Both the position numbers and the translations under genes were made by a program. Shown piece after piece: positions 1 through 42,582 of a DNA stretch of 42,582 bases (positions are counted from its first letter, which is position 1; every line of letters starts with the position of its first letter). This DNA is from Dysgonamonadaceae bacterium (lineage in GTDB: Bacteria > Bacteroidota > Bacteroidia > Bacteroidales > Azobacteroidaceae), in contig JAISUN010000138.1 in the NCBI GenBank assembly GCA_031272085.1, positions 1 to 42,582 of the forward strand, given 5' to 3'. The notes under the pieces are model-generated. The model made no database searches and had not been told where the DNA came from. It was given only the letters and a program-made list of their open reading frames with translations.

Positions 1-315
1 ATTGCCGCCGTTTCGGGGATGGGACTGCTGATTTCCAATTATTCCTCGACCATGCAGCAGGCGATGTTTGTGATTTTCTTTTTTATGATAATCCTGTTGC
101 TGATTAGCGGACTGTTCACGCCGATAGCCAGTATGCCGCAGTGGGCGCAGACTTTCACCATATTCAACCCCTTGCGCTATTTCATCGAAATTATGCGGAA
201 TACCTTCCTGAAAGGAAGTTCATTTGTAAATAATTTGCCGCAAATGGGTTCTTTGATTATCTTTGCAGTGATTTTAAACGCCTGGGCGATTATCAGTTAC
301 AGAAAAAGCGCGTGA
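1..315 (+). CDS. ABC-2 type transporter permease, C-terminal part
   Basis: The reading frame is open from base 1 to a TGA at 313-315, so only the last 104 residues of a longer membrane protein are present. What is visible is a hydrophobic segment (around residues 25-44), a short loop ending in the pattern FNPLRYFIEIMR, and a final hydrophobic segment before a basic tail (SYRKSA). This layout, with the 'NPLRY' loop before the last helix, is typical of ABC-2 permeases of the YhhJ/YbhR type, which export drugs or other substrates with a partner ATPase. The ATPase and the N-terminal half must lie upstream of the window. The next gene starts two bases after the stop, so they may be co-transcribed, although the functions do not obviously match. 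Confidence 0.8.
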   Translation: MAAVSGMGLLISNYSSTMQQAMFVIFFFMIILLLISGLFTPIASMPQWAQTFTIFNPLRYFIEIMRNTFLKGSSFVNNLPQMGSLIIFAVILNAWAIISYRKSA

Positions 316-317
316 AA

Positions 318-1247
318 ATGAATATTGAAGCCTTCTACAAGCAACAAATCGAGGCTTGGCCGACGGCAGCCGAAAATTACGGGCAACTGAAATCAGTTGT
401 CAGTAAAAGCATTGATTTTGAGGGATTTAAGATTGACGTCCAGTTCAATCCCGAAAGAATCCGCTCGACTGCCGCAAAAGTTGATTCCGATTCAATCGGG
501 AAACGCCCCTGTTTCCTCTGTGCCGAAAACCGTCCCGAAGCGCAGCAAACGCTTGATTATCAGGGCAAATATTCAATTTTGGTAAACCCCTACCCCGTTG
601 CCGAGCGTCATCTCACAATTCCCGAAAACTGTCATCAAGACCAGAAAATCGAAGGCAGAATCGGCGATATGCTGGCTCTGGCAGCGGATTTGAACGATTA
701 TACCCTGCTTTACAACGGGCCTAAATCCGGCGCTTCGGCTCCCGACCACTTTCATTTTCAGGCAATTAAGCGAAATATTATGCCTTTTGAGCGCGATTTC
801 CGCAATTTCCGCGGCAAAACCCTGATAAAATCAGAGAATGAAGGTAATATCCTGAATATGAGGAACTACCTGCGGAAAGTTTTTATTTTTGAAAGCAAAA
901 ATCCCGCATGGATAGAAGAAAAATTTAACATTTTAGTTGAAGCGATGCGGAAAATTTTCCCGTCCGAGCCGGAGCCGGGCATGAATATTCTGCTCTGGAA
1001 TGATGGCGAAACCCGCTGCCTATCGGTATTTCCAAGAAGCCGCCACCGTCCCCGACAGTTTTTCCAAGAAGGCGGCGCTCAAATTATGATTTCCCCCGGC
1101 GCTGTCGATATGGCCGGAACGCTGATTACCGCCCGCCAAGCGGATTTCGACAGAATTGACGCCCTGCTTCTCGCCGATATTTTTGAGCAGGTCAGTATCG
1201 ACGACGATGCGGAGCAGGGGATTGTTTCTGCGCTTTTTTTGCCTTAA
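318..1247 (+). CDS. DUF4922 protein, HIT-superfamily nucleotide phosphorylase/transferase-like
   Basis: A 309-residue soluble protein with no signal peptide. Residues 144-148 read H-F-H-F-Q, the HxHxQ catalytic signature of the galactose-1-phosphate uridylyltransferase / Ap4A phosphorylase branch of the HIT superfamily. It is preceded by a conserved-looking GPKSGASAPD stretch. Residues 65-68 form a CxxC (CFLC) near an N-terminal ENRP motif. The family is annotated as DUF4922 in Bacteroidales; its substrate is not known to me. I chose the ATG at 318, two bases after the upstream stop; a GTG at 312 overlapping that stop is the alternative. The following gene is a cytosolic-looking SpoIID homologue, which hints at handling cell-wall sugars or sugar nucleotides, but that is inference. 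Confidence 0.75.
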   Translation: MNIEAFYKQQIEAWPTAAENYGQLKSVVSKSIDFEGFKIDVQFNPERIRSTAAKVDSDSIGKRPCFLCAENRPEAQQTLDYQGKYSILVNPYPVAERHLTIPENCHQDQKIEGRIGDMLALAADLNDYTLLYNGPKSGASAPDHFHFQAIKRNIMPFERDFRNFRGKTLIKSENEGNILNMRNYLRKVFIFESKNPAWIEEKFNILVEAMRKIFPSEPEPGMNILLWNDGETRCLSVFPRSRHRPRQFFQEGGAQIMISPGAVDMAGTLITARQADFDRIDALLLADIFEQVSIDDDAEQGIVSALFLP

Positions 1248-1258
1248 CCTTGATTTTG

Positions 1259-1303
1259 TTACCACAAAGGACACAAAAAATCTTCTTAATCTTGTGAAAA
1301 TCG
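1259..1303. repeat. Possible remnant of a dispersed CACAAAGGACACAAA-type repeat
   Basis: This intergenic stretch contains two tandem copies of a CACAAAGG/CACAAAAA unit followed by a run containing CTTGTGAAAAT. It resembles a low-complexity dispersed intergenic repeat that I recall from several bacterial phyla, often near GxxExxY genes. No such gene is present here, so it could be a relic or chance. Confidence 0.25.
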
Positions 1304-1396
1304 CGGTTAAAATAACGGCTCTGGCTATTATCATTTAGCGAAATTTTTGGGGCGATGAAAAAACTAAAATTTCAACAAAAATCAAAAAATATTCCA

Positions 1397-1404
1397 TATC
1401 TTTG
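1397..1404 (+). promoter_or_regulatory. Bacteroidota -7 promoter element for the SpoIID gene
   Basis: TATCTTTG matches the TAnnTTTG -7 consensus and lies 22 bases before the ATG at 1427. No good -33 TTTG is visible at the right spacing. Confidence 0.6.
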
Positions 1405-1426
1405 CACATAAATTTCCAATATCATT

Positions 1427-2569
1427 ATGACCCAACCCGAAATAAGTATCGGAATCCTCTCGGCCGGCGAGATTTGCGTAAAGAATAATCCCGGAAACAA
1501 CTCGTTTATCATTAAAAATGTTGTTTTCGGAAAGGAATTTCATTGGGAAAGGCGGGAAGACCAGGAATTTCGCGGCGAACTGAAAATAATCCGCGAAAAC
1601 GGGCTGCTGACAGCCGTTAACGTGATTCCGATAGAAGAATACCTCGAAAGCGTGATTTCATCGGAAATGTCGGCCGCTTCGTCGCTCGAATTTTTGAAGG
1701 CTCACGCCGTCATTTCGCGCAGTTGGCTGATGGCTCAAATCGAAAAATCGAAAAGCCCCGACAAGGGAAAACACGCATCAATAACGGAAACCGAAACAGA
1801 ATACATACGCTGGTGGGACCGCGAAGACCACGAAAATTTCGACGTTTGCGCCGACGACCATTGTCAGCGTTACCAAGGTATTGCAAGAGTTTCTTCGCCC
1901 TGCGTGAAGGAGGCCGTTCAAGCCACTTTCGGCGAGTTCCTGACTTACGAAGGGCGGATTTGCGACACGCGCTTTTACAAGTGTTGCGGCGGACGGACGG
2001 AAAATTTTGAATCCTGCTGGGAGCCGGAGCCTCATTCGTATTTGACCTCAATAGTCGATACAGACGCCGACGGAAGCGTGTTTTGCGACACCAAGGACAG
2101 CGCCGTCCTCGCTCAATTCCTGAATGATTACGATTTGGAAACTACCGATTTCTACCGCTGGCAAGTAACTTACAGCCAGGAAGAAATCAGCAATCTGATA
2201 AAGCGCAAAACAGGCTGGGATTTCGGACAAATCATTGATTTGCAGCCGGTTGAAATAGGAGCGTCAGGACGGATAGTTCGCCTGAAAATTATCGGGACAA
2301 AACTTGTGAAAACCATTGGAAAAGAACTGTTTATCCGCAAAGCGCTGTCGGAATCTCATCTTTACAGTTCGGCTTTTACCGTAGGTAAAAAGTTTGCAGA
2401 TGCCGACCGGAGCGGGATTCCCAGCGAGTTTACGCTGCACGGTTCGGGCTGGGGACACGGCGTAGGCCTTTGCCAGACAGGAGCGGCGGTTATGGCCGCC
2501 AAGGGCTTCAATTACAAGCAGATACTCGAACATTATTTTCCCGGAAGCAAGTTGGAAAAACTGTACTAA
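1427..2569 (+). CDS. SpoIID/LytB domain protein without a signal peptide
   Basis: A 380-residue protein of the SpoIID/LytB family. SpoIID of Bacillus is a lytic transglycosylase that acts on glycan strands stripped of stem peptides. The core is recognisable: an IPIEEYLESVISSEM block (catalytic-type Glu at residue 80), AHAVISRSW, a cysteine-rich FYKCCGGRTE block (Cys186, Cys187, with Cys197 nearby), and a C-terminal GSGWGHGVGLCQTGA block. Unlike classical SpoIID/LytB there is no N-terminal hydrophobic helix. An in-frame TAA at 1409-1411 just upstream rules out a longer start, so the protein should remain in the cytosol. It has its own promoter-like element and follows the DUF4922 gene. A role in cytoplasmic peptidoglycan-fragment processing is plausible but inferred. 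Confidence 0.85.
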   Translation: MTQPEISIGILSAGEICVKNNPGNNSFIIKNVVFGKEFHWERREDQEFRGELKIIRENGLLTAVNVIPIEEYLESVISSEMSAASSLEFLKAHAVISRSWLMAQIEKSKSPDKGKHASITETETEYIRWWDREDHENFDVCADDHCQRYQGIARVSSPCVKEAVQATFGEFLTYEGRICDTRFYKCCGGRTENFESCWEPEPHSYLTSIVDTDADGSVFCDTKDSAVLAQFLNDYDLETTDFYRWQVTYSQEEISNLIKRKTGWDFGQIIDLQPVEIGASGRIVRLKIIGTKLVKTIGKELFIRKALSESHLYSSAFTVGKKFADADRSGIPSEFTLHGSGWGHGVGLCQTGAAVMAAKGFNYKQILEHYFPGSKLEKLY

Positions 2570-2573
2570 AAAA

Positions 2574-2624
2574 ACGCCGGCTTGTGTTGAAACGAGCCGG
2601 CGTCATTGCGGCGTTTAGGCCGCA
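2574..2624. terminator. Paired hairpins between convergent SpoIID and pnp genes
   Basis: A perfect 9-bp stem ACGCCGGCT / AGCCGGCGT (2574-2582 and 2595-2603) is followed by a second 6-bp stem TGCGGC / GCCGCA (2607-2612 and 2619-2624). They sit between the two converging stop codons and probably stop transcription from either side, although no long T-run follows on the plus strand. Confidence 0.6.
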
Positions 2625-2644
2625 TTATGAAAACAACTTAAATT

Positions 2645-4840
2645 TTATCTTCTTGGAGGTCTGCCGCCTTCGGGACGTTCAGAGCGTTCGCGCCTTTCGG
2701 GACGCGGGCTTTCCTTATAACCTTCGGGACGCGGCAGCAAGGCTTTGCGCGAGAGTTTGAACTTGCCGGTTTTCTGGTCGATATCAACAAGTTTTACCTC
2801 AATCGTATCGCCTTCTTTCAAGCCTGATTCTTCAACAGTTTCGAGGCGTTTCCAGTCGATTTCGGATATGTGGAGCAGTCCGTCGCGACCGGGCAAAAAT
2901 TCCACAAACGCGCCGTAAGGCATTATCGAGCGCACTTTTCCTTCGTAAACTTCGTTCACTTCGGGAACGGCGACTATGCCCTTAATCTTTGCGATAGCGG
3001 CGTCGATAGAATCTTTGTTGGAAGCGGCAACTTCTACGCGGCCAATTCCGTCGATTTCTTCAATCGTAATCGTAGTGCCGGTTTCTTCCTGCATCCCCTG
3101 GATAATTTTTCCGCCCGGGCCAATCACTGCGCCGATAAATTCTTTGGCAATAATCAGCACTTCGATTCTCGGAGCGTGGGGTTTGAGGTCGGCGCGGGGT
3201 TCGGAAATTGTTTCCATCAGTTTTCCGAGGATGTATTCGCGACCCTGTTTTGCCTGTGCCAGAGCGTTTTCCAAAATTTCGTAAGAAAGTCCGTCCACTT
3301 TAATATCCATTTGCGTAGCGGTAATTCCGTCGCGGGTTCCGGTAACTTTGAAGTCCATATCGCCGAGGTGGTCTTCGTCGCCGAGAATATCGGAAAGAAC
3401 AGCGTAATTCTGTCCTTTGTTTTCCGAAATAAGTCCCATTGCGATGCCGGAAACCGGTTTTTTAATCTGAACGCCGGCGTCCATCAGAGCCAGAGTTCCC
3501 GAACATACGGTAGCCATCGACGACGAGCCGTTTGATTCGAGAATATCGGAAACTATGCGGATGCAATAAGGATAATTTTCGGGAATCATATTTTTGAGCG
3601 CCCGGTGAGCGAGGTTTCCGTGGCCAATTTCGCGGCGGCCTACTCCCCGTTGGGGTTTTGCTTCGCCGGTAGCGTAAGGCGGGAAATTGTAGTGCAGCAG
3701 GAAGCGCTCGTTATCGCGAACCAGCACGTCGTCGATAAGTTTTTCGTCGAGTTTGGTTCCGAGGGTAACGGTGGCTAAGGCCTGCGTTTCGCCGCGGGTA
3801 AAGACAGCCGCTCCGTGAGGGCCGGGGATATAATCGACTTCCGACCAGATGGGGCGTATATCGGTAGTTTTGCGTCCGTCGAGGCGGATACCTTCGTCGA
3901 GTATGCAGCGGCGCATCGCTTCTTTTTCCACATCGTGGTAGTAGCGGGCTATCAGGGCTGCTTTTTCGTCGGTCAGTTCCTCTTCGGTAAACTGCGCTTT
4001 GTATTCTTCTACGATTGCTTCAAAAGCCTCTGTGCGTTCGTGTTTGCCCTGTCCTGATTTTGCTACGGCATAAACTTTGTCGTAGAGTTTGGCTTTCACG
4101 TCGGCACGCAGGTCTTCGTCGTTCACTTCGTGGTTGTATTCGGCTTTCACGTCGGTTCCGAGTTCTTTCATAAGGTCGATTTGCGCCTGGCACATCACCT
4201 TAATTGTTTCGTGAGCGAATTTTATGGCGTCGAGCATTTCCTTTTCCGAAACTTCCTTCATTTCGCCTTCGACCATCATAATATTGTCGATGGTTGCGCC
4301 TACCATAATATCTATGTCGGCTTTCGCAAGTTCCGAAAATGTAGGATTAATCTTTAACTGTCCGTCGATTCGGGCTACCCTCACTTCGGCAATCGGGCCG
4401 TTGAAAGGAATAGTCGAAACAGCGAGGGCTGTCGAAGCGGCAAGGCCTGCTAAGGCGTCGGGCATATCTTCGCCGTCGGACGAGAAAAGGATAATGTTTA
4501 CAAAAACTTCTGCGTGGAAATTGTCCGGGAAGAGCGGGCGCAAAGCGCGGTCAACCAGACGGCAAGTCAGGATTTCATTGTCCGAAGCCCTGCCTTCTCT
4601 TTTAGTAAAACCGCCCGGATAGCGTCCGAAAGCGGAGTATTTTTCTTTGTACTCAACTTGCAACGGCATAAAATCCGTGCCGGGAACAGCGTCCTTGGCC
4701 GCGCAAACCGTAGCCAGAATCATTGTATTGTTCATTCGGAGTTCGACCGAGCCGTTGGCCTGTTTAGCCAACTTTCCGGTTTCGAGGGTAATGACTCTTC
4801 CATCACCCAGTTCAATTGTTTTCTTAATTGGATTAATCAT
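2645..4840 (-). CDS. pnp: Polyribonucleotide nucleotidyltransferase (PNPase)
   Basis: A 731-residue PNPase of normal length. It degrades RNA 3'-to-5' by phosphorolysis in the cytoplasm. The order is: first RNase PH-like domain (containing [14 protein letters not shown] and RALRPLF), an all-helical linker, the second RNase PH domain (residues about 330-550, containing [13 protein letters not shown] and the [11 protein letters not shown] block), a KH domain ([11 protein letters not shown]), an S1 domain ([15 protein letters not shown] and GLLHISEI) and an Arg/Pro/Glu-rich tail. The tail is the only unusual part and may add RNA affinity. The start is the ATG 43 bases downstream of a -7 element. 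The gene is monocistronic and divergent from the lipoprotein gene at 4948. Confidence 0.97.
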
Positions 4841-4882
4841 AAATAATCTTAATATAATATACTTTCTTCTCTAAAAATCGTG

Positions 4883-4890
4883 CAAAGATA
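4883..4890 (-). promoter_or_regulatory. Bacteroidota -7 element for pnp
   Basis: On the minus strand this reads TATCTTTG followed by C, matching TAnnTTTG. It is divergent from the element at 4914-4921 with only 23 bases between them, so the two genes share a compact control region. Confidence 0.65.
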
Positions 4891-4913
4891 ATTAAAAATA
4901 AGGGAAATAATTG

Positions 4914-4921
4914 TATATTTG
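4914..4921 (+). promoter_or_regulatory. Bacteroidota -7 element for the DUF4369 lipoprotein gene
   Basis: TATATTTG matches TAnnTTTG and lies 26 bases upstream of the ATG at 4948. No convincing -33 element. Confidence 0.6.
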
Positions 4922-4947
4922 CACAAAATTTCATATTATAACAAAAA

Positions 4948-6120
4948 ATGACAAGAAAAAACATCGTAAAATTCGTATTTTCAGGTCTTGTTTTTGCGCT
5001 TGCGGCTACCGGTTGCGCCGACAAAAACAAGTTTACCATTGAAGGAAAAGTTAAGGACGGAGCCGGAAAAATTCTCTATTTCGAGAACATTACCACTAAC
5101 TCAATCCTTACGCTCGACTCCGTAAAACTCGGCGGCGACGGCAATTTCAAGTTCAAACACGCTCGTCCCGAAGCGCCTGATTTTTACCGCATCCGGCTGA
5201 ACAGGCAATTCATAACCATTGCTGTCGATAGTACGGAAACTGTTGATATTCAGACTGATACCCTTTATTTTGCAGCAAACTGCATTATCGGCGGTTCGCC
5301 CGAATCGGAAAAAATAAAAGTCCTTGCCGCTTTGCAGGCCAAAACGGGCGAGGCTTACAATAATCTTCAAAAACAGTTTGCAGCAAAGGCGGTTACGACC
5401 GACGAATACGTTGCCGGCGTAAACAGTGCGATTGACGAATATAAAGCCAAGGCTCGCGAATATATTTACGCCGCTCCGGGTTCGGCTTCGGCCTATTTCG
5501 CTCTGTTGCAGCAAATTAATAAACTGCTGATTTTCGACCCTTATGAAAAAGCCGACTCAAAAGCCTTCGGCGCAGTGGCCAACGTTTGGAATATGAATTA
5601 TCCTAACGCCGCACGCACAAAGCAACTTGTAGGGCTTTACGCACAAGGACTTGCGGCAATCCGAGGCGAAAACGGCGGCGGTATTTCCGAAAAAGTGAAA
5701 GAGATGGACAGCCGCGATTATTTCGACTTCACGCTGCCGTCGGTAAACGATATGCCCGTCCGCCTGTCGGAAGTCGGCAAGGGAAAAGTTGTGCTGCTCG
5801 ACTTTACGGCGCAGGCAATGGAAGATTCGCCTGCCCACAACCGTTTGCTGGCGCAGGTTTATGCCAAATTTCATCCTCTGGGACTGGAAATTGTGCAGGT
5901 TTCGCTCGATACCGACACGCATTTCTGGAAAAATGCAGTAGTAAACCTGCCCTGGATTTCGCTGTTGGACGCCGAATCGGTGCGTTCCGACATAGTGAAG
6001 CGGTATAATGTTACAAAAATTCCGGTTGCTTTTGTCCTTAATAAGGAAGGCGAGTGCGTGAAGCGTTTCGACGCCTTCGATTCGATGGAAAAAGAACTCG
6101 AACCGCTGTTAAAGCGTTAA
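4948..6120 (+). CDS. DUF4369 / thioredoxin-fold lipoprotein lacking the CXXC active site
   Basis: A 390-residue exported protein. The signal peptide ends in a lipobox with Cys23 (AATG-C), so it should be a lipoprotein. Residues about 28-115 form a DUF4369-like beta domain (FTIEGKVKDGAGKILYFEN), followed by a helical linker. Residues about 255-390 form a TlpA/AhpC-like thioredoxin fold (VVLLDFTA, then VSLDTD, and the cis-proline region VTKIPVAFVLNKEG). In active family members the strand ending VVLxFWA is followed by WCxPC; here that place reads QAMEDSP with no cysteine. The domain is therefore probably not a thiol oxidoreductase and may serve as a binding or scaffold module. It has its own promoter. 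Confidence 0.85.
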   Translation: MTRKNIVKFVFSGLVFALAATGCADKNKFTIEGKVKDGAGKILYFENITTNSILTLDSVKLGGDGNFKFKHARPEAPDFYRIRLNRQFITIAVDSTETVDIQTDTLYFAANCIIGGSPESEKIKVLAALQAKTGEAYNNLQKQFAAKAVTTDEYVAGVNSAIDEYKAKAREYIYAAPGSASAYFALLQQINKLLIFDPYEKADSKAFGAVANVWNMNYPNAARTKQLVGLYAQGLAAIRGENGGGISEKVKEMDSRDYFDFTLPSVNDMPVRLSEVGKGKVVLLDFTAQAMEDSPAHNRLLAQVYAKFHPLGLEIVQVSLDTDTHFWKNAVVNLPWISLLDAESVRSDIVKRYNVTKIPVAFVLNKEGECVKRFDAFDSMEKELEPLLKR

Positions 6121-6145
6121 AAATGTTGTAAAACATACTTTAAAT

Positions 6146-6176
6146 TTTGACGTTAAATAAAAAATCACTACTTTTG
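6146..6176 (+). promoter_or_regulatory. Full-consensus promoter of the greA leader
   Basis: TTTG (6146-6149), a 19-base spacer and TACTTTTG (6169-6176) match the Bacteroidota -33/-7 consensus. The expected transcript start is near 6183, about 108 bases before the greA ATG. Confidence 0.75.
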
Positions 6177-6193
6177 CATTGAAATAAACGTTG

Positions 6194-6241
6194 GAGTTCC
6201 GGTCTGAATGTGGCCGGAATTCTTTTTGTTTTTTTGTTTTT
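6194..6241 (+). terminator. Terminator-like hairpin in the greA leader
   Basis: A 9-bp stem pairs GAGTTCCGG (6194-6202) with CCGGAATTC (6214-6222), with one G-T pair and a loop of about 11 bases. It is followed by a T-rich tract (TTTTTGTTTTTTTGTTTTT). It could end transcription of the upstream lipoprotein gene. Because it also lies just downstream of the greA promoter, it could give early termination in the greA leader. Confidence 0.7.
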
Positions 6242-6290
6242 CGTAATAAAAATTTTTAAAAACTTAAATATTATCTAAAAATACAGAACT

Positions 6291-6761
6291 ATGGCTGTAC
6301 AGTACATGACCAAAGAGGGATACAATAAGTTAATTGAAGAAATAAACTACCTCGAATCGGAAAAACGCCCGGCTATTTCGCGACAGATTGCGGAAGCGCG
6401 GGACAAGGGCGACTTGTCGGAAAACGCCGAGTACGACGCCGCCAAAGAAGCGCAGGGAATCCTCGAAGCAAAGATTGCCCAGTTGAAGAACCTTGTATCT
6501 ACCGCCCGACTGATTGATGAAAACCGCATCTCGACCGACAGCGTGCAGATTATGAACAAAGTTACCCTGAAAAACGTCAAGAATAACCAAAAAATGGTTT
6601 ACACTCTCGTGTCGGAAAGCGAAGCCGACCTGAAACAGGGCAAAATCGCCGTCAATACCCCGATAGGAAAAGGACTGCTGGGCAAAAAAGTAGGCGAAAT
6701 TGCCGAAATAAAAGTGCCGAGCGGAATACTTAACCTCGAAATAATCGACATCTCGATATGA
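6291..6761 (+). CDS. greA: Transcription elongation factor GreA
   Basis: A 156-residue GreA of standard length. It rescues backtracked RNA polymerase by stimulating transcript cleavage through the secondary channel. The N-terminal coiled coil carries the tip motif GDLSENAEY with the two catalytic acidic residues Asp41 and Glu44. The C-terminal FKBP-like domain includes TPIGKGLLGKKVGE. The ATG at 6291 follows an AT-rich stretch with no Shine-Dalgarno. The gene overlaps the next one by four bases (ATGA), so greA and the HIT gene form an operon driven from the promoter at 6146-6176, with a terminator-like hairpin between promoter and start codon. Confidence 0.97.
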   Translation: MAVQYMTKEGYNKLIEEINYLESEKRPAISRQIAEARDKGDLSENAEYDAAKEAQGILEAKIAQLKNLVSTARLIDENRISTDSVQIMNKVTLKNVKNNQKMVYTLVSESEADLKQGKIAVNTPIGKGLLGKKVGEIAEIKVPSGILNLEIIDISI

Positions 6762-7156
6762 CAATTTTCAGCAAAATAATAGCCGGCGAAATACCGAGTT
6801 ACCGCGTGGCGGAAAACGAAAATTATTTCGCATTTCTCGACATCAACCCGATGGCGAAAGGACACGTTTTAGTCGTTCCCAAGCAGGAAACAGACTATAT
6901 CTTCGACTTGGACGACGCCGTTTTGAGCGGCCTTGCCGTCTTTGCAAAGCGCGTAGCCGAAGCAATCAAGGCGGCCATCCCCTGCCGGCGCGTAGGCGTT
7001 TTGGTTCTCGGAATGGAAGTGCCTCATACTCACGTACATCTGATTCCGCTCAATCAGGAAACCGACGTCGATATCTGCAAACCCAAACTGAAACTTGCTC
7101 CCGACGAATTTAAAGCAATTGCCGATGCTATCGCCGAAAAATTTTCTGCCAAATAA
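6758..7156 (+). CDS. HIT-family hydrolase
   Basis: A 132-residue histidine-triad protein, probably a nucleotide phosphoramidate or dinucleoside polyphosphate hydrolase. The N-terminus FSKIIAGEIPSYRV and the triad HTHVHLIP (His90, His92, His94) are diagnostic; the middle segment GHVLVVPK is also typical. The start overlaps the greA stop by ATGA, so translation is coupled. The pairing of GreA and a HIT protein recurs in Bacteroidota as far as I recall; why they are linked is unclear. Confidence 0.93.
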   Translation: MTIFSKIIAGEIPSYRVAENENYFAFLDINPMAKGHVLVVPKQETDYIFDLDDAVLSGLAVFAKRVAEAIKAAIPCRRVGVLVLGMEVPHTHVHLIPLNQETDVDICKPKLKLAPDEFKAIADAIAEKFSAK

Positions 7157-7184
7157 CGAAACAAAATTTTTCTTCCTTTTATTT

Positions 7185-7215
7185 TTTGATTTATCAAACA
7201 ATTTAATTACTTTTG
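7185..7215 (+). promoter_or_regulatory. Full-consensus promoter of the purH-mreB region
   Basis: TTTG (7185-7188), 19 bases, then TACTTTTG (7208-7215). This predicts a transcript start near 7222, which excludes the in-frame TTG at 7213 as the purH start and supports the ATG at 7240. It probably also drives the mre genes because the gap to mreB is only nine bases. Confidence 0.75.
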
Positions 7216-7239
7216 CAAATTCAAAATAGCGTAATTAAA

Positions 7240-8763
7240 ATGCCGGATATCAAAAAAATTAAAAATGCCTTGATTTCAGTCTATCACAAAGAGGGATTGG
7301 ACGAAATTTTGCTTGCCCTGAATAATGAAGAAGTAAACTTCATTTCCACCGGAGGCACCCGCGATTACATCGAATCGAAGGGCTACTCCTGCCGGGCAGT
7401 CGAAGACCTTACAGGCTATCCCTCAATTCTTGGCGGACGGGTAAAAACCCTGCACCCCAAAATCTTTGGCGGAATACTTGCCCGCCGCAGCAACCAAAGC
7501 GACCAAGCGCAGATGCAGGAATACGAAATTCCCGATATTGATTTGGTAATAGTGGACTTATACCCATTTTCCGATACTCTCGCTTCGGGCGCAGAAGAGG
7601 AAGAAATAATCGAAAAAATAGATATTGGCGGAATTTCGCTGATTCGCGCGGCCGCAAAAAATTTCAAAGACGTGATTATCGTCGCTTCCCGCGAACAATA
7701 CAATCCGCTGCTGAACCTGCTGACCGAAAACGGAGCCGTATCAACCCTCGAAGAACGCAAATGGTTTGCAAAAGAAGCATTTGCAGTATCTTCGGCTTAC
7801 GATACCGAAATTTTCCGCTGGTTCGACAACGGCGAACACTCGCATTTCCGCTTCGCGGAAGATGAGGCAAAAGTCCTGCGGTACGGCGAAAACCCGCATC
7901 AAAAGGGCTTTTTCTACGGACGTTTCGATACGCTTTTCGAGCAACTGCAAGGAAAGGAAATTTCGTACAACAACCTGCTCGACATCGACGCCGCCATTGC
8001 ACTGATAGCCGATTTCGACGAACTCACATTTGCAATCCTCAAACACAACAACGCTTGCGGAATAGCCTCGCGTCCCACAGTGAAAGAGGCTTGGGAAGCG
8101 GCTTTGGCAGGCGACCCCATTTCCGCTTTCGGAGGAATCCTCGTCTGCAACGCCCCGATTGACAAGGCGGCCGCAGAAGAAATAGGAAAAATATTTTTTG
8201 AAGTCATCATTGCGCCCGATTACGATACCGACGCGCTGGAAATACTGATGAGGAAAAAGAACCGCATCATCCTCATTCAGAAAGAATACCCCGAATACGG
8301 ACTGCAATTCCGCTCCCTGCTGAACGGAGTTATCGCACAGGAACGCGACCTGAAAACAGAAGTCGAAAGCGACTTGAAGCCCGTTACTACCAAACGGCCT
8401 TCGGCAGGCGAAACAGAAGACCTTTTGTTTGCCAACAAGTTGGTAAAACATACAAAATCGAACGCCATCGTCCTGGCTAAAAACCGGCAACTCTGCGCAA
8501 GCGGAACCGGCCAGACCTCGCGCGTTGACGCACTGAAACAGGCTATCGAAAAAGCCAAAAGTTTCGGATTCGACCTCGACGGGGCAGTTATGGCCTCCGA
8601 CGCATTTTTCCCATTCCCCGACTGCGTGGAAATAGCGGGAAACGAAGGAATCAGAGCAGTAATCCAACCCGGAGGCTCCATAAAGGACAACCTCTCGATA
8701 GAGTACTGCAACGAACACGATATAGCAATGGTAATTACCGGAATACGTCATTTTAAACACTAA
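7240..8763 (+). CDS. purH: Bifunctional AICAR formyltransferase / IMP cyclohydrolase
   Basis: A 507-residue PurH, which catalyses the last two steps of de novo IMP synthesis. The N-terminal MGS-like cyclohydrolase domain contains STGGT (36-40), GGRVKTLHPK (65-74) and IDIGG. The transformylase domain contains RYGENPHQ (214-221), the catalytic Lys268-His269 pair in LKHNNACG, and a C-terminal SDAFFPFPD / QPGGSIKD / TGIRHFKH block. The start is set at the ATG at 7240 because the alternative TTG at 7213 lies inside the -7 promoter element. It is followed closely by mreB, an order that I recall from Bacteroides. Confidence 0.97.
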   Translation: MPDIKKIKNALISVYHKEGLDEILLALNNEEVNFISTGGTRDYIESKGYSCRAVEDLTGYPSILGGRVKTLHPKIFGGILARRSNQSDQAQMQEYEIPDIDLVIVDLYPFSDTLASGAEEEEIIEKIDIGGISLIRAAAKNFKDVIIVASREQYNPLLNLLTENGAVSTLEERKWFAKEAFAVSSAYDTEIFRWFDNGEHSHFRFAEDEAKVLRYGENPHQKGFFYGRFDTLFEQLQGKEISYNNLLDIDAAIALIADFDELTFAILKHNNACGIASRPTVKEAWEAALAGDPISAFGGILVCNAPIDKAAAEEIGKIFFEVIIAPDYDTDALEILMRKKNRIILIQKEYPEYGLQFRSLLNGVIAQERDLKTEVESDLKPVTTKRPSAGETEDLLFANKLVKHTKSNAIVLAKNRQLCASGTGQTSRVDALKQAIEKAKSFGFDLDGAVMASDAFFPFPDCVEIAGNEGIRAVIQPGGSIKDNLSIEYCNEHDIAMVITGIRHFKH

Positions 8764-8772
8764 CAATAAAAA

Positions 8773-9792
8773 ATGGGATTATTTTCTTTTACACAAGAAC
8801 TTGCAATTGATTTAGGCACTGCTAATACCATCATTTTAAGCAATGGCAAAATAGTAGTGGACGAACCTTCAGTTGTAGCCCTCGACGACCGCACCGAAAA
8901 AGTGCTGGCAATAGGAAAACAGGCACAACTAATGGAAGGTAAAACACCTGCCAAAATCAAGACCATCCGCCCTCTGAGGGACGGAGTCATCGCAGACTTC
9001 AACGCTGCCGAACAAATGATTAGAGGCCTGATAAAAATGGTCAATCCAAAAAACCAGTTTTTCTCGCCCTCGTTGAGAATCGTGATTTGCATCCCTTCGG
9101 GAAGCACCGAAGTTGAAATACGCGCCGTCCGCGACTCGGCCGAACACGCAGGAGGCCGCGACGTCTTTATGATATTCGAACCGATGGCGGCCGCTATCGG
9201 TATCGGCCTCGACGTAGAAGCCCCCGACGGGAATATGGTCGTCGATATAGGCGGCGGAACAACCGAAATCGCCGTTATCTCGCTCGGCGGAATCGTTTCC
9301 AACAAGTCGATAAAAATTGCAGGCGACGACCTGACGCAGGACATTATAGAATATATGGGACGCCAGCACAATATGCGCGTCGGCGAACGCACTGCCGAAC
9401 AGATAAAAATCAACGTAGGCTCGGCGCTCGTAAACCTCGAAGAACCGCCCGAAGATTTCGTCGTTTTCGGCCCCAACCGAATGACGGCGCTCCCGATGGA
9501 AGTCCCAGTTTCGTATCAGGAAATTGCCCACTGCCTCGACAAATCGGTAACAAGAATAGAAATGGCCGTTTTAGCCGCTCTGGAAAGCACCCCGCCTGAA
9601 CTTTACGCCGACATTGTACGCAATGGAATCTATTTAGCCGGAGGCGGCGCCCTGCTCAAAGGACTGGATAAACGCCTGACCGACAAACTGAATATTGCCT
9701 GCCATATTGCCGACGACCCGCTCCACGCAGTGGCCAAAGGCACCGGAATTGCGTTGAAAAACATTAACAGATTTAATTTCCTGATAAGGTAA
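8773..9792 (+). CDS. mreB: Rod shape-determining actin homologue MreB
   Basis: A 339-residue MreB. It forms membrane-associated filaments that guide lateral peptidoglycan synthesis. The actin-fold phosphate and nucleotide motifs are present: LAIDLGTANTII at the N-terminus, VVDIGGGTTEIAVI in the middle, and AGGGALLKGLD near the C-terminus; EPMAAAIGIG is also typical. The gene begins nine bases after purH and ends in a TAA that directly abuts the in-frame TTG of mreC. Confidence 0.97.
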   Translation: MGLFSFTQELAIDLGTANTIILSNGKIVVDEPSVVALDDRTEKVLAIGKQAQLMEGKTPAKIKTIRPLRDGVIADFNAAEQMIRGLIKMVNPKNQFFSPSLRIVICIPSGSTEVEIRAVRDSAEHAGGRDVFMIFEPMAAAIGIGLDVEAPDGNMVVDIGGGTTEIAVISLGGIVSNKSIKIAGDDLTQDIIEYMGRQHNMRVGERTAEQIKINVGSALVNLEEPPEDFVVFGPNRMTALPMEVPVSYQEIAHCLDKSVTRIEMAVLAALESTPPELYADIVRNGIYLAGGGALLKGLDKRLTDKLNIACHIADDPLHAVAKGTGIALKNINRFNFLIR

Positions 9793-10638
9793 TTGAGAAA
9801 CTTAATAAATTTCATACAGAAAAATTCCCATTGGCTGCTTTTTATCATACTTATCGCCCTTTCCGTTGTCCTGCTCATCCATAACAACGAGTTTCAGAGA
9901 AGCAAATATTTAGCGGTTTTCAGGGAAGTAGCCGGAAGGGTCTATTCCGTTTCAAACAGCGTAGAGTCGTATATGAACCTGAAATCGACCAACGCCGATA
10001 TTTTGAAGCGGATGTCGGCTCTCGAACAGGAAGCCCTCGGATACCGCCGGACAATAGAACTGCTGAACGATTCGCTCCGCGAAAAAGGAATTACCTTCGC
10101 GACAAACGAGGACGTTCATTACAGGATAATGCCGGCAAGGGTGGTCAATAATTCGGTGAACAAAGAGGATAACTACATCACGCTGAACAAAGGGTCGCTC
10201 GACGGCTTCAAGCCCGATATGGGAGTTTTCACCCCGAAAGGCGTGGTGGGAGTTATTATGAGCGTTTCGCCCCACTTTTCGATAGTTATCCCGGTGCTGC
10301 ACCACAAATATCATTTGAGTTGCAAAATCAAGGACAGCAACTATTTCGGCTCCCTGACATGGGAAGGCGGCGACCCCGAAAACACGCTCCTTACCGGACT
10401 TCCGAGCCACGCAACCTTCAATCCGGGCGACACGATACTCACTAACGGCTACTCGCCGGTATTCCCCGAAGGAATCCCTGTCGGCGTGGTCGAAGGCGCT
10501 CTGAACCGCAAAACCGGCGAAAACAAGTCGCTGAAAGTGAAACTGTTTACCGATTTCAGCAAATTGAGCGAAGTGATGGTAATAGAAAATATTTTTAAAG
10601 ACGAACAGTTAAATTTAGAGAAAGGAGTTCAAAAATAA
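9793..10638 (+). CDS. mreC: Rod shape-determining protein MreC (TTG start)
   Basis: A 281-residue MreC. It has one N-terminal transmembrane helix (about residues 15-31), a coiled coil (about 55-95) and the periplasmic beta-barrel domain (ITLNKGSLDGFKPDMGVFTPKGVVGVI and NGYSPVFPEGIPVGVV). It links MreB filaments to PBP2 in the periplasm. There is no in-frame ATG before the transmembrane helix. The only sensible start is the TTG at 9793, which immediately follows and is in frame with the mreB stop codon. The encoded N-terminus MRNLINF agrees with family members I recall. It overlaps mreD by one base. Confidence 0.93.
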   Translation: MRNLINFIQKNSHWLLFIILIALSVVLLIHNNEFQRSKYLAVFREVAGRVYSVSNSVESYMNLKSTNADILKRMSALEQEALGYRRTIELLNDSLREKGITFATNEDVHYRIMPARVVNNSVNKEDNYITLNKGSLDGFKPDMGVFTPKGVVGVIMSVSPHFSIVIPVLHHKYHLSCKIKDSNYFGSLTWEGGDPENTLLTGLPSHATFNPGDTILTNGYSPVFPEGIPVGVVEGALNRKTGENKSLKVKLFTDFSKLSEVMVIENIFKDEQLNLEKGVQK

Positions 10639-11150
10639 TGGGAAAATCGTTTATCCGCATAAGCGTGCTTTTTGTTCTGCTCATTTTCTTGCAGATATGG
10701 CTGTTCAACAAGATTCATCTTTTCGGGATAGCCACTCCCCTACTCTACATCTATTTCCTGATAAAACTGCCGGTAACGATGAACCGCAACATCGTCCTGC
10801 TGCTGTCGGCGCTGATGGGATTTATCCTCGACCTGTTCGATTACTCGCTGGGACTGAATATGCTGGCTCTGGTATTTACCGGATTTTTGCGCTATTATGT
10901 CCTCAATTTTCTTGCTCCGCGCGATATTTTCGAGGAATATTCGCCTTCGTTTTCCACTTTCGGACGCTTTTTGTTCATCCGCTACGCCGCCACGCTGATT
11001 CTGATTCACGCCGCAATCCTGCTGACTGTCGATACGCTGGCTTTCATCGACCCGCTCCGCCTGCTGTTGAAGATAGTTTCGAGTTCGCTACTGACATTCC
11101 TGCTCGTTGTAACATTTGAAAGCATTGATTTTGATATTGTCAAAAGATGA
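10638..11150 (+). CDS. mreD: Rod shape-determining protein MreD
   Basis: A 170-residue, very hydrophobic integral membrane protein with about five predicted helices and little soluble sequence, as expected for MreD. Sequence conservation in the family is low, so the call rests on size, hydrophobicity and position between mreC (one-base overlap) and mrdA (four-base overlap). It is part of the elongasome core with MreC, PBP2 and RodA. Confidence 0.9.
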   Translation: MGKSFIRISVLFVLLIFLQIWLFNKIHLFGIATPLLYIYFLIKLPVTMNRNIVLLLSALMGFILDLFDYSLGLNMLALVFTGFLRYYVLNFLAPRDIFEEYSPSFSTFGRFLFIRYAATLILIHAAILLTVDTLAFIDPLRLLLKIVSSSLLTFLLVVTFESIDFDIVKR

Positions 11151-12997
11151 AACGCGACCTGCTCGAATCGGAAAAGCGCAAGATGTACATTATTGGCTTC
11201 GTATGCCTGCTGGGGTTTATTTATCTTATCCAACTATTTAAGTTACAGGTAGTTGACGATGAATATAAACAGTGGGCCGACAACAACGCATTCCTTAATA
11301 AAACACTTTATCCTTCGCGGGGCGCAATTTACGACCGCAACGGCAAACTGCTGGTTTACAACCAGTCGGCCTACGACGTAACGGTTGTGATGCGCGAAAC
11401 GGGAGATTTAGACACTACGGCCTTTTGCAAGGCTGTAAACATCGACATCGAAAAGTTGCGGAAACAGTTTGCCGACGTGAAAAACAGGAAACTGAATCCC
11501 GGATATTCGCAATATACTCCGCAGATTTTCCTTACCCAACTCGACGACCGGCAGTTCGGGAAATTGCAGGAATCGCTTTACAAATTTTCAGGATTCGACA
11601 TCCTGAACCGCACAATCAGGAAATACAACTACGAGAACGCCGCCCACGTGCTTGGCTACATCGCCCAGGTCGATAAAAAAAATATGGAAGCCGACAACTA
11701 TTACAGCCGCGGCGACAATATCGGCAAAACTGGCGTGGAACAATATTACGAATCGGAACTACGTGGGACGAAGGGCGTCGAAGTCCTGCTGCGCGACGTT
11801 CACGGAATAATAAAAGGAAAATATCAGGACGGAATCCACGATGTAGAGCCGGTTCCGGGCAAAGACCTGACGCTCTCGCTCGACATCGACCTGCAAGCCT
11901 ACGGCGAATCGCTGATGCAGAACAAACTCGGCAGCATAGTGATGATTGAGCCTTCGACCGGCGAAATACTCTGTATGGTTTCGGCGCCGACTTACGACCC
12001 CTCGATTTTGGTCGGGCGGCAGTTCAGCGACAACTATACCGGACTGAAAAACGACCCTTATACTCCCCTGATTAACAGGGCTATAAACGGGACTTACCCT
12101 CCGGGTTCGACATTCAAACCGGCGCAGGCATTAGTTTTCCTGCACGAGGGGATAATCCAGCCAAGCACAGCCTATTCCTGCTATTCGGGATTTCCGCTTG
12201 GCGGCGGCAAACCGGCCTGCCACTTACACAACTCGCCCCTTGCGCTGGCTCCGGCGCTCGCCACTTCCTGCAATTCCTATTTTTGCTGGGGATTGAAGGC
12301 TATGCTCGACAATAAAAAATACAGTTCCAATCAGGAAGCCCTCGACAAATGGCGCGACGATATGGTTGCACAGGGCTTCGGATACCCGCTCGGCATCGAC
12401 CTTCCGGGCGAAAAACGCGGAATGATTCCCAACAGCGGATTTTACGACAAGCGTTACAGCCGCTGGAACCCCTTTACCGTCATCTCAATCGCCATCGGAC
12501 AGGGCGAAATCGAGACAACTCCGCTCCAACTCTGCAATTACGCAGCAACAATATCCAACCGCGGATATTTCATTACTCCGCACATCGTGAAAAAGATAAA
12601 AGACACCCCGCTCGACCGCAAATATACCGACAAACGCAGCACCAATTTAGGAATCGATAATTACGCTGCGGTAGTGGAAGGGATGAGATTGGCCGTAACA
12701 GGCGGAACCTGCTACCGCGCCAGCATCCCCGGCATAGAAGTTTGCGGAAAAACCGGAACCGTGCAGAACAAGGGCAAAAACCACTCGCTTTTCATCGGAT
12801 TCGCCCCGAAAGACAATCCGAAAGTGGCAGTAGCCGTGATAGTCGAAAATGCCGGTTACGGAGCCGAATACGGAGTGCCTATCGGCCGCCTGATGATTGA
12901 AAAATACCTCAACGGCGAGATTTCAGAGCAATCGAGATACCTCGAAGAAAATATTACTAAAACTTCAATCCTCCGCCATGCCGTACCGAAAAACTAA
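11147..12997 (+). CDS. mrdA: Penicillin-binding protein 2 (elongasome transpeptidase)
   Basis: A 616-residue class B PBP. One N-terminal transmembrane helix (about residues 14-31) is followed by the dimerisation domain (SRGAIYDRNGKLL) and a C-terminal transpeptidase. The penicillin-binding motifs are STFK with catalytic Ser321, SCN, and KTGT with Lys535. It cross-links peptidoglycan during cell elongation, working with RodA, which is encoded immediately downstream. The start overlaps mreD by ATGA and the 3' end overlaps rodA by 20 bases. Confidence 0.97.
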   Translation: MKRDLLESEKRKMYIIGFVCLLGFIYLIQLFKLQVVDDEYKQWADNNAFLNKTLYPSRGAIYDRNGKLLVYNQSAYDVTVVMRETGDLDTTAFCKAVNIDIEKLRKQFADVKNRKLNPGYSQYTPQIFLTQLDDRQFGKLQESLYKFSGFDILNRTIRKYNYENAAHVLGYIAQVDKKNMEADNYYSRGDNIGKTGVEQYYESELRGTKGVEVLLRDVHGIIKGKYQDGIHDVEPVPGKDLTLSLDIDLQAYGESLMQNKLGSIVMIEPSTGEILCMVSAPTYDPSILVGRQFSDNYTGLKNDPYTPLINRAINGTYPPGSTFKPAQALVFLHEGIIQPSTAYSCYSGFPLGGGKPACHLHNSPLALAPALATSCNSYFCWGLKAMLDNKKYSSNQEALDKWRDDMVAQGFGYPLGIDLPGEKRGMIPNSGFYDKRYSRWNPFTVISIAIGQGEIETTPLQLCNYAATISNRGYFITPHIVKKIKDTPLDRKYTDKRSTNLGIDNYAAVVEGMRLAVTGGTCYRASIPGIEVCGKTGTVQNKGKNHSLFIGFAPKDNPKVAVAVIVENAGYGAEYGVPIGRLMIEKYLNGEISEQSRYLEENITKTSILRHAVPKN

Positions 12998-14423
12998 TAT
13001 ATGGGCATCGCTTGACTGGCTGACAATCGCCATTTACCTTATTCTGGTAACGGCGGGCTGGCTCTCAATCCACGCATCGGGTTACAATTACGACCGGATT
13101 TCGATGTTCGATATTTCAGGCCGCGCCGGAATGCAGATGATTTGGATAATAAGTTCGATGATTATTGGAATCTCGCTGCTGATGATAGACAGCGACTGGT
13201 ACGAAATATTCGCTTACTGGATATACGCCTTTATAATAATCCTCCTTATAATAACCGTTTTTGTCGCGCCCGACATCAAAGGCACCCGCTCGTGGCTGAT
13301 AATGGGGCCGGTGCGGATTCAGCCTGCCGAACTCGCCAAACTCGCTACCGCTCTGGCTTTGGCGCGTCTTATGGGAACTTATAAATTCGAGTTGAACAAT
13401 ACTTCCGGCTATATGAAGGCTCTGGCGCTGATTTTATTGCCCCTGCTGCTGATTATTATGCAAAAAGAGACAGGTTCAGCCCTCGTTTTCCTCACATTTT
13501 TCATCGTACTTTACCGCGAAGGAATGTCGGGATACATCATTTTTGCCGGATTTTGCGCCGTTGCATTCTTTATTCTCGGCGTCCGTTACGACGAAGTTCT
13601 ATGGAACGCTACTCCGGTAGGGCAATACTCGGTATTGACGCTGATAATCATTATGTCCAACGGTTTGCTCTGGATAAACAGGGGCAAAAACAAGTTCAAC
13701 TTTTTTTACATAATCACTTTGGGAACGCTGGCTCTGTCGTTCCTCGTTTCGCTGTTTTACCAATTCGACCAGATTTATGTATGCCTCGGAATTGTAGGAT
13801 TTATCATCATTTCGCTATTGGCGCTTTTCCTCAAATATCGAGCGTACAAATACATACTGATTGCAGTTTTTGCCATCGCCTCGGTTGCCTATCTTTTCTC
13901 GGTCGATTACGTTTTCAGCGATGTTCTGCAACCGCATCAGCAGGACAGAATCAAGGTTTCGCTCGGAATGATTGAAGACCCTAACGGCGTCGGATACAAC
14001 GTCAATCAGTCGAAAATAGCAATCGGTTCCGGAGGATTCTGGGGAAAAGGCTACCTCAACGGCACTCAAACAAAGTTGAAATACGTCCCCGAACAAGATA
14101 CCGATTTCATTTTTTGCACAATCGGCGAAGAAGAAGGCTTTTTGGGAACATCCATCACAATGATACTGTTTACTGTGCTGATAATCAGGATTATACTTAT
14201 GGCCGAGCGGCAACGGGCGGTTTTTCACCGGGTGTATGGTTACAGCCTTGCATCCATACTGTTTTTCCATTTAGCCATCAATATCGGGATGGTTATCGGG
14301 ATAACTCCGGTCATAGGAATACCTTTGCCATTTTTTAGTTACGGTGGTTCATCACTTTGGTCTTTTACTGCATTACTTTTCATTTTTTTGAGGCTCGATG
14401 CGTCAAGAAATGACCGTCTCTAA
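12978..14423 (+). CDS. rodA: Peptidoglycan glycosyltransferase RodA (SEDS family)
   Basis: A 481-residue polytopic SEDS protein that polymerises lipid II for cell elongation. Typical features are the first helix after TNIWASLDWL, the KGTRSWLIMGPVRIQPAEL block, a QKETGSALVF block and the C-terminal GIPLPFFSYGGSS motif. The open frame runs 81 bases further upstream inside mrdA, but that extension is hydrophilic and out of keeping with the family. The ATG at 12978 (MPYRKTNIW) gives the usual N-terminus and a 20-base overlap. This is the last gene of the operon. Confidence 0.95.
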   Translation: MPYRKTNIWASLDWLTIAIYLILVTAGWLSIHASGYNYDRISMFDISGRAGMQMIWIISSMIIGISLLMIDSDWYEIFAYWIYAFIIILLIITVFVAPDIKGTRSWLIMGPVRIQPAELAKLATALALARLMGTYKFELNNTSGYMKALALILLPLLLIIMQKETGSALVFLTFFIVLYREGMSGYIIFAGFCAVAFFILGVRYDEVLWNATPVGQYSVLTLIIIMSNGLLWINRGKNKFNFFYIITLGTLALSFLVSLFYQFDQIYVCLGIVGFIIISLLALFLKYRAYKYILIAVFAIASVAYLFSVDYVFSDVLQPHQQDRIKVSLGMIEDPNGVGYNVNQSKIAIGSGGFWGKGYLNGTQTKLKYVPEQDTDFIFCTIGEEEGFLGTSITMILFTVLIIRIILMAERQRAVFHRVYGYSLASILFFHLAINIGMVIGITPVIGIPLPFFSYGGSSLWSFTALLFIFLRLDASRNDRL

Positions 14424-14442
14424 CAAATTTTAACATTTTTTT

Positions 14443-14474
14443 TTTGGAAATGTGATAATTTATTACTTACTTTG
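14443..14474 (+). promoter_or_regulatory. Promoter of the M23 peptidase gene
   Basis: TTTG (14443-14446), 20 bases, then TTACTTTG (14467-14474), one mismatch from TAnnTTTG. This places the transcript start after the alternative ATG at 14452 and supports the ATG at 14497. Confidence 0.55.
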
Positions 14475-14496
14475 TAAAATTTTTATTTTAAACGTT

Positions 14497-15450
14497 ATGA
14501 ATAACACACTAAAATTAGTGTCATTACAGATATGTATTTTATTGATTATCCCGTGTTTAAGCGCATTTTCGCAGAACAACGCGGGCAAACACGGAGCAGA
14601 AGGTAATGACATAAAAATAATTAGTGGGAACGCTGAACTCACGGCAGACAAAGTAAACATAAAAAAAGAACTTGCGGTATTGGATTCGATAATGCTGGCA
14701 AGGGAATTGGAATCCGAAGAAAACGATGAAGAATTTGGACTTCCTGCCGACGAGTTGTATGACGGCGTTTGGAATAACGACTATGTGAAAGCCTATTCCA
14801 ATGTATCAGTTCCCGACACTTTTCGCGTTGATTTATCAAGTTTTGTTATGCCGTTTCAAGGCAAGGTAACATCGCCTTTCGGCCCCCGCCGCCGCCGTTT
14901 TCATTACGGCACCGACGTTAAACTTTATACCGGCGATACGGTAGTTGCAGCATTTGAAGGAAAAGTGAGAGTTAAAAAATATGAACGCCGCGGCTATGGA
15001 TATTACATAGTTTTACGCCATCCGAACGGACTTGAAACCGTTTACGGCCATCTTTCCAAGTTTTTGGTTGAAGAAGGTCAGACGGTCAAAGCTGGCGAAC
15101 CCATCGCGCTTGGCGGAAGCACAGGCCGCTCTACCGGTTCGCATCTGCATTTCGAGTGCCGCTTTCTTGGACGCGCCATAAATCCGGCAGATATTGTCGA
15201 TTTCGATAATTTCTGCACTTTCGACGATTCCTACCTGTTTGTAAATTCAAAATCGGGAGTTGTCAGCGGAAGCGAAAAATATACGGCTTCCTCGTCGAGT
15301 AAAAAAGTTCGCTATTACCGCGTCCGACAGGGCGATACTCTGCTTGGAATCGCGATTAAGCACCGCACTACCGTGGATAAACTTTGCCGCTTGAACAAAA
15401 TCAGCCGCAACACCATTCTTCGCGTAGGGCGCACAATCAGGACATCATAA
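14497..15450 (+). CDS. Secreted M23 metallopeptidase with C-terminal LysM
   Basis: A 317-residue exported protein. A signal peptide (residues 1-25, ending LSAFSQ) is followed by an acidic linker and a LytM/M23 domain. Zinc ligands are visible as HYGTD (His136, Asp140) and HLHFE (His218), with His185 in YGHLSKF. A LysM motif (YRVRQGDTLLGIAIKH...) covers about residues 268-315. It should act as, or regulate, a peptidoglycan DD-endopeptidase in the periplasm. An upstream in-frame ATG at 14452 would add 15 residues, but it lies before the predicted transcript start. Its position after rodA suits a wall-remodelling role, yet it has its own promoter. Confidence 0.92.
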   Translation: MNNTLKLVSLQICILLIIPCLSAFSQNNAGKHGAEGNDIKIISGNAELTADKVNIKKELAVLDSIMLARELESEENDEEFGLPADELYDGVWNNDYVKAYSNVSVPDTFRVDLSSFVMPFQGKVTSPFGPRRRRFHYGTDVKLYTGDTVVAAFEGKVRVKKYERRGYGYYIVLRHPNGLETVYGHLSKFLVEEGQTVKAGEPIALGGSTGRSTGSHLHFECRFLGRAINPADIVDFDNFCTFDDSYLFVNSKSGVVSGSEKYTASSSSKKVRYYRVRQGDTLLGIAIKHRTTVDKLCRLNKISRNTILRVGRTIRTS

Positions 15451-15498
15451 TCCAACAAAACAGTAGAATTTTTTTCTTCATTTTTTTATAATTTTTTA

Positions 15499-15528
15499 GG
15501 GGAAACATCGAAAGTGTTTCCCCTTTTT
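15499..15528. terminator. Bidirectional intrinsic terminator
   Basis: A perfect 9-bp stem GGGGAAACA / TGTTTCCCC (15499-15507 and 15515-15523) with a 7-base loop and TTTTT after it on the plus strand. An A/T-rich run on the other side makes it usable by the converging minus-strand gene at 15541. Confidence 0.88.
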
Positions 15529-15540
15529 AATTTGAAAAAT

Positions 15541-16887
15541 TCATTGCCTTACTTTTATTGTTATATCCGTTTCTTTGCTTACCAAACTGTAATCGCAACT
15601 ATCAACCGGAACTTCGTGATATTGATTGTCGTCCGCCAAAACCGGAACATTTACAGTCCGCGGAATCTTCTTAAATCCGTAAGCAGTAACCAAAATTTTG
15701 TCATTTTCTTTATCCGAGGCGTAATGCCGCGTTTTCAGAATGTTTGTCGTTGCCGAAAACGGAGGAGCAAAAAGGCTTTTGTCCATTTGATTTACCCGAT
15801 ATTCGTGTTCGTAACAGCACAGATTGGACTTGTAAGCGTCTAAATAAACAAAATCCTGCTGCTCGTGCGGAGCGTCGAGCAGCGGCGCGAGCAGATGATA
15901 TATTGTCTTGAAATACAGATTGTTATAATCAATAAATTTTTTCCGGATTTCTGCGACGCCGTAATGCCGATAATTATTTGTATCGCCCGTAATATCAAGG
16001 TTTTCGTCAATCTGTTCTGTAATCAGAACCGGTTTTGAATCCTTGCCGCTTCCATAAACCAAAAACGACTTGTAAAAATATGCCGGAAAAGCCTCAATAA
16101 CAGAGCCATTGACCTCCTCGCGGCGCTCAAATTCCTGTTCTACGCCTTCTTTGTCAAATTCATAATCATAAAAACGGATTGTTTTTGAATCTTTATTAGT
16201 TTTCGTTTCCCATTTTTGGTTCAGCGTTTTGAAGATGCAGAAAGGAATTTCGTTTATTTCGCCGCTCCGGACATAGACGGCTGATGAATGAAAATCGGAT
16301 TTTTCGGCCAGCCCGTACTTTCGATGAAGGCAGTCGTAGCGCCGAATGTCAAAAGCCTCGTCGAATTTTATATCGGGACAGGTTTTTCCCGCAAGTTTGA
16401 CCGGAATTTGGCCCGAAAAAAGGTTCAGCAGCGGCTCTACCTGCGATTTTGCCGAATCTATTTGCTCGTCCCGAAGGTTTTCCATTCTCATAATATTAAG
16501 TTTCAAAACCTTAATTTCGGGAGTTATCTTCTTGATAATTAACCATATCAATAAGGCGCCGAAAATAAATGTTTCGACAGGAATAAGGAGTGTAATTTTT
16601 GCTTCGGTTAAGGCAAAAATGAACGCATATAACGAACCAATAGCAAAAAAGACGGCTGCAAGCGCAATTATAAATGCTTTGACAAATTTTTCCCACTTGA
16701 CGGAAGAGTTTAACTTGACAATATTCTTTTCGGTCGCTTCGATTTTTGTTATTGCATTTTGATTTTCCGCCTCATCTACTCCGCTTGTTTTCAGCAAATT
16801 GTCGAAATAATTGCACACAATGGACTGATGCAGGGCTTCGTATTTTTCCCCGTATTTGTCAATCGGATTATGTTTTGCCGGCGGCAT
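15541..16887 (-). CDS. Unrecognised two-helix membrane protein downstream of topA
   Basis: A 448-residue protein that I cannot assign to a family. Residues 1-65 are soluble with a likely coiled-coil stretch. Two hydrophobic helices lie at about 68-95 and 98-119, then a basic turn and a large soluble domain of about 320 residues rich in Tyr, Phe and charged residues. Neither a signal peptide nor any catalytic motif is evident. The two-helix hairpin plus cytoplasmic domain resembles the general shape of DUF3137-type proteins, but I do not see that family's sequence. It starts 13 bases after the topA stop on the same strand, so it is probably co-transcribed with topA. It looks more AT-rich than its neighbours. 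The 3' end meets the terminator at 15499-15528. Confidence 0.75.
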   Translation of the reverse strand: MPPAKHNPIDKYGEKYEALHQSIVCNYFDNLLKTSGVDEAENQNAITKIEATEKNIVKLNSSVKWEKFVKAFIIALAAVFFAIGSLYAFIFALTEAKITLLIPVETFIFGALLIWLIIKKITPEIKVLKLNIMRMENLRDEQIDSAKSQVEPLLNLFSGQIPVKLAGKTCPDIKFDEAFDIRRYDCLHRKYGLAEKSDFHSSAVYVRSGEINEIPFCIFKTLNQKWETKTNKDSKTIRFYDYEFDKEGVEQEFERREEVNGSVIEAFPAYFYKSFLVYGSGKDSKPVLITEQIDENLDITGDTNNYRHYGVAEIRKKFIDYNNLYFKTIYHLLAPLLDAPHEQQDFVYLDAYKSNLCCYEHEYRVNQMDKSLFAPPFSATTNILKTRHYASDKENDKILVTAYGFKKIPRTVNVPVLADDNQYHEVPVDSCDYSLVSKETDITIKVRQ

Positions 16888-16900
16888 TGCTCTTCAAACC

Positions 16901-19240
16901 TTATTTCTTCCCCCGCCCCCGCGCCGAAGCCCGTTTAGCCGGTTTCTTTTCCGGCGCTTCGTTCACAATTTTCATTGCTTCGTCGTAGGTCAGGGCTTCC
17001 GGTTTCTGGCCTTTCGGAATCTTGTAATTTGCTTTTTTGTAGCAAATATAGGGGCCGTAGCGACCGTTCAGAACCTGCAAATCGCCGTCTTCGGCAAACG
17101 ATTTGAGCAGTTTTTTAGCCTCTTTTTCTTTCTTCTCGGCAAACAGTTTTTCGGCCTCCTCGATAGTGATTGTGTGCGGATTGTAGCCCTTGGGAATGGA
17201 AACAAACGAACTGTCGATTTTCAGATAGGGGCCGAAACGCCCGACGGCGGCCGTAACCGTTTTCCCGCCGATTTCGCCCACTGTGCGCGGCAAATCGAAG
17301 AGTTTGAGGACTTCTTCCAGCGTAACCGTTTCCATCGACTGGCCTTTGGCGAGCGATGCAAATTGCGGTTTTTCTTCGTCGTCGGCGGAGCCAATCTGCA
17401 CGAAAGGCCCGAAACGTCCGATTTTTACCGATACCGGCTTGCCCGTTTTGGGGTCTGTGCCGAGGTTTCGTTCGCCGACCTTGTGTTCTTTCCGTTCGGC
17501 CGAAACTTTTTCCACTACCGGATGAAAACCGTCGTAGAATTGGTGCAGAGTATCCGTCCATTTTATTTCGCCGTCGGCTATCTTGTCGAAATCTTTTTCG
17601 AGGTTGGCGGTAAAATTATAGTCTAAAACCCGCGGAAATTTCTCTGTCAGAAAGTCTGTTACAATAATTCCCGAATCTGTCGGGAGGAGTTTTCCCTTGT
17701 CGAATCCGACGATTTCCGATTTTACTTTGCGGCTTATCTTGCTGTTTTTGAGCGTCAGAGTGGTAAAATCGCGGCTTTCGCCTTCGCGGTTTCCTTTTTC
17801 CACATATCCGCGCTGCTGAATGGTCGAAATCGTGGGCGCGTAGGTCGATGGGCGGCCGATGCCGAGTTCTTCGAGTTTGCGCACAAGGCTGGCTTCGGTG
17901 TATCGGAAGGGGCGTTGCGTCTGCTTTTCGGCGGCAGCGGCCTCGTCTAATGCCAGTTTTTCGCCTGTTTTGACGGGCGGCAACAGGCCTTCGGTTGTTT
18001 CGTCGGCTGTTTCGTCATCGATGTCTTCGCGGTAAACGCGCAAAAATCCGTCGAATTTTATCACTTCGCCGTTGGCAAGGAATTTCAGGCCGCTGTCGGC
18101 GCTGATGCCGACAGTTACCGTTGTGCGCTCGGTTTCGGCGTCGGCCATCTGCGAGGCTATTGTGCGCTTCCAGATGAGTTCGTAGAGTTTCTGTTCCTGT
18201 GCGCTGGCTTTTATCGTGCGGCTTTCGAGATAGGTTGGGCGAATCGCTTCGTGCGCTTCCTGTGCGCCTTTCGACTTGGTGTGATATTGATGGATATTCA
18301 GATATTTTTCGCCAAATTCTATTGTAATTTCTTTCTTTGCCGCTCCCAGAGCCAGATTTGAAAGATTTAGCGAGTCGGTACGCATATAGGTAATAAATCC
18401 CGCTTCGTAGAGTTTCTGCGCCACCGCCATTGTTTGCGAAACGGAAAATCCGATTTTCCGCGAGGCTTCCTGCTGCAAAGTCGAGGTTGTGAAAGGCGGC
18501 GCGGGCGATTTTTTGCCCGGACGGGTATTTATGTCTTCTATCGTAAATGTTGCTCCAATCAGGCTTTCGAGAAATGCCTGCGCTTCTTTTTCGGTTTTGA
18601 AACGCTCGTTAAGTTCGGCCTTCAACAGGCTTTTCCCGTCGGGAAGGACAAAAACAGCCGTTACCTTGAAAAAGTTTTCGGCATTGAAGCGGGTGATTTC
18701 CCGCTCGCGCTCGACTATCAGGCGCACTGCAACCGACTGTACGCGGCCTGCCGAAAGCGAGGGCATAATTTTTTTCCACAGTATTGGCGACAGTTCAAAT
18801 CCCACTATGCGGTCGAGTACGCGGCGAGCCTGCTGTGCATCAACTAAATTGGCGTCGATGTCGCGCGGATGCTCTATGGCGTTGAGAATTGCATTTTTTG
18901 TAATCTCGTGAAACACAATGCGTTTCGAGGCTTTGGGATTCAGTCCAAGCACTTCCGAAAGATGCCACGATATGGCTTCCCCTTCGCGGTCTTCATCGGA
19001 AGCGAGCCAGACGGTTTCGGCTTCTTTCGAGGCTTTTTTCAGCGATTTTACCAAGGCTTCCTTGTCGGGCGAAATCACGTATTCGGGTTTGAAGTTGTTA
19101 TTCACGTCAACTCCAAGCCCTTTTTCCTTCAAATCGCGGATGTGGCCATAACTTGAAAGCACTTTATAGTCCGCCCCAAGAAACTTTTCTATGGTCTTTG
19201 CCTTGGCCGGCGACTCTACTATTACAAGATTTTTTTGCAT
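16901..19240 (-). CDS. topA: DNA topoisomerase I
   Basis: A 779-residue type IA topoisomerase that relaxes negative supercoils. The TOPRIM domain has Glu9 (VIVESPAKAKTIEKF) and the D-x-D motif at Asp82/Asp84 (SDEDREGE). The catalytic tyrosine is Tyr285 in GFITYMRTDS. The C-terminus carries repeats with the pattern GRFGPFVQIG, GRFGPYLKID and GRYGPYICYKK (topoisomerase C-terminal repeats) instead of zinc fingers, and ends in a Lys/Arg-rich tail. The ATG at 19240 lies 22 bases after a -7 element. Confidence 0.97.
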   Translation of the reverse strand: MQKNLVIVESPAKAKTIEKFLGADYKVLSSYGHIRDLKEKGLGVDVNNNFKPEYVISPDKEALVKSLKKASKEAETVWLASDEDREGEAISWHLSEVLGLNPKASKRIVFHEITKNAILNAIEHPRDIDANLVDAQQARRVLDRIVGFELSPILWKKIMPSLSAGRVQSVAVRLIVEREREITRFNAENFFKVTAVFVLPDGKSLLKAELNERFKTEKEAQAFLESLIGATFTIEDINTRPGKKSPAPPFTTSTLQQEASRKIGFSVSQTMAVAQKLYEAGFITYMRTDSLNLSNLALGAAKKEITIEFGEKYLNIHQYHTKSKGAQEAHEAIRPTYLESRTIKASAQEQKLYELIWKRTIASQMADAETERTTVTVGISADSGLKFLANGEVIKFDGFLRVYREDIDDETADETTEGLLPPVKTGEKLALDEAAAAEKQTQRPFRYTEASLVRKLEELGIGRPSTYAPTISTIQQRGYVEKGNREGESRDFTTLTLKNSKISRKVKSEIVGFDKGKLLPTDSGIIVTDFLTEKFPRVLDYNFTANLEKDFDKIADGEIKWTDTLHQFYDGFHPVVEKVSAERKEHKVGERNLGTDPKTGKPVSVKIGRFGPFVQIGSADDEEKPQFASLAKGQSMETVTLEEVLKLFDLPRTVGEIGGKTVTAAVGRFGPYLKIDSSFVSIPKGYNPHTITIEEAEKLFAEKKEKEAKKLLKSFAEDGDLQVLNGRYGPYICYKKANYKIPKGQKPEALTYDEAMKIVNEAPEKKPAKRASARGRGKK

Positions 19241-19262
19241 AATAAATCTGTTTTGAAGCCCG

Positions 19263-19296
19263 CAAAGGTAAAAAAAAATTTACGATTATAGGCAAA
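19263..19296 (-). promoter_or_regulatory. Promoter of topA
   Basis: On the minus strand, TTTG (19296-19293) is followed after 22 bases by TACCTTTG (19270-19263). The spacer is slightly longer than the usual 19-21. Confidence 0.6.
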
Positions 19297-19313
19297 AATT
19301 TGAAAATTAGGCG

Positions 19314-21161
19314 TTAAAACAAAAAACTGACCCCGCCCATAAGGCTGAATTGCTTAGCCGGATAGCCGTACCAGAGGTCGTATTTCGAGTTCAAAATATT
19401 ATCGGCCAACGCCCAGACCGAGAAGTTGGGAACAATCGCGAAAGCCGCTTTGGCGCTCATATCGTTTACCTGCTCCATACGGATTTCCTGACCGCCGACA
19501 TAACATTTGCGGTTAAACTCGCCGTGATACATCACATTGAATTTCAGGGGAATACTCCTCATTCTGAACATAAAATCGATGTCCGCTTCCAGATTCGGTT
19601 TGCCCCAGGCTGTTTCGGAACCGGCATTATCGTAGTTGTCGGTAATTGTCCATTTATTGTAAGCGGCTGAAACATCGACAGATGCAATATCCTGATAACT
19701 GTATCCGCTTGTAAAACCGATTTTCAGCACATTGGCGGCTTTGTATTCCACTTCAACATTTGTTCCGGCAAGCGAATTTGAGGTTTTTACCGTAGTAGAA
19801 TCGATGAACCCTGTTGCGGAGGCTGTATAAAAATGCTCGTCCTTCACAATCCTGTAAGCGGCAAAAGCGCCGAGATGAAGGTCGGCAGTCGGCACAACAT
19901 CAATGCCAATCCGAGCGTCAAGCGGGCTGCGCGAATCGCGCACCCTGTATTCGGGATAAACGTAGCGGTTTTCGTAAAACATATTGTAATTGCTGTTGTC
20001 AGCCCGGCCGCCGTCGGCCGCGGCGTAAAACATAAAACTTTCGGTCGGATAATAGCGGAAATGCACTGCGGGAGCAAGATTCCATTTTTTGCGGCCACCA
20101 AATTCTATATCAACTTTGGCTCCGAGCAGCAAATCCAAGTTGTCGTTTTTATAAAAATAATAGGGATTGAGCGTGAGAACCGAAAAATCGGAATTTCCAT
20201 ACTGCTCTTTCAATTGATTGACATAATCATACTGCGAATCTGAAAAAGATTCAAAATACGAATAGAAATTATCGACATTGGAATAGGTGTTCGTCCGTCC
20301 GGCGCCCTTGAACCCGAAAAAACGGTCGGAATCGTAATTTGAATGAATATCGAGGTCGAACAGTATCCTGTTTTCTTTTCTTCCGGCAAACGTGGTATTC
20401 ATCCCGTATTTCTGCTTGTAGAGCGTGTACTTGCCGCCAATTTTGTAATAAAAACTACTTTCGTCCTTGGATGCAATGCCTACGCTTGTTTCAAACATAT
20501 CGTCGGTTTGATTCGGAAAATCGTTGTAAACAAATAAATTAACTTTTTCGGGATACGAAGAAGACAAAAGATTGGTAATCGCGCATAGCCCCGAATAATT
20601 GAAGGTCGAGCGGGTATATCCGGCGTCGGTCAACAGGCGGAAATTGTCGAAACTGTGGATGAAATTGATTCCGCCCCAATTGTCGTTCAACTTGAAACGC
20701 TGCTTTTGTTCGGTTTGATTATTCATAATTTTTGTACAACTCGAACGGTGCGAAAACCAGACGCCAAGCAGATTTTGCTCATCGTCGAGAATATGATAGC
20801 CTGCATCGCCGTCGATGTCGAGCAGCGAACTAACTCCGGCGGTAATGTAACCGCGGTTTTTTGAAATATTGAGGTCGGTAAGCATCGCCTTCGGATTGAG
20901 GGCAAACAGGCTGTTATCCAGCGGGAAAGGCGTAGCGTAGTTCGAAAATTCAATTTTCGACTTCACGGTTTGCGGTTCGCGCAGTTCGGGCAAGAGGCTG
21001 ATTTTAGCGGCGCTCTTAATATCGGGATTATATTCGCGTTCCAAAGTCATTTCGCGGTTCATCGAGGTGGAATCTCTTTTTGTCTGCTGCGGAAATGCCG
21101 TTATTGCACAACAGATTGAAACAGTGAATATTGCTGAAAAAAGTCTTTTATTGAAATTCAT
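19314..21161 (-). CDS. Outer-membrane beta-barrel protein (paired with the TPR protein)
   Basis: A 615-residue exported protein. The signal peptide (about residues 1-24) is followed by a short N-terminal region (REYNPDIKSAAKI) and then many alternating amphipathic strands with aromatic girdles. It ends in the sequence GGVSFLF with a terminal Phe, as expected for a BAM substrate. No TonB plug domain or TonB box is evident, so it is not a standard TonB receptor even though the barrel region looks receptor-like. It begins three bases after the TPR gene and is surely co-transcribed with it. Substrate and role are unknown; a transport channel or an envelope-assembly partner of the TPR protein are both possible. 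Confidence 0.78.
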   Translation of the reverse strand: MNFNKRLFSAIFTVSICCAITAFPQQTKRDSTSMNREMTLEREYNPDIKSAAKISLLPELREPQTVKSKIEFSNYATPFPLDNSLFALNPKAMLTDLNISKNRGYITAGVSSLLDIDGDAGYHILDDEQNLLGVWFSHRSSCTKIMNNQTEQKQRFKLNDNWGGINFIHSFDNFRLLTDAGYTRSTFNYSGLCAITNLLSSSYPEKVNLFVYNDFPNQTDDMFETSVGIASKDESSFYYKIGGKYTLYKQKYGMNTTFAGRKENRILFDLDIHSNYDSDRFFGFKGAGRTNTYSNVDNFYSYFESFSDSQYDYVNQLKEQYGNSDFSVLTLNPYYFYKNDNLDLLLGAKVDIEFGGRKKWNLAPAVHFRYYPTESFMFYAAADGGRADNSNYNMFYENRYVYPEYRVRDSRSPLDARIGIDVVPTADLHLGAFAAYRIVKDEHFYTASATGFIDSTTVKTSNSLAGTNVEVEYKAANVLKIGFTSGYSYQDIASVDVSAAYNKWTITDNYDNAGSETAWGKPNLEADIDFMFRMRSIPLKFNVMYHGEFNRKCYVGGQEIRMEQVNDMSAKAAFAIVPNFSVWALADNILNSKYDLWYGYPAKQFSLMGGVSFLF

Positions 21162-21164
21162 AAC

Positions 21165-24155
21165 TTATAATTTTGCTAAACGGTTGTTAATCATCGTGAT
21201 AATATCGTCGCCGGTTTCGGTGTAATTCGACTGCAAACTTTGCAGATACTGCCGCGCTTGCAGTTTGTCGCCTTCGGCGGCGTAAATGTCCGACATAAGG
21301 ATAAACGACCGCGCCATCCAGTAGCGGTGCGGGGTTCCCTGTTTTATGTAGTCGGTCACGGTTTCTTTGGCTTTTGCCATCTGCTTGCCGTCGAAATAAC
21401 TTTGCGCCAGCAGATATTTTGCTTCGGCTCCGAAAGCGGTGCGGGTATCTTTGGCCACAGTCTGCAAATCCTTCTCTGCAAGCGTTCTTTCGCCGAGCGA
21501 GAGCAGGGCTTTTCCTCGGTAGTAAAGCGCTTCTTCGGTTGCGGACTGGTCGGGCGTTCCGTCTTTCAGCAGCGAATTTACGGCGACAACTATTGTATTT
21601 TGCCGGTCAAGACGGCTTGCCGAGCGGATTATGCCGAGCGAAGCCGCATTTTTGTCCGTCTTGTTAGTCGCTATTTTCTGCAATCGCTCGTAAGTTGTAA
21701 GCGCCTGATTATAATCGCCTTCGGCGAAATATGTCTGCGCTAAATATGTGAGGGCGCCTTCGGTAAACTGCGTATTTCCCGAATCCAAAACTTTCTGAAA
21801 CTCGTTTTTCGCCGAAAGCGGATTGTTGTCGTCGGCATAAATGCGCCCCAGATAATAGTGGGCATTGACGGCAAACGCGCCATTGGGGAACGATTGCAGA
21901 TATTTTATCATCGCCGTTTTGGCCTGCTCGCGGTTGTTGCGGTTGAACAGCCGCTCGGCGGCAAGGTAGGTCAGCGAATCCTGCTCGCTGGGGTCGAATT
22001 GAGCCGCTCCGCCCAGAGTGCGCACGTAATCGGCATATCCCGAAACGTCGTTCATCTCGAAATAGACTGATTTCAGGTCTTGCAGGGCGACTTTGGCTTC
22101 CTCGCTGCCCGGATATTTTGAAATAACTTTTTTGTAAGCCTCGGCCGAATTTTGCAGGCGGTTGTCGTTGAAATAGAGTAATCCTGTTTGCAGTCCGGCT
22201 TTCCGCGCATTTTCGCTATCCGGGAAACGCTCTTGAAGCAGGCGGTAAGTTTCGATAGCCGAAGCGTTGTTTTCGAGCATCACGTAAGCGCGGCCTTTTT
22301 CAAACATTGCTTCCGGCACGTAAGGCGATGAAGGATAGTCGTTTATGATTGTATTAAGGAGGCTGATTTTGCCGTTGTAATTTTTTTGCAATCCCAGCAC
22401 GTAAGCCCGCTGAAAAAGCGGATAATCGGCGGTTGCAGCGTCTGTTTGAACGGCTTTTTGATAAGCATTTTCAGCATCCGAAAGGCTTCGGCGGGCAAAA
22501 AGACAGTCGCCGAGCCGCGAATAAGCGTCGGCGCGGACTACCGACTGCCCGCCGCCGGTCGCAATGAACTTTTGAAAGCCCTTTTCGGCCTCGCTGTAAG
22601 CCTGCCGGTTGAAGTCGCAATAAGCGGCATTATAAGTTGCTAATGGATAAAGGTTTCCGCCTGTTCCGGCCTGCGAAATGTAGCCGTTGTAATCGCTTTT
22701 GGCCGTCGCGTAATTTCCAAGTTTATAATACGATTCGCCGCGCCAGAACTGGGCTTCGCGTTTTTCGGCAAGCGCATAATTTCCGTCGTTCAGCGAGCGC
22801 GAAAAATTGCTGATAGCCTCGTTGTAATCGGCATTTGCAAAATTTACCGTTCCCAGATAATAATATATTTTCTGCCGAGCTTCCAAGATTTTGTACCCCG
22901 GATTTTTGATTTTTGCTATCGAAGCCAAAGCGGTATCGTAATCTTTGGTTGTCATATAAACATCTACCAATGCGTTGTTTACGCGGTCGGTATAGATGGA
23001 ATTGGGATAGGTATTCAGAAAATTTTCGAGCGTCGTAACCGATTCGCCGAAAGCCGAAACCGAATTTTGATGCAGCAGCATAGCGTAGTTGTACAGAGCC
23101 GCTTCCTTGGCCTGCGGGTCGAAATCCATCAGCGAAGCCGCGCGGAAAGCCATTGTCGCCTTGTCCGATTCGCCGGTTTTCAGGTACGCCTGCCCCAGAT
23201 AAATATAGGTGTTTTGCCCAAACGAATTTTCAGCAGGAACATTCTGGCTCAAATATTTAACCGCGCCCTGATAATCGTTCTGAAAATAGCACGACAGTCC
23301 GAGCGCATACATCGTTTCGGCGTCGGAAGCGGATTCCCGCTGTGCGTACTGTTTCAGCGTAGCGGCGGCCTTGGCGTATTCCGATTCCTTATAATAAGAC
23401 ATTCCTGTAATACGCAGTATTTCAGTCGTATATTGATGGTCGGGATAAGCGTTCAGCAAAGCCGTTCCTTCTTTGGCCGCCTGTGCGTAACGCCCTTGCG
23501 CATAATTGATTTGCGCAAGGTAATACAGCACGTCGGGGCGGTATTCGCTGTTGTCCTTCAAAGACGAGAAAAGCGGCAAAGCGCGGTTGAAATCCTTGTC
23601 CTTATAATAAAGGTAGGCCAAATAGTAGGTCGAAGGCGTTTTGTAGCGTTTGCTGCGGTCTTTCAGATATGAAAAAAGTTTGCGGGCGTCGCTTTCCTTG
23701 CCGGTTTCGAGATAGGCGTAGCCGAGGCGGTAGCAGTAATCTTCCTGCTGTTCGGGCGAAAAATTGGCCGATTCGGCCTGCGCAAACCAGTAAATAGCCT
23801 GCTGGTAATTATTTTTGTTGAACCAGACCGAGCCGAGCATATAGCAAACCTCGTCACGATGCGGATTTACCGGCTGTTTTTCGAGATATTCCTGCAAACT
23901 TGCGAGCGCTCCGCCGTTGCCCATATAATATTGCGAAGCGGCCAGCAAAAAGTCTGCTTCGCCGATTAATTCAGAATTTGGCGAAAGGTTACGATATTGC
24001 AGCAGTTTATCCGCGCAACCGGCGTAATTTTTTTCCTCGTACATTATTTTTGCTTCCGAAAAAAGTTTATCGGGATGGACAAAACTTACCGAACGCTGCG
24101 CTGAAAGCGGAGCGAGCAAAAATAAAACCAATAAAAGAGACATTAATTTTTTCAT
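21165..24155 (-). CDS. Large periplasmic tetratricopeptide-repeat protein
   Basis: A 996-residue exported protein. A signal peptide (residues 1-19, ending PLSAQ) is followed by tandem TPR units across almost the whole length. The repeated pattern, such as A-x-Y-x-L-G-x-x-Y-x-x-x-x-Y-x-x-A, is easy to see (for example YRLGYAYLETGKESDARKLF and YLGQAYLKTGESDKA). The repeats make an extended superhelical scaffold, likely in the periplasm or at the inner face of the outer membrane. The beta-barrel gene follows after three bases, which suggests a TPR-barrel complex. The function is unknown. Similar TPR architecture occurs in BamD-like and gliding/secretion proteins, but I do not see a specific match. 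Confidence 0.85.
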   Translation of the reverse strand: MKKLMSLLLVLFLLAPLSAQRSVSFVHPDKLFSEAKIMYEEKNYAGCADKLLQYRNLSPNSELIGEADFLLAASQYYMGNGGALASLQEYLEKQPVNPHRDEVCYMLGSVWFNKNNYQQAIYWFAQAESANFSPEQQEDYCYRLGYAYLETGKESDARKLFSYLKDRSKRYKTPSTYYLAYLYYKDKDFNRALPLFSSLKDNSEYRPDVLYYLAQINYAQGRYAQAAKEGTALLNAYPDHQYTTEILRITGMSYYKESEYAKAAATLKQYAQRESASDAETMYALGLSCYFQNDYQGAVKYLSQNVPAENSFGQNTYIYLGQAYLKTGESDKATMAFRAASLMDFDPQAKEAALYNYAMLLHQNSVSAFGESVTTLENFLNTYPNSIYTDRVNNALVDVYMTTKDYDTALASIAKIKNPGYKILEARQKIYYYLGTVNFANADYNEAISNFSRSLNDGNYALAEKREAQFWRGESYYKLGNYATAKSDYNGYISQAGTGGNLYPLATYNAAYCDFNRQAYSEAEKGFQKFIATGGGQSVVRADAYSRLGDCLFARRSLSDAENAYQKAVQTDAATADYPLFQRAYVLGLQKNYNGKISLLNTIINDYPSSPYVPEAMFEKGRAYVMLENNASAIETYRLLQERFPDSENARKAGLQTGLLYFNDNRLQNSAEAYKKVISKYPGSEEAKVALQDLKSVYFEMNDVSGYADYVRTLGGAAQFDPSEQDSLTYLAAERLFNRNNREQAKTAMIKYLQSFPNGAFAVNAHYYLGRIYADDNNPLSAKNEFQKVLDSGNTQFTEGALTYLAQTYFAEGDYNQALTTYERLQKIATNKTDKNAASLGIIRSASRLDRQNTIVVAVNSLLKDGTPDQSATEEALYYRGKALLSLGERTLAEKDLQTVAKDTRTAFGAEAKYLLAQSYFDGKQMAKAKETVTDYIKQGTPHRYWMARSFILMSDIYAAEGDKLQARQYLQSLQSNYTETGDDIITMINNRLAKL

Positions 24156-24178
24156 ACTAAAAAGTCGAAATTAAAGGA

Positions 24179-24186
24179 CAAAGGTA
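24179..24186 (-). promoter_or_regulatory. Bacteroidota -7 element for the TPR-barrel operon
   Basis: Minus-strand TACCTTTG, 23 bases before the TPR start codon. A TTTG on the same strand at 24212-24209 lies 22 bases upstream. Confidence 0.6.
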
Positions 24187-24214
24187 GTAAAAAATCTTTT
24201 TATTTTGGCAAATA

Positions 24215-24251
24215 ATGAAAAATACCATAAAAAAGGTATTTCATTGATGAA
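24215..24251. promoter_or_regulatory. Candidate operator: nested inverted repeats between divergent genes
   Basis: AATACC (24221-24226) pairs with GGTATT (24235-24240), and the outer arms ATGAA/TTCAT extend it imperfectly. A second palindrome TTCAT-TG-ATGAA covers 24240-24251. The whole lies just upstream of the metY -7 element and between the two promoters, as expected for a regulator site. The regulator is unknown. Confidence 0.35.
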
Positions 24252-24261
24252 TGGAAATTAT

Positions 24262-24269
24262 TATCTTTG
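24262..24269 (+). promoter_or_regulatory. Bacteroidota -7 element for metY
   Basis: TATCTTTG, 31 bases upstream of the ATG at 24301. The -33 region falls inside the inverted-repeat cluster and is not a good TTTG match, which suits a regulated promoter. Confidence 0.6.
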
Positions 24270-24288
24270 TACTCAAATTCACAAATAA

Positions 24289-25596
<1,308 letters not shown>

Positions 25597-25622
25597 TTGA
25601 GATAGAGTCGGTAATAAATGCC

Positions 25623-25661
25623 GAGGGGGAAGCCGTTTCCGGTTTCCCCCTCTTTCTTTTT
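25623..25661 (+). terminator. Intrinsic terminator after metY
   Basis: A 9-bp stem GAGGGGGAA / TTCCCCCTC (25623-25631 and 25644-25652) with an inner CCG/CGG pairing, followed by TTTCTTTTT. It can also serve the converging RRM gene. Confidence 0.88.
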
Positions 25662-25678
25662 GCGGTTATCAAAGAGAA

Positions 25679-25990
25679 TTAATAGCGGTTGTGGCTGAAA
25701 TTGCCGCGGCTTCTGTTAAATTCTCTACGCGGACGTTCCGCCTGTTCTTCGCGAGGACGGGCTTCCGATACGGACAGCGCACGGCCGTCAATTTCGGCTC
25801 CGTTTAATTCGTTTATCGCTCTCGATGCGGCTTCTTCGTCTTCGATAACTACGAAACCGTAACCTTTGGACCTTCCCGACATGCGGTCAGTAATAACGCG
25901 GGCAGAGGAAACTTCTCCGTATTCCTCAAAGATGTTTGCTAAATCGGCGTCGTTTGCTTTGAAACTTAACCCTGCAACAAAAATGTTCAT
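25679..25990 (-). CDS. RRM-type RNA-binding protein
   Basis: A 103-residue protein with a single RNA-recognition motif. RNP2 is IFVAGL (residues 3-8) and RNP1 is KGYGFVVI (42-49) with the exposed aromatics Tyr44 and Phe46. The last 25 residues are an Arg/Asn/Ser-rich disordered tail (ending RGNFSHNRY). Related small RRM proteins in Bacteroides (Rbp family) affect expression of carbohydrate-use genes, and phyla that lack Hfq may use them as RNA chaperones; neither role is shown here. The promoter at 26127-26134 implies a 5' untranslated leader of about 130 bases. Confidence 0.93.
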   Translation of the reverse strand: MNIFVAGLSFKANDADLANIFEEYGEVSSARVITDRMSGRSKGYGFVVIEDEEAASRAINELNGAEIDGRALSVSEARPREEQAERPRREFNRSRGNFSHNRY

Positions 25991-26126
25991 TTTGTAAAAA
26001 AATTAAAATTTTAAATTAAATAATTTGTAAACCTTTTGAGGAAATTATCGCAGGATTAGCGTCTAAACCGAATACTGAAACTCGAATTAAAGAATTAAAC
26101 CGTTCTAACAAACTCAAATGTCGCTA

Positions 26127-26134
26127 CAAAGGTA
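26127..26134 (-). promoter_or_regulatory. Bacteroidota -7 element for the RRM gene
   Basis: Minus-strand TACCTTTG. TTTG matches on the same strand end at 26153 and 26157, giving spacers of 18 or 22 bases. Confidence 0.6.
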
Positions 26135-26160
26135 AATTATTTTTTCGGATAACAAACAAA

Positions 26161-26192
26161 AAAAGCGAAAAAATCATTTTTTTTCCGCTTTT
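26161..26192. terminator. AT-rich imperfect hairpin upstream of the RRM promoter
   Basis: AAAAGCG (26161-26167) pairs with CGCTTTT (26186-26192), followed inward by one mismatch and an A5/T5 stem. It could be a secondary terminator or simply a symmetrical AT-rich element. Confidence 0.35.
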
Positions 26193-26320
26193 TCGCCCTT
26201 TTTTAACAAAATTTTAACTTTTCCCTTCGGAAATTTGCCTTTGTAGGACTGCTATATATCGCATATTTATAAATTTATTTTTGATTTTGAAAAATATTTG
26301 GCGATTTATTTAAAAACAAA

Positions 26321-26358
26321 AAAACGGCAGTCCGCATTTTTGCAGAACTGCCGTTTTT
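26321..26358. terminator. Bidirectional terminator after oadB
   Basis: ACGGCAGT (26324-26331) pairs with ACTGCCGT (26347-26354), with an inner GCA/TGC extension. T-runs follow on both strands (TTTTT on plus; TTTTTTTG on minus). It should end the oadB operon on the minus strand. Confidence 0.85.
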
Positions 26359-26373
26359 CAAAGCAAATTATTT

Positions 26374-27528
26374 TTATCCCAAGAATCCCAGCAAGACGCC
26401 GGCAGCCACAGCCGAGCCGATAACTCCGGCTACATTCGGCCCCATTGCGTGCATCAAGAGGTAGTTCGAGGAATCGTATTCCAGACCTACAACCTGCGAA
26501 ATACGCGCCGAGTCGGGAACGGCCGATACTCCGGCGTTTCCGATAAGCGGGTTGATTTTGTTGTCTTTCGACATAAAAAGGTTGAAGAATTTCACAAACA
26601 GCACGCCGGCAGCCGTCGCAATGACGAACGACATGGCGCCAAGTCCGAAAATCTTTACCGAATCCCATGTCAGGAACTGGGTTGCCTGCGTAGAGGCTCC
26701 AACGGTAATTCCGAGCAGCATCGTGATTGTATCAACCAGCGGGCCGCGGGCTGTTTCGGCCAATCGGCGGGTAACGCCCGATTCTTTCAGCAGGTTGCCG
26801 AAGAAGAGCATACCGAGCAGCGGAAGTCCCGAAGGCACGAGGAAACAGGTCAAAAGCAGTCCGAAGATGGGGAAAAGGATTTTTTCGGTCTGCGAAACTA
26901 CTCTTGGCGGTTTCATACGGATAAGGCGTTCCTTTTTGGTTGTCAGCAAACGCATTATAGGCGGCTGTATCACAGGCACTAATGCCATATAGGAGTAGGC
27001 CGAAATGGCGATTGCTCCCATCAGGTTAGGCGCTAATTTCGAGGAAAGGAAGATAGCGGTGGGGCCGTCGGCGCCTCCGATGATGCCGATTGCGCCGGCC
27101 TGATTCGGCTCAAATCCCATTGTGAGGGCGATGATATAGGCGCCGAAAATGCCGAACTGGGCGGCGGCTCCGATAAGCATCAACTTCGGGTTTGAAATCA
27201 GGGCGGAAAAGTCGGTCATCGCCCCTATTCCGAGGAATATTAGCGGCGGATACCATCCCGATGTAACTCCTTGATACAGAATATTCAGCACTGAACCTTC
27301 CTCGTAGATTCCGAGTTTCAGACCGGCGTCTTTGAAAGGAATATTTCCTATCAGGATGCCGAATCCGATTGGAATCAGAAGCATAGGTTCAAACTCTTTG
27401 GCGATAGCCAGATAAATGAAGAGCAATCCGACCAGAATCATTATGCCGTGTCCCAACGTGATATTGTCGAAGCCGGTATAAGTCCAGAATGTTGCGAGAT
27501 TGTCGCCCAAAAACGAGAAAAAGTCCAT
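26374..27528 (-). CDS. oadB: Sodium-pumping decarboxylase, beta subunit
   Basis: A 384-residue integral membrane protein of the OadB/MmdB family with about ten helices. It decarboxylates the carboxybiotin of the carrier protein and couples this to Na+ export. The signature GIIGGADGPTAIFLSSKLAP lies at residues 148-167, with the conserved Asp154 in the position of the Na+-binding aspartate; a second conserved-looking stretch is the C-terminal NYLLMHAMGPNVAGVIGSAVAAG. It starts four bases after the biotin carrier gene and is the last gene of the operon. Confidence 0.95.
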   Translation of the reverse strand: MDFFSFLGDNLATFWTYTGFDNITLGHGIMILVGLLFIYLAIAKEFEPMLLIPIGFGILIGNIPFKDAGLKLGIYEEGSVLNILYQGVTSGWYPPLIFLGIGAMTDFSALISNPKLMLIGAAAQFGIFGAYIIALTMGFEPNQAGAIGIIGGADGPTAIFLSSKLAPNLMGAIAISAYSYMALVPVIQPPIMRLLTTKKERLIRMKPPRVVSQTEKILFPIFGLLLTCFLVPSGLPLLGMLFFGNLLKESGVTRRLAETARGPLVDTITMLLGITVGASTQATQFLTWDSVKIFGLGAMSFVIATAAGVLFVKFFNLFMSKDNKINPLIGNAGVSAVPDSARISQVVGLEYDSSNYLLMHAMGPNVAGVIGSAVAAGVLLGFLG

Positions 27529-27532
27529 AATT

Positions 27533-27949
27533 TTATCCTATTATTACGAGGTCCGCACCTTCGAGGATGGAATCTCCCTTGTTTACTTTTACTTCCTTTA
27601 CTGTGCCGTCGCGGTCGGAATTGATTGCGTTTTCCATTTTCATTGCTTCGAGGACAAACAGTTTCTGACCTTTCTTCACGGCGTCGCCTGCCTTGCAGTT
27701 TACTTCGAGGATTATTCCGGGCAGCGGCGATTTTATTGCGCCTGCGCCGGAAGTGGTCTGCGGACGGGCAACCGGCGGGGTTGTCGTCTGCACCGGCCGT
27801 TTAATGGTAACCACCTGTTTCTTGGTCGGCTTGGCCATCTCTACCTTGTAGGGCGTTCCGTTGACCTCAACGTCGGCGATGGTATCTTCTATCGTGTTTA
27901 TAACTACCTTATAAACATTTCCGTTGATTGTATATTTAAAACTTTTCAT
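27533..27949 (-). CDS. Biotin carboxyl carrier subunit
   Basis: A 138-residue carrier protein. An N-terminal beta region (about 1-40) is joined by a Pro/Thr-rich flexible linker (about 45-70) to a biotinyl domain. The biotinylation site is EAMKM with Lys104. The lysine carries CO2 from the carboxyltransferase (MmdA) to OadB. Gene position between the OadG-type and OadB-type genes supports the gamma/delta role in a methylmalonyl-CoA decarboxylase complex. Biotin ligase is not in this window. Confidence 0.95.
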   Translation of the reverse strand: MKSFKYTINGNVYKVVINTIEDTIADVEVNGTPYKVEMAKPTKKQVVTIKRPVQTTTPPVARPQTTSGAGAIKSPLPGIILEVNCKAGDAVKKGQKLFVLEAMKMENAINSDRDGTVKEVKVNKGDSILEGADLVIIG

Positions 27950-27975
27950 ATAATTTGTTTTCTTGTTTTATTATT

Positions 27976-28938
27976 TTAACTCTTTACCGGCGTGTGCCTC
28001 AATGTGTAAATCTTGGAACTCCAAGGACTGTAACTGCTTGCGCTCTTCTTGATAGTAAGAATGGTGTGTTCTTCGTCGTGAAGTTCGGTGGCTTCGTAAA
28101 TCGCCATCGAGATGGCGGCTATCACTTCGCCCGACTGTTCGGCTACGCCTTTTGCTTCTTCGCTGCTCAATCCGGAAGATTTCATTACGCGGCGGTGGCT
28201 CAAATATACGGCTATTTTGCCTATCATCCTGAATATCAGGAACAAAAGCAGCAATCCGGAAAATACCACGCCCATTGCGGTAATTGTCATACCGGCTCCT
28301 CGGCTGTCGTTTTCCTTGAAATTTTCGATTTTCTCGTTTGTATCAAGGATTCTGTTGTTGGAACTCGGCGTTACGTAGCGGCCGTCGTTTACTTTGTCGT
28401 CGAAATAGACCCACAGTTTGTTTCCGCCCTTGTAAAGCGGATTGAGGCGCAATTCTTCGTCGAGGCGTTTTTGCGTCCATCCGTCTTCGATAAGGCCATA
28501 ACTTACATCGGCACGCTGTCCGGCCGGCACTGTGATTGAGTCAATCAGCGTACTGCCGTCGGAATCGAACAGGGCGATAAAGTTGGCATTTTCGGGCGAG
28601 AGGGTAAAGTTCAAGTGGAAAGTTCCGCGCGAGGGTATCCCGTCAGCCCAGAAAAGTGCGTGCTGGCGCGGTTTTATCTGCGTCAGGACGTCGCCTTTCG
28701 GAATCATATATTTCTTCGGCTTTTTGAGGTCGTCGGTCAGGTAGCAGCCGGCGACATTGACGGTTCCGGGCGAGGCGTTGTAAAGTTCAATCCACGAGTG
28801 CCGGGAACCGTAATCGTCAACAAAATTATCTTCGTTGACAACCAGGATTTCGTTTATTTTCATCGAGGTTGTGCGCTGCGCCTGCAAGCCGAAGGCGAGA
28901 AACAGCAGCGACAAACCTGTTATCAGTTTATGTTTCAT
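27976..28938 (-). CDS. OadG-type subunit fused to a periplasmic lamin-tail domain
   Basis: A 320-residue protein with an unusual build. A signal peptide (residues 1-20, ending GLQAQ) is followed by a lamin-tail-like (LTD) beta domain at about 26-150; its marks are KINEILVVNE, WIELYNAS, CYLTDD, HALFWADG and HLNFTLSPE. After a linker, one transmembrane helix (about 216-238) leads into a short cytoplasmic tail like that of OadG, the small membrane-anchor subunit of Na+-pumping decarboxylases. The normal OadG is only about 80-100 residues long. The predicted topology puts the LTD in the periplasm and the tail inside. It sits between mmdA (two-base gap) and the biotin carrier, which fixes its role in the complex. 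Confidence 0.85.
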   Translation of the reverse strand: MKHKLITGLSLLFLAFGLQAQRTTSMKINEILVVNEDNFVDDYGSRHSWIELYNASPGTVNVAGCYLTDDLKKPKKYMIPKGDVLTQIKPRQHALFWADGIPSRGTFHLNFTLSPENANFIALFDSDGSTLIDSITVPAGQRADVSYGLIEDGWTQKRLDEELRLNPLYKGGNKLWVYFDDKVNDGRYVTPSSNNRILDTNEKIENFKENDSRGAGMTITAMGVVFSGLLLLFLIFRMIGKIAVYLSHRRVMKSSGLSSEEAKGVAEQSGEVIAAISMAIYEATELHDEEHTILTIKKSASSYSPWSSKIYTLRHTPVKS

Positions 28939-28940
28939 AA

Positions 28941-30494
28941 TTATAATGGCAGATTATCGTGTTTTTTAGGCGGATTTACCTGCTTTTTGGCGGCTAACTG
29001 CTGCAAAGCGCGGATAATGCGGAAGCGGGTATTGCGGGGTTCGATAACGTCGTCGATATATCCGTATTTTGCTGCATTATAGGGATTTGCAAAAGCCTTT
29101 GTGTATTCGGCTTCGCGTTCGGCCAAAACTTTTGCCGGGTCGTCCGATTCTTTTGCTTCCTTGGCGTAGAGGACTTCCACTGCGCCTGCGCCGCCCATAA
29201 CTGCGATTTCGGCAGTAGGCCAAGCGTAGTTCATATCGCCGCGCAACTGCTTGCAACTCATCACGATATGCGCTCCGCCGTAGGATTTGCGCAAGGTTAC
29301 GGTAACTTTCGGAACGGTGGCTTCGCCGTAGGCATAAAGCAGTTTGGCTCCGTGGGTGATTACGCCGCCGTATTCCTGTCCTGTGCCGGGGAGGAATCCG
29401 GGAACGTCAACCAAGGTAACGATAGGAATATTGAAAGCGTCGCAGAAGCGCACAAACCGTGCGGCTTTGCGCGAAGCGTTGATGTCGAGTACGCCGGCCA
29501 AGGTTTTCGGCTGATTGGCAACGATGCCCACCGAGCGTCCGTTGAAGCGGGCGAAGCCGACGATGATATTTTTTGCGAAATCGGCGTGAACTTCCAAAAA
29601 TTCGCCCTTGTCGATGATTGCGCCAATCACTTCGTACATATCGTAGGGGCGGTTGGGGCTGTCGGGGATTATTTCGTTCAGAGAATCTTCCAGACGGTCA
29701 ATCGGGTCGGAATTTTCCACCATTGGCGGTTCTTCGAGGTTGTTCTGCGGCAAATATGAGAGCAGGCGGCGGATAAGCGCGATGCCGTCTTCGCCGCTTT
29801 CGACTACGAAATGCGAAACTCCCGAACGGCCTCCGTGTACTTCGGCGCCTCCGAGTTGTTCCTGCGTAACGTCTTCGCCGGTAACGGTTTTCACAACTTT
29901 CGGGCCGGTCAAAAACATATAACTGATGCCCTTTGCCATAATAGTAAAGTCGGTCAATGCGGGCGAATAAACCGCTCCGCCTGCGCAGGGGCCGAAGATT
30001 CCCGAAATCTGGGGAATAACGCCCGAAGCAAGGATATTGCGCTGGAATATTTCGGCATATCCGGCCAAAGCGTTTACGCCTTCCTGGATACGCGCACCGC
30101 CCGAGTCGTTAAGTCCGATAACCGGGGCGCCCATCATCATGGCCAAATCCATCACTTTGCAGATTTTTTGCGCCATCGTTTCCGAAAGCGAACCGCCGAT
30201 TACGGTAAAATCCTGGGCAAAAATATAGACCAAACGGCCGTCTATCGTGCCATAGCCCGTTACTACGCCGTCGCCCAAAAACTGCTTCTTTTCCATGCCG
30301 AAGTTGTGGCAACGATGCTGGACAAACATATCCAGTTCTTCAAAACTTCCCTCGTCCACCAGCATTTCGATTCGCTCGCGGGCAGTGTGTTTTCCCTGTG
30401 CGTGTTGTTTGTCGATGGCTTTTTCGCCGCCGCCGAGGCGGGCTTGCGCCCGAAGGTCGATAAGTTCTTTGACTTTTTCTAACTGATTGCTCAT
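28941..30494 (-). CDS. mmdA: Methylmalonyl-CoA decarboxylase / propionyl-CoA carboxylase carboxyltransferase subunit
   Basis: A 517-residue acyl-CoA carboxyltransferase with two crotonase-fold halves. It moves CO2 between (S)-methylmalonyl-CoA or propionyl-CoA and carboxybiotin. Family marks are [18 protein letters not shown] near residue 35, the [19 protein letters not shown] and [12 protein letters not shown] blocks, and the C-terminal-half [18 protein letters not shown] and [21 protein letters not shown]. With OadB, the carrier and the OadG-like subunit it forms a decarboxylase; the same subunit type is also used in carboxylases, so direction is not fixed by sequence. The epimerase gene just upstream supports methylmalonyl-CoA as substrate. 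Confidence 0.93.
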
Positions 30495-30509
30495 ATTTTT
30501 AAATAGATG

Positions 30510-30911
30510 TTAATTACAACATAATTCTGTCAATACGCCTTTGGTCGATTTCGGGTGCAGGAAAGCGATGTTGAGGCCTTCGGCGCCGCCGCGCGGGGCT
30601 TTGTCTATCAACTGAACGCCTTTCGATTCGGCTTCGGCGAGCGAAGCGGCGACGTCCTTTACCGCAAAAGCGACGTGATGAACTCCTTCGCCCCGTTTTT
30701 CGATAAACTTTGCGATGGTAGAATCTTCGGAAGTCGGCTCCAAAAGTTCGATTTTAGTTTGACCGACCTTGAAGAAGGCGGTTTTAACTTTCTGGTCGGC
30801 TACTTCTTCTATGTTGTAGCATTTCAGACCGAGTACATTTTCGTAGTAGGGGAGGCTGTCAGCAATGCTTTTAACGGCGATTCCCAGATGTTCGATATGA
30901 GAAATATCCAT
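30510..30911 (-). CDS. mce: Methylmalonyl-CoA epimerase
   Basis: A 133-residue vicinal-oxygen-chelate protein. It converts (R)- to (S)-methylmalonyl-CoA in the succinate-propionate pathway. The metal ligands expected for the family are visible: His8 (SHIEHLGIAV), His79 (GVHHVAF) and Glu129 (GVLTEL). It is the first gene of the operon, 15 bases before mmdA, and its promoter is divergent from that of hypC. Methylmalonyl-CoA mutase is not in this window. Confidence 0.94.
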   Translation of the reverse strand: MDISHIEHLGIAVKSIADSLPYYENVLGLKCYNIEEVADQKVKTAFFKVGQTKIELLEPTSEDSTIAKFIEKRGEGVHHVAFAVKDVAASLAEAESKGVQLIDKAPRGGAEGLNIAFLHPKSTKGVLTELCCN

Positions 30912-30946
30912 AATTTTGAATAATTTAGTTATAATTTTTCAGGCTG

Positions 30947-30954
30947 CAAAGGTA
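30947..30954 (-). promoter_or_regulatory. Bacteroidota -7 element for the mce-mmdA-oadB operon
   Basis: Minus-strand TACCTTTG, 35 bases before the mce start. No clear -33 TTTG at normal spacing. Confidence 0.6.
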
Positions 30955-30984
30955 CTATCATTTATGCAATTAAAAAAGTTTTGA

Positions 30985-31047
30985 GCGGTATTTTTTAATT
31001 TTTCGTTCATTTTTTTTGTTATTTTGTCCAAAAAAAATGATTACCGC
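30985..31047. repeat. Spaced inverted repeat between the mce and hypC promoters
   Basis: GCGGTA (30985-30990) and TACCGC (31042-31047) are perfect inverted repeats 51 bases apart. They lie between the two divergent -7 elements. It could be a shared operator or chance. Confidence 0.2.
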
Positions 31048-31057
31048 CAAGCCCTTC

Positions 31058-31088
31058 TTGAATATTTCAAAAACAATATGTAACTTTG
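31058..31088 (+). promoter_or_regulatory. Promoter of hypCDE
   Basis: TTG (31058-31060), 20 bases, then TAACTTTG (31081-31088), a good match to the Bacteroidota consensus, 16 bases before the hypC ATG. Confidence 0.65.
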
Positions 31089-31104
31089 GGGCAAAAATAA
31101 AAAT

Positions 31105-31350
31105 ATGTGTTTGGCAATACCCGGAAAAATATTATCCATCGACGCTTCGGTTCCCGAACTGAAAATGGCGCGGGTTGATTTTGGCGGCGTCATCAAGAAC
31201 GTTTGCGTGCAGTGGCTCGAATCGGTCGGCGAAGGCGATTATATCCTCGCCCACGCCGGAATGGCCATCTCGCAGGTCGATGAACAGCACGCGCAACAAA
31301 CCCTCGCCGACTTCGAGGCTATCGCTCAATCGCTTGAAACTCAACAGTAA
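31105..31350 (+). CDS. hypC: Hydrogenase maturation chaperone HypC
   Basis: An 81-residue HypC. The N-terminus MCLAIPGKIL is diagnostic: after Met removal, Cys2 holds the Fe(CN)2CO unit that is built with HypD and delivered to the large-subunit precursor. The remaining beta-barrel (VDFGGVIKNVCVQW, GDYILAHAGMAIS) fits the family. The stop overlaps the hypD start by one base (TAATG), so expression is coupled. Confidence 0.95.
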   Translation: MCLAIPGKILSIDASVPELKMARVDFGGVIKNVCVQWLESVGEGDYILAHAGMAISQVDEQHAQQTLADFEAIAQSLETQQ

Positions 31351-32444
31351 TGCAGTATATCGACGAATACCGCGACAGCGGCCGTATCAAGGCGCTTGCA
31401 GAAGCCATTGAGCGCGAAGCCCTTCATCCATGGCAAATTATGGAAATTTGCGGCGGACAGACGCATACTATCGCAAAATACCGGCTCGAAGAAATGCTTC
31501 CGCCTTCCGTCCGCCTGCTCCACGGCCCTGGTTGTCCTGTGTGCGTAACTCCTTCGTCCATAATTGATTTTGCGCTGGAAATCGCCAGGCAAAGCAATGT
31601 TATTTTTACTTCTTTCGGCGATATGCTCCGCGTCCCCGGCAGCAAGGCCGACCTTTTGCAGACAAAAGCCCGCGGAGCCGACATCAGGATTCTGTATTCG
31701 CCGCTGGATGCGGTAAATTTGGCCGCGGGCAATCCCGACCGCGAGGTGGTTTTTTTCGCTGTCGGCTTCGAGACGACCGCTCCCGTCCATCTTACGGCTC
31801 TGAAAGAGGCGGAACGCCGCGGACTGAAAAATTTTTCGCTGCTCTGTTCGCTGTTTGCCGTTCCTCCGGCAATAGAAATGCTTATGAATCAAGAAGATAA
31901 TGCTATCGATGGCTTTCTGGCGGCCGGCCACGTCTGCGCGGTAACAGGCAACAGCGACTACCGCGTTTTGACCAAAAAATACCATTGTCCGATAGTTGTT
32001 ACCGGTTTTGAACCGGCCGACCTGCTTTACGGCATTTATTTGTGTATCAAGCAGTTGGAAAGCGGACGCTCCGAACTCGAAAATGCCTATAAGCGTGCAG
32101 TTCCGGAAAACGGCAATCCCGCCGCCCGCCGCCTGATGGACGAATGTCTCGAAGCGGCCGGTCGCGAATGGCGGGGAATAGGCGCGATTCCCGAAAGCGG
32201 TTTTATTTTAAGGAAAAAATATGCCGGTTTCGACGCTTCCGAAAAATTCGGATTTTTGAAAAACAAAAAAAATCTTATTATCGAAAACGCTGACAATCAA
32301 TGTATTGCCGGCAAGATAATGAAAGGCGCGGCCGCAGTTTCCGACTGCCCGTTTTTTGGCGGCCTCTGCTCGCCCGAACACCCCGTCGGCGCTCCAATGG
32401 TCTCTGACGAAGGAGTTTGCGCGGCATTTTTTAAGTACAGGTAA
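31350..32444 (+). CDS. hypD: Hydrogenase maturation protein HypD
   Basis: A 364-residue HypD, the scaffold with a [4Fe-4S] cluster on which the Fe(CN)2CO cofactor is assembled with HypC. Cys34 in MEICGGQTHT and Cys62/Cys65 in HGPGCPVCVTP match the conserved residues that bind the iron of the cofactor precursor and act in redox. VIFTSFGDMLRVPGS and FFAVGFETTAP are other typical blocks. It overlaps hypC by one base and is followed by hypE after 15 bases. Confidence 0.96.
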   Translation: MQYIDEYRDSGRIKALAEAIEREALHPWQIMEICGGQTHTIAKYRLEEMLPPSVRLLHGPGCPVCVTPSSIIDFALEIARQSNVIFTSFGDMLRVPGSKADLLQTKARGADIRILYSPLDAVNLAAGNPDREVVFFAVGFETTAPVHLTALKEAERRGLKNFSLLCSLFAVPPAIEMLMNQEDNAIDGFLAAGHVCAVTGNSDYRVLTKKYHCPIVVTGFEPADLLYGIYLCIKQLESGRSELENAYKRAVPENGNPAARRLMDECLEAAGREWRGIGAIPESGFILRKKYAGFDASEKFGFLKNKKNLIIENADNQCIAGKIMKGAAAVSDCPFFGGLCSPEHPVGAPMVSDEGVCAAFFKYR

Positions 32445-32459
32445 AAAAACAAGAAATAT

Positions 32460-33503
32460 ATGGATTTTTCAGCAAATTGTCCCCTACCCTTTTCCGCTTC
32501 CGACCGCGTTCTTCTCGGACACGGCAGCGGCGGGCGGCTTTCGCATCAACTGATTAGCGAAATTTTTTATCCGGCCTTTGCAAATCCGCTCTTGGAGCAG
32601 GACCACGACGGCTGCGTTTTTCCGGTTGAAAAAGGCCGCTTGGCCTGCTCGACCGATTCGTTTGTCGTGAATCCCGTATTTTTTCCGGGCGGAAATATCG
32701 GCGATTTGGCTGTCAATGGCACGGTTAACGACCTTGCCTGCTGCGGAGCGCTTCCAAAATACTTGACGGCCGGGTTTATCCTCGAAGAAGGCTTGCCCCT
32801 GGCTGATTTGCAAAAAATAACGCTTTCGATGCAGGAAGCCGCCCTGAAAGCGGGAGTCAGCATCATTGCCGGCGACACGAAAGTTGTAGAGCGCGGGCAG
32901 TGCGACCGGATTTTCATCAACACGAGCGGGATAGGATTTGTTCCCGACGGCGTCGAAATTGCGCCTGCGAAAGCCGCTCCCGGCGACGCCGTTATTTGCA
33001 GCGGACAGATTGGAACTCACGGAATTACGATTTTGTCGGCACGCGAAAGTCTGGGATTTGAAACCGCGCTGAAAAGCGATACCGCTCCGCTGAATCATCT
33101 TATAAGCCGCTTGCTGGCCGAGATTCCCGATATTCATGTACTGCGCGACCCGACGCGGGGCGGAGTTGCCACTACGCTGAACGAAATAGCCCGCTCGGCG
33201 AATGTCGGAATCACGCTCGACGAGGCGCTGTTGCCCATTCCCGAAGCCGTAAAGGCAGCCTCTGAAATCCTTGGCCTCGAACCGCTTTACATTGCCAACG
33301 AAGGTCTTGTGCTTGTCATTTTGCCTGAAAATAAGGCAGTTAAAGCCGTTGAAATAATGCGCCGGTTCGACGAAGGCCGGGACGCAGCCGTTATCGGCCG
33401 CATAGATTCGGCCGGAAAAGCGCAGGTCAGGCTGAAAACCATTTACGGCGGCCACCGCATAATTTCGATGCTTGCAGGGGCGCAACTGCCACGGATTTGC
33501 TGA
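32460..33503 (+). CDS. hypE: Hydrogenase maturation protein HypE
   Basis: A 347-residue HypE, a PurM-like ATPase that dehydrates the carbamoyl group, placed on its C-terminal cysteine by HypF, to give the cyanide ligand. The C-terminal PRIC motif with Cys347 is intact. Other family marks are LGHGSGGRL near residue 19, STDSFVVNPVFFPGGNIGDLAVNGTVNDLA, and DPTRGGVATTLNEIA. HypF, needed to supply the carbamoyl group, and HypA/HypB are not in this window and must be elsewhere. The gene ends 235 bases before the hydrogenase, which has its own promoter. Confidence 0.96.
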   Translation: MDFSANCPLPFSASDRVLLGHGSGGRLSHQLISEIFYPAFANPLLEQDHDGCVFPVEKGRLACSTDSFVVNPVFFPGGNIGDLAVNGTVNDLACCGALPKYLTAGFILEEGLPLADLQKITLSMQEAALKAGVSIIAGDTKVVERGQCDRIFINTSGIGFVPDGVEIAPAKAAPGDAVICSGQIGTHGITILSARESLGFETALKSDTAPLNHLISRLLAEIPDIHVLRDPTRGGVATTLNEIARSANVGITLDEALLPIPEAVKAASEILGLEPLYIANEGLVLVILPENKAVKAVEIMRRFDEGRDAAVIGRIDSAGKAQVRLKTIYGGHRIISMLAGAQLPRIC

Positions 33504-33552
33504 AAATTAAAAAAACTATCGGCAAAACTTATTTTGTTTAAATAATTTTCAA

Positions 33553-33560
33553 TATCTTTG
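33553..33560 (+). promoter_or_regulatory. Possible distal -7 element upstream of the hydrogenase operon
   Basis: TATCTTTG followed by C matches the -7 consensus. The nearest TTTG (33533-33536) is only 16 bases upstream, so this is weaker than the element at 33650-33680. A second start site is possible. Confidence 0.4.
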
Positions 33561-33649
33561 CAACAATAGCATATTATTTCATATTTCATCCATATTTTTT
33601 AAAAGTTATTCCATTTTTGGTAAAGATTTATAAAAAAATGTAAAATTGT

Positions 33650-33680
33650 TTTGATTCTAAAAATAAAATCATTACATTTG
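33650..33680 (+). promoter_or_regulatory. Main promoter of the hydrogenase operon
   Basis: TTTG (33650-33653), a 19-base spacer and TACATTTG (33673-33680) match the consensus fully. The spacer contains a TGATT / AATCA inverted repeat (33652-33656 and 33667-33671), a position where a regulator could bind. The transcript start would be near 33687, which rules out nothing downstream but leaves about 50 bases before the ATG at 33739. Confidence 0.65.
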
Positions 33681-33738
33681 AAGCGGTTTTATCAAAGCCA
33701 ACAAAGAGGATTATTTTAGTTAACTTTTGCGTAATTAT

Positions 33739-34824
33739 ATGGAACACAAGAAATTAACAGTTTATGAGGATTGCCTCAAAAAAGGCGTATCCCGTCGTGA
33801 TTTCCTGAAATTCTGCGCGTCAATGGCCGCCCTTCTCGGTCTGGAATCGACCGGAGTGGCGCAGGTAGTCGAGGCGTTGGAAAAGAAATCGCGCCTGCCG
33901 ATTATCTGGCTGCATTTTCAGGAATGTACCTGTTGCAGCGAATCGTTTGTCCGCACTTCGCACCCGATTTTGGCTTCCCTGCTCTTCGACAGCATTTCGC
34001 TTGATTACGACGAAACTTTGATGGCCGCTTCGGGCGAACAGGCCGAAAAATGCTTGCACGACACTATGGCAAATTCAAAAGGCGAGTATATCCTTATGAT
34101 TGAAGGCTCGGTGCCGACGAAAAACGAGGCCTACTGCTGCATTGGCGGCCGCAGCGCCCTGCAAATCGTGAAAGAAGCCGCAGCCGGAGCCAAAGCGGTT
34201 ATCGCGTGGGGCAACTGCGCTTCGTCGGGCTGCGTTCAGGCTGCAAATCCCAATCCTACAGGCGCCAAGCCGGCAAAAAAAGTCATCAGCGGCAAGCCGA
34301 TAATCAACGTTCAGGGTTGCCCGCCCATTGCCGAAGTTATGGCAGGGGTAGTGGTTCATCTGCTCACTTTCGGCACAATCCCGCAATTAGACGGGCTTGG
34401 CCGGCCGAAAGCCTTCTATTCGCGCCGCGTCCACGATTCGTGCTACCGCCGCGCCAACTTCGATGCAGGCCTGTTTGTCGAGAGTTTCGACGACGAAAAC
34501 GCCCGCAAAGGCTACTGTCTTTACAAAATCGGATGCCGCGGGCCTTCGACCTACAACTCTTGCGGCATAATAAAATGGAACGAAGGCACGAGTTACCCGA
34601 TTCAGAGCGGACATCCCTGCCTGGGGTGCAGCGAAGAAGGATTCTGGGACAACACGCCGTTCTACGAACGCCGGCCTGCACTCAACGCTTTCGGCATCGA
34701 GGCTACCGCCGACCAGATAGGATTGGCCGTTGGAGCGGCAACCGCCGTCGGCATTGCGGCTCACGCCGTGGCAACCAACATCCGCAAAAAGGATTTGATT
34801 GAAAACGAGGCAGAACCCGCATAA
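33739..34824 (+). CDS. hyaA: [NiFe] hydrogenase small subunit, Tat-exported, six-cysteine (O2-tolerant) type
   Basis: A 361-residue small subunit of a membrane-bound group 1 hydrogenase. A Tat signal (SRRDFLKFCASMAALLGL, residues 18-35) directs folded export. The proximal cluster has the four usual cysteines Cys63, Cys66, Cys160 and Cys194 plus two extra ones, Cys65 (ECTCCSES) and Cys165 (NCASSGC). These extra residues mark the [4Fe-3S] cluster of O2-tolerant enzymes such as E. coli Hyd-1; Glu122 (IEGSVP) aligns with the Hyd-1 Glu that also binds this cluster. The distal and medial cluster regions (HDSCYRR, KGYCLYKIGC, GHPCLGC) are present. A C-terminal hydrophobic helix (about 326-346) anchors it. 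An in-frame TTG at 33727 is an unlikely start. Confidence 0.95.
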   Translation: MEHKKLTVYEDCLKKGVSRRDFLKFCASMAALLGLESTGVAQVVEALEKKSRLPIIWLHFQECTCCSESFVRTSHPILASLLFDSISLDYDETLMAASGEQAEKCLHDTMANSKGEYILMIEGSVPTKNEAYCCIGGRSALQIVKEAAAGAKAVIAWGNCASSGCVQAANPNPTGAKPAKKVISGKPIINVQGCPPIAEVMAGVVVHLLTFGTIPQLDGLGRPKAFYSRRVHDSCYRRANFDAGLFVESFDDENARKGYCLYKIGCRGPSTYNSCGIIKWNEGTSYPIQSGHPCLGCSEEGFWDNTPFYERRPALNAFGIEATADQIGLAVGAATAVGIAAHAVATNIRKKDLIENEAEPA

Positions 34825-34860
34825 TCAGCGAATTTTCTAATTTTCAAAAATTAAGGAATT

Positions 34861-36579
34861 ATGTCAGAAAGAATAGTTGTTGACCCAATAACCCGTATTG
34901 AAGGTCATTTAAGAATAGAAGCAGAAATTGAAAACGGGAAAATCAAGGACGCATTCAGTTCGGGAACCATGGTGCGTGGCATCGAAAACATTGTCCGCGA
35001 CCGCGACCCCCGCGATGTGTGGGCTTTTGTAGGCCGCGTCTGCGGAGTTTGCACCTCGATGCACTCGCTGACCTCGGTTCGCGCCGTAGAAAACGCGCTC
35101 GGAATAACGATTCCTCAAAACGCAGAATTGGTGCGCAACATAATGTTAGCCACCATTTATATGCACGACCACGTTGTGCATTTCTATCATCTGCACGCCC
35201 TCGACTGGGTTGATGTAGTTTCGTCGCTCAAAGCCGACCCTGCCGCGGCTTCGGCTGCCGCCCAAAAACTGTCGAACTGGCCGAACAGTTCCGAAGGCTA
35301 TTTCCGCGACATTCAAAACCGCGTGAAAAAGTTCGTCGAAAGCGGACAACTCGGCATTTTTGCCAACGGATACTGGGGACATCCGGCTTACAAATTAAGT
35401 CCGGAACAGAATCTCGTGGCCGTCGCCCACTACTTGGAAGCCTTGGAATGGCAACGCCAGATAGTGAAAGTTCAAACGGTTTTTGGAGGGAAAAACCCGC
35501 ATCCGAACTACGTTGTAGGCGGTATGCCGGCAAGCATAAACCTCGACGAGGCCAATGCCATAAACGCCGAACGCCTCGCTTTTGTCCGCAAACTGTTGGA
35601 AGAAGCAAAAACCTTTGTTGACCAGGTATATATCCCCGATTTGCTGATGATTGCCGGCGTTTACAAAGACGAATGGGGAAAAATCGGCGGCGGAGTAAGC
35701 AATTACCTTGCTTACGGCGATTTTCCGACAAACGGATACAACGATTTCGAGAATTACCTGATGCCGCGCGGAATAGTCCTGAACCGCGATTTGAGCAAGG
35801 TACATCCCGTTGACGCCGGTTCGCCGGACGAAATCAAGGAATATATCTACCACTCGTGGTACGAATACGAAAAAGGCAAACAGGCCGGGCTTCATCCTTT
35901 CGAGGGCGAAACAAAACTCAACTATACCGGCCCTAAACCGCCTTACGAGCATTTGGACATCGAAAAAGAATACAGTTGGGTTAAAACTCCGCGCTGGAAA
36001 GAACAGGCTATGGAAGTCGGCCCGCTATCGCGCCTACTGGTAGCCTACGCCGCCGGCAAAGAACCGCAGAAATCGCTGATTGACAGCGTTCTCGCCCAAC
36101 TGAACCTGCCTGCCGAAGCACTTTTCTCGACACTCGGACGCACAGCCGCCCGCGGACTGGAAACAAAACTCATAGCCGACTGGGCATTAGAGTTTTACGA
36201 CCAACTTGTAGAAAACCTGAAAAGCGATTCCCGAATGGTAAATCACGAAAACTGGGACGAATCGAAATGGGCGAAAACCGCACAGGGATTCGGATTGAGC
36301 GAAGCCCCGCGCGGCGCTCTGGCTCACTTCGTGAAAATCGAAAACAGCAAGGTCAAGAACTATCAAATGGTAGTTCCGACGACATGGAACGGCTCGCCAC
36401 GCGACGAACTCGGCAACCTTTCCGCTTTCGAGGCATCGCTGATTGGCACTCCGGTTCACGACCCCAAACTGCCGCTCGAAATCCTGCGCACGATTCACTC
36501 ATTCGACCCCTGTCTGGCCTGCGCCGTACATCTTTACGATGAAAAGGGCGATTACGTTCATCAAACGGAAACATTTTGA
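34861..36579 (+). CDS. hyaB: [NiFe] hydrogenase large subunit
   Basis: A 572-residue large subunit carrying the Ni-Fe active site. The N-terminal ligand motif is RVCGVC (Cys61, Cys64) and the C-terminal one is DPCLACAVH (Cys551, Cys554, His557). A 15-residue C-terminal extension follows His557 and should be cut off by a HyaD/HybD-type endopeptidase after nickel insertion; that protease is not encoded in this window. VDPITRIEGHLRIE and GHLxxE-type blocks at the N-terminus fit group 1. With the Tat signal on the small subunit the pair should be exported together to the periplasmic face, where H2 is oxidised. It starts 36 bases after hyaA. Confidence 0.97.
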   Translation: MSERIVVDPITRIEGHLRIEAEIENGKIKDAFSSGTMVRGIENIVRDRDPRDVWAFVGRVCGVCTSMHSLTSVRAVENALGITIPQNAELVRNIMLATIYMHDHVVHFYHLHALDWVDVVSSLKADPAAASAAAQKLSNWPNSSEGYFRDIQNRVKKFVESGQLGIFANGYWGHPAYKLSPEQNLVAVAHYLEALEWQRQIVKVQTVFGGKNPHPNYVVGGMPASINLDEANAINAERLAFVRKLLEEAKTFVDQVYIPDLLMIAGVYKDEWGKIGGGVSNYLAYGDFPTNGYNDFENYLMPRGIVLNRDLSKVHPVDAGSPDEIKEYIYHSWYEYEKGKQAGLHPFEGETKLNYTGPKPPYEHLDIEKEYSWVKTPRWKEQAMEVGPLSRLLVAYAAGKEPQKSLIDSVLAQLNLPAEALFSTLGRTAARGLETKLIADWALEFYDQLVENLKSDSRMVNHENWDESKWAKTAQGFGLSEAPRGALAHFVKIENSKVKNYQMVVPTTWNGSPRDELGNLSAFEASLIGTPVHDPKLPLEILRTIHSFDPCLACAVHLYDEKGDYVHQTETF

Positions 36580-36590
36580 ATTACAGCAAG

Positions 36591-37325
36591 ATGAATACAC
36601 GAGAAAAAAATCTGTCAGCCGTTTACGTCTGGGAATTGCCGGTAAGGTTTTTCCACTGGGTAAACGCAGTCTGCATCGTAATCCTCTGTATAACAGGATT
36701 TTTGATAGGCGACCCGCCCGCTATTATGAGCGGCAACGAAGCATTTTACGGATTCTGGTTCGGCAAAATCCGGTTGATACATTTTATCACGGCTTTCATC
36801 TTCCTGTTCAACTTCGCTTTCCGCATCTACTGGGGCTTTGCGGGCAACAAATATGCGAGTTGGAAAAACTTCATCCCCTACCGCAAGGAACAGTGGCAAG
36901 AACTGCTCGACGTGCTGAAAGTCGATATTATGATGATTAAGAAAAAGCCTGTCGAAAGCATCGGGCATAATGCAATGGCGTCGCTCATCTATTTTGCTCT
37001 GTTTTGGGCTTTTGCGCTGCAATGTCTGACCGGATTCGGGCTTTACGCACAGATGAGCAAGGCCTTTTTGCCTCACCTTTTTGCGTGGGTTGTTCCCCTG
37101 TTCGGCGGCGACCTGATGGTGCGCTATATTCATCATTTTCTGATGTGGTTTTTCATCCTCTTCGCCATAGTCCACGTATATTTGGTTTTTTACCACGATT
37201 ATATTGAACGTCGTGGCGTAACATCCTCAATAATAGGCGGATGGAAATTTGTAGAAAACGAAGTTTTGAAAGAAGAAGACGCGAAGGAAAAGAAAATCGG
37301 GAAAAAAAAGGAAACGGGTAAATAG
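36591..37325 (+). CDS. hyaC: Ni/Fe-hydrogenase b-type cytochrome subunit
   Basis: A 244-residue membrane cytochrome b of the HyaC/HydC family with four main helices. It accepts electrons from the small subunit and passes them to quinone. Candidate haem-ligand histidines lie in RFFHWVN, RLIHFITAF and YIHHFLMWFF...VHVYLVFYHDY. The C-terminus is a highly charged Lys/Glu tail. The open frame can be extended to a TTG at 36576 that overlaps the hyaB stop, but the ATG at 36591, 12 bases after hyaB, gives the normal N-terminus. It is the last gene of the operon before a terminator. Confidence 0.93.
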   Translation: MNTREKNLSAVYVWELPVRFFHWVNAVCIVILCITGFLIGDPPAIMSGNEAFYGFWFGKIRLIHFITAFIFLFNFAFRIYWGFAGNKYASWKNFIPYRKEQWQELLDVLKVDIMMIKKKPVESIGHNAMASLIYFALFWAFALQCLTGFGLYAQMSKAFLPHLFAWVVPLFGGDLMVRYIHHFLMWFFILFAIVHVYLVFYHDYIERRGVTSSIIGGWKFVENEVLKEEDAKEKKIGKKKETGK

Positions 37326-37340
37326 GTAATTTTTCCGGAA

Positions 37341-37379
37341 GGCGGGACTGTCAAGAAACGGCAGTCCTGTCTTTTGTTT
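37341..37379 (+). terminator. Terminator after the hydrogenase operon
   Basis: A 10-bp stem with two G-T pairs (37341-37350 with 37362-37371) and an 11-base loop, followed by TTTTGTTTG. Its 3' part shares the 12-mer AAACGGCAGTCC (37356-37367) with the oadB terminator. Confidence 0.8.
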
Positions 37380-37423
37380 GCAAATTTGTAATATTTATTA
37401 CGCCGATTTTCTCGAAAATTTTT

Positions 37424-37431
37424 TACCTTTG
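37424..37431 (+). promoter_or_regulatory. Bacteroidota -7 element for the TonB receptor operon
   Basis: TACCTTTG followed by C, 25 bases before the ATG at 37457. No clear -33 match. Confidence 0.6.
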
Positions 37432-37456
37432 CGCAGTTTTTTAAGGATAAAATTTA

Positions 37457-39538
37457 ATGAAGCATATATATTCGGTACTTATCGTTTTTTTTACAGCAAC
37501 TAATTTTTTATTGGCCGAGGGCGATACGGATTCGCTTTCGCGTCGGCAAATCCATTTGGATGAGGTTGTAGTTCAATCATTTAAATACGGAAAAGATTTT
37601 GCAAAACTTCCGCTGGCTGCAACGACAATCGACGCCTCAACTATCGAAAATCAGCAAATTCGCACGGTCAAGGAGGCCGTTGCGCTCATACCCAACCTTT
37701 TTATGCCCGATTACGGTTCGCGGCTCACTTCGCCGGTTTACATACGCGGAATCGGCTCCAAAATCAACTCCCCTTCGGTGGGGCTTTATGTCGATGGAAT
37801 CCCGTATTTCGAGAAATCTTCCTTCGATTTCGACCTCAACGAGATAGACTTCATCGAAGTCCTTCGCGGCCCGCAAGGCGCTCTGTACGGACGAAATACT
37901 ATGGGCGGACTGATTAACGTGATTACCCGCTCTCCGCTGATTTTTCGTGGAACTTCGGCGGCGGCCGATTACGGCAATTATGACAATATGAGCGGCCAAA
38001 TTTCTCATTTCGGAGGCAATAAAAACAACACTTTCGGATACGCCGTTTCGGGCAGTTATAGCCATTTGGGCGGATATTTCACAAATATTTTTACCGGCAA
38101 AAAAGCCGACGAACTGAACTCCGGCAACGCCCGCGTCCGCCTCGACTGGCGCGTGAAGCCCAACCTCACAATGAGGCTTATTTCCTCGCTCGATGCGCTG
38201 AATCAGGGCGGTTATCCATATTCTGCGCTGGATTCGCTCAACCGGACAACGCCGGTAAACTACAACGATTACAGTTCCTACGCCAGAACTATCTCGTCAA
38301 GCGGATTTACGGTAATTTATACCACCGACCGTTTCAGCCTCAACAGCCAGACGGCATATCAGTATCTGTCGGATGACCAGCGGATTGACCAGGATTTTTC
38401 GACGGCAAACCAGTATTTCGCCATTCAAAAACAGAAGCAATCAACTGTATCACAGGAACTTACAATAAAATCGCACAATTTTTCGCCTTACAAATGGCTT
38501 TTCGGAGCGTTTTTCTTTCATCAATCCATTGATAATGAGGTGATTTTAGAATATAAAATACCAAATTATTCGACCGATAAACTCTACAATATGCCTACTA
38601 CCGGATTTTCGGCATATCATCAGTCCGTTTTCGACAACCTGCTTGTAAAGAGGCTTTCCGCCACGCTCGGCCTGCGATACGACTACGAGCGTGCCAACTA
38701 CGACTACGCCGCTTACCGCGACACGACCGGACGGCACGACCGGACGGACGCATTTTACAGCACAATGAATTTCGGGCAATTAACGCCGAAAATTGCTCTG
38801 CAATACGCCTTTACGCCGAAAAACAACATCTATCTGTCCGTCGCAAAAGGTTATAAAACAGGCGGTTTCAATACTTCGTTTGCTAATGAGGAAGACCGCT
38901 CATTTGAGCCTGAATACAGTTGGAATTACGAAATCGGGACAAAACTCAAATTCTTTGACGACCGCTTGCAGGCCGACTTTTGCCTGTTTTATATCGACTG
39001 GCGGAAGCAGCAGATTTACCAACCATTGCCGTCGGGAATAGGCCAGATGCTGAAAAATGCCGGCCGTTCCGAAAGCAGGGGCGCCGAGGCCTCGCTGTCG
39101 GCCAAAATCCTTAAAAACCTTTATTTTCAGGCGAATTGGGGCTATACTCACGCCGTTTTCAAAGATTACCAAAAAGATGCGAATACAAATTATTCGGGAA
39201 ATTTCCTGCCTTTTGTGCCTCGACAAACCATAACAGCAGCAGTAGATTATACGATTCCTGTTTTGAAGCGGCAATTCGACCGTATCGCCCTGAATATCAA
39301 CTACTCCGGAGTTGACCGCCTCTACTGGAACGAAGATAATGCCATAAAAGAGCCATATTACGGGCTGCTTAACGGCAAACTGTCTGTGGACAAGGGTTTG
39401 CTCGGATTTTCGGTTTGGGCGAAAAACATACTTTGCGAAGATTATTTAGCCTATTATTTTGAATCGATGAAAACACGGTTTGTTCAGAAAGGAAAACCTT
39501 TCACGGCAGGCATAACATTAAGAGTTTCAATAAATTAA
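37457..39538 (+). CDS. TonB-dependent outer-membrane receptor, siderophore type
   Basis: A 693-residue receptor. A signal peptide (residues 1-20) is followed by a TonB-box-like DEVVV (35-39), then a plug domain. Typical plug blocks are VKEAVALIPNLF, YIRGIGSK, VGLYVDGIPYF, and EVLRGPQGALYGRNTMGGLINVITR. The rest is a barrel. It lacks the carboxypeptidase-like N-terminal domain of SusC proteins and has no SusD neighbour, so it resembles iron-siderophore or cofactor receptors. The next gene, an RhtX/FptX-like permease, begins after two bases. I infer siderophore or similar small-molecule uptake; the ligand is unknown. Confidence 0.9.
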   Translation: MKHIYSVLIVFFTATNFLLAEGDTDSLSRRQIHLDEVVVQSFKYGKDFAKLPLAATTIDASTIENQQIRTVKEAVALIPNLFMPDYGSRLTSPVYIRGIGSKINSPSVGLYVDGIPYFEKSSFDFDLNEIDFIEVLRGPQGALYGRNTMGGLINVITRSPLIFRGTSAAADYGNYDNMSGQISHFGGNKNNTFGYAVSGSYSHLGGYFTNIFTGKKADELNSGNARVRLDWRVKPNLTMRLISSLDALNQGGYPYSALDSLNRTTPVNYNDYSSYARTISSSGFTVIYTTDRFSLNSQTAYQYLSDDQRIDQDFSTANQYFAIQKQKQSTVSQELTIKSHNFSPYKWLFGAFFFHQSIDNEVILEYKIPNYSTDKLYNMPTTGFSAYHQSVFDNLLVKRLSATLGLRYDYERANYDYAAYRDTTGRHDRTDAFYSTMNFGQLTPKIALQYAFTPKNNIYLSVAKGYKTGGFNTSFANEEDRSFEPEYSWNYEIGTKLKFFDDRLQADFCLFYIDWRKQQIYQPLPSGIGQMLKNAGRSESRGAEASLSAKILKNLYFQANWGYTHAVFKDYQKDANTNYSGNFLPFVPRQTITAAVDYTIPVLKRQFDRIALNINYSGVDRLYWNEDNAIKEPYYGLLNGKLSVDKGLLGFSVWAKNILCEDYLAYYFESMKTRFVQKGKPFTAGITLRVSIN

Positions 39539-39540
39539 CA

Positions 39541-40752
39541 ATGGATAAAACAAAAAATCTGGCGACATTTTTCTGCCTTTATATAGCGCAGAGCATTCCG
39601 ATGAGTTTTTTCTCTACCGTAATCCCTGTAATGATGCGGCAAGAGCATTTTTCGCTCACGCAAATCGGGTTGCTGCAACTGATGAAACTGCCCTGGATAG
39701 TGAAATTCCTCTGGTCGCCGCTTATCGACCGCCATTCGGTAACGGTAAACGATTACAAACGCTGGATTTTTTCGTCGGAACTTTTTTATGCCGTTATCAT
39801 TTTTGCGGTGGCTTTTTTGCAGTTCAAGACTAATTTTCCGCTGATTTTGACGTTGGTAATCATCTCTTTCATCGCCTCGGCCACACAGGATATTGCGACC
39901 GACGCTATGGCCGCGCTTTCGTTCCGCCGCGAGGATAAGAGCCTGATTAACAGTGTACAATCAATGGGAAGTTTCGGCGGTTCGCTTGTCGGAAGTGGCA
40001 TTTTACTCTTGCTTTTCAAGCAAATCGGGTGGAATATGATTTTGCCTTGCGTTGCGCTGTTTGTGCTGATTGCGGTCGTTCCGCTCTATTTCAACCGCAG
40101 CATCAGGATTGAGAAAAGCGCCGAAAAATCGGAGCGGGCGAGTATTCGCGATATACTTAACTTCTTCGTACAGAAAGGAATAGGCAAACAAATCGGCTTT
40201 TTAGCGCTCTATTATTCGTCGATGATTGGAACGCTGGCAATGCTTCGCCCCTGGCTTGTCGATTTGGGATACAGTATGAAAGAAATCGGGCAAATGAGCG
40301 GGATTTTCGGCACTGCAACCGGCCTGATTGCCGCATTTGCAGGCGGTTTTCTTATAAAGAAAATCGGACGCGGACATTCCAGAATCCTGTTTGCATTTCT
40401 GATAATGCTCACGACATTTTATTTCTGGTATATGTCCACAAACGCACATCCCGACATCCAACTTTTGTATCTCGGAATCGTCTTGTTATGGGGAAGTTAC
40501 GGAATGGCCTCGGTAGCGGTTTACACTCTGGCGATGGATTTTGTGCGCCCCGGACGCGAAGGCACCGACTTTACGATACAGATAGTGATAACCCATTTGA
40601 GCGGGATTTTCATTTCCACCCTTGGCGGTCATATTGCCGACAAAACCAACTATACGACGCTGTTTCTGTTCGAGTTCGGCCTTGCCTGCCTGTCGTTCGT
40701 CTATATTCTGACGGTTTTTAAGCGGCCTCCGGGACATCCGGGACACAAATAA
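39541..40752 (+). CDS. MFS permease, RhtX/FptX (AmpG-like) type
   Basis: A 403-residue protein with about 12 hydrophobic helices. The N-terminal half includes QSIPMSFFSTVIPVMMRQ and the helix 2-3 loop KLPWIVKFLWSPLIDR, a pattern shared by AmpG-like and RhtX/FptX siderophore permeases. SATQDIATDAMA follows. RhtX/FptX transport ferric-siderophores across the inner membrane in one polypeptide. The tight coupling with a TonB receptor gene favours this over a muropeptide (AmpG) role, but the sequence alone does not decide. It converges with the lipoprotein gene at 40761 with only eight bases between. Confidence 0.8.
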   Translation: MDKTKNLATFFCLYIAQSIPMSFFSTVIPVMMRQEHFSLTQIGLLQLMKLPWIVKFLWSPLIDRHSVTVNDYKRWIFSSELFYAVIIFAVAFLQFKTNFPLILTLVIISFIASATQDIATDAMAALSFRREDKSLINSVQSMGSFGGSLVGSGILLLLFKQIGWNMILPCVALFVLIAVVPLYFNRSIRIEKSAEKSERASIRDILNFFVQKGIGKQIGFLALYYSSMIGTLAMLRPWLVDLGYSMKEIGQMSGIFGTATGLIAAFAGGFLIKKIGRGHSRILFAFLIMLTTFYFWYMSTNAHPDIQLLYLGIVLLWGSYGMASVAVYTLAMDFVRPGREGTDFTIQIVITHLSGIFISTLGGHIADKTNYTTLFLFEFGLACLSFVYILTVFKRPPGHPGHK

Positions 40753-40760
40753 TCCGCCTT

Positions 40761-42284
40761 TTACTGCACCTTTTTCCCCAGCGCCAGCCAATAATTGGTA
40801 TAATTGCTCATACTGTTGGTCAGCGTAACAGCAAGTTTGCCGTCATTGCCAAATACAAGCGTAAAACGTTCTGTATGAGGAGTTTCAATGTATTTTAGAT
40901 TTAATGTAAGCGTTGCGCTGTCGGTAAAACAATAGGTTCCAAACACATTGAAAGAATTAAACTCGCTGAATGCCGCTTCGTTAGGGGCAAGATTCGGCGC
41001 CGGACGGTCGGTTTCGCCCTTTACCCAGTTTTCCCGTCCGAATTTCAGCGTGTAATTATTCCATTGCATAATGCAGGTATCCTGCTCGAAATGCAGCGAT
41101 AAATCAATATTTTTTGTTTTACCATCCGCAGCGGTAAACGTGTATGAACCTTCGCCGAAAGGCTGAATCGTGTTTCCGCATTTCGGAGGCGCGATTTTCA
41201 ACGATGCGAGCCTCTGTTTCAGCGCATCGGATGTGGCTTTATCTTCGGGCAGGCTTTCGGGTTTTATGGCTGGAAGCAGGTAATCCCAAACAATGTTCAG
41301 TTCCTTTTGCATATCCATAACTTCGGCCTGAACAGCCAGCACCGCATCGAGTTCCGGCATCACGATAATATACTGTCCGTAAGCGCCGTCGGCGCGATAA
41401 GCATTATTTCGGCACCGCCACATTTGATAGCAGTAGCCCTGCGCCCAGTCGTCCGTAGCCCGCTGTTCATCAGTTATTTCCGGTTTTTGCAGGATATGGG
41501 CGCTTGTAGCCTCTTCAATCCACGATTCGGGCAAGAGTTGGCGGCCGTTCCATTTTCCTTTTTGAAGATAAAGTTGGCCGAGTTTGGCCATATCTTCGGT
41601 TTTGACGCGCAATCCCCAGCCGCCGGTATTGATGCTGTCGGGCGAAATTTCCCATTCTGCGCCTTCTATTCCAAGAGGTTGAAACAGGCGGGGAGTGAGG
41701 TAATCGAGCAGGCGTTGACCGGTAACTTTCTGAATGATAGCCGATAGCATATAAGTCGCCATCGAGTTGTAATTAAACACCGTACCCGGTTCATATTTTA
41801 CCGGAAAATCCAGAAATCCTTTTGCCCAGCCGGTTCCCTGCCGCGATGGTTCGCTTTCCTGACCGGTAGCCATCGAAAGCAGATTTTTTATGCTCATTTG
41901 CGCCAGATTGGACGAAACCGTATCGGGAAGCAAATCGGGAAAAAAGGATACGACTTTGTCGTCAACTGACAGCAATTTTTCGCTTACTGCAAAGCCTATC
42001 GCCGTGGAAGTGAATGTTTTACTTGCCGAATAAACAGTTTGCCGATATTCGGGGCTAAACGGATTCCACCAGCCTTCGGCGACAATTTTTCCGTGCCTCA
42101 ACAGGACGAAACTGTGCCATTCCGCGCCGCTCTGTTCAACTGCGTCGAGGAAAGCGAGAATGTCTTTTGAGGAAACGCCCTGTTTTTCGGGTTCGCTTCG
42201 TTGCAAAGAGTCTGTATTTTTTTCTCTGTTGCAGGCACAGAGTAACAATGCAATACAGACAAGAGCGCCAATAATGTTTTTCAT
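40761..42284 (-). CDS. Beta-lactamase-fold serine hydrolase lipoprotein
   Basis: A 507-residue exported protein. The signal peptide ends in a lipobox with Cys18 (LCA-C). Residues about 35-350 form a class C beta-lactamase / family VIII esterase-like domain with the nucleophile motif SASK (Ser86, Lys89) in VYSASKTFTSTAIGF and a tyrosine motif in FNYNSMATYMLSAII. A C-terminal domain of about 140 residues is mostly beta and carries no motif I know. Members of this family include esterases, D-aminopeptidases and penicillin-binding homologues, so the substrate cannot be named. It has its own promoter, divergent from the restriction gene. Confidence 0.85.
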   Translation of the reverse strand: MKNIIGALVCIALLLCACNREKNTDSLQRSEPEKQGVSSKDILAFLDAVEQSGAEWHSFVLLRHGKIVAEGWWNPFSPEYRQTVYSASKTFTSTAIGFAVSEKLLSVDDKVVSFFPDLLPDTVSSNLAQMSIKNLLSMATGQESEPSRQGTGWAKGFLDFPVKYEPGTVFNYNSMATYMLSAIIQKVTGQRLLDYLTPRLFQPLGIEGAEWEISPDSINTGGWGLRVKTEDMAKLGQLYLQKGKWNGRQLLPESWIEEATSAHILQKPEITDEQRATDDWAQGYCYQMWRCRNNAYRADGAYGQYIIVMPELDAVLAVQAEVMDMQKELNIVWDYLLPAIKPESLPEDKATSDALKQRLASLKIAPPKCGNTIQPFGEGSYTFTAADGKTKNIDLSLHFEQDTCIMQWNNYTLKFGRENWVKGETDRPAPNLAPNEAAFSEFNSFNVFGTYCFTDSATLTLNLKYIETPHTERFTLVFGNDGKLAVTLTNSMSNYTNYWLALGKKVQ

Positions 42285-42321
42285 TTTTGTAAAAATAAAA
42301 GTTAATAGAAATTCAATCCGG

Positions 42322-42329
42322 CAAATTTA
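42322..42329 (-). promoter_or_regulatory. Bacteroidota -7 element for the serine hydrolase gene
   Basis: Minus-strand TAAATTTG matches TAnnTTTG, 37 bases before the start codon at 42284. Confidence 0.5.
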
Positions 42330-42351
42330 GTTATTTTTCGATAAAAAATAT

Positions 42352-42359
42352 TATTTTTG
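42352..42359 (+). promoter_or_regulatory. Bacteroidota -7 element for the restriction-modification gene
   Basis: TATTTTTG followed by C, 26 bases before the ATG at 42386. Confidence 0.5.
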
Positions 42360-42385
42360 CAGATTATTTTGTTCTATTTGATAAA

Positions 42386-42582
42386 ATGATTTCCCGCGAG
42401 GAGGCATACAGCCAAATATCGGCTTTGGTTCAGCGATTTAATGAACAAAAGTTGTCGTATCAACGGGTTGAGTATAACGAAACTCAAACCCGCCGAGATT
42501 TCATCGACCCGCTGTTCAAGGCGCTGGGCTGGGACGTCGATAATTCGGCAGGCGCGGCAGAGAGTTATCGCGAAGTGATTCA
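42386..42582 (+). CDS. Type IIG-like restriction-modification enzyme, N-terminal fragment
   Basis: An open frame starts at the ATG at 42386 and runs off the window end, giving 65 residues. The pattern YNETQTRRDFIDPLFKALGWD followed by V-D-N is typical of the N-terminal nuclease-side region of single-chain Eco57I-like (type IIG) restriction-modification enzymes and related type I R subunits. The promoter-like element upstream and the absence of stops suggest an intact gene. Methyltransferase and specificity parts would lie beyond the window. Confidence 0.75.
   Translation, partial: MISREEAYSQISALVQRFNEQKLSYQRVEYNETQTRRDFIDPLFKALGWDVDNSAGAAESYREVI

Follow-up and report, generated by a model that had tools for sequence, protein, structure and literature searches.

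A six-cysteine uptake [NiFe]-hydrogenase of Bacteroidales with glycine at the Glu73 position of its large subunit

Introduction

The membrane-bound hydrogenase (MBH) of Cupriavidus necator, HoxK-HoxG-HoxZ, is encoded on a megaplasmid and has six cysteines around its proximal cluster, a cytochrome b subunit, hyp genes nearby and a Glu at position 73 of HoxG. Hyd-1 of E. coli likewise has six cysteines; its genes are ordered hyaABC, and its large subunit has Glu73, Gly81 and Ala84. Group 1d hydrogenases of Parabacteroides have already been published from the human gut, in a source that describes their H2 metabolism as still to be investigated (PMC12578642), and a cockroach Dysgonomonas is described as transcribing an uptake hydrogenase (PMC10266427). 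According to one survey, six-cysteine enzymes are found in anaerobes too, in smaller numbers than four-cysteine ones (PMC4486115).

Glu73 is described as highly conserved in O2-tolerant enzymes, with Gln in sensitive ones (Bowman et al., PMC3940037). In Hyd-5, the same authors describe a hydrogen bond from Glu73 to the amide of residue 81 and loss of H2 oxidation in air by the E73A variant, and inhibition of this variant is still substantially reversible (Flanagan et al., PMC5040170). In Hyd-1, E73A has native-like activity and is more O2-sensitive; E73Q retains O2 tolerance and about doubles H2 production (Flanagan et al., PMC5040170). Accounts of E73A in the absence of O2 give native-like or minimally changed activity (PMC3940037, PMC4747160, PMC5040170). 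Residue 73 has been presented as part of a proton relay (Dance, PMC5811149), whereas Flanagan et al. (PMC5040170) assign it a role in hydrogen bonding and not in proton relay. Among 215 group 1d sequences, Glu is reported to prevail at position 73 without being universal, and Aquifex is reported to combine Gln at 73 with six cysteines (PMC6981441). The literature examined offers Ala and Gln variants of residue 73, but no mutant test of Gly.

Here we describe a hydrogenase locus from a Dysgonamonadaceae bacterium. The window, i.e. the whole stretch of 42,582 nucleotides that was analysed, is one contig of a 2.63-Mb genome that is 82% complete. The locus is like Cupriavidus MBH in its six cysteines, cytochrome b subunit and nearby hyp genes, and like Hyd-1 in its six cysteines, its hyaABC order and the presence of a HyaD-type protease in the genome. 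It is also like the Parabacteroides enzymes, which fall in the same clade, have a small subunit 78% identical to that of the window, share the order hypCDE-hyaABC and have Gly73 in four rows (L014, L016, L055, L119). Unlike HoxG and the large subunit of Hyd-1, that of the window has Gly-Ser-Ser at positions 73, 81 and 84.

Results

The small subunit has all six proximal cysteines

The hyaA-type reading frame begins with ATG and encodes 361 aa. A profile search found a Tat signal (TIGR01409, 22.8 bits, cut-off 16.7), and the C-terminal stretch is hydrophobic. A sequence-only reading had named Cys63, Cys65, Cys66, Cys160, Cys165, Cys194 and Glu122 in this protein, and the translation has exactly these residues. 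The window motifs ECTCC and CASSGC align without gaps with ECTCC and CASWGC of Cupriavidus HoxK (phmmer; 5mdj and 3rgw; E about 1e-127). In a 120-row alignment, both extra cysteines fall in the extra-cysteine columns of E. coli HyaA (L087); these two columns are Gly in E. coli HybO (L088). Both extra cysteines are present in 84 of 87 aligned rows, a count that includes the window and its own copies (L001, L002); hence, the six-cysteine reading is not due to chance.

Glu122 corresponds to Glu76 of Hyd-1, in the LAVE motif. It is present as claimed, but its inclusion in the diagnostic set is rejected, since the residue is conserved in four-cysteine relatives too: the column is Glu in 87 of 87 rows, including three four-cysteine enzymes, and also in L091, L113 and L118. 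The sole exception in the 120-row alignment is E. coli HybO, with Asp.

Among solved structures, the small subunit scores highest with HoxK (429 bits), followed by Hyd-1 (402) and the Allochromatium vinosum enzyme HydSL (3myr; 325), as judged by phmmer. Engineered HoxK variants score 419–424 bits; with these set aside, 3myr, which we take to be a four-cysteine enzyme, is the top natural match of that kind. However, the small subunit of L072, a four-cysteine Flavobacteriales enzyme, also prefers HoxK (412 bits) to 3myr (348), so a nearest-HoxK score is not specific for the six-cysteine type. The [4Fe-3S] cluster that had been proposed is thus a likely product, the nearest solved small subunits being those of O2-tolerant enzymes, but the score itself does not single it out. 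We infer that a [4Fe-3S] proximal cluster is very probably assembled on the six cysteines.

The locus is an uptake-hydrogenase operon with dispersed maturation genes

The gene order hypC-hypD-hypE-hyaA-hyaB-hyaC is that of an uptake-hydrogenase operon (Table 1), and the hypC stop codon overlaps the hypD start. The traits of a hyaABC-type uptake hydrogenase are present, namely the Tat signal and a cytochrome b subunit above its cut-off, with TatC elsewhere in the genome (contig C139). A putative promoter-like site lies 58 bases upstream of the hyaA ATG. Its pattern, TTTG-N19-TACATTTG, fits what we take to be the Bacteroidetes promoter consensus, and has 6 matches in the window against 1.14 expected by chance. 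The match of the hyaB-type product to mature solved chains stops at ...DPCLACAVH557, leaving a tail of 15 residues that is presumably removed by HyaD.

Table 1. Features of the hydrogenase locus, in coordinates of the window
Feature	Coordinates	Strand	Evidence
hypC, maturation chaperone, 81 aa	31105..31350	+	tblastn with P. distasonis HypC, 58% identity
hypD, active-site ligand assembly	31350..32444	+	TIGR00075, 463 bits, cut-off 193
hypE, cyanide ligand synthesis	32460..33503	+	TIGR02124, 437 bits, cut-off 252
Putative promoter-like site TTTG-N19-TACATTTG	33650..33680	+	pattern search
hyaA-type small subunit	33739..34824	+	TIGR00391, 472 bits, cut-off 179.5; cysteine columns
Codons Cys63-Thr64-Cys65-Cys66; Cys65 is the first extra cysteine (Hyd-1 Cys19)	33925..33936	+	translation, alignment
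Codons Cys160 to Cys165; Cys165 is the second extra cysteine (Hyd-1 Cys120)	34216..34233	+	translation, alignment
hyaB-type large subunit	34861..36579	+	PF00374, 772 bits; alignment
Codon of Gly58 (AFV-G-RVCGVC), at the Hyd-1/Hyd-5 Glu73 position	35032..35034	+	gap-free motif alignment with HyaB, HoxG, HybC
Codons Ser66 to Ser69; Ser66 is Hyd-1 position 81, Ser69 is 84	35056..35067	+	alignment, translation
hyaC-type cytochrome b, predicted electron exit to quinone	36576..37325	+	TIGR02125, 166 bits, cut-off 121.5

The remaining maturation genes are spread over the genome: hypA and hypF are on contig C20, and the HyaD-type protease gene is on contig C50 (L136:2606-3079). By reading of the sequence, the neighbours of hyaD on L136, outside the operon, resemble a DNA methyltransferase and a SulP transporter. 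In four operon carriers of the same genus, hyaD is directly 3ʹ of hyaC, where the window has a TonB-dependent receptor; in Parabacteroides, unlike the window, hyaD follows hyaC and hypB-hypA-hypF adjoin hypC. There was no match to hypB in the stretches examined. The HyaD family was found in 9 of 9 genome entries searched, as was HypF, with 8 above the cut-off; since entries G036 and G336 are one record, these are 8 distinct genomes, with HypF above the cut-off in 7.

The HyaF/HoxQ family (PF04809), a point of difference from Hyd-1, was found in none of 11 carrier genomes. HyaF is missing from carriers with Glu73 too, so its absence is no marker of the Gly type. HyaE, HyaF, HoxL, HoxO, HoxQ, HoxR and HoxT had no match in 34 stretches and HoxV had one, which sets the locus apart from Cupriavidus MBH and, for HyaE, from Hyd-1; some of these stretches are only 3–4 kb, and the result therefore covers neighbourhoods and not genomes.

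Adjoining hyaC, at 37457-40752, are genes for a TonB-dependent receptor and for a transporter that resembles RhtX/FptX but scores below the cut-off of that family; they possibly serve metal uptake. They are followed on the minus strand, at 40761-42284, by a beta-lactamase-fold protein that scores 369 bits with the 3-succinylated cholic acid synthase model (cut-off 800). The TonB receptor, the MFS transporter and the beta-lactamase-fold gene were considered as partners of the hydrogenase and rejected: searches of the other 33 stretches (E up to 1e-10) and of the four same-genus stretches gave no match to them. Divergent from hypC, on the minus strand at 26374-30911, lies a sodium-pumping methylmalonyl-CoA decarboxylase-like set with a methylmalonyl-CoA epimerase. 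The beta subunit matches PF03977; the other names are our assumption from sequence and general knowledge. These genes suggest a succinate-to-propionate fermentation beside the hydrogenase.

Both subunits belong to a Bacteroidales lineage

All trees are quick trees made without bootstrap. In the small-subunit tree, the window groups with its own genus (SH-aLRT 97), then in Bacteroidales clades of 21 rows (98) and 25 rows (98), apart from proteobacterial HoxK/HyaA. As judged by the small-subunit, combined and large-subunit trees, both subunits are placed within a Bacteroidales clade that also holds Dysgonomonas and Parabacteroides. Acquisition from another lineage, which had been suggested for this enzyme, is therefore not supported, nor is acquisition from another phylum; one row within the window's Bacteroidales clade, L022, is labelled Proteobacteria and is perhaps a mislabelled MAG. 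The small-subunit tree left out the window's own copies (L001, L002, L103) and the partial L118, L056 and L062; the combined tree left out HybO and HoxK, and columns 65, 165, 73, 81 and 84; the large-subunit tree, in which the trait columns were retained, was made without own copies, L141 and subunits no longer than 400 aa. The rows kept include four identical pairs (L005/L007, L008/L099, L013/L093, L021/L089).

The assignment to group 1d is not clear-cut. The small subunit is nearest to HoxK, by a score that is not specific, but the best solved match of the large subunit is 3myr (787 bits), presumably a group 1e enzyme, with 60% identity against 51% to HyaB. Few reference sequences were compared, and the fork between the proteobacterial 1d enzymes, 3myr and the clade that holds the window is unsettled in these trees. 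A four-cysteine branch with Gln73 (L118, L059, L072, L084; Flavobacteriales and the partial Bacteroidales L118) moves between trees, and adjoins the Gly clade in that of the large subunit.

Position 73 and its surroundings differ from those of known O2-tolerant enzymes

The large subunit of the window reads AFVGRVCGVC as compared with AFVERICGVC, an otherwise gap-free motif with Gly at the Glu73 position. The His beside the proximal cluster, His229, is kept in the motif GGKNPHPN, and is His in every row readable there; it is described as universal in [NiFe] enzymes (PMC3940037).

Among the 27 six-cysteine loci of the order sample, residue 73 is Gly in 20, Ala in 2, Ser in 1 and Glu in 4. Among the best 80 loci of a genome collection, the six-cysteine rows have 61 Glu, 11 Gly and 2 Gln, with 3 unread. 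All Gly/Ala/Ser73 rows retain both extra cysteines. Gln73 occurs in the four-cysteine L072 and L084, in E. coli HybC and in the partial L118, whereas L091 and L113 keep Glu. The latter two loci (L091, 884-1984; L113, 1486-2556) are from Bacteroidales and nest among six-cysteine rows, with Gly/Gly and Gly/Asn, respectively, at the extra-cysteine sites; they mirror in nature the C19G/C120G variant of Cupriavidus MBH that was made in the laboratory. Since six cysteines occur with Gly73 and four with Glu73, the two determinants separate in both directions.

The Gly/Ala/Ser rows form a single clade of 39 rows (SH-aLRT 99) in the combined tree, which lacks the trait columns; with these columns kept, the large-subunit tree also has a single clade, of 36 rows (92). 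The small-subunit tree implies two changes; however, a tree with one such clade is 10.4 log units better than that of the free search (AU p 0.65; HybO also left out of this test), and the combined tree unites both groups. Hence, we reject two origins of the Gly type.

The window's 25-row clade is separated from 69 Glu rows (23 and 67 distinct rows, respectively, two of the Glu rows, L091 and L113, being four-cysteine) at the 85% level by columns 73, 81, 84 and 515 of 489 large-subunit columns, and by none of 362 small-subunit columns, where an E. coli row replaced the Cupriavidus row. At the 75% level, eight large-subunit columns and one small-subunit column differ, not all of them near position 73. 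In the Gly/Ala/Ser clade, Glu73, Thr/Gly81 and Ala84 have changed to Gly/Ala/Ser73, mostly Ser81, and Ser/Gly84. In the alignment used for the column comparison, which lacks 3myr, every row with Glu or Gln at 73 has Ala84, and every Gly/Ala/Ser row has Ser84 or Gly84. This partition is not universal, as 3myr has Gln73 and Leu81 with Gly84, a combination that also differs from the Gly-Ser-Ser of the window. The change at positions 73, 81 and 84 is local and coordinated, and may reflect remodelling rather than drift, but a single origin makes the three changes one event, so this evidence is suggestive only. We found no description of the Gly/Ala/Ser73 patch in six-cysteine Bacteroidales enzymes in the open-access literature; the kind of enzyme and its presence in Bacteroidales are known.

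The enzyme is not a rare import, and many carriers have cytochrome bd

A hydrogenase of this family was found in 5 of 45 genomes of the family sample and, above the TIGR00391 cut-off, in 30 of 295 genomes of the order sample; the two samples overlap in some genomes. Both extra cysteines are present in 27 of the 30 order-sample carriers, i.e. in 27 of 295 genomes. The exceptions are L091 and L113, with neither, and L118, in which the first region is missing and the second site is Gly. In the genome collection, 77 of the best 80 loci have both. Together with the nesting in Bacteroidales and the published Parabacteroides enzymes, these numbers argue that the enzyme is not a rare import.

Among named organisms, its nearest relatives are MAGs of Dysgonamonadaceae, Bacteroidales, Tannerella, Prevotella and Tannerellaceae, Dysgonomonas sp. 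PF1-14, and Parabacteroides. The isolate codes of several of these MAGs resemble, we assume, those of termite-gut collections, on which the titles are silent; a Gly-type MAG, L023, is named after soil. Spread by plasmids was considered and rejected: of 126 matched plasmid records, only one exceeds 60% identity, the 57.7-kb P. distasonis record “plasmid 19” (L119). This record has housekeeping genes, guaA among them, beside the whole hydrogenase cluster, and is probably a chromosomal piece. We also rejected Tat as a limiting factor, since TatC is common (246 of 295 order genomes); it is present in 29 of 30 carriers and 217 of 265 others (p 0.04, in a test that treats genomes as unrelated).

Life at an oxic-anoxic boundary had been suggested for the organism. 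This suggestion is weakened, as neither cytochrome bd subunit I nor heme-copper oxidase subunit I was found in its genome, of which only 82% is covered; most other carriers have cytochrome bd. The search of the same genome also found neither a succinate dehydrogenase/fumarate reductase iron-sulfur subunit (matched in 10 of 11 carriers, in 1 above the cut-off) nor a second Oxidored_q6 protein such as NuoB; at 82% completeness, each of these absences is weak. Heme-copper oxidase was found in all 3 Glu-type carrier genomes searched but in none of the 8 of the Gly type, a contrast with p 0.006 only if the 11 genomes, which are related, were independent. Cytochrome bd is present in 6 of 8 Gly-type carriers, the other two being the window's own genome and G010, and in 3 of 3 Glu-type carriers. 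Its wide occurrence (26 of 30 order-sample carriers) means that many carriers can reduce O2, which argues against reading the clade as purely anaerobic. As a mark of carriers, cytochrome bd was rejected (26 of 30 against 187 of 265 others, p 0.08), as was a difference between six-cysteine and other carriers (25 of 27 against 1 of 3, p 0.04), where the numbers are too small; both tests treat genomes as unrelated. An [FeFe]-hydrogenase domain was not found in the window's own genome, nor in five more of the eight carriers searched.

Discussion

With the residues, the operon and the phylogeny as observed, and genes for HyaD, HypA, HypF and TatC elsewhere in the genome, we propose that the locus encodes a membrane-bound, quinone-reducing H2-uptake [NiFe]-hydrogenase of an anaerobe that has a [4Fe-3S] cluster and whose O2 tolerance is weaker than that of Hyd-1; we give this reading a probability of roughly 0.55. 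The small subunit would be exported by the Tat route, and the large subunit would be matured by the Hyp proteins and the HyaD-type protease. By analogy with the family, electrons would travel via three Fe-S clusters to cytochrome b, and from there to quinone. The six cysteines would form the [4Fe-3S] proximal cluster, within a shell that, with Gly for Glu73 and Ser at 81 and 84, is unlike that of known O2-tolerant enzymes. We expect the enzyme to be active mainly in anoxic or nearly anoxic conditions; the six-cysteine cluster would permit recovery after brief exposure to O2, and H2 oxidation in O2 would be sustained less well than by Hyd-1.

How much O2 can such an enzyme withstand? The sequence-only reading had taken the signature as a sign of O2 tolerance. 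The signature is real, but Glu73 is replaced by Gly, and E73A, though not E73Q, made two enzymes more O2-sensitive. With residue 73 replaced, O2 tolerance is not readable from the cysteines alone. Loss of Glu73 need not abolish tolerance, since E73Q is tolerant and Aquifex has Gln73 with six cysteines, and Ser81 and Ser84 may restore hydrogen bonds. If these serines replaced the hydrogen bonding of Glu73, the [4Fe-3S] cluster could still give the extra electrons, and a fully tolerant enzyme would burn H2 in low O2. This is rather unlikely in our view. It would account for the retention of both extra cysteines in 27 of 30 order-sample carriers and every Gly/Ala/Ser row, for the joint change of positions 81 and 84 with 73, and for cytochrome bd in 26 of 30 order-sample carriers and 9 of 11 searched genomes, and it accords with the tolerance of E73Q. 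However, it sits poorly with the sensitivity of E73A in two enzymes, with a genome in which neither terminal oxidase sought was found, and with the failure to find HyaF/HoxQ, or HyaE in the neighbourhoods examined.

The altered shell might instead act mainly on catalytic bias, so that the enzyme would be more reversible and release H2 too, or would tune uptake at high H2. This has a precedent in Hyd-1 E73Q, with H2 production about doubled and O2 tolerance unchanged, and the own genome and the five other carriers in which no [FeFe]-hydrogenase domain was found may have no other enzyme of this kind. Nonetheless, we consider it improbable: Gly is closer to Ala than to Gln, catalysis by Hyd-1 E73A is native-like, and the cytochrome b partner argues for uptake. 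It is very improbable that the six cysteines are a relic, in the process of being lost from an enzyme as O2-sensitive as the four-cysteine ones. L091 and L113, nested among six-cysteine rows without both extra cysteines, might be seen as steps in such a loss, but both keep Glu73, and the presence of both cysteines in all Gly/Ala/Ser rows argues for their continued use.

We tentatively suggest, as a possibility somewhat short of even, that this large Bacteroidales clade has uncoupled two features that are regarded as joint requirements for O2 tolerance: it has kept the six-cysteine [4Fe-3S] ligand set and rebuilt the link between the active site and the cluster. In these anaerobes, the cluster may then have a role other than to sustain activity in O2; alternatively, a different hydrogen-bond route may confer tolerance.

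The six-cysteine signature alone is often used to call hydrogenases O2-tolerant. In a lineage that is common among Bacteroidales and includes gut Parabacteroides, the signature occurs together with a change of the kind that weakens tolerance. This calls for caution, as the cysteines alone are insufficient for reading O2 tolerance, and it offers natural variants with which to ask if it is tolerance or catalytic bias that residue 73 determines, or neither of them.
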